Positions 1 through 64,000 of a DNA stretch of 64,000 nt are shown piece after piece. Below the pieces are notes generated by a model. That model was not told where the DNA came from. It saw only the letters and a list, made by a program, of their open reading frames with translations, and searched no databases. The DNA comes from Polaromonas sp. YR568 (GTDB lineage: Bacteria; Pseudomonadota; Gammaproteobacteria; Burkholderiales; Burkholderiaceae_C), in contig CAMCUN010000002.1 in the NCBI GenBank assembly GCA_945878995.1, forward strand, positions 1 through 64,000, read 5' to 3'. Numbering within the stretch: the stretch's first letter is position 1; each line of letters begins with the position of its first letter. The position numbers and the translations under genes are program-made.

Positions 1-292
1 ACCGCAATTTGAGCGCAACGGAAAAACTCGTTTTTCTAGAGTTTGTTATCGTAGACAAGAGCCAGCGCAGCACAGTCCCGATGCGATAGCAAGAACGGCA
101 GCCGATCAATACGGGGGACTCCTCCGAGTTGGACCTAGATATCGATGCGGGACAACCGGTCCATGCTCTTGCGCTAATGACTTTCTGCTTCTGGCCGATC
201 TGCTCCACGAGCTACTGCTATCGGCAAGTGCTGTGACCGTCAGCTAATGGCCGACTCCTGCCTTTCTCAGTCCACCACAGCCGAAACCGCTT

Positions 293-612
293 GGTTGTGA
301 TTTTCGGGCTCTAGCCAATGTTGGAAAAAAACCGATCAAATCGTCCACTCGTAAGTTGTTGATCTGCTTGACCCCTGGCGGAGGGCCTTGTGGACTTCGT
401 CTCGTTTCCGGGCGCGAGGGATGCAGAGAGAAATGGCCGGAAGAGAGAGAACCAGGCGCAGAACCGCCTTAGTGGTGCGGTGGGTGAAGTCCGCAAGTTT
501 CCGCATGAACCCGCAAAAACACGGGGCGACACGCGCGATCGCCCAAGAAAAAACCCCAACTCAGACGAGTTGGGGTTTTGGTATTGGTGGCAAGCAGGAA
601 TATGAAAACGCT
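293..612. repeat. Diverged direct repeat copy 1 (ssrA-distal): hairpin, conserved block, inverted repeat, terminator, degenerate tmRNA 3'-end-like tail
   Basis: Co-linear with 3294-3614 at an offset of 3001-3003. Shared blocks: ggttgtgattt, gccaat, tcgtccac(t/c)cgtaagt(t/c)gttgat, gaagtccgcaag, and the identical 36-mer aagaaaaaaccccaactcagacgagttggggttttg at 545-580. Then tggtgg...ggaatatgaaaacgc versus tmRNA tggtgg...ggatttgaacccgc. Confidence 0.8.
545..580. terminator. Second copy of the ssrA-type bidirectional terminator
   Basis: 36 nt identical to 3547-3582. Confidence 0.8.
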
Positions 613-696
613 TGCTAACTCATTGCCAGCATTGAGGTTTTTAGTAAACCGGGACTAACAAACGCCGATTGATGCGAGCCGATAACGGAGGAAAAC

Positions 697-1008
697 TCAA
701 ACGCTTCCTTCGGTCTCAACGACCAAGATGCGGGCTGCGCCCTGCGGGTGAGCCACATGCTCGCAACCTACCCCGGCGAAGAACACATCGCCAACACCAA
801 GCGCGACGACGTGCTCTTTGCCATCCACACGGTAGTGCATGTCCACCTTGCCATCGAGCACGGCGAAGACTTCCTCGCCATCGTTGACATGCCACTTGTA
901 CGGCTGGTCGGTCCAATGGACGCGGGTGGTAATGCCGTTCATGTTCGCGACATCCATCGCCCCCCACGCTCGGTCGGCGGTAAATTCTTTGCTGCGGATG
1001 ATCTTCAT
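697..1008 (-). CDS. Small cupin-domain protein (103 aa)
   Basis: MKIIRSKEFTADRAWGAMDVANMNG...YKWHVNDGEEVFAVLDGKVDMHYRVDGKEHVVALGVGDVFFAGVGCEHVAHP: cupin-like motif pattern. Confidence 0.8.
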   Translation of the reverse strand: MKIIRSKEFTADRAWGAMDVANMNGITTRVHWTDQPYKWHVNDGEEVFAVLDGKVDMHYRVDGKEHVVALGVGDVFFAGVGCEHVAHPQGAARILVVETEGSV

Positions 1009-1041
1009 GAATCGAGGATTGCAGGAGGCGCGCGAGTCCCC

Positions 1042-1395
1042 TCAGGCCGCAGCGCGGGCTCGGCGAGGACTGGACTTACTGGATGCGACCGGCTGCTGCA
1101 CGCCCAGGTGCTCAATCACCACCGGTGGACGGTTGGGAAACTGCGCCACCAGGTTGAGCTGGCCGCCCATGCTCTCCACGTAGTGCCGCAGTGTGGAGAG
1201 CAGCATATCGCTGCGCTTTTCGAGCCGGGAGATGGTGTCCTGACCGACCCCCAGAGTCGCAGCCAGCTGCTCCTGCGTTTGCTGAGCGGCTTGACGCAAG
1301 TCCTTCAGGGTCGCCAACTCCATCGCACGCGCATCAATGCGCTGGAGCCGATCCGGCGGCAGCGCCGCCATCATGTCATCGAGTTTTCTTGCCAT
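1042..1395 (-). CDS. XRE/HTH antitoxin, HigA-like
   Basis: MARKLDDMMAALPPDRLQRIDARAMELATLKDLRQAAQQTQEQLAATLGVGQDTISRLEKRSDMLLSTLRHYVESMGGQL: HTH of HigA type; overlaps the upstream toxin gene by about 20 nt. Confidence 0.8.
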   Translation of the reverse strand: MARKLDDMMAALPPDRLQRIDARAMELATLKDLRQAAQQTQEQLAATLGVGQDTISRLEKRSDMLLSTLRHYVESMGGQLNLVAQFPNRPPVVIEHLGVQQPVASSKSSPRRARAAA

Positions 1396-1807
1396 GATTG
1401 GAATCCTCACTGTCTTGGGTCAGCGATGCCAGATGGCCGTCATATCGATCATCAGCCATCGCAATTAATCGTTTGTAGAACCGCCGCTGGTCCGCCCCAC
1501 CCTTGTCGCCGCCCACCAAGAGGATGGCTTGACGCTTGGGATCGAAGGCAAAGGCCACGCGCCAGACCTCACCACTCCAGGCAAACCTGAGCTCTTTCAT
1601 GTTGGCGTGGCGCGAGGCCTTAAGCGTATCGACCGTGGGCCGCCCCAGGTTCGGGCCAAACTGCGCCAGCAACTTCGCGTGCGCCAACAACTCATCCTGC
1701 AGGTCCTCTGTCAAGGAGGCGAACTCGCCGTCGAAGTCATCGTGGAAAAGAACGGTCCAGTTCACAGGCGTGATTATGGATTCAATGCCATATGGTGTCA
1801 AGTCCAT
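1376..1807 (-). CDS. HigB/RelE-like (Gp49-like) toxin
   Basis: Internal start of ORF 1376..2224: MDLTPYGIESIITPVNWTVLFHDDFDGEF...KELRFAWSGEVWRVAFAFDPKRQAILLVGGDKGGADQRRFYKRLI; toxin-first order typical of higBA. Confidence 0.8.
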   Translation of the reverse strand: MDLTPYGIESIITPVNWTVLFHDDFDGEFASLTEDLQDELLAHAKLLAQFGPNLGRPTVDTLKASRHANMKELRFAWSGEVWRVAFAFDPKRQAILLVGGDKGGADQRRFYKRLIAMADDRYDGHLASLTQDSEDSNHGKKTR

Positions 1808-1849
1808 ACCGCACGGTGCGCGGGCGAGCGGCTCTGAGATCATCCGGAG

Positions 1850-3244
1850 ATGGCCGAGTCGCAGGTTCACGCATCCATACCCGAACGCAAGCGCTGCGCG
1901 GTGTACACACGTGTGTCGGTCGATGACGCTCGCCACGAGCCGTTCGGCTCCAACGATGCGCAATTCATGGCCTGCCATGAACTGATCGCCTCGCAGCAGG
2001 GGCTGGGCTGGCAGCCCAGCAGCAGGCTCTACGAAGACAGAGGCTACTCGGCAAGCCACTTGAGACGCCCCGGGATCCAAATGCTGCTTGACGATGTTCA
2101 GTCCGGCTTGGTCGACGTTGTGGTGGTGCATCGCCTCGATCGGCTGACCCGGCACGTTGGAGACATGCAAACCCTGATGTCGGTCTTTGAGCAGCACGGG
2201 GTGGCACTGGTCTGCGTGACGCAATCACTGGATACCTCGAGCTCACACGGCCGTCTGGCGCTGCACCTGTGGACTTCATTCGCCCAGTTCGAACGCGAGC
2301 TGATCGGGGAGCGAATCCGCGACAAGCGTGCCGCCGCCAAGCGCCGCGGCCTGTGGCACGGCAGCGCCGCACCCTTGGGCTATGTCCTCGTGCAGCAACG
2401 CTTGGTAATCGAACCCCAAGAGGCGTCGATCGTGCGAGACATGTTCACACGCTTCGCGGCGCAAAGCTCTGTCACAACGCTGCTGCAAGAGCTGGCCCTG
2501 GAAGGCATCACAACCAAGCGATGGAAGACCCTGGCAGGACAGCCCAAGGGCGGGCGGCCCTTTGACAAAAACGCGCTCTACAAGATGCTGAACAACCGCG
2601 TCTACCTAGGCGAGATGCATTACGAGGGCGACTGGCACGCGAGCGAACACGAGGCCATCGTGACGCCAGAACTGTGGGCTCAGGTCCACACCGTGATGCA
2701 ATCTCGCGCTCGGCGCACAGGTGTGAGCACCACCCCGACGGAAGAACAGCAGTTCTGGCTTAAGGGCCTGCTGGTGGGCAGCGATGGCCGGGCCATGACG
2801 CCTTCCCTCTCATCAAGCTACCGCGGTCGCCGCTACGCCTACTACGTGCCCCAACAAGACATCGCGGTGGGCGCAGGCGCCTCACGCCTGCCGCGACTGG
2901 CCGCAGGAAAGCTCCACGCATCGGTGTGGGCGCACCTTCGATCTTGCCTGCGTGATCCCGAGCCGTGGTTTGAGGCGCTGCCGCCAGCGCTGACTGAACA
3001 CCCCACCTTTGACCGCCAGTTAATGGCGCAACGGCTGCGAGCCTTTGAGGCCATGCTCGACCAAGTCTTCCCTGCGCATCAGACCCGCGTGTTTCGCCAA
3101 CTGATCGAGCAAGTCGTGGTGGGCAAGACCGATGTTGCCGTGCGCGTCAGCGCCAAGGGCATTTTTGATCTCATGCTTGAGCTTCTGGACGAGCGCTATC
3201 TGGCAGAGCTTGGCAAGGATCAAAGCGGCCCAGCCACCGAGTGA
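1850..3244 (+). CDS. Serine recombinase/resolvase family protein (464 aa)
   Basis: RCAVYTRVSVDDARHEPFGSNDAQFMACHELIASQQGLGWQPSSRLYEDRGYSASHLRRPGIQMLLDDVQSGLVDVVVVHRLDRLTR: resolvase catalytic domain; followed by recombinase-type C-terminal region (ALYKMLNNRVYLGEMHYEG). Confidence 0.93.
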   Translation: MAESQVHASIPERKRCAVYTRVSVDDARHEPFGSNDAQFMACHELIASQQGLGWQPSSRLYEDRGYSASHLRRPGIQMLLDDVQSGLVDVVVVHRLDRLTRHVGDMQTLMSVFEQHGVALVCVTQSLDTSSSHGRLALHLWTSFAQFERELIGERIRDKRAAAKRRGLWHGSAAPLGYVLVQQRLVIEPQEASIVRDMFTRFAAQSSVTTLLQELALEGITTKRWKTLAGQPKGGRPFDKNALYKMLNNRVYLGEMHYEGDWHASEHEAIVTPELWAQVHTVMQSRARRTGVSTTPTEEQQFWLKGLLVGSDGRAMTPSLSSSYRGRRYAYYVPQQDIAVGAGASRLPRLAAGKLHASVWAHLRSCLRDPEPWFEALPPALTEHPTFDRQLMAQRLRAFEAMLDQVFPAHQTRVFRQLIEQVVVGKTDVAVRVSAKGIFDLMLELLDERYLAELGKDQSGPATE

Positions 3245-3293
3245 CGCAGAGAGTTTTCATATTTTTTCTTCTCTCTGAGAGTGCGGTCCAGGC

Positions 3294-3335
3294 GGTTGTG
3301 ATTTCTGCGCTCCTGCCAATGCAGAAATCAAACCG
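3294..3335 (+). other. Strong hairpin in repeat copy 2
   Basis: gatttctgc (3300-3308) pairs perfectly with gcagaaatc (3321-3329); flanking gcggtt/aaccgc extends the stem. Confidence 0.65.
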
Positions 3336-3546
3336 CTCGATTCGTCCACCCGTAAGTCGTTGATTTCATTGGCCCCATTGCGCGGTCCTTGCGGACTTCG
3401 GCGTGTTGCCGGGGGGCAGCCCCACTGAGAGAAATCGGGCTATCTGAGAGAACCGGACGCGGAACCGGCCCGATGACCTTGAGGGCGAAGTCCGCAAGAT
3501 TCCGCATTAACACGCAACAAACACCGGGGAACACGCACGATCGGAC

Positions 3547-3582
3547 AAGAAAAAACCCCAACTCAGACGAGTTGGGGTTTTG
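3547..3582. terminator. Bidirectional rho-independent terminator between the recombinase (+) and ssrA (-)
   Basis: aaaaccccaactc-agac-gagttggggtttt perfect stem with A-tract and T-tract on opposite sides; an identical copy lies at 545-580. Confidence 0.85.
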
Positions 3583-3586
3583 AGTA

Positions 3587-3972
3587 TGGTGGAGCTGGCG
3601 GGATTTGAACCCGCGTCCGCAAGCCTTGTTCGGGCAGATCTACATGTTTAGCGGTCTGATTTGAGTCTCGCTCCCTGGACCGCGCAGTCGCACGCTGTCC
3701 AGGGCGCCAGTGCCCTTGAATCTCGTCCTGACCCAAGGCACCCGGGTCAGAACCAGCCGATGAAGATTATCTTTGCAGCCGGGAGCTTGGGCTTGCGCCT
3801 TCACCCCTTGCCCAGCCCATCAGCAGACTGTTGCAAAGCTCACAGGCAATTAAGCTGCGAGTGCGAAACGTTCGTCGTTTGCAGTTAGTTTGTTTTGGCA
3901 GGATTTACGAGCACACCAAGCTCGACATGCACCACACCGCGTCCGAACCCACGTCGAAACCAATGCAGCCCC
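3587..3972 (-). ncRNA. ssrA: Transfer-messenger RNA (tmRNA)
   Basis: Minus strand begins GGGGCTGCATTGGTTTCGACG and ends GCGGACGCGGGTTCAAATCCCGCCAGCTCCACCA. Tag reading frame GCAAACGACGAACGTTTCGCACTCGCAGCTTAA = ANDERFALAA* at 3850-3882. Confidence 0.96.
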
Positions 3973-3984
3973 AAGTCGCCTATC

Positions 3985-4695
3985 TTACGCCCTGGGCAGG
4001 CAATTCAACAGATCCAGCGGTGTATCAATGTGTGCCTGGGCGCCCCAGCTGAGGGTGTCCCCCTTGTGGCCGAGGTAGCCGTAGCGCGCGGCCACTGTGG
4101 GCATGCCGGCGGCCAGGCCCGCAACAATGTCGCGCTCGTCGTCGCCCACGTAGATGCAATCGGCCGGTGCCAGCGCCAGCCGTCGGGCGGCTTCGAGCAG
4201 CGGCGCGGGGTGGGGTTTGGGGTGGGCGGTAGTGTCGCCGCCAATGACCGCGCCGGCGCTGGCAAACAGCGGCATGTGGCGGGTCAGTGGCAGGGCAAAG
4301 CGCTCGATTTTATTGGTGACCACGCCCCAGGCCAGGCCCGCTTGCAGCAGGGCAACGACGAGTTCGGCCACGCCATCAAAGGCGCGGGTGCGCTCGGTCA
4401 TGCAGGCCTCGTAATTGGCCAGGAATTCACGCTTGAATGACTCGTACTCGGGGTGCTCGGGCGTGTGGCCGAAAGCCACGCCTATCATGCCGCGCGCGCC
4501 GGCGCCGGCCATGGGACGGTAGGCGGCGAAAGGCAGCGAGGGCAGGCCACGGGCCAGGCGCATTTTGTCCGCGGCGGCGCCCAGGTCGGGGGCGCTGTCA
4601 ATGAGAGTGCCGTCGAGGTCGAACAACACGGCCTTGATGCCGGTGAAAACGGGAAATGGTGGCTGCCCGGTCAGCGCTGATGCAGTGCTCAACAC
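3985..4695 (-). CDS. gph: Phosphoglycolate phosphatase (HAD family)
   Basis: KAVLFDLDGTLIDSAPDLGAAADKMR...VTNKIERF...CIYVGDDERDI; adjacent to ubiG. Confidence 0.92.
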   Translation of the reverse strand: MLSTASALTGQPPFPVFTGIKAVLFDLDGTLIDSAPDLGAAADKMRLARGLPSLPFAAYRPMAGAGARGMIGVAFGHTPEHPEYESFKREFLANYEACMTERTRAFDGVAELVVALLQAGLAWGVVTNKIERFALPLTRHMPLFASAGAVIGGDTTAHPKPHPAPLLEAARRLALAPADCIYVGDDERDIVAGLAAGMPTVAARYGYLGHKGDTLSWGAQAHIDTPLDLLNCLPRA

Positions 4696-4701
4696 GTCAG
4701 C

Positions 4702-5409
4702 TCAGGGCTTTTGAAAAGCCAGCATGTAGTTGACGCTGGTGTTGCCACTGAGCCAGTAGCGCCGGGTGAAGGGGTTGTATTCCAGGCCTTTGGTTTCCAG
4801 CAGGTCCAAGCTGGCGGCTCGCGCATACGAGGCCAGTTCGCTGGGGCGGATGAACTTGGCGAATTCATGCGTGCCGCGTGGCAGCAAATTCAAAATGTAC
4901 TCGGCCCCGACGATGGCGAACAAAAAACTTTTGGGGTTGCGGTTGAGGGTAGAAAAAAACACATGGCCACCGGGCTTGACGAGGCTGGCGCAGGCGCGCA
5001 CCACGGACGAGGGGTCGGGCACGTGCTCTAGCATTTCCATGCAGGTGACCACGTCAAAGCTGCCCGGCTGCTCGGCGGCCAGCGCCTCGGCGCTGATTTC
5101 TCGGTACTGCACGTTGGGGGTTTGGGCTTCCAGGGCGTGCAACTGAGCCACGCGCAGGGCCTTGGTGGCGAGGTCTATGCCCAGCACTTGAGCGCCTTGG
5201 CGGGCCATGGCGTCGGCCAAGATGCCACCGCCGCAGCCCACGTCGAGGGCGCGCAAGCCTGGCATGGGCACGCGCTCATTGATCCAGCCCAGGCGCAAGG
5301 GGTTGATTTGGTGCAGGGGCCGGAATTCGCTCTCGGTGTCCCACCAGCGGTGGGCGAGGTCTGAGAACTTGGCCAGTTCGGCCGGATCGACGTTGGTGTT
5401 GGTGTGCAT
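4702..5409 (-). CDS. ubiG: Ubiquinone biosynthesis O-methyltransferase UbiG
   Basis: [36 protein letters not shown]...[25 protein letters not shown]. Confidence 0.96.
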
Positions 5410-5432
5410 GTCCGAGATTATCGGGCAGGCAT

Positions 5433-5463
5433 AAAAAAACCGGCCGCGAAGGGCCGGTTTTTG
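5433..5463. terminator. Rho-independent terminator
   Basis: aaaaaaaccggccgcgaagggccggtttttg hairpin between ubiG and the ompA-like gene. Confidence 0.75.
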
Positions 5464-5478
5464 AGAGCGATCAGAAGA

Positions 5479-6255
5479 TCACTTGTTGGCGCGGGTGCCG
5501 ACCACTTCGATTTCGACGCGGCGGTTTTTGGCGCGTCCTTCAGCGGTTTTGTTGTCAGCCACGGGCGACTTCTCGCCTTTGCCTTCGGTGTAAACGCGGT
5601 TTTTCTCTATGCCTTTGCTCACCAGGTAAGCCTTGACAGCTTCAGCACGGCGCACCGACAGGGCCTGGTTGTAGGCGTCAGCACCAATGGCGTCGGTGTG
5701 GCCGACGGCAATGATCACTTCCAGACTGATGCCTTTGACTTTGCCGACCAGGTCGTCTATCTTGGCGCGGGCTTCAGGCTTGAGAACGGACTTATCGAAG
5801 TCAAAGAAAGAATCGGCAGCGTAGGTGACCTTGGTGGCAGCCACTGCTGATGCAGCAGGTGCGGCTGCTGGACGGGGTGCAGCTGCTGGTGCTGGTGCTG
5901 GTGCTGGAGCAGCTGCTGGTGCTGGTGCTGGAGCAGCAGCTGGTGCTGGTGCTGGAGAAGCAGCTGGTGCTGGTGCTGGAGCAGCAGCTGGTGCCGGACG
6001 GGGTGCAGCTGCTGGTGCTGGTGCTGGTGCTGGGGCGGCTGCGGAAGCGGCTGGCTTAGGAACAATGGCGCCGTCGCAAGTTGCGGCCGCAGTGGCGGGG
6101 GTCCATGAAGCATCGCGCCAGCAAAGTTCGTTGGTGCCGTTCTTCCAGACCAGCTCGCTGGTGCCGTTTCTCCAGTTGTCTATGGTTTGGGCGCCTGCTG
6201 CTGTTACAACAGCCACAGATGCAAACAACATTGCCACCTTATTGAGATTTTTCAT
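5479..6255 (-). CDS. OmpA-family outer membrane/peptidoglycan-associated protein with Ala-Pro linker
   Basis: Signal peptide [24 protein letters not shown]-terminal OmpA domain [25 protein letters not shown]...[27 protein letters not shown]. Confidence 0.93.
5869..6050. repeat. Degenerate tandem repeat encoding ([10 protein letters not shown])n linker
   Basis: Repeated ggtgctggtgctggagcagcagct units within the OmpA-like CDS. Confidence 0.9.
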
Positions 6256-6543
6256 GGACGTCCTCGAGAGATGTGCCCGCAGTCTTGTGCGTTGGCGTTG
6301 GATTTATACGATTCGAATGACCATCACTCGAAACGATGAATCCATTGTGCCATAGCGACTTTGAAGCACGTTAAATAGCTCAAACCCGCCTGTATGGAAG
6401 GCCCAAATGGACTTGCATGTGTTGCAAGGCTGCGACAAACGGCCTGCTAAAGACAGGGCTTTACAATGTAAGGTTAGCTGCAGCACAAGTGCTTCGGCGA
6501 ATGTTAGGCCACGCGCTCCAGCGACTCAGACCCAGGCTCACCC

Positions 6544-9231
6544 ATGACCCAATTTGCCAAAGAGACCCTTCCGATCAGCCTGGAAGAGGAGATGCGCCGC
6601 AGCTACCTGGATTACGCCATGAGCGTGATCGTGGGCCGAGCGCTGCCCGATGCGCGGGACGGCCTCAAGCCCGTGCACCGCCGCGTGCTCTTTGCCATGC
6701 ACGAGCTCAATAACGACTGGAACCGGCCTTACAAGAAGTCGGCCCGTATTGTGGGTGACGTGATTGGCAAATACCACCCGCATGGCGACCAATCGGTGTA
6801 TGACACCATTGTGCGTATGGCGCAAGACTTTTCCATGCGCCACATGCTGGTGGACGGCCAGGGCAACTTTGGCTCGGTGGACGGCGACAACGCGGCTGCC
6901 ATGCGTTACACCGAAATTCGCCTGTCCAAGCTGGCCCATGAGCTGCTGGCCGACCTTGACAAAGAAACCGTGGACTTTGGCCCCAACTACGACGGCTCTG
7001 AAAAAGAGCCGCTGGTGCTGCCCACCCGCAGTCCCAATTTGCTGGTCAACGGCTCGGGCGGCATTGCCGTGGGCATGGCCACCAACATTCCGCCGCACAA
7101 CCTCAACGAGGTGGTGGACGCCTGCTTGCACCTGCTCAAAAACCCGGACGCCAGCATTGACGAACTGATGGAAATTGTGCCGGCGCCCGACTTTCCGACC
7201 GCCGGCATCATTTACGGCATGAGCGGCGTCAAAGACGGCTACCGCACCGGGCGCGGGCGCATTGTGATGCGGGCGCGCTGCCACTTTGAGGACATCGACA
7301 AAGGCCAGCGCCAAGCCATCATCGTGGACGAGCTGCCCTACCAGGTGAATAAAAAGACGCTGCAAGAGCGCATGGCCGAGTTGGTGCACGAGAAAAAGCT
7401 CGAAGGCATCAGCCACATTCAAGACGAGTCCGACAAGTCGGGCATGCGCTTGGTGATTGAGCTCAAGCGCGGCGAAGTGCCCGAGGTGGTGCTCAACAAC
7501 TTGTACAAGCAAACGCAGCTGCAAGACACCTTTGGCATGAACATGGTGGCCTTGATCGACGGCCAGCCCAAGCTGTGCAACCTCAAAGACTTGATCTCGG
7601 TGTTCTTGTCGCACCGCCGCGAGGTGGTGACGCGGCGCACGGTGTTCAACCTGCGCAAGGCGCGTGAACGCGGCCATGTGCTTGAAGGCCTGGCCGTGGC
7701 GCTGGCCAACATTGACGAGTTCATCCGCATCATCCGCGAGGCCCCCACCCCGCCGGTGGCCAAGGCCGAGCTGATGAAGCTCAGCTGGGACAGCCAGTTG
7801 GTGCGCGAGATGCTCACCCGTGCGCGGACAGACGGCGGCGTGGTCAACGCCGACGACTACCGTCCTGACGGTTTGCAGCGCGAGTACGGCATGGGCCAAG
7901 ACGGGCTGTACCGCCTGTCGGACACGCAAGCGCAAGAGATTTTGCAAATGCGCCTGCAGCGCCTGACCGGGCTGGAGCAAGACAAAATTGTGGGCGAGTA
8001 CAAAGAGGTGATGTCCGAGATCGACGACCTGCTCGACATCTTGTCGCGGCCCGAGCGTGTTTCGACCATCATCAGCGAAGAGCTGACGGTGATCCGCCAA
8101 GAGTTTGGCCAAACCAAGCTGGGCATGCGCCGCAGCCAAATTGAGCACAGCTCTTACGACCTGTCGACCGAAGACCTGATCACGCCCACTGACATGGTGG
8201 TGACGCTGTCGCACCTGGGCTATATCAAGAGCCAGCCGCTGTCTGAGTACCGCGCGCAAAAACGCGGCGGGCGCGGCAAGCAAGCGACATCGACCAAAGA
8301 CGACGACTGGGTTGACCAGCTCTTTATTGCCAACACGCACGACTACATCTTGGGCTTTTCCAACCGAGGCCGGCTTTACTGGCTCAAGGTGTGGGAGGTG
8401 CCGGCAGGTTCCCGGGGCTCCAGGGGCAGGCCCATCGTCAACATGTTCCCGCTGCAAGAGGGCGAAAAAATTACTGTGGTGCTGGCGCTGACTGGCCAGG
8501 CCCGCAGCTTTCCGGCCGACCAATATGTGTTCATGGCCACCTCCATGGGCACGGTTAAGAAAACCGCGCTGGAAGAATTTGGCAACCCGCGCAAGGCTGG
8601 CATCATTGCCGTGGACCTGGACGAGGGCGACTTTTTGATTGGCGCGGCGCTCACCGACGGCACGCACGACGTGATGCTGTTCTCCGACGGCGGCAAGGCC
8701 GTGCGCTTTGACGAAAACGACGTGCGACCCATGGGCCGCAACGCGCGCGGCGTGCGCGGCATGATGCTGGACGAGGGCCAAAGCGTCATTGCCATGCTGG
8801 TGGCCGAAGACGAGCACCAAAGCGTGCTTACCGCCACCCAAAACGGCTTTGGCAAACGCACCCCCATTGGCGAGTACACCCGCCACGGCCGGGGCACCAA
8901 GGGCATGATTGCCATTCAGCAAAGCGAGCGCAACGGCAAAGTGGTGGCCGCCACGCTGGTGCACACCGACGACGAGATCATGCTGATCACCGACCGGGGC
9001 GTGATGGTGCGCACCCGCGTGTCTGAAATCCGCGAACTCGGCCGCGCCACGCAAGGCGTGACGCTGATCAGCCTGGACGACGGCACCCAGCTGTCGGGCC
9101 TGCAGCGCATTGTGGAAAACGATGCCAACGCCCAAGCCTTGGGCGGCGAGCCCGAACTGGACGCTGATGGCAAAGACGATGGCACAGACGCTGGCGAAGG
9201 CGAGGCCGGCGCAGAGCCCACGACCCCCTGA
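6544..9231 (+). CDS. gyrA: DNA gyrase subunit A
   Basis: [49 protein letters not shown]; GyrA C-terminal blades (KRGGRGKQ) and acidic tail. Confidence 0.98.
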
Positions 9232-10319
9232 TGAGCCGGCCCTTTAACTTCTCGGCCGGACCGGCCGTGATGCCTGAAGAGGTGCTGCGCACGGCCGCCG
9301 CCGAGATGCTGGACTGGCACGGCAGCGGCATGGGCGTGATGGAGATGAGCCACCGAGGCAAGGAGTTCATCTCGATTTACGAGGCGGCCGAGCGCGACCT
9401 GCGCGAGCTGCTGGCGGTGCCTGAGAACTTCAAGATTTTGTTCATGCAAGGCGGTGGCCTGGCTGAAAACGCCATCGTGCCGCTCAACCTCTCGCGTGGC
9501 GGCGCCATGGACTTTGTGCTCACCGGCAGCTGGAGCCACAAGTCTCTCCAAGAGGCGGGCAAATACGGCCAAGCCCGTGAGGCCGCCACGGCCCAAGACA
9601 CGGGCTTTCACAGCATTCCTGCGCCCTCCTCCTGGCGCCTGAGTGACGACGCCAGCTATGTGCACATTTGCACCAACGAGACCATACACGGCGTCGAGTT
9701 CCAGGCCTTGCCCGACTTGCAAGCCTTGGGCTGCCAGGCGCCTTTGGTGGTGGACTTTTCCTCGCATGTGTGCTCCCGGCCCGTGGACTGGTTGCGCGTG
9801 GGCCTGGCTTTTGGCGGGGCCCAAAAAAACTTAGGGCCCGCCGGTTTGACGCTGGTGGTGGTCAGGCAAGACCTGCTGGGCCACGCCCTAACCGCCTGCC
9901 CCTCGGCCTTTGACTACACGCTGGTGGCCGAGCACCAGTCCATGTACAACACACCGCCCACCTACGGCATTTACATGGCGGGGCTGACCTTTGCATGGCT
10001 CAAGGCCCAAGGCGGCGTGGCCGCCATGGAGGCGCGCAACGAGGCCAAGGCCAAGTTGCTGTACGACTTCATTGACGGCTCGCAGCTCTACACCAACCCG
10101 GTGGATGCGGCTGTGCGCTCGCGCATGAACGTGCCTTTTTTCCTGCGCGACGAGGCCTTGAACGAGGCTTTTTTGGCGGGCGCCAAAGCCGCCGGGCTGC
10201 TGCAGCTCAAAGGCCACAAGTCAGTGGGCGGCATGCGCGCCAGCATCTACAACGCCATGCCGCTTGAAGGCGTGCAAGCGCTGGTGGACTACATGCGTGC
10301 GTTTGAGCAGCGGGCATGA
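9231..10319 (+). CDS. serC: Phosphoserine aminotransferase
   Basis: [44 protein letters not shown]; start overlaps the gyrA stop. Confidence 0.97.
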
Positions 10320-10383
10320 GCTCGCCTTTGACGATGCACTGCGGCAAGCTTGCCCGCACCAACCTATGGAGTGCCTTCCAGCC

Positions 10384-11484
10384 ATGAGCCAGACCCCCAT
10401 CCAATCCGACGCCCTGGCCCCCCTGCGGGTACAAATCGACAGCCTGGACGCCCAGTTGCTGCAACTGCTCAACCAGCGCGCCCGCGTGGCCGAGCAGGTG
10501 GGCGAAATCAAGCGCGCCGAGGGCTCGCCGTTTTTCCGGCCTGACCGCGTGGCCCAAGTCATCCAGAAGATCACCAGCGCCAACCCCGGCCCGCTGCACA
10601 ACGAACACGTGGCCGCCATTTGGCGCGAAATCATGTCGGCCTGCCTGGCGCTGGAGGCGCCGCAGCGCGTGGCGGTGCTGGGGCCGCAGGGCACGTTTTG
10701 CGAGCAAGCGGCGGTGGAGTTTTTTGGCAGCGCCGCCAACTTGATTTACTGCGCCAACTTTGACGAAGTGTTCCACGCCACGGCCGCCGGCACCGCCCAG
10801 TACGGCGTGGTGGGCATGGAGAACTCCACCGAAGGCGTGGTCGCCCGCTCGCTCGATTTGTTTTTGCGCTCGCCCGTGCATGTGGTGGGCGAGGTCAGCC
10901 TCTTGGTGCGCCACAACCTGCTGCGGCTGGCCAACGGCCTGGACGGCATTGAGGTGGTCATGGCCCACCCGCAAGCCTTGGCGCAGTGCCAGGGCTGGCT
11001 GACCCAGCACCTGCCGCACGCCGAGCGCCGCGCTGTCTCCAGCAACGCCGAAGGCGCGCGCTTGGCAGCCACCAACCCGGCCTGGGCCGGCATTGCCAGC
11101 GAGCGCGCCGCCTCCCAGTTTGGCCTGCACATCGTGCACCACGCCATTCAGGACGAGGCCTACAACCGCACCCGCTTTGCCGTGATTTGCCTGCCGCAAA
11201 CCCTGGCCACGCCGCCAGCTTCTGGCCGCGACTGCACCAGCTTGGTGGTCTCTGTGCCCAACCGGCCAGGGGCGGTGCACGACCTGCTGGTGCCGCTCAA
11301 GGCCAACGGCGTGTCCATGACGCGCTTTGAATCGCGGCCCGCCAAGTCGGGCCAGTGGGAGTATTACTTCTACATCGACATTGAGGGCCATGTCTCGCAG
11401 CCCCATGTGGCTGCGGCCTTGAACGAGTTGCAGCAGCTGTGCGCCTTTTACAAGGTGCTGGGCTCCTACCCGGTGTCTGAGTAA
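10384..11484 (+). CDS. pheA: Bifunctional chorismate mutase/prephenate dehydratase (P-protein)
   Basis: N-terminal AroQ: LRVQIDSLDAQLLQLLNQRARVAEQVGEIKR; PDT: VAVLGPQGTFCEQAAVEFFG; ACT: SLVVSVPNRPGAVHDLLVPL...ESRPAKSGQWEYYFYIDIEGH. Start at ATG 10384 chosen over the longer ORF. Confidence 0.96.
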   Translation: MSQTPIQSDALAPLRVQIDSLDAQLLQLLNQRARVAEQVGEIKRAEGSPFFRPDRVAQVIQKITSANPGPLHNEHVAAIWREIMSACLALEAPQRVAVLGPQGTFCEQAAVEFFGSAANLIYCANFDEVFHATAAGTAQYGVVGMENSTEGVVARSLDLFLRSPVHVVGEVSLLVRHNLLRLANGLDGIEVVMAHPQALAQCQGWLTQHLPHAERRAVSSNAEGARLAATNPAWAGIASERAASQFGLHIVHHAIQDEAYNRTRFAVICLPQTLATPPASGRDCTSLVVSVPNRPGAVHDLLVPLKANGVSMTRFESRPAKSGQWEYYFYIDIEGHVSQPHVAAALNELQQLCAFYKVLGSYPVSE

Positions 11485-11490
11485 GCCGCC

Positions 11491-12393
11491 ATGGTGTTTG
11501 AACAGTTGGCGCTGATCGGCTGCGGGCTGATGGGCGGCTCGTTTGCGTTGGCCGCCAGAGAGGCGGGCTTGGTCAAGCGCGTCAGTGGCTACAGCCGCTC
11601 TGCCCACAGCGCCCAACGCGCGCAAGCCCTGGGCGTGGTGGACACGGTGGCCGCGACCGCCGAGCAATGCGTGCAAGGCGCCGACCTGGTGCTGCTGGCC
11701 GTGCCTGTGGCGTCCACCGAGGCCACGCTGCGCAGCCTGCTGCCCGGGCTGGCGCCGCACGCCCTGGTGATGGACGTGGGGTCCACCAAACAAGACGTGG
11801 TGCTGGCCGCCCAGGCGGCGATGGGCGAGCGCATGGCCCAGTTTGTGCCGGCCCACCCGATTTGCGGCAAAGAGGTGGCGGGCATTGAACATGCCGACGC
11901 CAAGCTCTACCAACACCAGCAAGTGATCCTCACGCCACTGCCCTGCCATGCCCAGGCCACCGTGGCGCAAGCCAGCGAGGTGTGGCGCCGCCTGGGCTGC
12001 CGGGTGCGTGAGCTGGCGCCTGCGCTGCATGACCAGGCCCTGGCGGCCGTGAGCCACTTTCCGCACATGATGGCTTTTGCCTTCATGCACAGCCTGATGG
12101 CCCAGCCCGAGGGTGAACAATTTTTGGCCTTGGGCGGCCCTGGCTTTAGAGACAGCACGCGCATTGCGGCGGGTGACGCCGACCTCTGGTGCGACGTGCT
12201 GCTGGCCAACAGCGGCCCGGTGCTGGCCCAGGCCCAAGGCCTGCGCCGTGCGTTGGCCGAGCTTGAAGGCTTGGTGCAGCGCCAAGACCGCCCCGCCCTG
12301 CGCGGCTTGATTGCCCAAGTGAGCCAGCGCCGCGCCGACTGGCGCATGGCGGGCGACATTGCGCCACCTCCACCTTCCAGCCCCGCCGACTGA
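11491..12393 (+). CDS. tyrA: Prephenate/arogenate dehydrogenase
   Basis: FEQLALIGCGLMGGSFALAAREAGLVKRVSGYSRS...VMDVGSTKQDVV...PAHPICGKEVAGIEHA. Confidence 0.94.
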   Translation: MVFEQLALIGCGLMGGSFALAAREAGLVKRVSGYSRSAHSAQRAQALGVVDTVAATAEQCVQGADLVLLAVPVASTEATLRSLLPGLAPHALVMDVGSTKQDVVLAAQAAMGERMAQFVPAHPICGKEVAGIEHADAKLYQHQQVILTPLPCHAQATVAQASEVWRRLGCRVRELAPALHDQALAAVSHFPHMMAFAFMHSLMAQPEGEQFLALGGPGFRDSTRIAAGDADLWCDVLLANSGPVLAQAQGLRRALAELEGLVQRQDRPALRGLIAQVSQRRADWRMAGDIAPPPPSSPAD

Positions 12394-12414
12394 CACCCTG
12401 CCACGTCCTGCCCC

Positions 12415-14394
12415 ATGCTGCACACCGACTTTCTAGACATTCCGCCCCTGACCGGCGCCCACGGCGCGGTGCGACTGCCCGGCTCCAAAAGCATTTCCAA
12501 CCGCGTGCTGCTGCTGGCCGCGCTCTGTGAGGGCGAGACGGTGGTGCACGATTTGCTGGCCTCGGACGACACGGCCGTGATGCTGCAAGCGCTTGAGGCG
12601 CTGGGCTGCCAGGTGGAGCAAACCGGGCACACCGCCGTCATCACCGGCCTGGGCGGCCGGGCCACGCTGCACAGCGCCAAGCTCTTTTTGGGCAACGCGG
12701 GCACGGCCATGCGACCGCTGACGGCGGCGCTGGCGCTGATGGGCGGCGACTTTGAAATGTCGGGCGTGCCGCGCATGCACGAGCGGCCCATTGGCGATTT
12801 GGTCGATGCGCTGCGCCAGCTGGGCTGCAGCATTGACTACCTGGGCCAAGACGGCTTTCCGCCCTTGAGAATTCGGCCCCACGGCCAGCTGCTGCTCGAT
12901 GCGCCCATTCAGGTGCGCGGCGATGTCTCCAGCCAGTTCCTTACGGCGCTGCTCATGGCCTTGCCGCTGGTGGCCAGCAAAGACATTCACATTGAGGTGG
13001 TGGGCGAGCTCATCTCCAAGCCCTACATTGAGATCACGCTCAACTTGCTTTCGCGCTTTGGCATTGAGGTGCAGCGGCGCGGCTGGCAAGGCTTTACCAT
13101 TCCCGCCGGCTGCCGCTACCAGTCGCCCGGCGAGGTGCATGTGGAGGGCGACGCCTCTTCTGCCAGCTACTTTGTGGCCCTGGGCGCGCTGGCCGCGCCT
13201 GCCGGCCAACACATTGACGTGTGGGGCTTGGGCGCGGGCTCCATCCAGGGCGACATTCGCTTTGTGGAGGCCGCCCGGCAAATGGGCGCTGTGGTCGAGA
13301 TGGAGGCCAACCACCTGCGCATCTCGCGCGGGGCCTGGCCGCTCAAGGCCATAGACATGGACTGCAACCACATTCCAGACGCGGCCATGACGCTGGCCGT
13401 GATGGCGCTCTATGCCGACGGCCCCAGCACGCTGCGCAACATTGCCAGCTGGCGCGTGAAAGAAACCGACCGCCTGAGCGCCATGGCCACCGAGCTGCGC
13501 AAGCTGGGCGCCAGCGTGGACGAAGGCGCCGACTTCATTCGCGTGAGCCCGCCCCAGGTGTGGCGCAGCGCCTCCATTGCCACCTACGACGACCACCGCA
13601 TGGCCATGTGCTTTTCGCTCGCGGCCTTCAACCCAGCCGGCGTGGCCGTGCGCATTGAAGAGCCGCACTGCGTGGCCAAAACCTTTCCGGAGTACTTTGA
13701 AACGCTGTTTTCGGTGGCGCAAGCCCCCGCCGAGCGCATCCCGGTGCTGTGCATAGACGGGCCCACCGCCTCGGGCAAAGGCACGCTGGCGGCCTTGGCG
13801 GCGCAAAAACTGGGCTTTCACTACCTGGACTCGGGTGCGCTCTACCGCCTCACGGCCTTGGCCGCTGAGCGCGCCGGCGTGGCCTTGACTGACGGCGTGG
13901 CTGCCGCGGCCGTGGCTGAAAGCCTGCCCGTGCGCTTTGAGGCCGACCGGGTGCTGCTGGACGGCGAGGACGTCTCCGACGAGATTCGCACAGAAGAGGC
14001 GGGCATGGCCGCGTCTGCCGTGTCGGTGCACCCTGAGGTGCGGGCAGCGCTGCTGCGCTTGCAGCACAGCTTCAGGCGCCTGCCCGGCCTGGTGGCCGAT
14101 GGGCGGGACATGGGCACGGTGATTTTTCCGAACGCCACGCTCAAGGTTTTCCTTACGGCCAGCGCCGCAAAAAGAGCCGAAAGACGCCATAAGCAGCTGA
14201 TTTCAAAGGGAATTCCCACTACAATAAATGCTATTGAGTCGGACCTGCAGGCGCGGGACGCACGGGATTCATCCCGCCAAACTGCGCCATTACAAGCTGC
14301 TCAAAACGCCTTGCCGCTGGACAATTCTGAGCTGTCGATTGATCAATCGTTGGCCCTGGTTCTCAAGTGGTGGCAAGGCGGCCGGCCCCGCTGA
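12415..14394 (+). CDS. aroA-cmk: Fused 3-phosphoshikimate 1-carboxyvinyltransferase/cytidylate kinase (659 aa)
   Basis: N-terminal Aro[25 protein letters not shown]...[12 protein letters not shown]...[14 protein letters not shown]; continues in frame into Cmk [35 protein letters not shown]...[15 protein letters not shown]. Confidence 0.95.
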
Positions 14395-14537
14395 ATCCCG
14401 TCGCATTGCTTGTGCATTGTTCAGCTGGATCATTTCACCTTAACCCCGCGGCCCTGCCGCACAAAGCAACGCAATCAGTCTTTCAAACGCCTGCAATCGT
14501 GCGGACGTCAACCTGTTTGTGACTGCAAGGAAACCTC

Positions 14538-16217
14538 ATGTCTGAATCTTTTGCCGCCCTGTTCGAAGAATCGCTCCAACGCTCAGAAATGCGTTCGGGT
14601 GAAGTCATCACCGCTGAAGTGGTTCGCATCGACCACAACCATGTGGTGGTCAACGCTGGCCTCAAGTCCGAGGCTTATGTGCCCCTTGAAGAGTTCAAGA
14701 ACGACCAGGGCGAGCTCGAAGTCCAAGTCGGCGACTTTGTCTCCGTGGCCATTGACTCCGTTGAAAACGGCTTTGGCGACACCTTGCTGTCGCGCGACAA
14801 GGCCAAGCGCCTGGCCTCGTGGATGGCCCTGGAAAAAGCCCTGGAAACAGGCGACTTTGTCACCGGCCAGACCTCTGGCAAGGTCAAAGGCGGCCTCACG
14901 GTGCTGGTCAACGGCATCCGCGCCTTCTTGCCTGGCTCGCTCATTGACACCCGCCCCATCAAGGACTTGACTCCCTACGAGAACAAGACCATGGAGTTCA
15001 AGGTCATCAAGCTCGACCGCAAGCGCAACAACGTGGTGCTGAGCCGCCGCGCGGTGGTGGAAGCGTCCATGGGCGAAGAGCGCGCCAAGCTGATGGAAAC
15101 CCTCAAAGAAGGTTCCGTGGTGCGCGGTGTGGTCAAAAACATCACCGAGTACGGCGCCTTTGTGGACTTGGGCGGCATCGACGGCCTGCTGCACATCACC
15201 GACATGGCCTGGCGCCGTGTCCGCCACCCGAGCGAAGTGGTGCAAGCCGGACAAGAACTCACCGCCAAGATCCTCAAGTTCGACACCGAGAAAAACCGTG
15301 TTTCTCTGGGCTTGAAGCAAATGGGCGACGATCCTTGGATGGGCGTGGCTCGCCGCTACCCCCAGGCCACGCGCCTGTTTGGCAAGGTCACCAACATTGC
15401 CGACTACGGCGCTTTTGTCGAGCTCGAGCCCGGCATTGAAGGCCTGGTGCACGTCTCCGAGATGGACTGGACCAACAAAAACGTGGCCCCCAACAAGCTG
15501 GTCAACCTGGGCGACGAGGTCGAGGTCATGGTGCTGGAGATCGACGAAGACAAGCGCCGCATCTCGCTGGGCATGAAGCAGTGCAAGGCCAACCCTTGGC
15601 AAGAGTTTGCCCAAAACACCAAGCGCGGCGACCGCGTCAAGGGCCCGATCAAGTCGATCACCGACTTTGGTGTGTTCGTGGGCTTGGCGGCCGGCATCGA
15701 CGGCTTGGTGCACCTGTCTGACTTGTCTTGGAACGAGGCCGGCGAAGCCGCCGTGCGCAACTACAAAAAGGGCCAAGAAGTCGACGCCATCGTGTTGGCT
15801 GTGGACGTGGACCGCGAGCGCATCTCGCTGGGCATCAAGCAGCTCGACGGCGACCCGTTCACCACCTTTGTGTCGGTCAACGACAAGGGCTCTATTGTCA
15901 CGGGCAAGGTCAAGACTGTGGACGCCAAGGGCGCTGAGATCGACCTGGGCGAAGACATTTTGGGCTACCTGCGCGCCAGCGAAATCTCCCGCGACCGCGT
16001 GGAAGACGCCCGCAACGTGCTCAAAGAAGGCGACGAAGTCACGGCCGTGGTGGTCAATGTGGACCGCAAGACCCGCAACATCCAGTTGTCGGTCAAGGCC
16101 AAAGACTCGGCTGACCAGGCTGAAGCCATGGCTACTTTGTCGCAAAGCTCTGGCACCGCTGGCACCACCAGCCTGGGAGCACTGCTGCGCGCCAAACTGG
16201 ACAACAACAACGGCTGA
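14538..16217 (+). CDS. rpsA: 30S ribosomal protein S1
   Basis: Repeated S1 domains ([59 protein letters not shown]). Confidence 0.98.
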
Positions 16218-16234
16218 TCGTTGCTGATGGTTCA

Positions 16235-16272
16235 AGCGGGGCATGCCTGTGCAAGGCATGTCCCGCTTTTTT
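16235..16272 (+). terminator. Rho-independent terminator after rpsA
   Basis: agcggggcatgcc-tgtgcaa-ggcatgtcccgctttttt. Confidence 0.8.
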
Positions 16273-16308
16273 CGGTGTTGATTTTTCGCCTCGCCACCTG
16301 CTGCTGCC

Positions 16309-16617
16309 ATGACCCGCTCCGACCTCGTAGAAGAACTGGCCGAACGCTTTCGCCAACTCACCCACAAAGACGCTGAATCGGCCGTCAAGGCGATTTTGGA
16401 CGTCATGAGCGAGGCTCTGGTGCGCGGCCACCGCATTGAAATTCGCGGCTTTGGCAGCTTTTCCATCAACCGCCGCCCTCCCCGCATGGGCCGCAACCCC
16501 CGCTCGGGCGAGAGCGTGGCCATTCCTGAAAAACGCGTGCCCCACTTCAAGCCGGGCAAGGCCTTGCGGGAAGCCGTGGACGAGCGCACCCAGGCCATGA
16601 AAAAACAAGCGCCTTGA
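16309..16617 (+). CDS. ihfB: Integration host factor subunit beta
   Basis: [70 protein letters not shown]. Confidence 0.97.
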
Positions 16618-16654
16618 GCGCTGAGCCAGCGCTTTTGTCACCCGCGCCTGGGCC

Positions 16655-17008
16655 TTGCTTGCTCACTACAATGGTTACGACCACACGGGAGCTGCGCGCT
16701 TGAAATACCTGATGTGGCTGTTCAAAGCAGCCCTGTTTTTTACCCTCTTTGCCTTTTCGCTGAACAACCAGCAGGTGGTGTCGGTGAACTTCTTTTTTGG
16801 CACGCTCTGGCAGGCCCCGTTGGTGCTCGTGGTGTTGGTGGCCTTTGCCGCTGGGCTGGCGCTGGGCGTGCTGATGATGGTGCCGCGCTGGTGGCGCGGC
16901 CGCAAAATCGCCCGCCAAGTCAAGGCGGCTCAGCCTGTGGCCGAGGCAACTGCCACGCCTGGTGCGCTGGGCGCCACGCAAGCCAGTCAGGCCCCCCGTG
17001 GAATTTGA
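16655..17008 (+). CDS. lapA: LapA-family (DUF1049) membrane protein; the true start may be TTG 16700
   Basis: KYLMWLFKAALFFTLFAFSLNNQQVVSVNFFFGTLWQAPLVLVVLVAFAAGLALGVLMMVP upstream of lapB. Confidence 0.8.
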   Translation: MLAHYNGYDHTGAARLKYLMWLFKAALFFTLFAFSLNNQQVVSVNFFFGTLWQAPLVLVVLVAFAAGLALGVLMMVPRWWRGRKIARQVKAAQPVAEATATPGALGATQASQAPRGI

Positions 17009-18143
17009 CTTCACCTGGCTGCTGCTGGGCCTGCCTGTGGCCTTTGCGCTGGGCTGGCTGGCCTCCAGGCTGGACCTGCGGCAGCTGCGCATTGAAAACC
17101 GCCAAGCACCCAAGGCCTACTTCAGGGGGCTGAACTTTTTGCTCAACGAGCAGCAAGACCAGGCCATAGACGCCTTCATTGAGGCGGTACAAAACGACCC
17201 CGACACCTCAGAGCTGCATTTCGCGCTGGGCAATTTGTTTCGCCGCCGCGGCGAGTACGACCGTGCCGTGCGCGTGCACGAGCACCTGATGGCCAGGGGC
17301 GACTTGACCCAGCCCGAGCGCGACCGCGCCCAGCACGCGCTGGCGCTGGACTTTTTAAAAGCAGGCCTGCTCGACCGGGCCGAGGCGGCTCTCAGCAAGC
17401 TAGAAGGCACGGCCTACGAGCAAGAGGCCCGCTTGGCGCTGCTGTCCATTTACGAGCGCTCACGCGACTGGACGCAAGCCCGCCTCATGGCCGCACAGCT
17501 CGACAGCGCCGCCTTGGGCAGCTTTCAGGTGCGCCAATCGCATTACCTGTGCGAGCAGGCGCTGACCAGCGCCGCCGCCGGCGACAGCCTCCAAGCCGTG
17601 CAAGCCTTGGTGCAAGCCCGCAGCTTGGCGCCCCAGTCGGCCCGGCCGCTGATGGAGCTGGCCAAGCTGCACGCGCAACTGGGCCAGCCTGAGCCGGCTT
17701 TTGAAGCGCTGCTGGAGCTCAAAGGCCAGGCCGGCCACGCCCTGCCCTTGGCCGCCGGCCTCTTGGCCAAGCTGGCCGAGCAAACCGGGCGCCAAAGCCA
17801 GGCCCAAGAGATGCTGGAGGCCGCCAATACCAGCGCGCCCTCCATCGATTTGGTGGACGCCCTCATCAAGCTCGACGCCGATCCCCAGCATGCCCGCCAG
17901 CGCTATGTGGAGCACCTGCAGCGCGAGCCCTCGCTGATTGCCGCGGGCAAGTGGCTGGCCGGTGAAAAGCTCGAACACGAAGAACACCACGGCGTGGTGC
18001 AACGCGCCATGGAGCGGGCCAGCAAGCCGCTGCTGCGCTACCGGTGCGCGGCCTGCGGCTTTGAGGCCAGCCAGCATTTTTGGCAATGCCCAGGCTGCCA
18101 AGCCTGGGACAGCTACCCGGCCCGCCGCATTGAAGAACTTTGA
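16962..18143 (+). CDS. lapB: LPS assembly protein LapB (TPR + rubredoxin-like C-terminus); start likely near 16998
   Basis: FDFTWLLLGLPVAFALGWLASRLDLRQLR...YFRGLNFLLNEQQDQAIDAFIEAVQNDPDT...C-terminal YRCAACGFEASQHFWQCPGCQAWDSY. Confidence 0.93.
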   Translation: MRWAPRKPVRPPVEFDFTWLLLGLPVAFALGWLASRLDLRQLRIENRQAPKAYFRGLNFLLNEQQDQAIDAFIEAVQNDPDTSELHFALGNLFRRRGEYDRAVRVHEHLMARGDLTQPERDRAQHALALDFLKAGLLDRAEAALSKLEGTAYEQEARLALLSIYERSRDWTQARLMAAQLDSAALGSFQVRQSHYLCEQALTSAAAGDSLQAVQALVQARSLAPQSARPLMELAKLHAQLGQPEPAFEALLELKGQAGHALPLAAGLLAKLAEQTGRQSQAQEMLEAANTSAPSIDLVDALIKLDADPQHARQRYVEHLQREPSLIAAGKWLAGEKLEHEEHHGVVQRAMERASKPLLRYRCAACGFEASQHFWQCPGCQAWDSYPARRIEEL

Positions 18144-18165
18144 GCCCGACCCCCCTGCCGCCCCC

Positions 18166-19125
18166 ATGCACCTGACCCAAGAACAAATCGCCCGCGCCCG
18201 TGTGTTGGTGGTGGGCGACGTCATGCTGGACCGCTACTGGTACGGCCCGGTCGAGCGCATCTCGCCCGAGGCGCCCGTGCCCGTGGTGCGCGTGACGCGC
18301 CAAGAAGAGCGCCTGGGCGGGGCCTCCAACGTGGCTTACAACGTGGTCTCGCTGGGCGCGCAAGCGTCCTTGCTCAGCGTGGTGGGCGACGACGAGGACA
18401 GCCACAAGCTCGAGGCCCTGGTGGCCGGCACAGGCATACGCCCGCACTTTGGCCGCGATGCGCAGATGCACACCACCGTCAAGCTGCGCATCATTGGCAG
18501 GCAGCAGCAGCTCATTCGCCTGGACTTTGAAAAAGCCCCTGAAAGCGAGGTGCTGGCCTCGCAAACAGCGGCCTTTGCGCAGCTGCACACCGAGCACGAG
18601 GCGGTGCTGTTTTCCGACTATGGCAAGGGCGGCCTCACGCATGTGGCGGCCATGATCGGGCAAGCCCGCGCAGCCGGCAAAGCGGTGCTGATAGACCCCA
18701 AAGGCTCGGACTACTCGCGCTACCGCGGCGCCAGCATCATCACGCCCAACCGCAGTGAGTTGGAGCACGTGGTGGGCGCCTGGCACAGCGAGGCCGAGCT
18801 CCGGCAAAAAGCCCACGGCCTGCGACTGGCGCTGGACCTGGACGCTTTGCTGCTCACCCGCAGCGAAGAAGGCATGACCTTGTTTGACGCCCAGGGCGAG
18901 TTCCACGTGCCCGCCCAGGCCAGAGAGGTGTTTGATGTCACGGGCGCGGGCGACACCGTGATTGCCACCCTGGCCGTGTTGGTGGCCGCTGGCATGCCAC
19001 TGCGCAAGGCCGTGCCGCTGGCCAACCGCGCTGGCGGCGTGGTGGTGGGCAAATTCGGCACGGCCACCGTGAGCTACGGCGAGCTGTTTGCCCATGCCGC
19101 CACCGACGAAAAGGGTTTGTCATGA
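18166..19125 (+). CDS. hldE1: D-glycero-beta-D-manno-heptose-7-phosphate kinase
   Basis: [50 protein letters not shown]; PfkB signature [14 protein letters not shown]; no adenylyltransferase domain. Confidence 0.94.
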
Positions 19126-20135
19126 AGATTGTGGTCACGGGTGCAGCCGGCTTTATTGGCTCCAACCTCATCGAAGGGCTCAATGCCCGCGGCATCACCG
19201 AGATCATTGCGGTGGACAACCTCACCGAGGGCGACAAGTTCCGCAACCTGGCCGACCTGCACATTGCCGACTACGTGGACGCCGACGATTTTTACGAGCG
19301 CTTTGCCCAGGGCGCATATGGTCAAGTCAAGGCCGTCTTCCACGAAGGCGCGTGCAGCGACACCATGGAGCCCAACGGCAAGTTCATGATGGACAACAAC
19401 TACACCTTGACTTGCGGGCTTTTCCAAGCCTGCCAAGCCCAGGGCACGCGCTTGTTGTATGCCTCTTCAGCGGCCACCTACGGCGGCTCAGCGACCTTCC
19501 GCGAAAGCCCAGAATTTGAAAAGCCGCTCAACGTCTACGGCTACTCCAAGCTGCTGTTCGACCAGCGCATGCGCCGCGAGCTTGGCCCGCGCTTTGAAAA
19601 CGCCCGCACCCAGGTGGCCGGCTTTCGCTACTTCAACGTCTACGGCCCCCGCGAGCAGCACAAGGGCCGCATGGCCAGCGTGGCCTTTCACCAGTTCAAT
19701 CAGTTCAATAAAGAGGGCAAGGTCAAGCTCTTTGGCGAGTACGGCGGCTACGGCCCCGGCGGGCAGATGCGCGACTTTGTGAGCGTGGCCGATGTGGTGG
19801 CCATCAACCTGTGGTTCTTGGACCACCCTGAAAAAAGCGGGCTTTTCAACCTCGGCACGGGCCGGGCCCAGCCCTTCAACGACGTGGCCTTGGCAGTGAT
19901 CAACACCATGCAGCAGCTCAAAGGCCAGACCACCCCTGTGAGCCTAGAGCAGGCCGTGGGTCTTGACCTGTTGGACTACGTGGCCTTTCCCTCTGCCCTG
20001 GTGGGCAAGTACCAAAGCTACACCCAGGCCGACCTGAGCGCCTTGCGCGCCGCCGGCTGCGAGTTGCAGTTCGCCGACGTGGCCACCGGCGTGGCCAGCT
20101 ACATGAACGTGCTGGCCGCGCAAAAAGCCAGCTGA
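19122..20135 (+). CDS. hldD: ADP-L-glycero-D-manno-heptose 6-epimerase
   Basis: [52 protein letters not shown]...YGYSKLLFD...[17 protein letters not shown]. Confidence 0.97.
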
Positions 20136-20154
20136 GACCACCAAAAGACCAGTC

Positions 20155-20457
20155 ATGCGCCCGCTCTTGTCTGTGTTGCTTTCACTGCTGCTGGCAGGTC
20201 AAGCTCTGGCCGCCATCGAGATCAACCAAGCCACAGAAGCCGACCTAGACGGCCTGCGCGGCCTGGGCCCGGCCACCACGCGGCACATCTTGGCCGAACG
20301 CGAGAAAGCCGCATTTCGCACCTGGGCCGAGTTGCTGGCGCGCATCAAAGGCCTGGGCCCGGTCAAAGCCCGCGAGTTGTCGGCGCAAGGCTTGAGGGTC
20401 AACGGCGAGGCCTTTTCTACACGCCAGACAGAGGTCGGGGGACAGGCTTCTCCCTGA
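20155..20457 (+). CDS. ComEA-like helix-hairpin-helix protein
   Basis: Signal peptide, then EINQATEADLDGLRGLGPATTRHILAEREKAAFRTWAELLARIKGLGPVKARELSAQGLRVNG. Confidence 0.88.
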   Translation: MRPLLSVLLSLLLAGQALAAIEINQATEADLDGLRGLGPATTRHILAEREKAAFRTWAELLARIKGLGPVKARELSAQGLRVNGEAFSTRQTEVGGQASP

Positions 20458-20460
20458 AAA

Positions 20461-20905
20461 ATCGCCGGCAGGCCGGCTCCTACAAGGGGGAACATCGGCT
20501 TGTATTTGTAGGAGCTTGCCTGCAAGCGAATCGCCCCGTGCAACGCTCATCACCGCAGGCGAACAATCGCCAGCAGGCTGGCTCCTACAGGGGAAAGGTA
20601 TCTTGTCTTTGTAGGAAACAAGCATGCCAGCGAATCGTGCCGCACCACAAGCATCAACGCAGGCCAACATTCGCCGGCAGGCCGGCTCCTACAGGGGAAA
20701 GCCGTCTTGTCTTTGTAGGAAACAAGCCTTCAAACGAACCGTACCACAAGCATCACCGCAGGCGAACATTCGCCGGCAGGCCGGCTCCTACAGGGGAAGG
20801 AAAGGTTGTCTTGTCTTTGTAGGAAACAAGCCTGCAAGCGAATCGTGGTGGACCTTAGGCATCACCGCAGGCAAACAATCGCCAGCAGGCTGGCTCCTAC
20901 AAAGA
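20461..20905. repeat. REP/BIME-like array: five forward palindromic units alternating with four inverted diverged units
   Basis: Forward (a/t)tcgcc(g/a)gcaggc(c/t)ggctcctaca at about 20461, 20566, 20670, 20769 and 20878. Inverted tttgtagga(aacaagc)...gcgaatcg at about 20507, 20608, 20712 and 20817. Period about 104 bp. Confidence 0.88.
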
Positions 20906-20917
20906 GAAGTCAGCTTT

Positions 20918-22108
20918 TCAGCGGCTGACTGTCAGCGCGGGCAAGGCTTGCACGATGTCGGCCTTCAAATCGGCCACGGCTTCCAGGCCCAGGCAAAAGC
21001 GCACCAAACCGCCCTGGTGGGGCCAGCCGAGTTGGCGCAGTTTGGGCATGTCGTAAGGGGCGCACAGGCTCACAGGACCGGCCCAGCTGTAACCGAGCTT
21101 GAACAGACGGAGCGCGTCGCAAAACGCGTCGATGCGGGCGGGCTCGAACTCGGGCTTGAACACCGCGCTGAAGATGCAGGCGGCGGCGCTGCAGTCGCGC
21201 TTCCAGGCCTCATGGCCGGGGGAGCCGGGCAAGGCCGGGTGCAGCACGCGTTCGACCTGGGGCAAGGTTTGCATCCAGCTGGCCAGCTCGCGGGTGGTGG
21301 CGTCTTGGGCGGCGTAGCGCAAGACGATGGAAGGCAGGCCTCGCAGCACCAGTTCCACATCATTGGCGCCCACGCCAAAGCCCAGGCGCATGTGGCAGAA
21401 ATGAATGCGCTGGTGCAAGGCCGCATCTCGCGTGATGACCGAGCCCATGAGCACGTCGGCGCCGCCTGAGGGGTATTTGGTGAGGGCATGCACCGAGATG
21501 TCTGCGCCCAGGTCAAAGGCGTTGAAGGCAATGCCGGCGCCCCAGGTGTTGTCCAGCGCGCTGACGATGCCTTGCGGGTGGGCCTGCGGGTGGGCGCGCA
21601 CGACCTCAACGAGTGCGGGCAGGTCAGGGAACTCCAGGGTGATGGAGCCTGGCGCCTCCATCCAAACCAGGCGGCTGCGGGGGCTGAGCCGGCGCGCCAG
21701 GTCTTGCGGGTCCATGGCGTTGTAGTACACGCCAGTGATGCCCCAGGCCTTGAGCTCGGCCTCGGCAAAGGCCTTGTTGGGACCGTAGGCGTTGTCGGGA
21801 ATGAGCACCTCGTCGCCGGCGGCCAAAAAAGCCATAGAAACCAGTGTGATGGCGGCCAAGCCGCTGGGCACCAAGATGCAATGGCGACCGCCCTCTAAAG
21901 TGGCCAGCCGCTCCTCCAGCACGAAGGTGGTGGGCGTGCCGTGCAGGCCGTAGGTGTAGCCGGTTTTATGCGTCCAGTCGCGGTTGCGCAAAGCAGCCAC
22001 GGTGGGGAAAAAAATGGTCGAGGCCTTGTGCACGCCGGGTGCAACAGACTCGAAGCCGGCGGGCGGCTTGTAGGGGTGGTGAATCAGGGAAGTGGAGAGG
22101 TCAGCCAT
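20918..22108 (-). CDS. metC: Cystathionine beta-lyase (PLP, Cys/Met metabolism)
   Basis: HKASTIFFPTVAALRNRDWTHKTGYTYGLHGTPTTFVLEERLATLEGGRHCILVPSGLAAI...ISVHALTKYPSGGADVLMG. Confidence 0.9.
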   Translation of the reverse strand: MADLSTSLIHHPYKPPAGFESVAPGVHKASTIFFPTVAALRNRDWTHKTGYTYGLHGTPTTFVLEERLATLEGGRHCILVPSGLAAITLVSMAFLAAGDEVLIPDNAYGPNKAFAEAELKAWGITGVYYNAMDPQDLARRLSPRSRLVWMEAPGSITLEFPDLPALVEVVRAHPQAHPQGIVSALDNTWGAGIAFNAFDLGADISVHALTKYPSGGADVLMGSVITRDAALHQRIHFCHMRLGFGVGANDVELVLRGLPSIVLRYAAQDATTRELASWMQTLPQVERVLHPALPGSPGHEAWKRDCSAAACIFSAVFKPEFEPARIDAFCDALRLFKLGYSWAGPVSLCAPYDMPKLRQLGWPHQGGLVRFCLGLEAVADLKADIVQALPALTVSR

Positions 22109-22164
22109 GGCTGCATCTTACTGAGACTCGCGCACGGGGCAAAGCGCGCTTTCCACCAGAAGCC

Positions 22165-22689
22165 TTAGATCTTCCACTTCTCCAGCAATTTGTCTGGACC
22201 CATCGCGTCATAGCTCTCAAAGGGCTGGTGAATCCAGGGGTTGGATGGCAAATAGTCGACCTGGTAGTCTGGCTTGAAGGACGACACTCCCTTGGTCCAG
22301 ATGACGGCAGTGCGCAGCTCAGTGATGGGCAGGTAGTTGTTGCGCAGCTGGGAGAGCACGGCACTGAGTGTGAGGCCAGAATCGGCCAAATCGTCCACCA
22401 GCAGCACGCGGCCTGCAATTTCGCCCTTGGGCGTGGTGATGTAGCGCGCAATGTCCAGGTTGCCCTGCACCGTGCCCGCCTCGGCCCGGTAGGAACTGGT
22501 GGACATGATGGCCAAGGGCTTGTCAAAAATGCGAGAGAGGATGTCTCCCGGCCGCATGCCGCCCCGTGCCAAGCACAAGATGGTGTCGAACTGCCAGCCC
22601 GACTGGTGAATGCGGATGGCGAGCTTTTCAATGAGGTTGTGGTACTCGTCGTAGCTCACGTAAAGGTGTTTGCCGTCTTCGGTCAACAT
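22165..22689 (-). CDS. Purine-type phosphoribosyltransferase (PRTase family)
   Basis: MLTEDGKHLYVSYDEYHNLIEKLAIRIHQSGWQFDTILCLARGGMRPGDILSR...GRVLLVDDLADSGLTL; start chosen at the internal ATG. Confidence 0.88.
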   Translation of the reverse strand: MLTEDGKHLYVSYDEYHNLIEKLAIRIHQSGWQFDTILCLARGGMRPGDILSRIFDKPLAIMSTSSYRAEAGTVQGNLDIARYITTPKGEIAGRVLLVDDLADSGLTLSAVLSQLRNNYLPITELRTAVIWTKGVSSFKPDYQVDYLPSNPWIHQPFESYDAMGPDKLLEKWKI

Positions 22690-22728
22690 GGGGGATGGTG
22701 TCCTGTGAAAAACCAAAAAACTAAAAAT

Positions 22729-25295
<2,567 letters not shown>

Positions 25296-25354
25296 TCGGT
25301 TCCAGATGAACTATTAAAAAAGCAATTTTACAGGGCCAGACAAGCCCGACCAGC

Positions 25355-25543
25355 TCAGGTCAGCAGCCACAGGGCCAGCAAGCCCAAAGCCACGCTGCAC
25401 AGGCCAAAAAACCGCAGCTGGCCGTCACTGAGTTGAAGAATCTGCGCAAAGGTGCTGCGCCAACGGGCGGGCGAGACAAAAGGCAAAAGGCCCTCGATCA
25501 CCAGAACGAGGGCCAGGGCCTGCCAAAGCGAGCTGCTGTCCAA
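25355..25543 (-). CDS. DUF2065 family small membrane protein
   Basis: LWQALALVLVIEGLLPFVSPARWRSTFAQILQLSDGQLRFFGLCSVALGLLALWLL; next to hflC. Confidence 0.85.
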   Translation of the reverse strand: MDSSSLWQALALVLVIEGLLPFVSPARWRSTFAQILQLSDGQLRFFGLCSVALGLLALWLLT

Positions 25544-25562
25544 GGAGAGTAGCGATGTAGCT

Positions 25563-26474
25563 TCAGCGGCGGGCCGGGGCTGCCGCGGGGGCTGCCTGAC
25601 CGCTGGGTCCGCGCATGGCTTTAAAGAACTCGGAAGAAGGATCGATCACCATCACGTCAGACTTTTTGTTGAAGCTCGTTTTGTAAGCTTCTAGGCTGCG
25701 GTAGAACTGAGCGAACTGCGGGTCGCGGCCAAAGGCCTCGTTGTAGACCCGGGCCGCTTCTGCATCGCCCTCGCCCTTGATTTTTTGGGCATCGCGGTAG
25801 GCGTTGGCCACCGTGATCTCGCGCTGACGGTCGGCATCGGCGCGGATTTTTTCACCTTCAGCGGCGCCGGTGGATCGCAGTTCGTTGGCCACGCGCTTGC
25901 GTTCGGCCTCCATGCGGCGGTAGACCGACTCGGTGATGGCTTCGACATAGTCCACGCGGGTGATCCGCACGTCCACAATGTCCATGCCCCAAGGCTTGGC
26001 GCCTGTGACGGCTTGCTGCACTTCTTTTTTCACGTCGGCCATGAGCTGCTCGCGTTTGAGCGAAAGCAAGTCTTTGACCGTGCGCTTGTTGATTTCTTCT
26101 TGGAAGGCATTGCGCACCACCCGGTTGAGCTGCAAAGCGCCTGCGCGCTCGTCCAAGCCCACGTTGCGGATGTACTCGGTGGGGCCTGAGACGCGCCAGC
26201 GCACGTACCAGTCGATCACCACCCGCTGCTTTTCGGCCGTGAGCATGGGCTCGGGGTCGGTGCTGTCCAGGGTCAGCAGGCGTTTGTCAATGTAGGAGAC
26301 ATTTTGAAAAGGCGGCGGCAGCTTGAAGTTCAAGCCGGGCTCGGTGATCACTTCTTTGATCTGACCGAGCGCATAGACCACACCAAATTGGCGCTGGTCC
26401 ACCACAAAAAGCGTAGAACTGAGCAGCACCAGCAGCACCAGCACCGAGGAGGCAATAAATCCGATTCTGTTCAC
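25563..26474 (-). CDS. hflC: Protease modulator HflC
   Basis: STLFVVDQRQFGVVYALGQIKEVITEPGLNFKLPPPFQNVSYIDKRLLTLDS. Confidence 0.96.
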   Translation of the reverse strand: MNRIGFIASSVLVLLVLLSSTLFVVDQRQFGVVYALGQIKEVITEPGLNFKLPPPFQNVSYIDKRLLTLDSTDPEPMLTAEKQRVVIDWYVRWRVSGPTEYIRNVGLDERAGALQLNRVVRNAFQEEINKRTVKDLLSLKREQLMADVKKEVQQAVTGAKPWGMDIVDVRITRVDYVEAITESVYRRMEAERKRVANELRSTGAAEGEKIRADADRQREITVANAYRDAQKIKGEGDAEAARVYNEAFGRDPQFAQFYRSLEAYKTSFNKKSDVMVIDPSSEFFKAMRGPSGQAAPAAAPARR

Positions 26475-26483
26475 GGCTGTTCC

Positions 26484-27830
26484 TTAACGTGAGTCGCGGT
26501 CACGCGTGCGCGAGGCGTCACGGTTACGGGGGTCGGCGGCAGACGGCGCGGGCGCTGATGATGAAGGCAGCGGCGGCGGCGCCACCATGCCGTTGCCAGC
26601 CGCAGGCGCATTGGCAGTTGCTGTGTTTTGCATGATTTTGTCCAGCGGCAGGTAGAGCATGTTGGAGCCCTGGCGGGACTCGACCATGACCTTGGTGACG
26701 TTGGTGAAGACCTGCTCCATGGTGTCTACGTACATGCGGTCGCGCGTGACCTGCGGGGCTTTTTGGTACTCGGTCAGCACCGAGCGAAAGCGCTGCGCAT
26801 CACCTTGGGCTTGCGCCACGATGCGGGCTTTGTAGGCATCAGCCTCTTCCTTGAGCCGCGAGGCCGAACCCACGGCGCGGGGAATCACGTCGTTGGCGTA
26901 GGCCTCGGCTTCGTTTTTGGCGCGTTCGCGCTCTTGGCCGGCCTTGAGCACATCGTCAAAGGCCGCTTGCACCTGCTCGGGCGGGCGCACACCGCTTTGC
27001 TGCAGGTTGATGCCCACCACCTCAATGCCCACTTTGTAGCGGTCCAAGATGGTTTGCATCAGCGCTCTGACGCGAGGCGCGATCTGGTCGCGCTCTTCGG
27101 CCAAGGCCGTGTCCATGCGCATTTTGGCCACCACCTCGCGTACGGCAGTTTCTGCCGCCTGCACCACGGTGGCGGTCGGGTCCTTGCTTTCAAACAAAAA
27201 GGCACGCGCATCGCTCAGCCGGTACTGGACGGCAAACTTGATTTCAACAATGTTTTCATCTTCAGTGAGCATGGCCGACTCGCGCAAGCCGGTGGCGCGT
27301 ATCACCACGTCGCGGCCCACGTCCACCGAGCGGATTTGCGTGACCACCACAATTTCATGGCGCTGAATGGGGTAAGGCAAGCGCCAGTTGAAACCCGCAC
27401 CCACCGTGCTTTGGTAGCGGCCAAACTGGGTGATGACGCCCTGCTGACCCTCTTGCACAATGAAAAAGCCTGTGCCCAGCCAAATCAAGGCGGCCACCGC
27501 GGCAATGAGGCCTGCGCCTATGCCTGCGCTTTTCATGTCGGGCGGCTTAAAGCCACCACCACCGCCAGAGCGAGGAGGCTGCTGGCGGTTGCCGCCACCT
27601 TTGTTGCCAAACAAGCCGCTGAGCTTGCGGTTGAAGTCGCGCCAAAGCTCATCCAGATCAGGCGGGCCTTGACTGCCCTGGCCCCGCGAAGGCGGTGGCG
27701 GGCGCACAGGCGGCGCAGGCGTGGGGGCGGGCGCAGCGGCGGGCCGGTCATCACGGCCAGACTCGGGCTTGTCGTCTGCGGACTTGGGCTCGTCGCTGCG
27801 GCCCCAACGGGAGTCATTGAGGTTGAACAT
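26484..27830 (-). CDS. hflK: FtsH protease activity modulator HflK
   Basis: MFNLNDSRWGR...PPDLDELWRDFNRKLSGLFG...GTGFFIVQEGQQGVITQFGRY; start at the internal ATG. Confidence 0.95.
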   Translation of the reverse strand: MFNLNDSRWGRSDEPKSADDKPESGRDDRPAAAPAPTPAPPVRPPPPSRGQGSQGPPDLDELWRDFNRKLSGLFGNKGGGNRQQPPRSGGGGGFKPPDMKSAGIGAGLIAAVAALIWLGTGFFIVQEGQQGVITQFGRYQSTVGAGFNWRLPYPIQRHEIVVVTQIRSVDVGRDVVIRATGLRESAMLTEDENIVEIKFAVQYRLSDARAFLFESKDPTATVVQAAETAVREVVAKMRMDTALAEERDQIAPRVRALMQTILDRYKVGIEVVGINLQQSGVRPPEQVQAAFDDVLKAGQERERAKNEAEAYANDVIPRAVGSASRLKEEADAYKARIVAQAQGDAQRFRSVLTEYQKAPQVTRDRMYVDTMEQVFTNVTKVMVESRQGSNMLYLPLDKIMQNTATANAPAAGNGMVAPPPLPSSSAPAPSAADPRNRDASRTRDRDSR

Positions 27831-27942
27831 GCCTTTGACCCACCGTTGAAGGCGGGCTGGGAAAGCAGTGATCGACTGCAGTACAGGGGTGAAGTTCATG
27901 GATTGAAAAATCATATTTTTGTATTGACCCCATTGTGCCCAA

Positions 27943-29133
27943 TCAAAAGTCTGCTCCATCTGCGGCAGGGCTTTGCCCTTGCAGCTCGCCGGTCTGCGCC
28001 TGCAGCGCAGCAGCTTGCGCGTGGCGGCTGAGCAAGGCGCGCAAAGCTGGCAAACCCTCGCCAGTGCGGGCGCTCAAAAATACCCGCTCAAAGCGGCGCG
28101 GGCTGCCTTGGGCCTCATCCATCAGCTCGCAAGTGTCTTGCAAGGCGTGCGGCAGGCGGGACTCGGGCATGGCGTCGAGTTTATTGAAGACCAGCACCTG
28201 CGGCACCTGGTCTGAGCCAATGTCTGCCAGCACTTTTTGCACCTCGGCCATTTGCTCGGCGTGCTCAGGGCTGGCTGCGTCCACCACATGCAAGAGCAAA
28301 TCGGCGTCGGCGGCCTCTTGCAAAGTGGCCTCGAACGCGTCAATCAAACCGTGGGGCAGATCGCGAATAAAACCCACAGTGTCTGACAAAGACACCGAGC
28401 GCCCTGCCTGTCCCTGCTCGTCTGCCCCCAAATACAGCTGGCGCGTGGTGGTGTCCAAGGTGGCAAACAGCTGGTCGGCAGCGTAGGCGCGGGCTTTGAC
28501 CAGCGCATTGAACAAGGTGCTCTTGCCCGCGTTGGTGTAGCCCACCAAGGAAATGGTGAAGGTGTCGCGGCGCTCGCGCTGGCGGCGTTGGGTTTGCCGC
28601 TGGCGCTTGACCTTGACCAGCCGCTCTTTGGTGCGCTTGATGGACTCGCTGATCATGCGCTTGTCGAGCTCAATTTGCTTTTCACCCGGGCCGCCCCGCA
28701 CGCCTGCCCCGCCGGTTTGGCGCTCCAAGTGCGACCAGCGGCGCACCAAGCGCGTAGACAGGTACTGCAGACGCGCCAGTTCCACCTGCAATTTGCCCTC
28801 GTGGCTGCGCGCGCGCTGGGCAAAAATCTCCAAGATGAGCAAGGTGCGGTCGTTGACCGGCATCTCCAAGCTGCGCTCCAAGTTGCGCTGCTGTGCCGGG
28901 CTCAAGGACTGGTCGAACAACACCTCTGAGGCACCGGTCTCCAAGGCCATGGCCTTGATTTCGTCGGCCTTGCCGCTGCCCACAAACAGGGCTGCGTCGG
29001 GGGCGCGGCGCTTGCAAGTCAGACGAGCCACGGGAGACAGCCCGGCGGTTTGAGCCAGCAGGCCCAGCTCCTCCAGGCCAGCATCAAAGTGGGCAGAGCC
29101 GAAGTCCACACCCACCAGCAAGACGGTGGGCAA
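27943..29133 (-). CDS. hflX: GTPase HflX
   Basis: GVRGGPGEKQIELDKRMI...SLVGYTNAGKSTLFNAL...DTVGFIRDLPHGLIDAFEAT. Confidence 0.97.
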   Translation of the reverse strand: MPTVLLVGVDFGSAHFDAGLEELGLLAQTAGLSPVARLTCKRRAPDAALFVGSGKADEIKAMALETGASEVLFDQSLSPAQQRNLERSLEMPVNDRTLLILEIFAQRARSHEGKLQVELARLQYLSTRLVRRWSHLERQTGGAGVRGGPGEKQIELDKRMISESIKRTKERLVKVKRQRQTQRRQRERRDTFTISLVGYTNAGKSTLFNALVKARAYAADQLFATLDTTTRQLYLGADEQGQAGRSVSLSDTVGFIRDLPHGLIDAFEATLQEAADADLLLHVVDAASPEHAEQMAEVQKVLADIGSDQVPQVLVFNKLDAMPESRLPHALQDTCELMDEAQGSPRRFERVFLSARTGEGLPALRALLSRHAQAAALQAQTGELQGQSPAADGADF

Positions 29134-29159
29134 GGCAACTCGGGGGGCGGCAGCGGTGC

Positions 29160-29429
29160 TCAGGTCGCAGCGCTTTCTTCGGCATCGGGTGCGGCAAAGT
29201 TCACTGCGCGACCCGGAACGATGGTCGAGATGGCATGTTTGTAGACCATCTGGGTGACCGTGTTGCGCAGCAACACGACGTATTGGTCGAAAGACTCGAT
29301 TTGCCCCTGCAGCTTGATGCCGTTGACCAGGTAAATGGAGACTGGCACATGCTCTTTGCGCAGGGTATTGAGGAAAGGGTCCTGCAACAGCTGGCCTTTG
29401 TTATTGCTCACGATATGCTCCGTGTTCAA
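29160..29429 (-). CDS. hfq: RNA chaperone Hfq (start may be GTG 29411)
   Basis: [65 protein letters not shown]. Confidence 0.98.
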
Positions 29430-29482
29430 AATTGTTTTGGGGAATTGACCTTAACACAGCGCCCAAGATACACCGTGTAAGT

Positions 29483-30826
29483 TCAGTCTGAATCCTTGTC
29501 CGCAAAGGGGTTCTGCGAAGTCTTCATTTGAACGCGCAAGGGCGTGCCCACCAGGTCAAAGGCCTTGCGAAAACGGCCTTCCAGGTAGCGTTTGTAGGTC
29601 TCGCTGACATGCTCTAGGGAGTTGCCGTGGACGACGATCACCGGCGGGTTCATGCCGCCTTGGTGGGCATAACGCATTTTGGGGCGCGACATGCCTGAGC
29701 GCTGGGGCTGCTGGAACTCCACCGCCTCTTGCAGCAAGCGGGTCAGCACGGGCGTGGGCATTTTGCGGTTGGCCGCCGCATGGGCCTGGGCAATGGAGGC
29801 CCACACGGGCCCCAAGCCTTGGCGCCTGGCTGCAGAAATGCGGTGCAGGGAGGCAAATTTCATGAAGGTCAGCCGCGTCTCTATAGAGCGCTCCAGCGTT
29901 TGGCGCTGGTAGCTGTCGATGGCGTCCCACTTGTTGATGGCCACCACCACGGCGCGGCCATTCTCCAAAATAAAGCCGGCAATGTGCGCGTCTTGGTCGG
30001 TCACGCCCTGGGTGGCGTCAATGAGCAGCAGCACCACGTTGGCGTTTTCAATGGCCTGCAAGGTTTTGACCACCGAAAACTTTTCAATCGCCTCAAAGAC
30101 CTTGCCTTTGCGCCGCAAGCCAGCCGTGTCAATGAGCTCAAAACGCTGGCCTTCACGTTCAAAGGGCACGGAGATGGCGTCGCGCGTGGTGCCTGGCAAG
30201 TCAAAAGCCACCAGGCGCTCCTCGCCCAGCCAGGTGTTGATCAAGGTGGACTTGCCTGCGTTGGGCCGGCCCACCACGGCCAGTTTGATGGTAGAGGCTT
30301 CTGCCTCCTCGGCTTGGTCGTCCAACTCAGGCAGGGCCATTCGCGCCAGCGCCACTTCCATCATGTCGCGCATGCCCTGGCCATGTGCGGCCGACACTGG
30401 CAGCACCTCGCCAAGCCCGAGCTCAAAGAACTCGGCCAGGTGGGCGGTGTCCTTCATGCCTTCGGCTTTGTTGGCCACCAGCAGCGTGGGTTTGCCCAGT
30501 TTGCGCAAGTAGGTGGCAATGTCGTGGTCTTGGGCCGACATGCCTTCGCGCGCGTCGACCACAAAAATCACCACGTCGGCCTCGGCCACGGCCTGGCGGG
30601 TTTGCTTGGCCATTTCTTTGTAAATACCAGACTCGGCCGTGGGCTCAAAGCCACCAGTGTCAATGACAATGAATTCTTGCTTGCCCAAGCGGGCGTTGCC
30701 GTAATGGCGGTCGCGCGTCAGCCCGGCAAAGTCGGCCACGATGGCGTCGCGCGACTTGGTCAGCCGATTGAACAGGGTGGACTTGCCCACGTTGGGGCGG
30801 CCCACCAGGGCGATCACGGGTTTCAT
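29483..30826 (-). CDS. der: Ribosome-associated GTPase Der
   Basis: Two GTPase domains: [25 protein letters not shown] and [24 protein letters not shown]. Confidence 0.97.
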
Positions 30827-30857
30827 TCAAACTCTCTGGCGCCTGGGCGCGGGGGGA

Positions 30858-31985
30858 TCAGGGGAGCGAAAAGCCAAACACACCGCCTGCAGCGGTGACC
30901 ACTACCAAGGTGTTGCCAGCCATCAGCGGGGTGGCGACCACGGCCGAGCCGTCGGTCGACAGGCGGCCCTGCAAGCTGCCGTCCTCGCGGGACAAGAAAT
31001 GCACAAAACCCTGGAAGTCGCCCACCGCCACCGAGCGGCCCACCACCAAAGGTGCGGTCAGCTCGCGAAAACGCAGCCGATCGCTGGACCAGCCGCGCTC
31101 GCCATCGCTGCGGCGCCAGGTTTGCACGTTGCTGTTGGACTCGGTTCCAAAGACTTGGCGCTCGTCGGCCGCCAAGCCCACCAAACCGTCAGACTGGCGC
31201 GTCCAAGTGGTGCTGCCCGCCTCGGTGTTGACGCAGCCCACGGCCGCCTGGAAGGCACGCGCGCACACCACATTGCCTTGGCGGGCAGCGGGGCCGACCA
31301 AGTCCACCAAGCGCTCGACCTCGTTGATGCCGCGGGGGGTGGCGATGGCGGCGTCCCAACGCACGCTGCCATTAAGAGGGTTGAGCCCCAACAGACGGCC
31401 GGACAGACCGGCGACCAAGGTGTCACCCACGGGCAATATCACGCCGGCTTGGCGCAGCACCAGCGGGTCGTTGCCCGGGCGTTGCTGGGTCCACAAGCGC
31501 GCGCCGGTGCGGCCGTCGTAGGCGCTGACGGCGCGGTCGGCGCTGAGCACAAACACCCGGGCGCCAGCCACCAGCGGTGCGGTGTAGGCCTGGGTGGTCA
31601 AACGCTGGCGCCAGAGCACGCGGCCTTCTTGCAAGGCCACCAATTCATTGGCCTGGGTCACCACGGCGCTGAGTTGCCCGTCGCTGCCCACCCCGGCGGC
31701 CAAGGGGCTACCTACCGTTTGGCGCCACAGCTCGCGGCCGCTGGCCGCATCAAGCTGCAGCACCGTGCCGTCGCCGGCAGCCAGGGTCAGCTTGTCGCCA
31801 TGCACCTGAACTTGCAGGGCAAAAGAAATGGCGGGCAACTTGGCCGACCACAGCGGCTTGGCCACGACCACGGGCGTGAGGGCCACCAAATCGGCCGGTT
31901 TGGGCTTGGCCGGGCCGCTGGCGCAGGCGGCAAGCAAGCTGACTGCCGCCAGCAAAGCCCACAGGGGCGCGGCGCGGCGCGTCAT
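30858..31985 (-). CDS. bamB: Outer membrane assembly lipoprotein BamB
   Basis: Lipobox SLLAACASGP; PQQ-like beta-propeller repeats (LQLDAASGRELWRQTVGSPLAAGVG). Confidence 0.93.
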   Translation of the reverse strand: MTRRAAPLWALLAAVSLLAACASGPAKPKPADLVALTPVVVAKPLWSAKLPAISFALQVQVHGDKLTLAAGDGTVLQLDAASGRELWRQTVGSPLAAGVGSDGQLSAVVTQANELVALQEGRVLWRQRLTTQAYTAPLVAGARVFVLSADRAVSAYDGRTGARLWTQQRPGNDPLVLRQAGVILPVGDTLVAGLSGRLLGLNPLNGSVRWDAAIATPRGINEVERLVDLVGPAARQGNVVCARAFQAAVGCVNTEAGSTTWTRQSDGLVGLAADERQVFGTESNSNVQTWRRSDGERGWSSDRLRFRELTAPLVVGRSVAVGDFQGFVHFLSREDGSLQGRLSTDGSAVVATPLMAGNTLVVVTAAGGVFGFSLP

Positions 31986-32641
31986 TTTTTATCCTCACTG
32001 GGCACTTGGCCGCCCAAGGCGTTGAGCTTGACCTCGACCAGCATGCGGTACTCGGTCTGAGGGTCCAGGCTCGCGTGGGCTTTGAGGTACTCGGCCTTGG
32101 CCTCGGCCGGTTTGCCCTGGGCCAGGTAAATGTCGCCGCGGCGGTCAGCCACCAAGGCCTCAAACTCGGGGCTGAACTTGGCGCTAAGTTGCTGCAGGGC
32201 CTGGTCGTAGGCTTTGGCATCGAGCATGAGCCCGGCCGCGCGCAGGCGGGCCACGGCGCGCAAGCCCTCGTCGGGCGACTTTTCAGCCACCCAGACCAGT
32301 GCGGCCTGGGCCTTGTCGGCCTGCTTTTCGTCTTGGTAGGTTTTCGCCGCCAACAAGGCAGACTGCTGAGCGAAGGTGGTGGCGCTGTAGCGCTCGCGAA
32401 TGTCGGCCAGTGCCCGGTCGAGCTTGGGCAAGTCCTTGGCTTGGGCGGCGCGCTCAACCTCGTCAAACATCACGGCGGCTTCCGAGGCTTGCTTGCGCTG
32501 CCAGTAGTTCCAGCCGTTCCAGGCGGCAAACGCTGCCAGCACTGCAATCAAGAGCCAAGTGATGGCGTTGCCCCAGCGGCGCCAAAAATGCTTGAGCTGG
32601 TCCAGTTGTTCCTGCTCTTCAAGGTTCAGTTGGGTGGCCAT
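31982..32641 (-). CDS. YfgM-like TPR membrane protein
   Basis: MATQLNLEEQEQLDQLKHFWRRWGNAITWLLIAVLAAFAAWNGWNYWQRKQ between bamB and hisS. Confidence 0.88.
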   Translation of the reverse strand: MATQLNLEEQEQLDQLKHFWRRWGNAITWLLIAVLAAFAAWNGWNYWQRKQASEAAVMFDEVERAAQAKDLPKLDRALADIRERYSATTFAQQSALLAAKTYQDEKQADKAQAALVWVAEKSPDEGLRAVARLRAAGLMLDAKAYDQALQQLSAKFSPEFEALVADRRGDIYLAQGKPAEAKAEYLKAHASLDPQTEYRMLVEVKLNALGGQVPSEDKK

Positions 32642-32820
32642 GGTGTCAAAGCGGACCTCAAAGGGTCGCGGTAAAAAAGGATGGGCAAACGGGGTCAACC
32701 CGCTTTGCGCGAAAGGTCGATTGTAGGCGGCGGTGCTGGCCGCGCCTGGCACGGCCTGCGGGTCACAAGGCCGTCGCCAGCCCAAGTGGTCCGTCAGCGG
32801 CAGCTGATGCAGGCGGGGTG

Positions 32821-34131
32821 TTACATCTGCCGCAAACCGGGGCCCCAAGCCCCGGCATCGGCCAAAGGCTGGAGCACCTGGGCCGCCGCCTCGGCGCCGG
32901 CACGCAGCGGCTTGACCGCCACGCTGGCCTGGGCCAGTTCGGCCTCGCCAAAGATGAGCGCATAGCGCGCGCCGCTGGCGTCGGCCCGCTTGAACTGCGA
33001 CTTCATGCTACCCATGCCTTCGGCCGCGCCCGCAGGCGCATGCATTTGCACGCTCACGCCCGCCGCACGCAGCGCTTGCAGGCACTGCAGCACCTGGGGC
33101 AGTGCAGCGGCGTCGGGCACCACGGCAAAGGCGTCGGGGGCGGGCAACTCGGGCTGAGTGCCCTGCTCTTTGAGCAAATCGAGCACGCGCTCCACGCCCA
33201 GGGCCCAGCCCACGGCGGGGGCGGGTTTGCCGCCCATTTGAGCGATGAGGTAGTCGTAGCGTCCCCCGGCGCAAATGGTGCCTTGGGCACCCAGCCGGTC
33301 GGTGACAAACTCAAACACGCTCAGGTTGTAGTAGTCGAGGCCGCGCACCAGGCGGGGGTTGAAGGTCCAGGGCACGCCGTTGGCGTCAAGCATGGCTTTC
33401 AGGCTGTCAAAGTGCGCCAGCGAGCTCGCACCCAAAAAGTCAATCAGGCGGGGCGCACCATTGACCAGTGCCTGCATGGCCGGGTTTTTGGTGTCCAAAA
33501 TGCGCAAGGGGTTGCTGTGCAAGCGGCGCTTGGCCTCTTCATCCAGTTCAGCTTCATGCTGCTCCAAGTAGGCAATGAGCTCGGCCCGGTGCAAGGCCCG
33601 CTCATCGGGCTGGCCCAGGCTGTTGATCTCCAAGCGCCAGTCACTCAGGCCCAACTCGCGCCACAGGGCGACAGCGAGCAAAATCAGCTCGGCATCGAGC
33701 TCGGGGCCGGCATAACCCAGGGCCTCGGCGCCAATTTGATGAAACTGACGGTAGCGACCCCGCTGAGGCCGCTCGCGCCTGAACATGGGGCCCATGTAAT
33801 ACAGGCGCTTGCCGCCGTCGTAAAGCAGGTTGTGCTCGGTGACGGCGCGCACCACGCTGGCGGTGTTTTCAGGCCGCATGGTCAGGTGCTCGGCGTCGCC
33901 GTGCTTGTCGGCGCGGTCTTCAAAGGAGTACATCTCCTTTTCCACAATGTCGGTGACCTCGCCAATGCTGCGCACAAACAAGCGGGTGTGCTCCAAGATG
34001 GGGGTGCGGATGTTGCGGTAGGCGTAGCGCGCCATCAGCGAGCGCACTTGGCCTTCCAGCCATTCCCAGCGCGCCGACTCGGGCGGCAAAATGTCGTTCA
34101 TGCCTTTGACGGCGCTCAGTTTGTCAGCCAT
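32821..34131 (-). CDS. hisS: Histidyl-tRNA synthetase
   Basis: [79 protein letters not shown]. Confidence 0.97.
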
Positions 34132-34182
34132 GGGGGGTGCAAGCGAGCTCTTCAAAGCCCGTGAAAAAAGTATAAAAAACGC

Positions 34183-35460
34183 TCAAGCGGGCTGCTTGGC
34201 CCCAAAGCGCTGCTGGATGTAGTTTTCCACCAGCACCTGGAATTCGCGGGCAATGCCTTCGCCGCGCAGGGTCAGGCGCTTTTCGCCGTCAATGAACACG
34301 GGCGCGGCCGGCGCCTCGCCCGTGCCCGGCAAGCTGATGCCAATGTCGGCGTGCTTGCTCTCTCCCGGTCCATTCACGATGCAGCCCATCACTGCCACCT
34401 TGAGCTGTTCCACACCGGGGTACTGGTGGCGCCACACGGGCATTTGCAGGCGCAAAAAATCGTCGATCTGCTTGGCCAGTTCCTGAAAGGTGGCGCTGGT
34501 GGTGCGGCCGCAGCCGGGGCAGGCGGTGACGCTGGGCACAAAAATGCGCAAGCCCAAAGCCTGCAAAATTTCAGACGCAATCACCACCTCTTGGGTGCGT
34601 GACTCGCCGGGCTGCGGGGTGAGCGAGACGCGGATGGTGTCGCCAATGCCTTCTTGCAGCAAGATGGCCAGCGCCACGCTGGAGGCCACCGTGCCCTTGG
34701 TGCCCATGCCCGCTTCGGTCAGGCCCAGGTGCAGCGGGTGGTCTGTGCGCTTGGCCAGTTCTCGGTAGACGGCCACCAGGTCCTGCACGCCAGAGACCTT
34801 GCAGGACAAAATAATCTGCTCGTGCGCCATCCCCAAGCTTTTGGCGCGCTCGGCCGACTGCAGGGCCGAGCTGATGAGGGCCTCGTACATCACCTGCTTG
34901 GCCTGCCAAGGCTGGGCGCGGCAGCTATTGTCGTCCATCATCTGGGCCAGCAGCTCTTGGTCCAGGCTGCCCCAGTTGACGCCAATGCGCACGGGTTTGT
35001 TCCAGCGCACGGCGGCTTCAATCATCTGGCTGAACTGCCTGTCGTGCTTATCGCCCTTGCCCACATTGCCCGGGTTGATGCGGTATTTGGACAGCGCCTC
35101 GGCGCAAGCCGGGTACTCGGTGAGCAGGGTGTGGCCGTTGTAGTGAAAGTCGCCCACCAAAGGAGTGTCAATGCCCATGCGGTCTAGCTGCTCGCGCACA
35201 TGCGGCACGGCCTGGGCGGCCTCGGGGGTGTTGACGGTGATGCGCACCACCTCGGAGCCCGCTAGCGCGAGTTCTTTGACCTGGATGGCCGTGCCAATGA
35301 CGTCCACCGTGTCGGTGTTGGTCATGGACTGCACGCGCACGGGCGCGTCACCGCCCACAGTGACCACGCGGGAGCCCCACACAATGCGGGCCTGGGCGGA
35401 GCGGCGTGGCCTGGGTTGGGCCGATTCAATAGCGCAGTCTGTGGCGCAGGGGTGGGTCAT
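34183..35460 (-). CDS. ispG: 4-hydroxy-3-methylbut-2-enyl diphosphate synthase
   Basis: [46 protein letters not shown]...[16 protein letters not shown]...[25 protein letters not shown]. Confidence 0.97.
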
Positions 35461-35464
35461 CACA

Positions 35465-36094
35465 TCACCTTTTGGAGGGCAAGGCAGGCACGGGCGCAGA
35501 AGGCATGGCGGCAGCACCGGGCGCGGGGACAGGGGACGCAGCGGCTGAAGGCACAGCTTCGGTGACTGTGGAGGGGGGCGCAGGCGCCACGCCTGAGGCG
35601 GGCAGATTGGCCACAGCCGAGCCAGGTGCTGCCATGTCACTGCTGTACCAGGCCATCAAGTCAGGCCACAGGTACACGGTCAAGGCGGCAAAGACCAGCA
35701 CCACGCCAGCCAGCACAGCCGGCGGCGACACGGGGCGGCGTCCAGCTGCGGCCTCTTCGGAGGAGCGAAAAGGCTCATTGATGCGCCCTTCCACCGACAG
35801 CGGCTGGGCCTGGGTCCGGGGCAACAAAGGCAAGATAGGGGCGGGATCGATCTTGAGGCTTCGGCACACACTGGAGGCCAAAGCCCTCACGAACACGGCG
35901 TCGGTCAACAAATCGTAGCGGTCGGCCTCCAAGGCCTCCAGGCGGCGCACAGGCACCTTGAGAGCCACCGCCAAGGAGGTGATTTGCACGCCCGCAGATT
36001 CTCGGGCACGGCGGATCAGGGCGCCAGCGCTGGCGCCCGCAAGCGCTGCAGCGCCATGGCCAGGGGTGGGGCCCTGATCGGTAACTTCACTCAT
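35465..36094 (-). CDS. RodZ-like HTH membrane protein
   Basis: [59 protein letters not shown]...TM segment [22 protein letters not shown]. Confidence 0.85.
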
Positions 36095-36941
36095 CAAACA
36101 ACCCTTTATCGAGGGCCAGCGCCTGGGGCGACCGGCCAAATTCTTGCCTCAGCTGTTCGACCGATTGGCGGAACAAGGCTTGATTATCAAGCTTGCGGGC
36201 AACCTTCGCGGCCAGCCACAAGCTCTGAGCGCTGGCAGGCAAGCGCGCATGGGCTTGCGCCATCACCTGGCTGGCTTCTTGCCACTGGCTGAGCGCGCCA
36301 TGCACCTGGGCCAGCAAGACCGCCACGGGCAGGTTGGCCGGCTCCAAACGCCAGGCCTGCACCAAGCTCGCCTGGGCCTGCGGCAAGCGCGCTGCCCGCT
36401 GCTGGCAGACCCCAAAAGCGGTCCAGCTGCGGGCTGCATGCGCGTAGCCAGGCTGGGCCAGCGCGAGCTGGAACAAGGCGGCCATGTCCTCGTACTGCAC
36501 TTGCGTTTGAGGCTGGGGCTGCTGACACAGCGTCCAGGCCAGGTTGTGCGCCACATCGGCGTCTTGGGGGGCCAGAGCCAGCGCGCGCTGCAAGCTGCGC
36601 TCGGCCTGCGGCCACTGGCCCAGCCGCAGGTGCACCAGGCCGCGCAAGTTCAAAGCGGGGACCAGATCGGGCTGGCTGGCCAGTGCCTGCCTGAGCTCGT
36701 CCAGAGCCACCTCATCTTGGCCCTGCTGGAAATAAGCCGTGGCCAGCGCCAGCCGCAGGCCTGCACGGCGCTGGGCCGCTGGGGCAGCGGAAGGCTCGGC
36801 TTTGGCCCTGTCCTGCCCCTCGCTGGCCTCATCCACTGATCGCGTGGCAGGCGCTGAGCAAGCGCTGAGGCTGAGCAATGCCGCCAGCGCAGCCCATACA
36901 GTCCAAGGCCGAACAGCGAAGAGAAACCGCTTTGGCGCCAT
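36087..36941 (-). CDS. pilF: Type IV pilus biogenesis/stability lipoprotein PilW/PilF
   Basis: Lipobox LLSLSACSAP; TPRs RLALATAYFQQGQDEVALDELRQALASQPDLVPALNLRGLVHLRLGQ; between rlmN and the rodZ-like gene. Confidence 0.88.
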   Translation of the reverse strand: MAPKRFLFAVRPWTVWAALAALLSLSACSAPATRSVDEASEGQDRAKAEPSAAPAAQRRAGLRLALATAYFQQGQDEVALDELRQALASQPDLVPALNLRGLVHLRLGQWPQAERSLQRALALAPQDADVAHNLAWTLCQQPQPQTQVQYEDMAALFQLALAQPGYAHAARSWTAFGVCQQRAARLPQAQASLVQAWRLEPANLPVAVLLAQVHGALSQWQEASQVMAQAHARLPASAQSLWLAAKVARKLDNQALFRQSVEQLRQEFGRSPQALALDKGLFDE

Positions 36942-36950
36942 GGCGCAGCT

Positions 36951-38099
36951 TCAGGGGCGACCAGCGGACACGGTGACCACCGGAATCTGGGCCAGCATGC
37001 CCAGCCGCTGGCTGGCCATGCGCTGCTGAACGTCGGTGCGGTCCTGCACATCACCCGCGAGTTGGCCGCAGGCCGCGGCGATGTCGTCACCCCGGGTTTT
37101 GCGCAGCGTGGTGACCAGGCCCGCGTCCATGAGCAAGCTTGCAAACAACTTCACCTGGGCGTCGGGCGAGCGCTTGAGGCCAGAAGCTTCAAACGGGTTG
37201 AAGGGAATCAGGTTGAACTTGGCTTGCAAACCTTGGGCACCGTGGGTTTTCATGAGCGCAATCAACTCGCGTGCGTGCTCGGGCTGGTCGTTCACGCCGT
37301 CGAGCATGCAGTATTCAAAGGTAATGAAGTCGCGCGGCGCAAACGCTTGGTAGCGGGTGCACGCCTGCAGCAGCTCGGCGATGGGGTATTTGCGGTTGAG
37401 CGGCACCAGGTGGTCGCGCAAGGTGTTGTTGGGCGCGTGCAAAGACACGGCCAGAGCCACCGGGCAGTCTTGGCTGAGACGGTCCACCATGGGCACCACG
37501 CCCGAGGTAGACACCGTGACCCGCCGGCGCGACAGGCCGTAGGCGTGGTCGTCGAGCATGACTTTGAGGGCCGGCACCAGTTGGGCGTAGTTTTGCAAGG
37601 GCTCGCCCATGCCCATCATGACCACGTTGGTGATGACACGCTCTTGGCAGCCAAGGGTCTGTCGCAGCGTGTGCTCGGCAAACCAGAGCTGGGCCAAGAT
37701 TTCGCCGGTGTTCAGGTTGCGGCTAAAGCCCTGGTGACCGGTGGCGCAAAAGCGGCAACCCACGGCGCAACCGGCTTGTGAGGACACGCACAGCGTGCCT
37801 CGGTCGGTCTCGGGGATAAAAACGCTCTCAATGAGGTTGCCGCCGCCCACGTCAAACAGCCATTTCACCGTGCCATCGGCCGAGCGCTGGGTGCTCACCA
37901 AGGGCAAGGCCTGCACGTGGGCGCAGCCGGCCAATTTATCGCGCAAGGACTTGGCCAGGTCTGTCATTTGCGCAAAGTCGGTGGCGCCGCGCTGATGAAT
38001 CCAGCGGTAGAGCTGGGTAGCGCGAAAACGCTTTTCGCCCAACTGCTCGCAAAAGGCGACCAGCGCGTCGAGGTCAAGGCCAAGAAGATTGGTGCTCAT
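36951..38099 (-). CDS. rlmN: 23S rRNA/tRNA adenine-C2 methyltransferase RlmN
   Basis: Radical [43 protein letters not shown]. Confidence 0.97.
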
Positions 38100-38217
38100 G
38101 GGAGGGTTGGGGGGTCGTGTCACGCCGCTAAAAGAGATCAGCGTAGCGCCTGTGTCGGGAAACGCAAGGGGAATGTAGGCGCCAGGTCTGGGTTTGACAA
38201 TGAAGAGACCGCCCCTT

Positions 38218-38247
38218 GAAAAAAGAGCGGGACCCAAAGGCCCCGCA
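38218..38247 (-). terminator. Rho-independent terminator downstream of ndk
   Basis: Minus strand gcggggcc-tttg-ggtcccgc followed by tcttttttc. Confidence 0.7.
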
Positions 38248-38306
38248 TCTTGCTCTGATTATTGCCTGTTTGACTCTGCAGAGCCCAAGCAGGCTGCCAG
38301 GGCAAA

Positions 38307-38732
38307 TTAACGCGAGTAAATGTTCATGCCGGGGAAAAAGAAAGCGATTTCCTGGGCAGCGGTGTCGGGGGCGTCAGAGCCGTGCACGGCGTTGGCGTCG
38401 ATGCTGTCGGCAAAGTCGGCGCGGATGGTGCCTGCGTCGGCTTTCTTGGGGTCGGTGGCGCCCATCAGGTCGCGGTTTTTGCCAATCGCGCCTTCGCCTT
38501 CGAGGGCTTGGATCATCACGGGGCCGGAGATCATGAAGTCCACCAGGTCTTTGAAGAAGGGGCGGGCCTTGTGCACAGCGTAAAAGGCTTCGGCCTCGCC
38601 GCGCGAGAGGTGGGCCATGCGGGCAGCCACGACTTTCAGACCAGCGGCCTCAAAGCGGGCGTAGATCTGACCGATCACGTTCTTGGCAACTGCGTCTGGC
38701 TTGATGATGGAAAGGGTGCGTTCGATGGCCAT
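38307..38732 (-). CDS. ndk: Nucleoside diphosphate kinase
   Basis: [39 protein letters not shown]...[28 protein letters not shown]. Confidence 0.98.
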
Positions 38733-38872
38733 GGTGAAGTCCTGGTGTTTTTTAAGATTTGTTCGACTGAACAAAACCAATTATTTTAGGGCTTGTTTGG
38801 ATGGCCCTGCCATTGTTGAGCCCACAGCAAGGGCGCTACCAGGTGAGCCGCGCCTGCAGTCACCCCACTGAA

Positions 38873-40660
38873 TCAACCGCGGCCACGCCCACCGCGCCCC
38901 CCTCCGCCACCCCCACCACCCCCACCACCCCCAGGAGGGCGTTTGCCGCCTCGGCCTTGGCCAGGGGCCTGGCGCTGGCGGGTGAAGGTGTCGGCGCCTA
39001 TGTAGCCAAAAGAGGTTTTCATGGGGTCGGGCTGGCCACCGCCACCACCGCCTCCGCCTCCTGTGCCTCCTGCACCGCCGCCTCTTGCGCCTTCATTGCG
39101 CGGCCCGCGGGCGGGGCGGTCAGACCGGCCTGGCCCAGCCCCTGGCGACGCAGGCCCCTGCGGCAAGGAGGGGCGCGGGCCCCGACCTTGACGGCGTTTA
39201 CCACGATTGGCGCCATTGCCCGTGTCTATGCGGCCCGCCACATGCTTGCCCGGTGGGGGCTGCAGCTCGTAAGGGCCGAGTTCCTCTTCGCCATCGGCCT
39301 GTGAGTCGGGCACACGACCGGCCTCAGCGTCTGCCGCGGCTTGGGCGGCCTGGGCATGGCGCTGCTGGCGCATTTCTTGGCCTTCGGCGTGCCGCAGCGC
39401 GCGGGTCAGGCCATCAATGTCGCGATCGTCGAGCTCCACGTAGGCACCCCGTTTGAGGCCGCGCGGCAGCATGAAGGCGCCATAACGAATGCGAATGAGC
39501 CGGCTGACCGCATGGCCCACAGCCTCGAACATGCGGCGCACCTCGCGGTTGCGACCCTCGGCAATGGTCACGCGGTACCAGCAGTTGGCGCCCTCACCAC
39601 CGCCTCCGGCCGCTTCTATGCTGCCAAACTGCGCGCGGCCATCGTCGAGCATGACGCCGTCGACCAGCTTTTGTTTTTCTTCGTTGCTCAAGGCACCAAG
39701 CACGCGCACGGCGTACTCGCGCTCCAGGCCAAAGCGCGGGTGCATCAACTGGTTGGCAAGCTCACCCGAGCTGGTGAACAGCAGCAGGCCTTCGGTGTTC
39801 AGGTCCAGGCGGCCGACCGACTGCCACTTGCCCTGAAAGAGCTTGGGCAGCTTGCGAAACACGGTGGGGCGGTTTTGCGGATCGTCGTGGGTGACCACCT
39901 CGCCCGCAGGCTTGTGGTAAGCAATCACGCGAGCTGGCGGCGGTGCAATGCGCACGCGCAAGGCCTTGCCGTTGACCTTGACGGCATCGCCAAACTGGAT
40001 GCGCTGGCCAATGTGGGCCGGCTCGTTGTTGACCGAAATGCGGCCCTCAAGAATGAGCTGCTCCATCTCCAGACGCGATCCCAGACCGGCCTGGGCCAGC
40101 ACCTTGTGCAGCTTGGGGCTTTCGGGCTGCGGCGCGAGCACGCGCTTGGGCAGGGGCACGCTTTGGTCTTCCTCGTCGGCGTCAAGCTGGCCGGTCACCA
40201 CGTCTTCAAAGCGGTAAGCCTGGCGCGGCCCTGCCCCTGGCCGGGCTGTTGCCCCTTGCCTGCCGTGCAGTGGGCCGCCCTGCGGGCCTGGTGTCCCCCG
40301 CCTGGTGCTGTCTTTTCCGCCCTCTTTGCCGCCCGCTTGGCGGGGCGCACGCTCTCCAGGGGCAGGCGTTTGGCCGCCTTCTTCTTCTTCATTCGTGCGG
40401 GCCTCATGGACTGGGCCAGCATCTCGGCCTGCTTCTGGGCCTGCTTCTGGGTCGTCGCGCCGCTGACGGCGCCGTGGCGGTCGGGCTGAGGGCGAGCCCT
40501 CGGCGCCTGACTGCGGGCCGCTGGGTGGTTCGCCAGCCTGTGCATTCGCCTGCTTTGCCGGCTCGGCTGCGGCAGCCTCCGGCGCAGGGGGCATGGGCAT
40601 GGCCCCTGCAGGCAAGGCGACAAGGGGCTCTGCAGCCGAAGAAGGGTCAGTGGAGTGCAT
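38873..40660 (-). CDS. rluB: 23S rRNA pseudouridine synthase RluB with low-complexity N- and C-terminal extensions
   Basis: S4 + [43 protein letters not shown]...[41 protein letters not shown]; Gly/Arg-rich tail. Confidence 0.93.
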
Positions 40661-40665
40661 GGTGG

Positions 40666-41352
40666 TCAGGGCGCTGGGCGCGCATCCTCAGGATAGTGGG
40701 GCAATACCTGCAGGTCGAGCTCAGGTGCCATGGGGGCGGTGGGCACAGGCGCCAATTCAGTGGTCAGCGCAGCGGACTCAAGGGGCAAAACGGGCTCAGA
40801 CAGGCCAAACTCGATTTGCTCAATCAGTGAGCTCTCTGGTGAGGCGCCGTCCAGCGTGGGCAACTGGTCCAGCGACTGCAGGCCCAGGTCGTCCAAAAAC
40901 TGGCGGGTGGTGGCGAACAGTGAGGGGCGGCCCACTGTTTCACGGTGGCCTATGACCTCCACCCAGCCCCGGTCTTCAAGCTGCTTGAGCAACTGGCTGT
41001 TGATGGTGACGCCGCGAATGTCTTCCATGTCCCCCCGGGTGACCGGCTGGCGGTAAGCAATGATGGCCAGGGTTTCCAGCGTGGCGCGGGTGTAGCGCGG
41101 CGGCTTTTCCGGCTGCAGCTTGTCCAAAAAAGGGCGCATCTCTGGGCGACTTTGAAAACGCCAGCCCGAGGCCACCCGCACCAGTTCCACGCCGCGACCG
41201 GCCCAGTCGTCTTGCAACTCGGCGAGCCAACGCTTGAGGGTGTCGGCCGCGATCGCACCGTCGAAAAGCAGCTCAAGTTCCCGCACAGGCAGGGCCTGCG
41301 GCGCGCAAATGAGGGCTGTCTCGAGGACGCGCTTGGCATCCGTCGTGTTCAT
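40666..41352 (-). CDS. scpB: Segregation and condensation protein B
   Basis: [67 protein letters not shown]...[19 protein letters not shown]. Confidence 0.94.
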
Positions 41353-41499
41353 GGGATCAATCTCTTAGCTTCAAGGAAACGGGCCGGCATGCGCCGGATC
41401 CAGAAGGCCTTGCGAGAGGGGAGTCGGCAAGGCCGGGGCAGAAAGCGGGTCTGGATGTCAAAAGGATTGGCGAGCGCTCAGTTCAGCATGCTCATCAAA

Positions 41500-42570
41500 T
41501 CATGAATTTAATTCTAGCTCAGCGCCGCCGTTCAGCCCGAGGCTGCTCAGGGCCAGGCGCAGCTCTGGTGGCAGCGGCGCCCGCCAAGACAGCGCCTGCC
41601 CGGTGACCGGGTGCGTCAAGCTCAAGCGCCAGGCATGCAGGGCTTGGCGCTCCAGGCCAGCCAGCGGCTTGCCGCCATAGAGCTCGTCGGCAAGCAGTGG
41701 GTGGCCCAGGTGAAGCAGGTGCACGCGAATTTGATGGGTGCGGCCGGTGTGCAGCTTGCAATGCACCAAGCAGGCCTGGGGCTGGCTGTCCAGCACGCGA
41801 AAGTCGGTGAGCGCGGGCTTGCCCATTTGGTGCGCCAGGTCCACCACGGCCATGCGCACGCGCTGGCGGGGGTCACGCCCAATGGCCTGCTCCACCCGCA
41901 CGGTGGGCCCCAGCTGCCAAGGCTTGTGGGCCAGGGCAATGTACTCGCGGCGCACCTCGCGCGCGGCGATCAGGGCCACCAGTGCGTCCATCACGGCGCG
42001 GGTCTTGGCCACCACCATCAGGCCGGTGGTGTCTTTGTCCAGCCTGTGCACGATGCCCGCGCGCGGCAGCATGCGCGCGCCCTCATGGTGGGCCAGCAGG
42101 CCATTGAGCAAGGTGCCGCTCCAGTGGCCAGGGGCGGGGTGAACCACCAAACCAGCCGGCTTGTTGATGACCATCAGGTGCGCGTCTTCGTGGACCACCT
42201 CCAGCGCCATGGGCTCGGGCGAAAAGGCCTGGCTTTGCGGCGTGGGCCGCAGTTCAATGCGCAGCACATCACCGACTTTGACCTTGGTGGAGGTTTTGCG
42301 CTGCTCCCGCCCGCCCAACTGAACGGCACCCGCCTCAATGAGTTGCTGCAGGTAGCTGCGCGAGAACTCGGGCACCAAGAGGGCCAGCGCCCGGTCCAGG
42401 CGTTCGCCGTGCTGGGCCACGGCCACAGGGGACTGGCGCCACTCCGCCTCGGCCAAGGCGGGCTCGGCCGCGTCCTCATCGCCCAGGTCTGGCAGCTCGG
42501 GGGCAGCCAGGGGCTCGGGCTCACCTGTAAAATCACGCTTTATCCCCACAGGGGTCATCTCAAGGTCCAT
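41500..42570 (-). CDS. rluD: 23S rRNA pseudouridine synthase RluD (alternative start 42585)
   Basis: GERLDRALALLVPEFSRSYLQQLIEAGAVQLGG...IVHRLDKDTTGLMVVAKT. Confidence 0.93.
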   Translation of the reverse strand: MDLEMTPVGIKRDFTGEPEPLAAPELPDLGDEDAAEPALAEAEWRQSPVAVAQHGERLDRALALLVPEFSRSYLQQLIEAGAVQLGGREQRKTSTKVKVGDVLRIELRPTPQSQAFSPEPMALEVVHEDAHLMVINKPAGLVVHPAPGHWSGTLLNGLLAHHEGARMLPRAGIVHRLDKDTTGLMVVAKTRAVMDALVALIAAREVRREYIALAHKPWQLGPTVRVEQAIGRDPRQRVRMAVVDLAHQMGKPALTDFRVLDSQPQACLVHCKLHTGRTHQIRVHLLHLGHPLLADELYGGKPLAGLERQALHAWRLSLTHPVTGQALSWRAPLPPELRLALSSLGLNGGAELELNS

Positions 42571-42573
42571 CGC

Positions 42574-43395
42574 ATGGTTGTTCAAGGATTATCGGCCGCC
42601 GGCCGCGCCCGCCTTCTGGTGGCTCTGACCGCCGTGGCCCTGCTGGTGGGCTGCGCGGCAGACAACAAGGCCGACCCCACGGCCGGCTGGAGCCCCAACA
42701 AAATCTACGCCGAGGCCCGCGACGAAGCGGCCAACGGGGCTTACGACAAGGCCGTGACGCTGTTTGAAAAGCTCGAAGGCCGGGCCGCAGGCACACCGCT
42801 GGCCCAGCAAGCGCAGCTTGAAAAAGCCCATGCACACTACCGCGCCAACGAGCCGGCCCAGGCCGTGGCCACGCTGGACCGGTTTTTGCGCCTGCACCCA
42901 GCCAGCCCAGCGCTGGACTATGCGCTTTACCTCAAAGGCCTGGTCAACTTCAATGACAACTTAGGCCTGTTGGGCCGCCTGGCCAAGCGCGATTTGTCCG
43001 AGAGCGACCAAAAAGCGGCCAAAGACTCGTACGCCGCCTTCAGCGAGTTGGTCAAGCGCTTCCCTGAGTCCAAGTACGCGCCGGATGCGCGCTTGCGCAT
43101 GGGCTTTATTGTCAATTCGCTGGCGCAGTCCGAGGTGAATGTGGCGCGCTACTATTTTTCACGAGGGGCTTACGTGGCCGCTGTGAACCGGGCGCAGTCG
43201 GCCATTGATGAGTTTCGCGATGTGCCGGCCATTGAAGAGGCCATGTTTTTGCTGTATCGCTCTTACGACGCGCTGGGCATGACCACCCTGCGCGACGACA
43301 CCCTGCGGGTGCTCGAGCGCAGCTTCCCCACCAGCAGCTACCTGGGCCGCAGCGAACTCACGGGCCCAAAGCGTCCGTGGTATCGCCTTTGGTGA
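42574..43395 (+). CDS. bamD: Outer membrane assembly lipoprotein BamD
   Basis: Lipobox ALLVGCAADNKADPTAGWSPNKIYAEARDEAANGAYDKAVTLFEKLEGRAAGTPLAQQAQLEKAHAHYRANEPAQAVATLDRFLRLHP. Confidence 0.93.
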   Translation: MVVQGLSAAGRARLLVALTAVALLVGCAADNKADPTAGWSPNKIYAEARDEAANGAYDKAVTLFEKLEGRAAGTPLAQQAQLEKAHAHYRANEPAQAVATLDRFLRLHPASPALDYALYLKGLVNFNDNLGLLGRLAKRDLSESDQKAAKDSYAAFSELVKRFPESKYAPDARLRMGFIVNSLAQSEVNVARYYFSRGAYVAAVNRAQSAIDEFRDVPAIEEAMFLLYRSYDALGMTTLRDDTLRVLERSFPTSSYLGRSELTGPKRPWYRLW

Positions 43396-45361
43396 GCTGA
43401 TCCAGGCGCGCGCGCAATTCGTCCTCAGTTTGCAGGCGCTGCATGGGCGGCAAGGCCTTGAGCAGGCGCCTGCCATAGCCCATTTGCACCAGCCGGGTGT
43501 CGCAGATGATGAGCACGCCCTGGTCGGTCTCGCGGCGGATCAAGCGCCCAGCCCCTTGCTTGAGCGAGACCGCGGCCTCGGGCACAAAGTAGTCGTTAAA
43601 AGCACTGCGGCCCTGGCTTTCGAGGTGGCGTGAGCGGGCCTCGGCCAGCGGGTCGCCCGGTGGCGGAAAGGGCAGCTTATCGATGATGACCATTTGCAGC
43701 GCGTCGCCCGCCACGTCTATGCCCTCCCAAAACGAGGCCGAGGCCACCAGCACGCAGCCGGGCTCGCCCAGCGAGCTGGCTCGGCGAAAGCGCTCAATCA
43801 GCACCCGCTTGGGGCCCTGGCCCTGCACCAGCACCTCCAAGGCGCCGCTGCCTGAAAAGCGCGCCTGCAGCGCATCGGCAATCACCCGCAAGGCCTTGAG
43901 CGTGGTGGTCAGCACCAGCGTGCGCCCGCCCAGACGCTGCGCCCAGTCGCCTGCCGCCTGGGCCACGCGCTGCGAGTGGGTGAGGTCTGAGGGCTTGGGA
44001 AAATCGCGCGGCACATACAAAGCGGCTTGGCTGGCGTAGTCAAAGGGGCTGCCTATGCGCAGCACCTCGGCATCTTGCAGACCGCAAGGCTGGGTGAACC
44101 AGGACAGGCGCTCGTCATCGCCCAGCGTGGCCGAGGTGAAGATCCAGGTTTTACTTGCCTGCGCCGGCCCTAGAAGACGCTCGGACACCGCCTGCGCAAT
44201 GTCCAGCGGCGACTCCACCAGCTTGGCCTGCAAGCCGACCTCCAGCCAGCGCACAGCCTCGGGCGGGCCCAGGCCTGAAAAGTGAGCCAAGGTGTCTGCA
44301 AATTGCCGCGCCCGCTCGTGCAGGCGAACAAAGTCAGGCGCCAGCTCGGTCACGGTGTCCAGGGCTTGGGCCGTGGCCTCTGCGGCTTGGCTGGCTTGGT
44401 CCAGCGCCTCGGTCCATTCGGCGCTGTCCAGGCCCTCTGGCACGAGCTCTGTCCAGCGCAGGCGCGCGCCCGCAGGGGCTCGGCCTATGGTCAGCCGCAG
44501 CTCGCGCGCTGCGCGCTCTAAGCGGGCGGCCACGGCCTGCCAGTCCACCAGGCCCCGGGCCAGCTGCAGGCCGGTGGCCAGCACATCGCGCGACAAGTCC
44601 AGCAGCTGCGTGGTGCTGAGGTTGCGGCCCAGAAACTGGATGCCGGTTTCGTTGAGCTGATGAGCTTCGTCAAAAATGACCACGCGCACCGTGGGCAAGA
44701 GCTCGGCCATGCCCGATTCGCGCACCGCCAAGTCGGCAAAAAACAAATGGTGGTTGATGACCACCACGTCAGCTGCCAAGGCCTCGCGCCGCGCATGGCT
44801 GACATGGCATGCCTTGAAGCTGGGGCAGACCGAACCCAGGCAGTTCTCTCGGGTGGAGGTCACCAAGGGGATGATGGGCGAGCGCTCGTCCAGCCCCGGC
44901 AGCTCGGCCAAGTCGCCGGTGCTTGTGGCCTGGGCCCACTGCTCCACCCGTGACAAGGCCATGGCCATGCCGCGCTCGCCGCTGGCCTCTGAGCTTCTGG
45001 CTTGCTGCATGCGGTGTATGCACAGGTAGCTGCCTCTGCCTTTGAGCAGTGCGGTGGACACCGGCAAGCCCAGCGCCTGGACCAGGCGCGGCAGGTCGCG
45101 GCCATAGAGCTGGTCTTGCAAGGCCTTGGTGGCGGTGGAGACCAACACGCGCTCGCCGCTCAGCAAGGCCGGCACCAAATAAGAAAAAGTCTTGCCCACG
45201 CCGGTGCTGGCCTCGACCACCAGCGTGCCGGTGTCCTGGATGGTCCGGGCCACGGCCAAAGCCATGTCGCGCTGACCGTCGCGGGGCTTGAACTGCTCGG
45301 CCGCGCGCGAGAGCACGCCTTGGGCGCCAAACGCCACTTGCACCTGTTGCACCAAGTTCAT
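43358..45361 (-). CDS. DinG/YoaA-family ATP-dependent DNA helicase
   Basis: RDGQRDMALAVARTIQDTGTLVVEASTGVGKTFSYLVPALLSGERVLVSTATKALQDQL...VVIFDEAHQLNE...VASASFWEGIDVAGDALQMVIIDKLPFPPPGDPL. Confidence 0.94.
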   Translation of the reverse strand: MNLVQQVQVAFGAQGVLSRAAEQFKPRDGQRDMALAVARTIQDTGTLVVEASTGVGKTFSYLVPALLSGERVLVSTATKALQDQLYGRDLPRLVQALGLPVSTALLKGRGSYLCIHRMQQARSSEASGERGMAMALSRVEQWAQATSTGDLAELPGLDERSPIIPLVTSTRENCLGSVCPSFKACHVSHARREALAADVVVINHHLFFADLAVRESGMAELLPTVRVVIFDEAHQLNETGIQFLGRNLSTTQLLDLSRDVLATGLQLARGLVDWQAVAARLERAARELRLTIGRAPAGARLRWTELVPEGLDSAEWTEALDQASQAAEATAQALDTVTELAPDFVRLHERARQFADTLAHFSGLGPPEAVRWLEVGLQAKLVESPLDIAQAVSERLLGPAQASKTWIFTSATLGDDERLSWFTQPCGLQDAEVLRIGSPFDYASQAALYVPRDFPKPSDLTHSQRVAQAAGDWAQRLGGRTLVLTTTLKALRVIADALQARFSGSGALEVLVQGQGPKRVLIERFRRASSLGEPGCVLVASASFWEGIDVAGDALQMVIIDKLPFPPPGDPLAEARSRHLESQGRSAFNDYFVPEAAVSLKQGAGRLIRRETDQGVLIICDTRLVQMGYGRRLLKALPPMQRLQTEDELRARLDQLTKGDTTDALGP

Positions 45362-45374
45362 GCGGTTCTGGGCC

Positions 45375-45995
45375 TTAAGGGCCGGGTGTGGCCGCGGGCG
45401 CCGCCACAGGGGGGAGCGCCGCGCGCGAGTGCTCTGCCGCCTCTCTGGCCTGCAGCTGGCGCTGGACTTGCAGCTCGCGCGCCTGCTGGCGGGCCGCACG
45501 CAAAGCGGCCTCGGCCTCGCGCCGCTGGCGCTCCTCAGACAGCTCTTGCTGGGCTTGGCGCTGCCTGGCTTGCGCCTGCGCCTCGGACTCGGCCGGTGCC
45601 ATGCGCTCGTTTTGCCCTTGCCGCTCAGTGCCTCGGGCCAGGGCGAGGTCCAGGCGGCGCTGGCGCTCGGTCAACTCCAGCGCCAGCTCCTGCCTGCGCA
45701 GCACGGCCAAGCTCTCGCGCTCCAGCGTTAACACCTCTTTGGTGCAGTGGTTGGCAAAAAATTGCTGCCGGCAAAACAGCTTTTGGGCCTTGAAGTCGGC
45801 CTGAACGCGCTCACGCTCGCTTTGCACGCGGGCGCGCTCCAGCTTGGCTGATGCCTCAAAGACCTGGTCTGAGACCTCGCCTGCGGGCTCTTGAGCCGCC
45901 AGCGGCAAGGCCGCGCCCAACAGGCCTGCCAAGGCCGCCAGGCAAGCCAGGCGGGCGGCAGCACACCATGGCCGAGGGCAAAGCTGCACTTTCAT
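45375..45995 (-). CDS. Hypothetical exported coiled-coil protein
   Basis: Signal-like N-terminus, then Glu/Arg/Gln-rich coiled coil; one Cys pair (FCRQQFFANHCTKEVL). Confidence 0.7.
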   Translation of the reverse strand: MKVQLCPRPWCAAARLACLAALAGLLGAALPLAAQEPAGEVSDQVFEASAKLERARVQSERERVQADFKAQKLFCRQQFFANHCTKEVLTLERESLAVLRRQELALELTERQRRLDLALARGTERQGQNERMAPAESEAQAQARQRQAQQELSEERQRREAEAALRAARQQARELQVQRQLQAREAAEHSRAALPPVAAPAATPGP

Positions 45996-47089
45996 GTCAG
46001 GCTGGTGTCCACCAGCCGGCGCTCAAGCGCCAAAAACTCGGCCGACTGCATTTCATGCAGGCGCGAGGCCGTGCGCGGGAACTCGTGCGCCAAAGGCCCT
46101 TGGGTGTAAAGCTGCTCGGGCTGGGTGGCCGCCGACATGATGAGCTTGACGCGCCTGTCATAGAGCACGTCCACCAACCATGTAAAGCGCCGGGCTTCAG
46201 AAGCCATGCTCACCGGCATGTGGGGCACATTGGACAGCAGCACGGTGTGAAACTGGTTGGCAATTTCCAGGTAATCGTTTTGCGAGCGCGGCCCGCCGCA
46301 CAGCTGGCGAAAGTCAAACCAGACCACGCCACCGGCCTTGCGCAAAGAGCGAATTTCTCGCGCTTCAATGTGCAGCACGGGGTCTTGGTCATGGGTTTCG
46401 GCCAGGCGTTCAAACGCTAGTCGCAGGGCCGCGTCGGCCTGGCCGTCCAGCGGGCAGTGGTAAAGCTTGAGCTGCTCCAACGTGCGGCGGCGGTAGTCGG
46501 TGCCGTTGTCCACGTTCACCACTTCGAGCTTGGCCTTGAGCAGCTCGATGGCCGGCAAAATGCGGTCGCGGTGCAGACCACCGGGGTACAGGCCGTCGGG
46601 CTCGAAATTGGAGGTGGTGACAAAACCCACGCCGTGGCTGAACAAGGCGTCCAGCAGGCGGTGCAAGATCATGGCGTCGGTGATGTCCGCCACGTGGAAC
46701 TCGTCAAAGCAAATCAGCCGAAAGCGCTTGGCCATGCGCTTGCCCAGTTCGTCCAGCGGGTTGACCGTGCCCTGGATGCTGCGCAGCTCGCGGTGCACCT
46801 CGCGCATGAACTCATGAAAATGCAGCCGCGTTTTGCGCTCAATGGGCACGGCGTTGAAAAAGCAGTCCATCAAAAAGCTTTTGCCGCGCCCTACCCCGCC
46901 AAACATGTACACGCCGCGCGGAATCTGCGGCCGACTCAGCAGTTTTTTAAACACATTGGCACGCTGTGCCTTATAGGCCGCCCAGTCTTGGGCGCAGCGC
47001 TCCAGCGCCTCGACCGCACGCAGCTGGGCCGGGTCGCTTTGAAACCCTCGGGTTTGAAGTTCTGCTTCGTAGGCGGCGCGGACAGACAT
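45992..47089 (-). CDS. zapE: AFG1-family ATPase ZapE
   Basis: PQIPRGVYMFGGVGRGKSFLMDCFFNAVPIERKTRLHFHEFMREVHRELRSIQGTVNPLDEL...LICFDEFHVADITDAMILHRLL. Confidence 0.95.
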   Translation of the reverse strand: MSVRAAYEAELQTRGFQSDPAQLRAVEALERCAQDWAAYKAQRANVFKKLLSRPQIPRGVYMFGGVGRGKSFLMDCFFNAVPIERKTRLHFHEFMREVHRELRSIQGTVNPLDELGKRMAKRFRLICFDEFHVADITDAMILHRLLDALFSHGVGFVTTSNFEPDGLYPGGLHRDRILPAIELLKAKLEVVNVDNGTDYRRRTLEQLKLYHCPLDGQADAALRLAFERLAETHDQDPVLHIEAREIRSLRKAGGVVWFDFRQLCGGPRSQNDYLEIANQFHTVLLSNVPHMPVSMASEARRFTWLVDVLYDRRVKLIMSAATQPEQLYTQGPLAHEFPRTASRLHEMQSAEFLALERRLVDTSLT

Positions 47090-47119
47090 GGGTGCGGAAA
47101 TTTTGAAAGTCAAACAAAC

Positions 47120-47142
47120 AAGCCCAGGCAAAGCCTGGGCTT
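47120..47142 (-). terminator. Terminator downstream of lpdA
   Basis: Perfect stem aagcccaggc-aaa-gcctgggctt with T-rich minus-strand tail. Confidence 0.65.
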
Positions 47143-47167
47143 GAGACTGTAAGGCCAATGCGCGGGC

Positions 47168-48595
47168 TTAAAAGTTCAGCGTGCGCTTGTCCACGGCCAG
47201 GGCCGCTTCTTTGGTGGCTTCGCTCAAAGACGGATGCGCATGGCAAATGCGTGCAATGTCTTCGGCAGAGGCGCGGAACTCCATGGCCACCACGGCCTCA
47301 GAGATCAACTCCGACACCTGCGGCCCGACCATGTGAACGCCCAAAATTTCGTCGGTGGTGGCGTCGGCCAAGAACTTGACCATGCCGGTGGTGTCGCCCA
47401 AAGCGCGTGCACGGCCATTGGCGAGGAAGGGGAAAGTGCCCGCCTTGTAAGCCACGCCGTCGGCCTTGAGTTGCTCCTCGGTGCGGCCCACCCAAGCGAT
47501 TTCGGGGCTCGTGTAAATGACCCAAGGGATGGTGTTGAAGTTCACATGGCCGTGCTGACCGGCGATGCGTTCGGCCACGGCCACGCCCTCTTCTTCTGCC
47601 TTGTGCGCGAGCATGGGGCCGCGCACCACGTCGCCCACCGCCCACACGCCGGTCAGGTTGGTTTTGCAGTCGGCGTCCACCACCACAGCGCCGCGCTCGT
47701 CGAGATGCAGGCCCACGGCCTCGGCGTTCAAGCCAATGGTATTGGCCACGCGGCCTATGGAGATGATGAGCTTGTCGGCGCTCAGCACCAGAGCTTCGCC
47801 CTTGGCGTTGGTGTAGTTCACGGTCACACCTTGTTTGCCGTTGACGATCTCGCCGACCTTCACGCCGAGCTCGATCTTCAAGCCTTGCTTTTCAAACGCT
47901 TTTTTGGCTTCTTTGGCGATTTGCTGGTCCACCGCGCCCAAGAAGGTGGGCAGGCCTTCCAAAATGGTCACCTCAACGCCCAAACGGCGCCAGACCGAAC
48001 CCATTTCCAAGCCGATCACTCCTGAGCCGATCAAGACCATTTTCTTGGGCACAGCGCCCAAGCGCAAAGCGCCGTCGTTGGACAAGACATTGACTTCGTC
48101 AAACGGTGTGCCGGGCAAAGCACGCGCATTGGAGCCGGTGGCGATGATGATTTGCTTGCCGGTGATGGACTCCTCGGTCTTGCCGGCCACCTTGATTTCG
48201 TAGCCACCTTCAGACTGGCCTGCAAAACTGCCACGGCCGTGGAAAAACGTGACCTTGTTCTTTTTGAACAGGTACAAGATACCGTCGTTGTTTTGCTTGA
48301 CCACGGTGTCCTTGCGGGCCAACATTTTGGCCACGTCCATCTTCACGTCAGTCACGCTGATGCCGTGGTCGGCAAAGTGGTGCTTGGCATGGTCAAAGTG
48401 CTCGCTGGACTGCAGCAAGGCCTTGGACGGTATGCAGCCCACATTCACGCAAGTGCCGCCGGGCGCGGGGCCACCTGAGGCGTTTTTCCACTCGTCAATG
48501 CAGGCCACGTTCATGCCCAGCTGGGCCGCGCGAATGGCGGCAATGTAGCCACCGGGGCCGCCGCCTATGACTATGACGTCGAATTGTTTGCTCAT
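47168..48595 (-). CDS. lpdA: Dihydrolipoyl dehydrogenase (E3)
   Basis: [30 protein letters not shown]...[20 protein letters not shown]. Confidence 0.97.
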
Positions 48596-48672
48596 GTCTT
48601 GCTTTCTAAATTACAGCGGCTGGGAGCCACCGTCAAATCAGTTTCAAAGTTCAGTTCACACAAAAAGCCGGC

Positions 48673-48936
48673 TCAAGTGCGGGAGACTTTTTGACTCTTT
48701 AGATAAAGGGTTTCAGGGGCCAAATCAAGTTGCTCGTCCCACACCACTGTGCCCCGCTGCACATGGGCTTTGGCAAACAAACCCCCTGCGGACAGCCGCT
48801 TAAAAGCCGGCAAACTCAGGTAAGGCTTGACATCAAATTGCTTGATAGAGCCGTCCTTGAATTCAAGCAAAAGCTCGAAGTTGTCCAAGACCTGCACCTG
48901 AGTGACTCGGGGCAAAAGAGGGCTGATGCTGCTCAT
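48673..48936 (-). CDS. DUF2442-like protein
   Basis: VTQVQVLDNFELLLEFKDGSIKQFDVKPYLSLPAFKRLSAGGLFAKAHVQRGTVVWDEQLDLAPETLY. Confidence 0.82.
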   Translation of the reverse strand: MSSISPLLPRVTQVQVLDNFELLLEFKDGSIKQFDVKPYLSLPAFKRLSAGGLFAKAHVQRGTVVWDEQLDLAPETLYLKSQKVSRT

Positions 48937-49223
48937 TTGAGGGGGTCAATTCGAAAAAGCTCTTTGCCTTGGATGGCCAAGGTCCAGTCCGCCATCAATT
49001 CATCGGCGTGAATCTCAATCCAGGCTTGGACCAATCGCTTTTTATTCTTTGGAAACTCCCCGGCCAACAGGTCGGCGCCAGGAATGCCGAAAACCGCCTC
49101 AAAGCCCTGAAAGTACACGTTAATGTGTGGCGCATGGTGTTCGCTGGTGTCCATGAAATACATGGACACCAAGATGCCATAGAACATGGAGATGGTTGGC
49201 ATCTCCTGCAACTCAGATGTCAA
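48933..49223 (-). CDS. DUF4160-like protein (start may be 49202)
   Basis: MPTISMFYGILVSMYFMDTSEHHAPHINVYFQGFEAVFGIPGADLLAGEFPKNKKRLVQAWIEIHADELMADWTLA. Confidence 0.82.
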   Translation of the reverse strand: MTSELQEMPTISMFYGILVSMYFMDTSEHHAPHINVYFQGFEAVFGIPGADLLAGEFPKNKKRLVQAWIEIHADELMADWTLAIQGKELFRIDPLK

Positions 49224-50475
49224 ACAACAAGCGTGCCGGGTCTTCCAGCGCTTCTTTCATGGCCACCAGGCCCAGCACGGCTTCGCGGCCGTCGATGATG
49301 CGATGGTCATAAGACATGGCAAAGTAGTTCATGGGCCGCACCACCACTTGGTCGTTTTCGACCACGGCGCGGTCTTTGGTGGCGTGCACGCCCAAAATGG
49401 CCGACTGCGGTGGGTTGATGATGGGCGTGGACAGCATGGAGCCGAAGGTGCCGCCGTTGGAGATCGAGAAGGTGCCGCCCGTCATCTCTTCAATGCCCAG
49501 CTTGCCGTCCTTGGCTTTTTGGCCGTATTCGGCGATCTTCTTTTCAATCTCGGCAAAGCTCATTTGGTCGGCGTTGCGCAAGATGGGCACCACCAACCCG
49601 CGTGGCGATCCCACCGCAATGCCGATGTCAAAGTAGCCGTGGTAGACGATGTCGTTGCCGTCCACCGAGGCGTTGAGCACCGGGAATTTCTTGAGCGCGT
49701 GCACGGCGGCCTTGACAAAAAAGCTCATGAAGCCGAGCTTGACGCCGTGCTCTTTTTCAAAGCGCTCTTGCATGCGCTTGCGCATTTCCATGACCGGGGC
49801 CATGTTGATCTCGTTGAAGGTGGTCAAGATGGCGTTGGTCGACTGCGACTGCAGCAGGCGCTCGGCAATGCGGGCGCGCAAGCGCGTCATGGGCACGCGC
49901 TGCTCAGGGCGCTGGCCCAGGTCCATGGCCGGGGCGGCCACTTGCGGCAGCGCCTGGGTGGGCACGCCCGTGGGAATGGGGGAAGCGGCCACTGGCGCCG
50001 CAGCAGGTTTGGCACCACCGGCCACGGCGGCGAGCACGTCGCCTTTGGTCACGCGGCCGTCTTTGCCAGAACCGGCCACAGAACCTGCGGCCAACTGGTT
50101 GTCGGCCATGATCTTGGCAGCCGCAGGCATGGCCACGCCAGCCATGGCGCCACCGGAGGCAGCCAGCACCGCCACGGGCGCGGCAGCGGCAGCAGGAGTT
50201 GGAGCGGTCGCTGGGGCTTTGGCGCCCGCCACAGCCTCGGTGTCAATGCGGGCGATCGGTTGCTCGGCGATGACGGTGCCGCCGTCGGCCACCAGCAGCT
50301 CGGCCAACACACCGGCGGCCGGGGCGGGCACTTCCATCACCACCTTGTCGGTCTCGATCTCGATGAGGATCTCGTCCATGGCCACGGCATCGCCGGGCTT
50401 TTTCTTCCATTTCAACAAGGTGGCCTCGGCCACGGATTCTGAGAGTTGCGGAACCTTGACTTCTACGATTGCCAT
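49213..50475 (-). CDS. sucB: 2-oxoglutarate dehydrogenase E2 (dihydrolipoyl succinyltransferase)
   Basis: VEVKVPQLSESVAEATLLKWKKKPGDAVAMDEILIEIETDKVVMEVPAPAAGVL...MSYDHRIIDGREAVLGLVAMKEALEDPARLLFDI. Confidence 0.97.
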   Translation of the reverse strand: MAIVEVKVPQLSESVAEATLLKWKKKPGDAVAMDEILIEIETDKVVMEVPAPAAGVLAELLVADGGTVIAEQPIARIDTEAVAGAKAPATAPTPAAAAAPVAVLAASGGAMAGVAMPAAAKIMADNQLAAGSVAGSGKDGRVTKGDVLAAVAGGAKPAAAPVAASPIPTGVPTQALPQVAAPAMDLGQRPEQRVPMTRLRARIAERLLQSQSTNAILTTFNEINMAPVMEMRKRMQERFEKEHGVKLGFMSFFVKAAVHALKKFPVLNASVDGNDIVYHGYFDIGIAVGSPRGLVVPILRNADQMSFAEIEKKIAEYGQKAKDGKLGIEEMTGGTFSISNGGTFGSMLSTPIINPPQSAILGVHATKDRAVVENDQVVVRPMNYFAMSYDHRIIDGREAVLGLVAMKEALEDPARLLFDI

Positions 50476-50528
50476 GTGATTTCTCTTGATTTTTTAAACG
50501 GGGGGTTGTTCTGGGCAGGCGGCAAAGC

Positions 50529-53396
50529 TCACTTGGTGAGCACAAAGCCTTTGAGCTTGGCAAAAGCCGCTTCAGTCAAGGCCTTTTGCTGGTCTTGGTG
50601 CAGGTGGGCGTAACCCACGGCCGGCGAGGCCGAGGCAGCGCGGCCGGCGTAACCCAACTTTTGTCCAGCGTCCATGTTCTCGTGGATGTTGTGCTGAATA
50701 AAGAACCACGCGCCCTGGTTTTGCGGCTCGTCCTGGCACCACACAATGTCGGTGGCGTTGGGGTACTTTTTGAGCTCGGCCGCAAAGGCCTTGTGCGGGA
50801 AGGGGTAGAGCTGCTCGACCCGCAAAATCGCCACGTCATCCGCGGCTTTTTCTTCGCGCTTTTTCACCAGGTCGTAGTAGACCTTGCCCGAGCAGGCAAT
50901 CACCCGCTTGACCTTGTCGGCCTTGAGCGCCTTGTTCTCAGGAATCACCGTCTGAAAGATGCCCTTGGTGAACTCGGACACCGGGGAGGTGGCGTCTTTG
51001 TTGCGCAGCAGCGACTTGGGGGTAAAGATGACCAGGGGCTTCCTCAGGTTGCGCACCATCTGGCGGCGCAGCACATGGAAGATTTGGCTGGCCGTGGTGG
51101 GCTGGACCAGCTGCATGTTGGTGTCAGCGGCCAGCTGCATGAAGCGCTCTAAGCGGGCCGAGCTGTGCTCGGGGCCTTGGCCTTCGTAGCCGTGCGGCAG
51201 CATCAGTGTGATGCCGTTGACCCGGCCCCATTTCACTTCACCCGAGGCGATGAACTGGTCAATCACCACCTGCGCGCCGTTGGCAAAGTCGCCAAACTGC
51301 GCCTCCCACACCACCAAGGTGTTGGGGTCGTTCGAGGCGTAGCCGTACTCGTAGGCCAGCACCGCTTCTTCTGACAAGATCGAGTCGATCACCACAAACG
51401 GAGCCTGCTTGTCGCTCACGTTTTGCAGCGGAATGTAGGTGCCGGTGTCCCACTTTTCGCGGTTCTGGTCGTGGATCACGGCGTGGCGGTGCGTGAAGGT
51501 GCCGCGCCCGCTGTCCTCGCCCGACAGGCGCACCGGGTAGCCACTGGCCACCAGGGAGGCAAAAGCCATGTGCTCGCCCATGCCCCAGTCCACATTGATG
51601 TCGCCCCGGCCCATGGCGGCGCGGTCGTCGTAGACTTTTTTGACCAACTGGTGCGGCGTCACGCCGGGCGGGATGGTGGTGACCTTTTCAGCCAGGCGCT
51701 TCCACTCGGCCTGGGGAATGGATGTGTCCCCTGCGTCTGTCCACTTTTTGCCCAGAAAGGGCGCCCAGTCCACTGTGAACTGGGTTTTGAAGTTGGTCAA
51801 CACCGGTTCGCTGGTGTTCTTGCCCGCGTCCAGGGCGGCGCGGTAGGCCTTGGCCATCTCGGCGCCCAGGCCCTCGCCCAAGCCTTGGGCGGCCAGCTTG
51901 TCGGCAAACAAGCGGCGCGTGCCGGGGTGGCTGGCGATTTTTTTGTACATCAGCGGCTGCGTCAGCGCAGGGGTGTCCTGCTCGTTGTGGCCGAGTTTGC
52001 GGAAACACACAATGTCCAGCACCACGTCCTTGCGGAAGGTCATGCGGTACTCCAGCGCCAGCTGGGTGGCCAACACCACGGCCTCAGGGTCGTCGCCGTT
52101 GACGTGCAGCACAGGCGCCTCCACCATTTTGACGATGTCGGTGCAAAACACACTCGAGCGCATGTCGCGGGGATCGGAGGTGGTGAAACCAATTTGGTTG
52201 TTGATGATGATGTGCACCGTGCCGCCCGTGGCGTAACCCCGGGTTTGAGCCAGCGCCAGCGTTTCTTGGTTCACGCCCTGGCCGCCAAAGGCCGAGTCGC
52301 CGTGCACCAGCACCGGCAGCACCTGGCTGCCAGTGGGGTCGCCCCGGCGGTCCATGCGGGCGCGCACCGAGCCTTCCACCACGGGGTTGACGATTTCCAG
52401 GTGCGAGGGGTTGAAAGCCAGTGACAAGTGCACCGGCCCCCCAGACGTGCCCACGTCGGAGCTGAAGCCTTGGTGGTACTTCACATCCCCTGAGGGCAGC
52501 TCTTCGGGGGCGGTGTGGTCAAACTCGGCAAACAGGTCAGCCGGCAGCTTGCCCATGGTGTTGACCAGCACGTTCAGGCGGCCGCGGTGGGCCATGCCAA
52601 TGACCACCTCTTGCACGCCCTGGGCGCCTGCGGCCTGAATCAGCTCGTCCATGGCGGCAATAAAGCTCTCGCCACCTTCCAGCGAGAAGCGCTTTTGACC
52701 CACGTACTTGGTGTGCAAAAACCGCTCCAGACCTTCGGCCGCGGTCAATCGGTCAAGGATGTGCTTTTTCTGATCGGCGTTGAAGTTGGGTTTGCTGCGA
52801 ATGCTTTCTAACTTTTGCTGCCACCAGCGCTTTTCAGCCTGGTCGGTGATGTACATGTACTCGGCACCCAGGGTGCCGCAGTAGGTCTCGCGCAGCGCAT
52901 TGAGCAGCTCGCGCAAAGACATGCGGGTTTTGCCAAAAAAGGTGTTGCTGGTGTCGAACACGGTTTCTTGGTCGGCGTCGGTGAAGCCAAAAAAAGCCGG
53001 TTCGAGGTCAGGAATGTTGGGGCGCTCGGTGCGCTTGAGCGGGTCCAGGTCGGCCCAGCGCTGGCCCACATTGCGGTAGGCCGAAATCAGCTGCTGCGCA
53101 CCGGTGCGCTTGCGGCCCATTTCCACGTCGGCCGAGGCCAGCACCACCTTGGTGCCACCTTGCTTGGCGCGCTCGGCAAAAGCGTTGATCACCGGCAGGT
53201 GGGGCACGTCCTTGGTTTGGCTGCCGTCGGCGGCAGGCACGTGCTGAAGGGCGTCAAAGTATTCGCGCCAGGTGTCGGAAACACTGCCTGGGTTGGCCAG
53301 GTAGTTCTCGTACATCTCCTCCACGTAAGGGGCATTGCCCCCAAAGAGATAAGTATTGCCTTGGTAGGCGGTGTAGACAGAATTAGTCTGGCTCAT
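50529..53396 (-). CDS. sucA: 2-oxoglutarate dehydrogenase E1
   Basis: QGNTYLFGGNAPYVEEMYENYLANPGSVSDTWREYFDALQ...GMAHRGRLNVLVNTMGKLPADLFAEFDH...LPHGYEGQGPEHSSARLERFMQL. Confidence 0.97.
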   Translation of the reverse strand: MSQTNSVYTAYQGNTYLFGGNAPYVEEMYENYLANPGSVSDTWREYFDALQHVPAADGSQTKDVPHLPVINAFAERAKQGGTKVVLASADVEMGRKRTGAQQLISAYRNVGQRWADLDPLKRTERPNIPDLEPAFFGFTDADQETVFDTSNTFFGKTRMSLRELLNALRETYCGTLGAEYMYITDQAEKRWWQQKLESIRSKPNFNADQKKHILDRLTAAEGLERFLHTKYVGQKRFSLEGGESFIAAMDELIQAAGAQGVQEVVIGMAHRGRLNVLVNTMGKLPADLFAEFDHTAPEELPSGDVKYHQGFSSDVGTSGGPVHLSLAFNPSHLEIVNPVVEGSVRARMDRRGDPTGSQVLPVLVHGDSAFGGQGVNQETLALAQTRGYATGGTVHIIINNQIGFTTSDPRDMRSSVFCTDIVKMVEAPVLHVNGDDPEAVVLATQLALEYRMTFRKDVVLDIVCFRKLGHNEQDTPALTQPLMYKKIASHPGTRRLFADKLAAQGLGEGLGAEMAKAYRAALDAGKNTSEPVLTNFKTQFTVDWAPFLGKKWTDAGDTSIPQAEWKRLAEKVTTIPPGVTPHQLVKKVYDDRAAMGRGDINVDWGMGEHMAFASLVASGYPVRLSGEDSGRGTFTHRHAVIHDQNREKWDTGTYIPLQNVSDKQAPFVVIDSILSEEAVLAYEYGYASNDPNTLVVWEAQFGDFANGAQVVIDQFIASGEVKWGRVNGITLMLPHGYEGQGPEHSSARLERFMQLAADTNMQLVQPTTASQIFHVLRRQMVRNLRKPLVIFTPKSLLRNKDATSPVSEFTKGIFQTVIPENKALKADKVKRVIACSGKVYYDLVKKREEKAADDVAILRVEQLYPFPHKAFAAELKKYPNATDIVWCQDEPQNQGAWFFIQHNIHENMDAGQKLGYAGRAASASPAVGYAHLHQDQQKALTEAAFAKLKGFVLTK

Positions 53397-53715
53397 TTTT
53401 CGCTGACCTCGGTCCCCCTGCAGGGAACATGAGTTGGTGGAGATACCTCCCGCGACACGGCTGAACCGATTGGCGGATGCGACAGTGGCAAAGGAAGGGG
53501 CCTGTAAATACAAAGGTGATTGTAGCTAGCCCATGTTGACAGACACTTGACAAAAAAGCCTGTCAAAACAAATTGGGGACCGATTTAAAAGGGTTTACCC
53601 TTGTATTGAGGGCGAAAATCTGGGAACGGATGCGCGAATGGCGCCCTTGATCTGCAAGCGCTGTTGGCAAGGCCACGCTGTGGCCCTGCGTGCAGATGGC
53701 GTGAGCAGCCCCGCC

Positions 53716-54024
53716 TCAAGCCACCACGGCCTCTTGGCTGCGGGTCTCACCACGGCTGTCGCGCCAGGAAATACCCACCTTGTCGCCCGCCTTGGCGCCC
53801 TTGATGACCAGCTGCATGAAGGGGTTTTTAGACACCGCAGGCCCCCACTCGACGGTCATCACAGGCCGGCCGTTGTGGCTGACGCTCACGTCCTGAATGT
53901 GCCAGGCAGGCACCAGTTTGCCTGCCGCGTCGCGGCGCTGGCCGCTTTCCATCTCGTGGGTCATGAGCACACGCACAGTGGCTTGGTTGCCACTGGCCTG
54001 GGCTCGGATTCGCATGTCAGACAT
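53716..54024 (-). CDS. soxZ: Thiosulfate oxidation carrier subunit SoxZ
   Basis: RIRAQASGNQATVRVLMTHEMESGQRRDAAGKLVPAWHIQDVSVSHNGRPVMTVEWGPAVSKNPFMQLVIKGAKAGDKVGISWRDSRGETRSQEAVV. Confidence 0.95.
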   Translation of the reverse strand: MSDMRIRAQASGNQATVRVLMTHEMESGQRRDAAGKLVPAWHIQDVSVSHNGRPVMTVEWGPAVSKNPFMQLVIKGAKAGDKVGISWRDSRGETRSQEAVVA

Positions 54025-54030
54025 GATTTT

Positions 54031-54495
54031 TTAATTTCCGCAGGCGCCCAGCGTCACTTTGACGGGCTTTTTGGTGAACCACACGCGCCCATCGGCCAGC
54101 ATGGCCACGGCCAACACATCGGTGGACTCGGACAACTTGGTGTTGATGATGAAGCTCGGCTCTATGCTCTCACTCACATTGAACACCGCCACCAAGGGCG
54201 AAGGGTTTTTTTCAGCCAAGAGCAGCATGCGCTGCACCTTGGGCAAGGTGGTGGAAAAGCTCACCCGCACGGCCGCGCCGTTGTCGGCAATCTCGGGCAC
54301 CTCCAGGCTGATGTCTCGGCTGGCGACGGGCGGCTGGCCCCCCAAGGCGCGCACCGCCTCGGCCATGTTTTTGGCATCAAAAGCGGCTTTGGTGAAAGCC
54401 AGGGCTCGGCCTGGCCAAAAACCGGCTGTAGCCAGCAGCCCGGCCACGGCCAAGCTTTGCTGCAAAGCGTTTCTGCGGGTGTTCATCAAACTCAT
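54031..54495 (-). CDS. soxY: Thiosulfate oxidation carrier protein SoxY
   Basis: Tat-like/signal N-terminus; VPEIADNGAAVRVSFSTTLPKVQRMLLLAEKNPSPLVAVFNVS...C-terminus VTLGACGN. Confidence 0.93.
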   Translation of the reverse strand: MSLMNTRRNALQQSLAVAGLLATAGFWPGRALAFTKAAFDAKNMAEAVRALGGQPPVASRDISLEVPEIADNGAAVRVSFSTTLPKVQRMLLLAEKNPSPLVAVFNVSESIEPSFIINTKLSESTDVLAVAMLADGRVWFTKKPVKVTLGACGN

Positions 54496-54550
54496 GGGTA
54501 TCTAATAAGAAGCGACAGCACCAAAAAGGATGGATTGTGGCCCAGCCGTC

Positions 54551-56473
54551 TCAAGCCACCACGCGCAACTTGATCTGCTCCAGCGCAGACGGGTCGTCTA
54601 GCGTGGTCAGGTCGCCCGGGTCGCGGCCTTCGCACACGGCCTGGATGGCGCGGCGCAGCAGTTTGCCGCTGCGGGTTTTGGGCAGCACACTAACAAAGCG
54701 CACGCGGGCGGGGCGGGCCACGGCGCCCAGGTCGCCGTCCACGCGCTTCATGATCTCGGCTTCCACCCGTTTGCTGGCGTCGGCGTCGCCCGCCACGCTG
54801 GCGTCTTTGAGCACGGCAAAGGCCATGGCCACCTGTCCTTTGAGCGCGTCGGCCACGCCGACCACGGCGACCTCGGCCACCAGCGGGTGGCCGGAGATGC
54901 TTTCTTCAATTTCGCGGGTGCCCAGGCGGTGGCCGGCCACGTTGATGACGTCGTCGGTGCGGCCCAGGATGAAAAAGTAACCGTCGGCATCGCGTATGCC
55001 CCAGTCAAAGGTGTTGTAGACCATTTTGCCGGGCACGCTTTGCCAGTAGGTTTTGACAAAGCGGGCGTCGTCGCGCCACACGGTTTGCATAAAGCCAGGC
55101 GGCGTGGGGCCTTCGATGCAGACCACGCCTTTTTCATTGGGCGCGGTCAGCTCTTCGCCGGTGGCCTCGTGCAGCAGCGTGACCTTGTAGCCGTACATGG
55201 GCACGCCTGGGCTGCCGAATTTGCTGGGCATGTGCTGCACCGGATTGGCCAGGGTCAAGATGGGCCAGCCGCTTTCGGTTTGCCAGTAGTTGTCGATGAT
55301 GGGCACATTGAGGCCCTCGCTGATCCAGCGGGCCGTGGGCTCGTCCAGCGGCTCGCCGGCCAAAAACAGCGCGCGCAAGCTCGACAGGTCGTGCTTTTTG
55401 AGCAGCGCCGGGTCTTGCTTTTTGAGCACCCGCACGGCAGTCGGCGCGCTGAACATCGCGGTGACCTTGTATTTTTCCACCAAGCTCCACCAAATGGCGC
55501 CGTCGGGCTGGCCGTCCAGGCCCTGGGTGGGCAAGCCCTCGTACATGATGGTGGCCATGCCCGCGATCAGGGGGCCGTAAACAATGTAGCTGTGGCCCAC
55601 CACCCAGCCGATGTCGCTGGTGGAAAAGTAAGTCTCGCCTGCCCGGCCGTCAAAAATATGCTTCATGGACGCCGCCAGCGCCACGGCGTAGCCGCCGGTG
55701 TCGCGTTGCACGCCCTTGGGTTTGCCGGTGGTGCCCGAGGTGTAGATGGTGTAGCTGATGTCGGTGGAGGCCATGGCCTGGCAAGGCACCTGGGCGTGCA
55801 GGTGCTGGGCGCGCAAATCGGCCCAGAGATGGTCGCGGCCGGCCACCAGGTCCATGGCGGCCAATTGGCGGTCGGCCAAGATCACAGCGCTGGGCTTGTG
55901 GGCCGACAGGCGGATGGCCTCGTCCAGCAAGGGTTTGTAGGCAATGGCCTTGCCGCCGCGCGAGCCGCCGTCAGCGCTGACGATGAGCTTGGGCTCGGCG
56001 TCTTCAATGCGCGAAGCCAGCGAGCCGCTGGCAAAGCCGCCAAACACCACGCAGTGGATAGCGCCTATGCGGGCGCAGGCCAGCATGGCAAAAGCGGCCT
56101 CGGCGATCATGGGCATGTAAATCAGCACGCGGTCGCCTTGGCCCACGCCCAGCGCCTGCATGGCCGCCGCCATGCGCTGCACCTCGGTGTGCAGTTCGGC
56201 AAAGCTGTAGACCTTTTCAGTGCAGGTCTCGGTGGACACGGCAATCAGGGCGGGCTGGTCTGCGCGCGCCTGCAGGTGGCGGTCTATGGCGTTGTGGCAC
56301 AAATTGGTGGTGCCGCCTTCAAACCACTTGGCAAAGGGTGGGTTGTCCCAGTTGCAAATGCGCGATGGCGGCGTGAACCAGTCGATCAGCTTGGCCTGCT
56401 CGGCCCAAAAAACATCGGGTTGCGCCACAGACTGGCGGTGAAATTCGGCGTAATTGACGGGGGCTTGGCTCAT
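54551..56473 (-). CDS. prpE: Propionyl-CoA synthetase
   Basis: YAEFHRQSVAQPDVFWAEQAKLIDWFTPPSRICNWDNPPFAKWFEGGTTNLCHNAIDRHL; AMP-binding YTIYTSGTTGKPKGVQRDTGGY. Confidence 0.95.
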   Translation of the reverse strand: MSQAPVNYAEFHRQSVAQPDVFWAEQAKLIDWFTPPSRICNWDNPPFAKWFEGGTTNLCHNAIDRHLQARADQPALIAVSTETCTEKVYSFAELHTEVQRMAAAMQALGVGQGDRVLIYMPMIAEAAFAMLACARIGAIHCVVFGGFASGSLASRIEDAEPKLIVSADGGSRGGKAIAYKPLLDEAIRLSAHKPSAVILADRQLAAMDLVAGRDHLWADLRAQHLHAQVPCQAMASTDISYTIYTSGTTGKPKGVQRDTGGYAVALAASMKHIFDGRAGETYFSTSDIGWVVGHSYIVYGPLIAGMATIMYEGLPTQGLDGQPDGAIWWSLVEKYKVTAMFSAPTAVRVLKKQDPALLKKHDLSSLRALFLAGEPLDEPTARWISEGLNVPIIDNYWQTESGWPILTLANPVQHMPSKFGSPGVPMYGYKVTLLHEATGEELTAPNEKGVVCIEGPTPPGFMQTVWRDDARFVKTYWQSVPGKMVYNTFDWGIRDADGYFFILGRTDDVINVAGHRLGTREIEESISGHPLVAEVAVVGVADALKGQVAMAFAVLKDASVAGDADASKRVEAEIMKRVDGDLGAVARPARVRFVSVLPKTRSGKLLRRAIQAVCEGRDPGDLTTLDDPSALEQIKLRVVA

Positions 56474-56506
56474 GCTTGTCTCCTGATTATTTGTTCAAAG
56501 CGAGGT

Positions 56507-57484
56507 TCAAATTTTGACGACCACGCGGCCGCGCACCCGGCCGTCCATCAGCGCCTGCGCCCATTCGGGGGCCTGGGCCAGGCTGACCTCGGTGACCATG
56601 GACTCGAGCTTGGCCGCATCCAGATCGCGCGCCAGCCGGGCCCAGGCCTGCTGGCGCTTGGGCAGGGGCGCCATCACGCTGTCAATGCCGGCCAAAGTGA
56701 CGCCGCGCAAAATAAAGGGCATGACAGTGGTGGGCAAGTCGGCCCCTTGGGCCAGGCCGCAGGCGGCCACCACGCCGCCGTACTGCATTTGCGCGCAGAC
56801 ATTGGCCAGCGTGTGCGAGCCCAGCGTGTCCACCGCGCCCGCCCAGCGCTCTTTTTGCAAGGGCTTGCCCGCAGCGCCCAGGCTGGCGCGATCAATCACG
56901 CTGGCCGCGCCCAAGGCTTTGAGGTAGGCCTCTTCACTGGCCTTGCCCGTGGCCGCCACCACGGTGTAGCCCAGGCGGCTGAGCAGCGCAATGGCGGTGC
57001 TGCCCACGCCGCCGGTGGCGCCCGTCACCAGCACCTCGCCCTGCCCGGGCTGCAGGCCGCGCTCTTCCAAGGCCATGACGCAGAGCATGGCGGTGTAGCC
57101 CGCCGTGCCTATGGCCATGGCTTGGCGCGGCGTGAAGGCCTCAGGCAGCTTGACCAACTGCCGGCCCTCCAGGCTGGCGCGCTCGGCCATCAGGCCCCAG
57201 CGCGTTTCGCCCAGGCTCCAGCCGTTGTGAATGAAGTGGTCGCCCTCTTTCCAGTCCGGGTGGCTGGACGAGAGCACCGTGCCCGCCCCGTCAATGCCGG
57301 CCACCATGGGCCAGGCGCGCACCACCGGGCCTTTGTTGGCAATGGCCAAGCCGTCTTTGAAATTGAGCGTGGAGTAGTCCACCCGCACCTGCACGTCGCC
57401 AGGAGGCAGGCTGGATTCGTCCAGCGAGGTGATGGAAGCAGAAAACTGACCATCGGTTTTTTGCAGCAAGAGGGCGTTGAACAT
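56507..57484 (-). CDS. acuI: AcuI/YhdH-type MDR oxidoreductase (acrylyl-CoA reductase family)
   Basis: FNALLLQKTDGQFSASITSLDESSLPPGDVQVRVDYSTLNFKDGLAIANKGPVVRAWPMVAGIDGAGTV...GATGGVGSTAIALLSRLGYTVVAATGK. Confidence 0.88.
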   Translation of the reverse strand: MFNALLLQKTDGQFSASITSLDESSLPPGDVQVRVDYSTLNFKDGLAIANKGPVVRAWPMVAGIDGAGTVLSSSHPDWKEGDHFIHNGWSLGETRWGLMAERASLEGRQLVKLPEAFTPRQAMAIGTAGYTAMLCVMALEERGLQPGQGEVLVTGATGGVGSTAIALLSRLGYTVVAATGKASEEAYLKALGAASVIDRASLGAAGKPLQKERWAGAVDTLGSHTLANVCAQMQYGGVVAACGLAQGADLPTTVMPFILRGVTLAGIDSVMAPLPKRQQAWARLARDLDAAKLESMVTEVSLAQAPEWAQALMDGRVRGRVVVKI

Positions 57485-57674
57485 GGGTGAATCTTTCTGT
57501 TTTCAAACGGAGCGGTCTCAAACGCTCAGGGGCGCTATTCAGTCCGACAAGCTTGCCTGAACCAAGCAGCCTGCAGGCAAATCCAAACTTTAAATTATGA
57601 GCGGAGGACTTGCGGCTGCCTGACGCAGTGCCTGCTCAATCAACGGACTGCGCACGGGCTCTGGTGAACACGCG

Positions 57675-58034
57675 TCAAGCCACTGGCTTTTCTTCAGCCA
57701 TGATGATCAAGTGCAGCGGCCTGAAACGGCCATAGAGCCACAAGCCCAAGGCCGTGAGCGAGCCCATCATGGCGGTGAAAGTCAGCGCCACCCACAAGCC
57801 GGCAAACAAGCCCACCAGCACGCCCACGGGCCCGGCCACCGGCAGCCCTTGCCAACTCACGGTGTCAAAACCAATCCAAGCCAGCACCCCCATCAGCAGG
57901 CCCAGCGGCAGCATGGCGGTCATGAGGCCAATAAAGATGAGTTTGTAAATGGAGCCCGTGCTCAGGCGGCGAACGGTCAAGGGGGTGTACATGGCTTGGG
58001 GAGGTGAAGCTGCAAAAGGTGAGTCAATTGTCAC
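57675..58034 (-). CDS. Conserved hypothetical membrane protein
   Basis: Two or more TM segments (YKLIFIGLMTAMLPLGLLMGVLAWIGF; PVGVLVGLFAGLWVALTFTAMMGSLTALGLWLYG). Confidence 0.7.
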   Translation of the reverse strand: MTIDSPFAASPPQAMYTPLTVRRLSTGSIYKLIFIGLMTAMLPLGLLMGVLAWIGFDTVSWQGLPVAGPVGVLVGLFAGLWVALTFTAMMGSLTALGLWLYGRFRPLHLIIMAEEKPVA

Positions 58035-58213
58035 ATTCAGCGGGAAAAATAAGCCTATTTAAAGAGCGCAGGGATTTGATCCAGTCGTGGATCAGCCGGG
58101 TCGGACCCTGGGTCCAGGCTTGAAGACCGAGGTGAACTTAAAATCAGGTGTTTACTCGGAGAAAATGTGAGAAATCTGGACCGCCTGGCTGGCCCGCCAT
58201 TCAAGGGCCGCGC

Positions 58214-59209
58214 ATGAAGCTGCTTGTCACGGGCGCGGCCGGTTTCATTGGCATGCACACGGCCGCGCGCCTGCTCCAGGACGGCCATGAGGTCATTGGC
58301 CTGGACAACGTCAATGACTACTACGAGGTCAGCCTCAAGCGCGCGCGACTGGCCGAACTGGCCCGCCACCCAGGCTTTAGATTCCATGAATTTGGCATTG
58401 AAGACGGCGCCAGGCTGCAGGCACTCTTCAAGGCCGAGCGGCCCCAGCGGGTGGTGCATTTGGCCGCCCAAGCCGGTGTGCGCTACTCCATCACCCATCC
58501 GCAGGCTTATGCGGACTCCAACCTGCTGGGTTTTACCCACATGCTTGAGGCGTGCCGCCAGCACGAAGTCGAGCACCTGGTGTATGCCAGCAGCTCCAGC
58601 GTGTACGGCGGCAACACCGAGCTGCCCTTCAGCGAGAGCCAGGCCGTGGACCTCCCCATCAGCTTGTATGCGGCCACCAAAAAAGCCAACGAACTGATGG
58701 CCCACGCCTACAGCCACTTGTTTGGTCTGCCCACCACCGGCGTGCGCTTGTTCACGGTGTACGGCCCCTGGGGTCGGCCCGACATGGCGCCTTTCAAGTT
58801 CGCACGCGCCATGTTGCGGGGCGAAGAGATTGAGGTTTACAACGAAGGCAAGAGCATTCGCGACTTCACTTATGTGGACGATGCGGCCCAAGCCATCGTG
58901 CTTCTGCTGCACAAGCTGCCCACGCCGGGCACCGGCCCCGGCTTGGCCAGCGAGCTGGGCCCTTACCGCGTCTTCAACGTGGGCAACGGCCAGCCCGTGG
59001 TGCTGACAGACTTCATTGACGCGCTTGAAGCGAGCTTAGGGACTCCTTCCAAGCGCAAACTCATGCCCTTGCAGGCGGGCGACATGAGCGCCACCGCCTG
59101 CGACAGCCAGGCGCTTTTCGCCTGGACAGGTTTTAGCCCCGCCACCCCGCTGCGCGAGGGCGTTCAACGCTTTGCAAACTGGTTTATTCAACACTATCCC
59201 ACCCCATGA
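58214..59209 (+). CDS. NAD-dependent epimerase, UDP-glucuronate 4-epimerase-like
   Basis: [49 protein letters not shown]...[26 protein letters not shown]. Confidence 0.9.
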
Positions 59210-60543
59210 AAATCACAATTTTTGGCACTGGTTACGTCGGTTTGGTCACGGGCGCGTGCCTGGCGGATGTCGGGCACAAGGTGCTGTGCATGGACCTCGA
59301 TGAGGGCAAGATCGCCCGCCTCAAGCAAGGCCACATTCCCATTTGGGAGCCCGGCCTGGAGGCCATCGTCAGCCGCAACATGGCCGAGGGGCGCTTGCTG
59401 TTTTCCACCGACGCGGCCGAGGCCGTGGCGCATGCCGACATTCAGTTCATTGCCGTGGGCACGCCCCCTGGCGAAGACGGCTCGGCCGACCTGCAGTACG
59501 TGCTGGCGGTGGCCAAAAGCATTGCCAGCCACATGGGCGGCTACAAGCTCATCGTCAACAAATCCACCGTGCCCGTGGGCACGGCCGACAAGGTGAGCCA
59601 GCGCGTCAGCCAGGTGCTGGCCGAGCGCGCCCAGGCCCTTCCCTTTGACGTGGTCTCCAACCCTGAATTTCTCAAAGAAGGCTCGGCCGTGGCCGACTTT
59701 CAAAAGCCGGACCGCATCATTGTGGGCACCGAGTCGGCCCAGGCCAAGGCGCTGATGCAAGAGCTTTACGAGCCCTTCAACCGCAACCACCAGCGCACCT
59801 TGTTCCTGGACGTGAAAAGCGCCGAGCTCACCAAGTACGCCTCCAACGCCATGCTGGCCGCGCGCATCAGCTTCATGAACGAGTTGGCCAACCTGTCCGA
59901 GCTGTTGGGCGCCGACATCGAAGAGGTGCGCCGGGGCATGGGCGCCGATCCGCGCATTGGCTACCAGTTCATCTACCCCGGCTGCGGCTATGGCGGCAGC
60001 TGCTTTCCCAAAGACGTGCGCGCGCTCGAGCGCATGGCCCAAGAGCAAGGCTACGAGGCGCAAATGATGAGCGCCATCGAGGCCATCAACAACCGCCAAA
60101 AACACCGCCTCTTTGACAAGCTCGCCGCGCAGCTGGGCGGCGTGGACAAGCTGCAAGGCCAAACCATAGCGCTGTGGGGCCTGGCTTTCAAGCCCAATAC
60201 CGACGACATGCGCGAAGCCCCCAGCCGCACGCTGATGGAATCACTCTGGCAAGCCGGCGCCCGCGTGCAGGCCTTTGACCCGGTGGCCATGGAAGAGACG
60301 CACAAGATCTACGGCGAGCGGGCCGACCTGCTGTTGGTCAAAGACAAATACGCCGCCTTGGCCGGCGCCCAAGCGCTGGTGATTTGCACCGAATGGCAGC
60401 AGTTCCGCGCGCCAGACTTTGAAGAGATGGCCACCCGCCTAGCCACCAAGACCATTGTGGACGGCCGCAACCTTTACTCGCCCGACAAGCTTCATGCCGA
60501 AGGCTGGACCTACCTGTCCATAGGGCGGCCTTCAGGTCTTTGA
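59206..60543 (+). CDS. ugd: UDP-glucose 6-dehydrogenase
   Basis: [55 protein letters not shown]...[22 protein letters not shown]. Confidence 0.96.
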
Positions 60544-61520
60544 CAGCCCGCATGCCCGGCCTGCGCCCGCCTGACGACTCGGACAAGCCCAGGCCGGCGA
60601 GCTCTCGCCTGAAACAAGCGGTGCGCGTGGTGCTGCCGCTGGCTCTGCTGTGGCTGGCTTGGGAGTGGCTGCTCCAACACGCCGACCCTGCCCAGCTGTG
60701 GCAGCAGGCCAGCCGCTTGCCCGCCTGGGCTTGGCTGGCCGCGGGCTGCGCCCTGTTGGCAGGCCACAGCCTGCGCGCGGTGCGCCTGCAGCGCGAATGG
60801 CGGCACCTGCGGCCCGTGGGGCTGGCGCTGTGCTTGCGCTTGGTGCTCACGCACAACGCGGCGGTCATCTTGATGCCGCTGCGCTCGGGTGAAGCCGGCT
60901 ACCTGTGGTTGGTCCAGCGCCACTGGGGCGTGGGCTGGCGCGAGTCGGGCATGAGCCTGTTGCGCTGGCGCCTGCAAGACGCAGCCGTGCTGGCGCTTTG
61001 GGCCTTGCTGCTCATGCTGCCTTGGAACCTGGCCGCCCGTGTGCTGCTGGTGCTGGCTGCCCTCACCGTGGTGGCGGTGTTGCAGCAGCCGCTGCTGGCC
61101 TGGCTGGCGCGCCGCAGCCAAGCAGGTGTTCAGCCCAGCCATTCGCGCCCGGCCGTGGCCAGCCACCTTGATGGCTGGCTGGCCAGCGCGGGCAACTGGA
61201 CGCTCAAGGTGCTGGCCTTGGGCGCTTTGCTGCTGGCCCTGGCCGACCTGCCCGCCGGTGACGCCTTGCGCGCCGCCCTGGGCGGCGAACTTGCTGGCGT
61301 GCAGCCACTGCAAGGCCCTGCGGGCCTGGGCACCTACGAGGCAGGCGTGTGGCTGGCCTCGGGGGCGCAGGCGGCCGAGCAAGCCCGCGTGGTGGCGGCG
61401 GCACTGGCCGTACACGCCTTCAGCCTGGCAGTCGCCTTGGGCGCGGCGGCGCTGGCCCAGCTGATTCCCGCACCGCTGCCCGCCCACATGGACTCTATTG
61501 AACGAAAATCAGTGGGATGA
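60540..61520 (+). CDS. UPF0104/lysylphosphatidylglycerol synthase TM-region-like membrane protein
   Basis: Polytopic membrane protein; [70 protein letters not shown]. Confidence 0.78.
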
Positions 61521-62563
61521 GCCCAGCCCCCACCTCCCTTGTCGATCTGCCCAGCAGCCAGACCCCTTCCACCCTGACCATGGCCGCACACCGCCTGTCG
61601 GTGGTGGTGCCCATGTACAACGAGGTGGACAACGCCACACCCATGATTGACGCGGTGCAAGAGGCGCTGCACAGCTACCCCCATCCCTGGGAGCTGATCG
61701 TGGTGGACGACGGCAGCAGCGACGGCACGGGCGCGGCCTTGCGCCGCCATGCCAAGCAAGTGGGCCGCCATGTGCGCGTGCTCGAGCTGGCCCGCAACTT
61801 CAAGCAGACGGCGGCCATGCAAGCGGGCATTGATGCGGCCCGGGGCGACGTGATCGTGACCATGGACGGCGACCTGCAAAACGATCCGCAAGACATTCCC
61901 CGCATGGTGGCCCGCCTCTTGAATGAAGACCTGGACCTGGTGGCCGGCTGGCGCCACCAGCGGCAAGACGGGCTTTTCCTCCGCAAAGTGCCCTCGCGCA
62001 TGGCCAACCGACTAATACGCAAGGTCAGCGGCCTGGCCTTTCAAGACCTGGGCTGCAGCCTCAAGGTGTTTCGCGGGGATGTGCTCAGGCAAATTCGGCT
62101 GTACGGCGAGATGCACCGCTTTATTCCGGCCTGGCTGGCCACCGTGACCAGCCCCTCGCGCATGGCCGAAGAGCCCGTCAACCACCGGGCCCGCCACGCG
62201 GGCGAGTCCAAGTACGGCATCAGCCGCACCTTCCGCGTCATCGTCGACTTGTTGGCCGTGCATTTTTTCCTGCGCTTTGGCACCCGGCCCGGCCACTTTT
62301 TTGGCGGTCTGGGGCTGACGGTGTTTTTTGTGGGCAGCCTGATGCTGGCCTACCTGGGCGTACTCAAGCTGCTGGGCGAGTCCATTGGCAACCGGCCGCT
62401 GCTGGCCTTGGCTTTTTTCTTGGTGATGGGCGGCTTGCAGCTGCTGACCACCGGCGTGTTGGCCGAGCTGCTGATGCGCGTGTACTACGACGGCGGCCAC
62501 GCCAGGCCCTACCACACGCGCTTGGAATCTGATGTATCGGGCAGCGGCACCTGGCATGAGTGA
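61517..62563 (+). CDS. Glycosyltransferase family 2, polyprenyl-phosphate glycosyltransferase (ArnC/DPM-like) with C-terminal TMs
   Basis: LSVVVPMYNEVDNATPMIDAVQEAL...LIVVDDGSSDGTGAAL...ARNFKQTAAMQAGIDAARGDVIVTMDGDLQNDPQDIPRMV. Confidence 0.92.
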   Translation: MSPAPTSLVDLPSSQTPSTLTMAAHRLSVVVPMYNEVDNATPMIDAVQEALHSYPHPWELIVVDDGSSDGTGAALRRHAKQVGRHVRVLELARNFKQTAAMQAGIDAARGDVIVTMDGDLQNDPQDIPRMVARLLNEDLDLVAGWRHQRQDGLFLRKVPSRMANRLIRKVSGLAFQDLGCSLKVFRGDVLRQIRLYGEMHRFIPAWLATVTSPSRMAEEPVNHRARHAGESKYGISRTFRVIVDLLAVHFFLRFGTRPGHFFGGLGLTVFFVGSLMLAYLGVLKLLGESIGNRPLLALAFFLVMGGLQLLTTGVLAELLMRVYYDGGHARPYHTRLESDVSGSGTWHE

Positions 62564-64000
62564 GTTGACCCAGGGGGGCGCAAGCGGCCGCTTGGCGCCC
62601 CTGCTTTTCACGGCCTTGGCCGCTATCGTGCTGGTGCGCGCAGGCGTGATGCTGGCCAGCGGCGCGGGCCTGCATGTGGACGAGGCGCAGTACTGGGACT
62701 GGTCGCGGCACCTGGCCTGGGGCTACTGGTCCAAGCCACCGGCCATTGCCGGCTTGATTGCCGCGTCCACCGCGCTTGCGAGCGAGAGCGTCCTTGGCGT
62801 GCGCCTGCTGTGCATGCTGGCGTGGGGCCTGGCCTCTGGCGTGCTGGGCTGGCTGGCCTGGGACATGGCCGGGCGCGGCGCTGCAGGCCAGCGTGCGGGC
62901 CTGTGGTCGGCCTTGCTGCTGGCCGGCACGCCTGCCGCGGGCATATTGGGCATGGCCGCCACCACCGACGCCCCGCTCATGCTGGCCTGGGCCGCTTGCA
63001 TGGCACTGACTTGGCGCGCGCTCACCACCCCGGCAGGCGCCAGCCCCCTGCCGTGGTGGCTGCTGGCGGGCGTGGTGCTGGGCCTGGGCCTGCTGAGCAA
63101 ATACACCATGGCCGCCCTGGGCGCGAGCTGGGCGCTGATTTTTCTGCTCCACTGGCGCCGCCATGGCTTAGGGCTGGTGCTGGCGGGCGGGGTGGCGCTG
63201 GCAGTGTTCAGCCCCAATTTATTCTGGAACGCCGCCCACGGCTGGCCCACGCTGGGCCACACGGCCGAGATCACGGTGGCTGCTGCCACTCCGGCCAGCG
63301 GCAAACTGGCCTCGGTGGCTGAATTTATGGCCGGGCAGCTGGTCATGCTGGGGCCGGTGGGCCTGGTGATTGGCGTGCTGGTCTGGCGCCGCAGGCGTTT
63401 GGCGACAGCAGCGCTCCCAAGCGGGTCAGCTGTGTCACCCCTGAGCTTTGCCTGGATGTTTGCGCTGCCCCTGCTGCTGGTGGCGCTGGCCCAATCCATC
63501 AACGCCCGCGCCTTTTTGAACTGGACCGCGCCCGCCCTGCTGGGCCTGTGCCTGGCGCTGGGCTTGCTCGCCAGCAGCAGGCTGGGGCTGCGCGCCTTGG
63601 TGGTCAGCACGGTGGTGGCGGTGGCGGTGCCTGCGGCTTTGTCGCTGGCCAGCCTGTCAGAGCAAGTGCGGCAAAGCGCCCAGAAAGGCTCGCCACACAT
63701 GGACCTGTGGGCCCGCATGCGCGGCTGGGAGCAAGTGTTTGGTGCCCTGGCACCTGCGCTGGCCCAGCATCCCGGCTTGCCCGTGGCCGCCAGTGCGCGC
63801 GACTTGGTGGTGCAAGCGCGCTATGCCTGGCGGGATCAAGCGCGCCAAGTGATGGCCTGGCCCCGCTCAGGCAAACCGCGCAACCATTACGAACAGTTTG
63901 AGCCGCTGTGGACCACGGGCCAGATCCAGCCCCCGGCAGTTTTGGTCATCTCCGAAGGCGAGCCCGACACCGAGCTCAAACAGGCTTATCCGCACTGGCA
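62556..64000 (+). CDS. ArnT-like glycosyltransferase family 39 protein, truncated by window end
   Basis: Read directly (not in the ORF track because it has no stop in the window): MSELTQGGASGRLAPLLFTALAAIVLVRAGVMLASGAGLHVDEAQYWDWSRHLAWGYWSKPPAIAGLIAAS: GT39 DE motif. Confidence 0.88.
   Translation, partial: MSELTQGGASGRLAPLLFTALAAIVLVRAGVMLASGAGLHVDEAQYWDWSRHLAWGYWSKPPAIAGLIAASTALASESVLGVRLLCMLAWGLASGVLGWLAWDMAGRGAAGQRAGLWSALLLAGTPAAGILGMAATTDAPLMLAWAACMALTWRALTTPAGASPLPWWLLAGVVLGLGLLSKYTMAALGASWALIFLLHWRRHGLGLVLAGGVALAVFSPNLFWNAAHGWPTLGHTAEITVAAATPASGKLASVAEFMAGQLVMLGPVGLVIGVLVWRRRRLATAALPSGSAVSPLSFAWMFALPLLLVALAQSINARAFLNWTAPALLGLCLALGLLASSRLGLRALVVSTVVAVAVPAALSLASLSEQVRQSAQKGSPHMDLWARMRGWEQVFGALAPALAQHPGLPVAASARDLVVQARYAWRDQARQVMAWPRSGKPRNHYEQFEPLWTTGQIQPPAVLVISEGEPDTELKQAYPHW

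Follow-up and report, generated by a model that had tools for sequence, protein, structure and literature searches.

A putative compact serine recombinase element and a conserved non-coding module at the 3' end of ssrA in Polaromonas

Introduction

Why should a tmRNA gene be followed by two diverged copies of the same non-coding DNA, 3 kb apart and with a recombinase gene between them? This question is raised by one end of a contig from Polaromonas sp. YR568 (GenBank assembly GCA_945878995.1, contig CAMCUN010000002.1), of which we analyzed positions 1 to 64,000 (hereafter, the window). An initial annotation had proposed an integrative element at the 3' end of ssrA that arrived by insertion or accretion. 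We reach the same reading: positions ~591 to 3592 are best explained as a compact ~3.0-kb integrative element belonging to a widespread family whose members insert at the 3' CCA ends of tmRNA and tRNA genes by means of a large serine recombinase (SR) (probability roughly 0.87). The features of the locus are as follows.

293 to 584, minus strand: distal module, the older module displaced from ssrA (HMM/CM 259/213 bits)
352 to 364, minus strand: IHF-like motif in the distal module, GATCAACAACTTA, counterpart of that at 3353 to 3365, with one deviation from the consensus (motif comparison of modules)
585 to 590, minus strand: junction 2 (attR), CCACCA, predicted crossover region
591 to 606, minus strand: outer end (predicted attP left half-site), TTCATATTCCTGCTTG, directly before CCACCA
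697 to 1008, minus strand: small cupin gene, variable cargo (Cupin_2 match below threshold)
1042 to 1410, minus strand: HigA-like HTH antitoxin gene (HTH_31, PF13560, 31 bits; HTH_3, PF01381, 25 bits)
1376 to 1765, minus strand: HigB/Gp49-like toxin gene, start approximate (PF05973, 68 bits)
1850 to 3244, plus strand: large serine recombinase, 464 aa, predicted integrase, reading toward ssrA
3250 to 3270, plus strand: TTTTCATATT motif in the gap that separates the recombinase gene from the proximal module, in inverted orientation to the outer end (592 to 612); also in L171, G384, and G382
3294 to 3586, minus strand: proximal module, the element's own arm, with terminator and conserved ~290-bp non-coding module, adjoining ssrA (HMM/CM 253/209 bits; co-transfers with the recombinase)
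3353 to 3365, minus strand: IHF-consensus-like motif in the proximal module, AATCAACGACTTA (35 of 50 modules contain exact WATCAANNNNTTR, where 0.1 would be expected)
3587 to 3592, minus strand: junction 1 (attL), CCACCA, predicted crossover region (48 modules next to the 3' end of an ARAGORN-called tmRNA or tRNA have it at the same position)
3587 to 3972, minus strand: ssrA (tmRNA), functional, target gene, with its 3' CCACCA at 3592 to 3587 (ARAGORN; Rfam RF00023, 182.7 bits)

Results

The two repeats (293 to 590 and 3294 to 3592) are 76% identical over 295 to 301 bp in a gapped BLASTN alignment (E ~1e-51), far beyond what chance can account for. A repeat search of the window resolved them into three ungapped pairs: 293 to 466 with 3294 to 3467 (offset 3001, 71%), 482 to 519 with 3483 to 3520 (offset 3001, 87%), and 517 to 590 with 3519 to 3592 (offset 3002, 86%). 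By eye, their common terminator comprises 37 identical nucleotides (CAAGAAAAAACCCCAACTCAGACGAGTTGGGGTTTTG). The earlier description of 293 to 612 and 3294 to 3614 as co-linear homologs is borne out over ~298 bp, and homology spans the whole ~290 bp rather than the terminator only. Each repeat comprises one full-length ~290-bp non-coding module. Note that base 1 of the window is the contig end, and therefore only the 292 bp to the left of copy 1 are visible.

Open reading frames and domain matches agree with the initial annotation that only a serine recombinase, a HigBA-like pair, and a cupin gene lie between the copies; the 3-kb unit holds no conjugation genes and no tyrosine integrase. By their sequences, the Gp49/HigB-like toxin and HTH antitoxin in tandem fit the definition of a HigBA toxin-antitoxin system. 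Counterparts of both occur in two compact elements of distant MAGs, L171 and L185 (72 to 75% amino acid identity for the toxin, 76 to 79% for the antitoxin), and tblastn found no homolog of the cupin gene in either element.

The recombinase has a resolvase catalytic domain (PF00239, 122 bits) followed by a Recombinase domain (PF07508, 53 bits), and its structural matches include the Bxb1 and A118 integrase complexes. In the family alignment, the active site (Y-T-R-V-S23 and D97-R98-L99-x-R101) is invariant apart from V. The zinc ribbon PF13408 matches family member L034 (31 bits) and not the window protein, and its usual cysteines are absent across the family. At 41 to 44% identity to the family core, the window SR forms a deep, separate clade with that of L171. 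In 12 genomes of the order, a family member adjoins ssrA and points toward it; at 29 of the 31 named SR loci with a tRNA or tmRNA in range, the RNA gene is located downstream and on the opposite strand. That the recombinase always reads toward its target gene is nevertheless false in a tRNA-Ala/Phe subgroup (L166, L167, L169, and L223). DUF2924 and small-protein partner genes are usual in the family; no homolog was found among window open reading frames of at least 60 aa, and thus the window element may not be autonomous.

Copy 2 abuts the functional tmRNA, as had been noted, on the minus strand from 3972 to 3587. The sequence past copy 1 (TGGTGG, then CAAGCAGGAATATGAAAACGC) had been read as a decayed tmRNA 3' end. 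We find that the resemblance is faint and that the tmRNA-derived part is CCACCA only. The outer end TTCATATTC(N4)TTG, joined directly to CCACCA, is common to the window element and to L171 and L185. All 22 nt, CCACCA included, are identical in L171, which is an independent element, and L185 has the same pattern (TTCATATTCNNNNTTGCCACCA). The outer half-site therefore belongs to the element and not to a decayed tmRNA. Because the outer junction shares only CCACCA with ssrA, the element brought no long ssrA 3' end; of the proposal that it arrived with its own ssrA end, terminator, and downstream module, the latter two parts stand.

Junction 2 was set against 39 other junctions at which ARAGORN called no gene and which are mostly orphans. 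In 10 such junctions, a GTTYG-like motif lies 29 nt from the CCA end; in T-arms, the distance is 24 nt. The idea of a universal 5-bp motif shift between attP and attB was dropped: 12 other junctions have the motif at 24 (some of these are simply unannotated tmRNA or tRNA ends), and the window has neither. An apparent extra outer end in G171, with two mismatches, is a chance match: it lies in unrelated, protein-coding-looking sequence, and the surroundings contain neither a module nor SR or HigBA. A contig carrying rsuA, considered as the right flank of the island, was uninformative; rsuA and ssrA do not lie close together in this lineage.

Comparison with related genomes shows the recombinase and module being gained as a unit, at two different genes. 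In one MAG of the same genus (G384), both lie at ssrA, where the recombinase end is 100% and the module 93.6% identical to the window, far above the host genes (ssrA, 85.2%; gyrA, 81.0%). In another (G382, 66% complete), both lie at tRNA-Met, with 97.6% nucleotide identity over 705 bp of the SR and 85.7% for the module; beyond CCACCA, the resemblance is limited to the T-arm. Both contigs end within the recombinase gene, which leaves their outer ends and cargo out of view. L171 and L185 are independent compact elements with the same SR-HigBA layout.

The module itself, widely conserved and apparently undescribed, is present in 90 of 300 genomes of the order (~30% of the sample) and is sporadic within the genus (29 of 87). 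It begins where tmRNA and tRNA genes end in CCACCA, includes their terminator, and recurs at such genes across beta- and gammaproteobacteria, adjoining 35 tmRNA, 7 tRNA-Phe, 5 tRNA-Ala, and 1 tRNA-Met genes at CCACCA. In roughly half of the long-flanked modules, no recombinase gene lies closer than ~18 kb. Scanning viral contigs with the 26-nt module core alone as seed gave nine contigs, six of which carry an SR of this family. BLASTN of plasmids and phages with the window module copies gave no match; the L174 module gave one partial plasmid match. Phased TGCGGA boxes and paired CTCTC tracts also occur in the module.

The alternative that survives best, although we consider it improbable, is that the module downstream of ssrA was duplicated locally in tandem and that SR, HigBA, and cupin entered between the copies afterward, by an unrelated route. 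The identical terminator fits a duplication, as does the module tree, in which the window copies are each other's closest relatives (support 100, a result that gene conversion would also give). The divergence of the repeats had been held against a recent duplication, which is reasonable but, with the copies being sisters, not decisive. More telling are the tandem copies in L171, G044, and G086, which are not sisters; the shared layout of L171 and L185; the linkage of SR and module across many genomes; and the unit of recombinase and proximal module at tRNA-Met.

Two further readings are very unlikely. If the module were native regulatory DNA or an RNA gene downstream of ssrA, where a recombinase gene merely landed, its frequency and its usual place beside ssrA would be explained. 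Its sporadic presence even within the genus, its occurrence at tRNA-Phe, tRNA-Ala, and tRNA-Met, and the excess of module over host-gene similarity in G384 would not. The terminator hairpin is also the only covarying helix, and the GCGGACT/AGTCCGC pairing shows little or no variation, and thus the module gives no sign of RNA structure. A transposon-like unit bounded by the inverted TTTTCATATT motifs (592 to 612 and 3250 to 3270) and inserted between two pre-existing modules is suggested by the position of these motifs around the SR-HigBA part in both the window and L171. However, the motif match is weak (21 nt at 81%, on par with chance pairs), and the proximal module travels with the recombinase in G382 and G384.

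Least probable of all is insertion by a tyrosine integrase with the serine recombinase as passenger: ssrA is a classic target of such enzymes, P4-type integrases occur close to modules in G236 and in two viral contigs, L256 and L260, and the module boxes and IHF-like motifs recall their attP arms, but the 3-kb unit encodes none, the displaced target fragment is just 6 nt where those of tyrosine-integrase elements are usually longer, and the module is tracked by the serine recombinase instead.

Discussion

We infer that the serine recombinase catalyzed insertion of the element. Its circular form would carry an attP composed of the outer half-site, CCACCA, and its own terminator and ~290-bp module, and attB would be ssrA ending in CCACCA plus the resident downstream module. 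Recombination of attP × attB, with the exact crossover predicted in CCACCA, would put the element's terminator and module beside ssrA (attL), leaving the tmRNA intact and terminated. In this presumed order of events, the outer half-site would end up joined to the resident, older related module, pushed 3 kb away (attR). If the element is still mobile, its predicted circular junction is GCAAGCGTTTTCATATTCCTGCTTG-CCACCA-TACTCAAAACCCC, and the re-formed attB would read ssrA...AGCTCCACCA-ATACCAAAACCCC. HigBA probably stabilizes the element, and the cupin gene would be cargo.

Among known systems, the Acidithiobacillus caldus phage AcaML1 (JX507079) has a homologous large serine recombinase, 58% identical to L034. 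AcaML1 is an inducible, ssrA-integrated phage with 10-bp direct repeats (PMC3826726). Like the window element, it lies in ssrA, and its genome starts at CCACCATTTA, with CCACCA, the terminator, and a diverged module variant. In contrast to the window element, it is 59 kb long and inducible, has a T-arm-like outer half-site and no HigBA, and encodes its SR between a short Gp4 and a "small subunit" gene. The window thus shares with such DUF2924-SR-small-protein elements the recombinase homolog and the module at CCACCA, and not the partner genes. Dehalococcoides islands (DsiB) also combine a serine recombinase integrase with tandem accretion at ssrA (McMurdie 2011, PMC3146451). They differ in a T-loop insertion with a 20-bp ssrA repeat, whereas the window outer junction shares CCACCA only; in a CcrB-like integrase of ~540 aa (464 aa here); and in a six-gene integration module with DsiA, ParB, and Mom that includes a second small serine recombinase, against SR, HigBA, and cupin between the modules in the window. 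Dehalococcoides islands without an integration module are regarded as cis-mobilizable (PMC3146451). The serine recombinase of Wolbachia phage WO, a prophage of an alphaproteobacterium, is a ~34% identical homolog of the window family, and a search of the phage collection found no module homolog in it.

The window SR resembles the A118/LI and Bxb1-type large serine integrases in its catalytic and recombinase domains. For those enzymes, att sites of 40 to 50 bp suffice without auxiliary DNA (PMC3783163). Unlike theirs, the window att site is accompanied by a ~290-bp conserved arm, and the zinc ribbon lacks recognizable cysteines. Tentatively, the phased boxes, paired tracts, and predicted IHF-consensus-like sites suggest that the module might be a complex accessory arm, folded into a nucleoprotein with IHF and DUF2924/small proteins much like the attP of lambda, by which one SR lineage could use several tRNA CCA ends; we hold this to be possible, though doubtful. 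Serine integrases are not known to need auxiliary DNA of such kind.

At 3 kb, the SR-HigBA unit comes near to being the smallest integrative element that is complete in itself. Its predicted att sites form a defined pair, open to testing, for a lineage of serine integrases that has received little study and whose targets are the CCA ends of tmRNA and tRNA genes; since the CCA end is a universal site, this may interest genome engineering. The locus also brings to light a conserved non-coding module, found beside tmRNA and tRNA genes in about 30% of the sampled genomes of the order, that annotation had left unexplained. Should the module prove to be an indispensable arm, this lineage would break with the rule that serine integrases use simple sites and no host factors.

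A conserved module behind ssrA

The repeats described as co-linear in the initial annotation are real (76% identity across ~298 bp, E ~1e-51; offsets 3001 and 3002). Each is a copy of a conserved ~290-bp non-coding module, and window base 1 is the contig start.

3972..3587, minus strand: ssrA (tmRNA), 3' end toward lower coordinates
3586..3294: module copy 2, directly behind the ssrA CCACCA end
1850-3244, plus strand: serine recombinase, 464 amino acids
Between the module copies: HigB/Gp49-like toxin, HTH antitoxin, and small cupin
590..585: second CCACCA, preceding copy 1
584..293: module copy 1, 3.0 kb beyond copy 2, behind the second CCACCA

A module profile built on eight copies had hits in 90 of 300 genomes across the order; within the genus, 29 of 87 genomes gave a hit. 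Aligned, 43 copies share the order CCACCA, rho-independent terminator, direct TGCGGA boxes (often spaced by about 10 bp), a pair of CTCTC tracts, an AGTCCGC box in inverted orientation, and ATCAANNNNTTACGCG...GGACGAATCAA, and similarity stops past GCATTGG. Covariation (RNAalifold) was confined to the terminator, the other predicted helix being invariant or nearly so, a pattern that looks like conservation of DNA sites rather than of RNA structure. The motif WATCAANNNNTTR, which we take to be the IHF consensus, is exact in 35 of 50 modules (0.1 expected from shuffles). Because the motif is present twice in direct orientation, at a spacing of about 23 bp, another sequence-specific protein is also a possible binder. 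No description of the module was found in the literature searched, which included few subscription papers.

The module marks integration junctions

Combining two module profiles with ARAGORN gene calls placed 48 modules precisely against the CCA end of complete genes (35 tmRNA, 7 tRNA-Phe, 5 tRNA-Ala, and 1 tRNA-Met). A further 39 had no ARAGORN-called gene; at some, a clear tmRNA or tRNA end had escaped ARAGORN, and the remainder are orphans, where the sequence in front is different but ends in CACCA. Such orphans are often found downstream of the gene at distances of a few up to tens of kilobases, where displaced copies are expected. Judged by these positions, we take the module to mark integration junctions.

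Genome G044 stacks three copies within 8 kb downstream of ssrA (L035 2593-10945, contig C35), with further copies on contigs C24 and C19. In genome G236 (contig C106, L135 6909-8478), a P4-type tyrosine integrase just before a displaced module suggests that ssrA and the module were separated by insertion of an unrelated element.

The recombinase family and its targets

The window recombinase has the domains and catalytic residues of large serine recombinases, and its predicted fold (moderate model quality; pLDDT 76, pTM 0.36) matches the Bxb1 and A118 integrases. The family is without the usual zinc-ribbon cysteines, its domain pattern otherwise recognizable (family alignment A3, columns 303-350). 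Relatives in genomes of the order lie 0.7 to 19 kb from ssrA, twelve of them reading toward it. Our survey of named loci covered 80 loci out of 84,980 genomes; 31 of the 80 had a tRNA or tmRNA in range, downstream of the recombinase and on the opposite strand in 29. Targets were tmRNA in beta- and gammaproteobacteria and mostly tRNA-Ser in alphaproteobacteria; in a tRNA-Ala/Phe subgroup (L166, L167, L169, and L223), recombinase orientation is reversed. Alphaproteobacterial relatives at tRNA-Ser with no recognizable module (L196, L211, L215, L221, L225, L230, L233-L235, L240, L242, and L249) may use a different arm. Many relatives sit in a cassette of DUF2924, recombinase, and small protein; in the literature text searched, mentions of DUF2924 were confined to three Wolbachia papers.

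A search seeded by the module only, and thus independent of the recombinase, gave the same association: the 26-nt core retrieved nine of 2.9 million viral contigs, all with the full module, and six of the nine encode a recombinase of the window family. AcaML1 is described as an inducible phage of Acidithiobacillus caldus with 10-bp repeats and an attB within ssrA (PMC3826726). Its genome starts with CCACCATTTA and a module variant and ends with CCACCATTTA, preceded by a T-arm-like half-site. It encodes a homologous recombinase, with neighbors annotated as hypothetical and 'small subunit', which connects the family with ssrA integration.

Evidence that the window unit has moved

Two same-genus metagenome-assembled genomes (MAGs) carry close relatives of the unit. 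In G382, the recombinase is the window's (97.6% nucleotide identity over 705 bp; the contig ends inside the gene), and a module 85.7% identical to the window's lies directly at a tRNA-Met CCA; past CCACCA, only T-arm-like similarity is seen. In G384, the unit is at ssrA: identity is 88/88 at the recombinase end, 95.7% in the spacer, and 93.6% in the module, whereas the host genes ssrA and gyrA are only 85.2% and 81.0% identical. Such divergence, much greater in host genes than in the element, and the presence at two target genes both speak for horizontal acquisition.

The outer end was formerly read as a decayed tmRNA 3' end beside copy 1. That reading gives way to the element's own terminus, since the end is common to two distant elements. 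L171, from an uncultured Burkholderiales MAG (CAITHK010000041.1), is laid out as ssrA, module, recombinase (59% amino acid identity), HigBA (72-79%), TTCATATTCCTGCTTG followed by CCACCA, and a second module; the 22 nt made up of TTCATATTCCTGCTTG and CCACCA are identical to window 606..585. L185, from a Xanthomonas MAG, has the same outer-end pattern ahead of its module. At L185 9114-11347, HigBA and the outer end are much closer to the window (75-76% amino acid identity) than the recombinase is (43%), which suggests that recombinase and toxin-antitoxin/end part were swapped as modules. The cupin had no match in L171 or L185 and is cargo.

An inverted TTTTCATATT motif bounds the recombinase-HigBA part in the window (592-612 and 3250-3270) and L171 (453-475 and 3237-3262), the proximal motif being kept in G382, G384, and L171. 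Beyond both its modules, L171 repeats 228 bp at 94% identity (1-228 versus 2914-3141), far closer than the modules themselves.

A proposed integration mechanism

Recombination of a predicted attP, GCAAGCGTTTTCATATTCCTGCTTG-CCACCA-TACTCAAAACCCC, with a predicted attB, GCGGGTTCAAATCCCGCCAGCT-CCACCA-ATACCAAAACCCC, would yield both junctions observed in the window. The target gene sequence would be unchanged, the element would supply a new terminator, and the displaced module would be the trace of an earlier occupant. We infer recombinase catalysis, the crossover bases, present mobility, and module function. In the module tree, the paired copies of L171, G044, and G086 do not group as sisters, which favors repeated insertion in general. 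The two copies in the window do form a sister pair; there, successive occupants may have been close kin, the copies may have exchanged sequence, or one may have arisen by duplication.

Integrases at tmRNA, serine type included, are already known. The Dehalococcoides ssrA islands differ in using another serine recombinase, with insertion in the T-loop (PMC3146451). What is new is a compact serine recombinase-HigBA element that lacks the partner genes of the family, the conserved outer end of this element, its use of ssrA and tRNA-Met alike, and a conserved ~290-bp non-coding arm that accompanies this integrase family.
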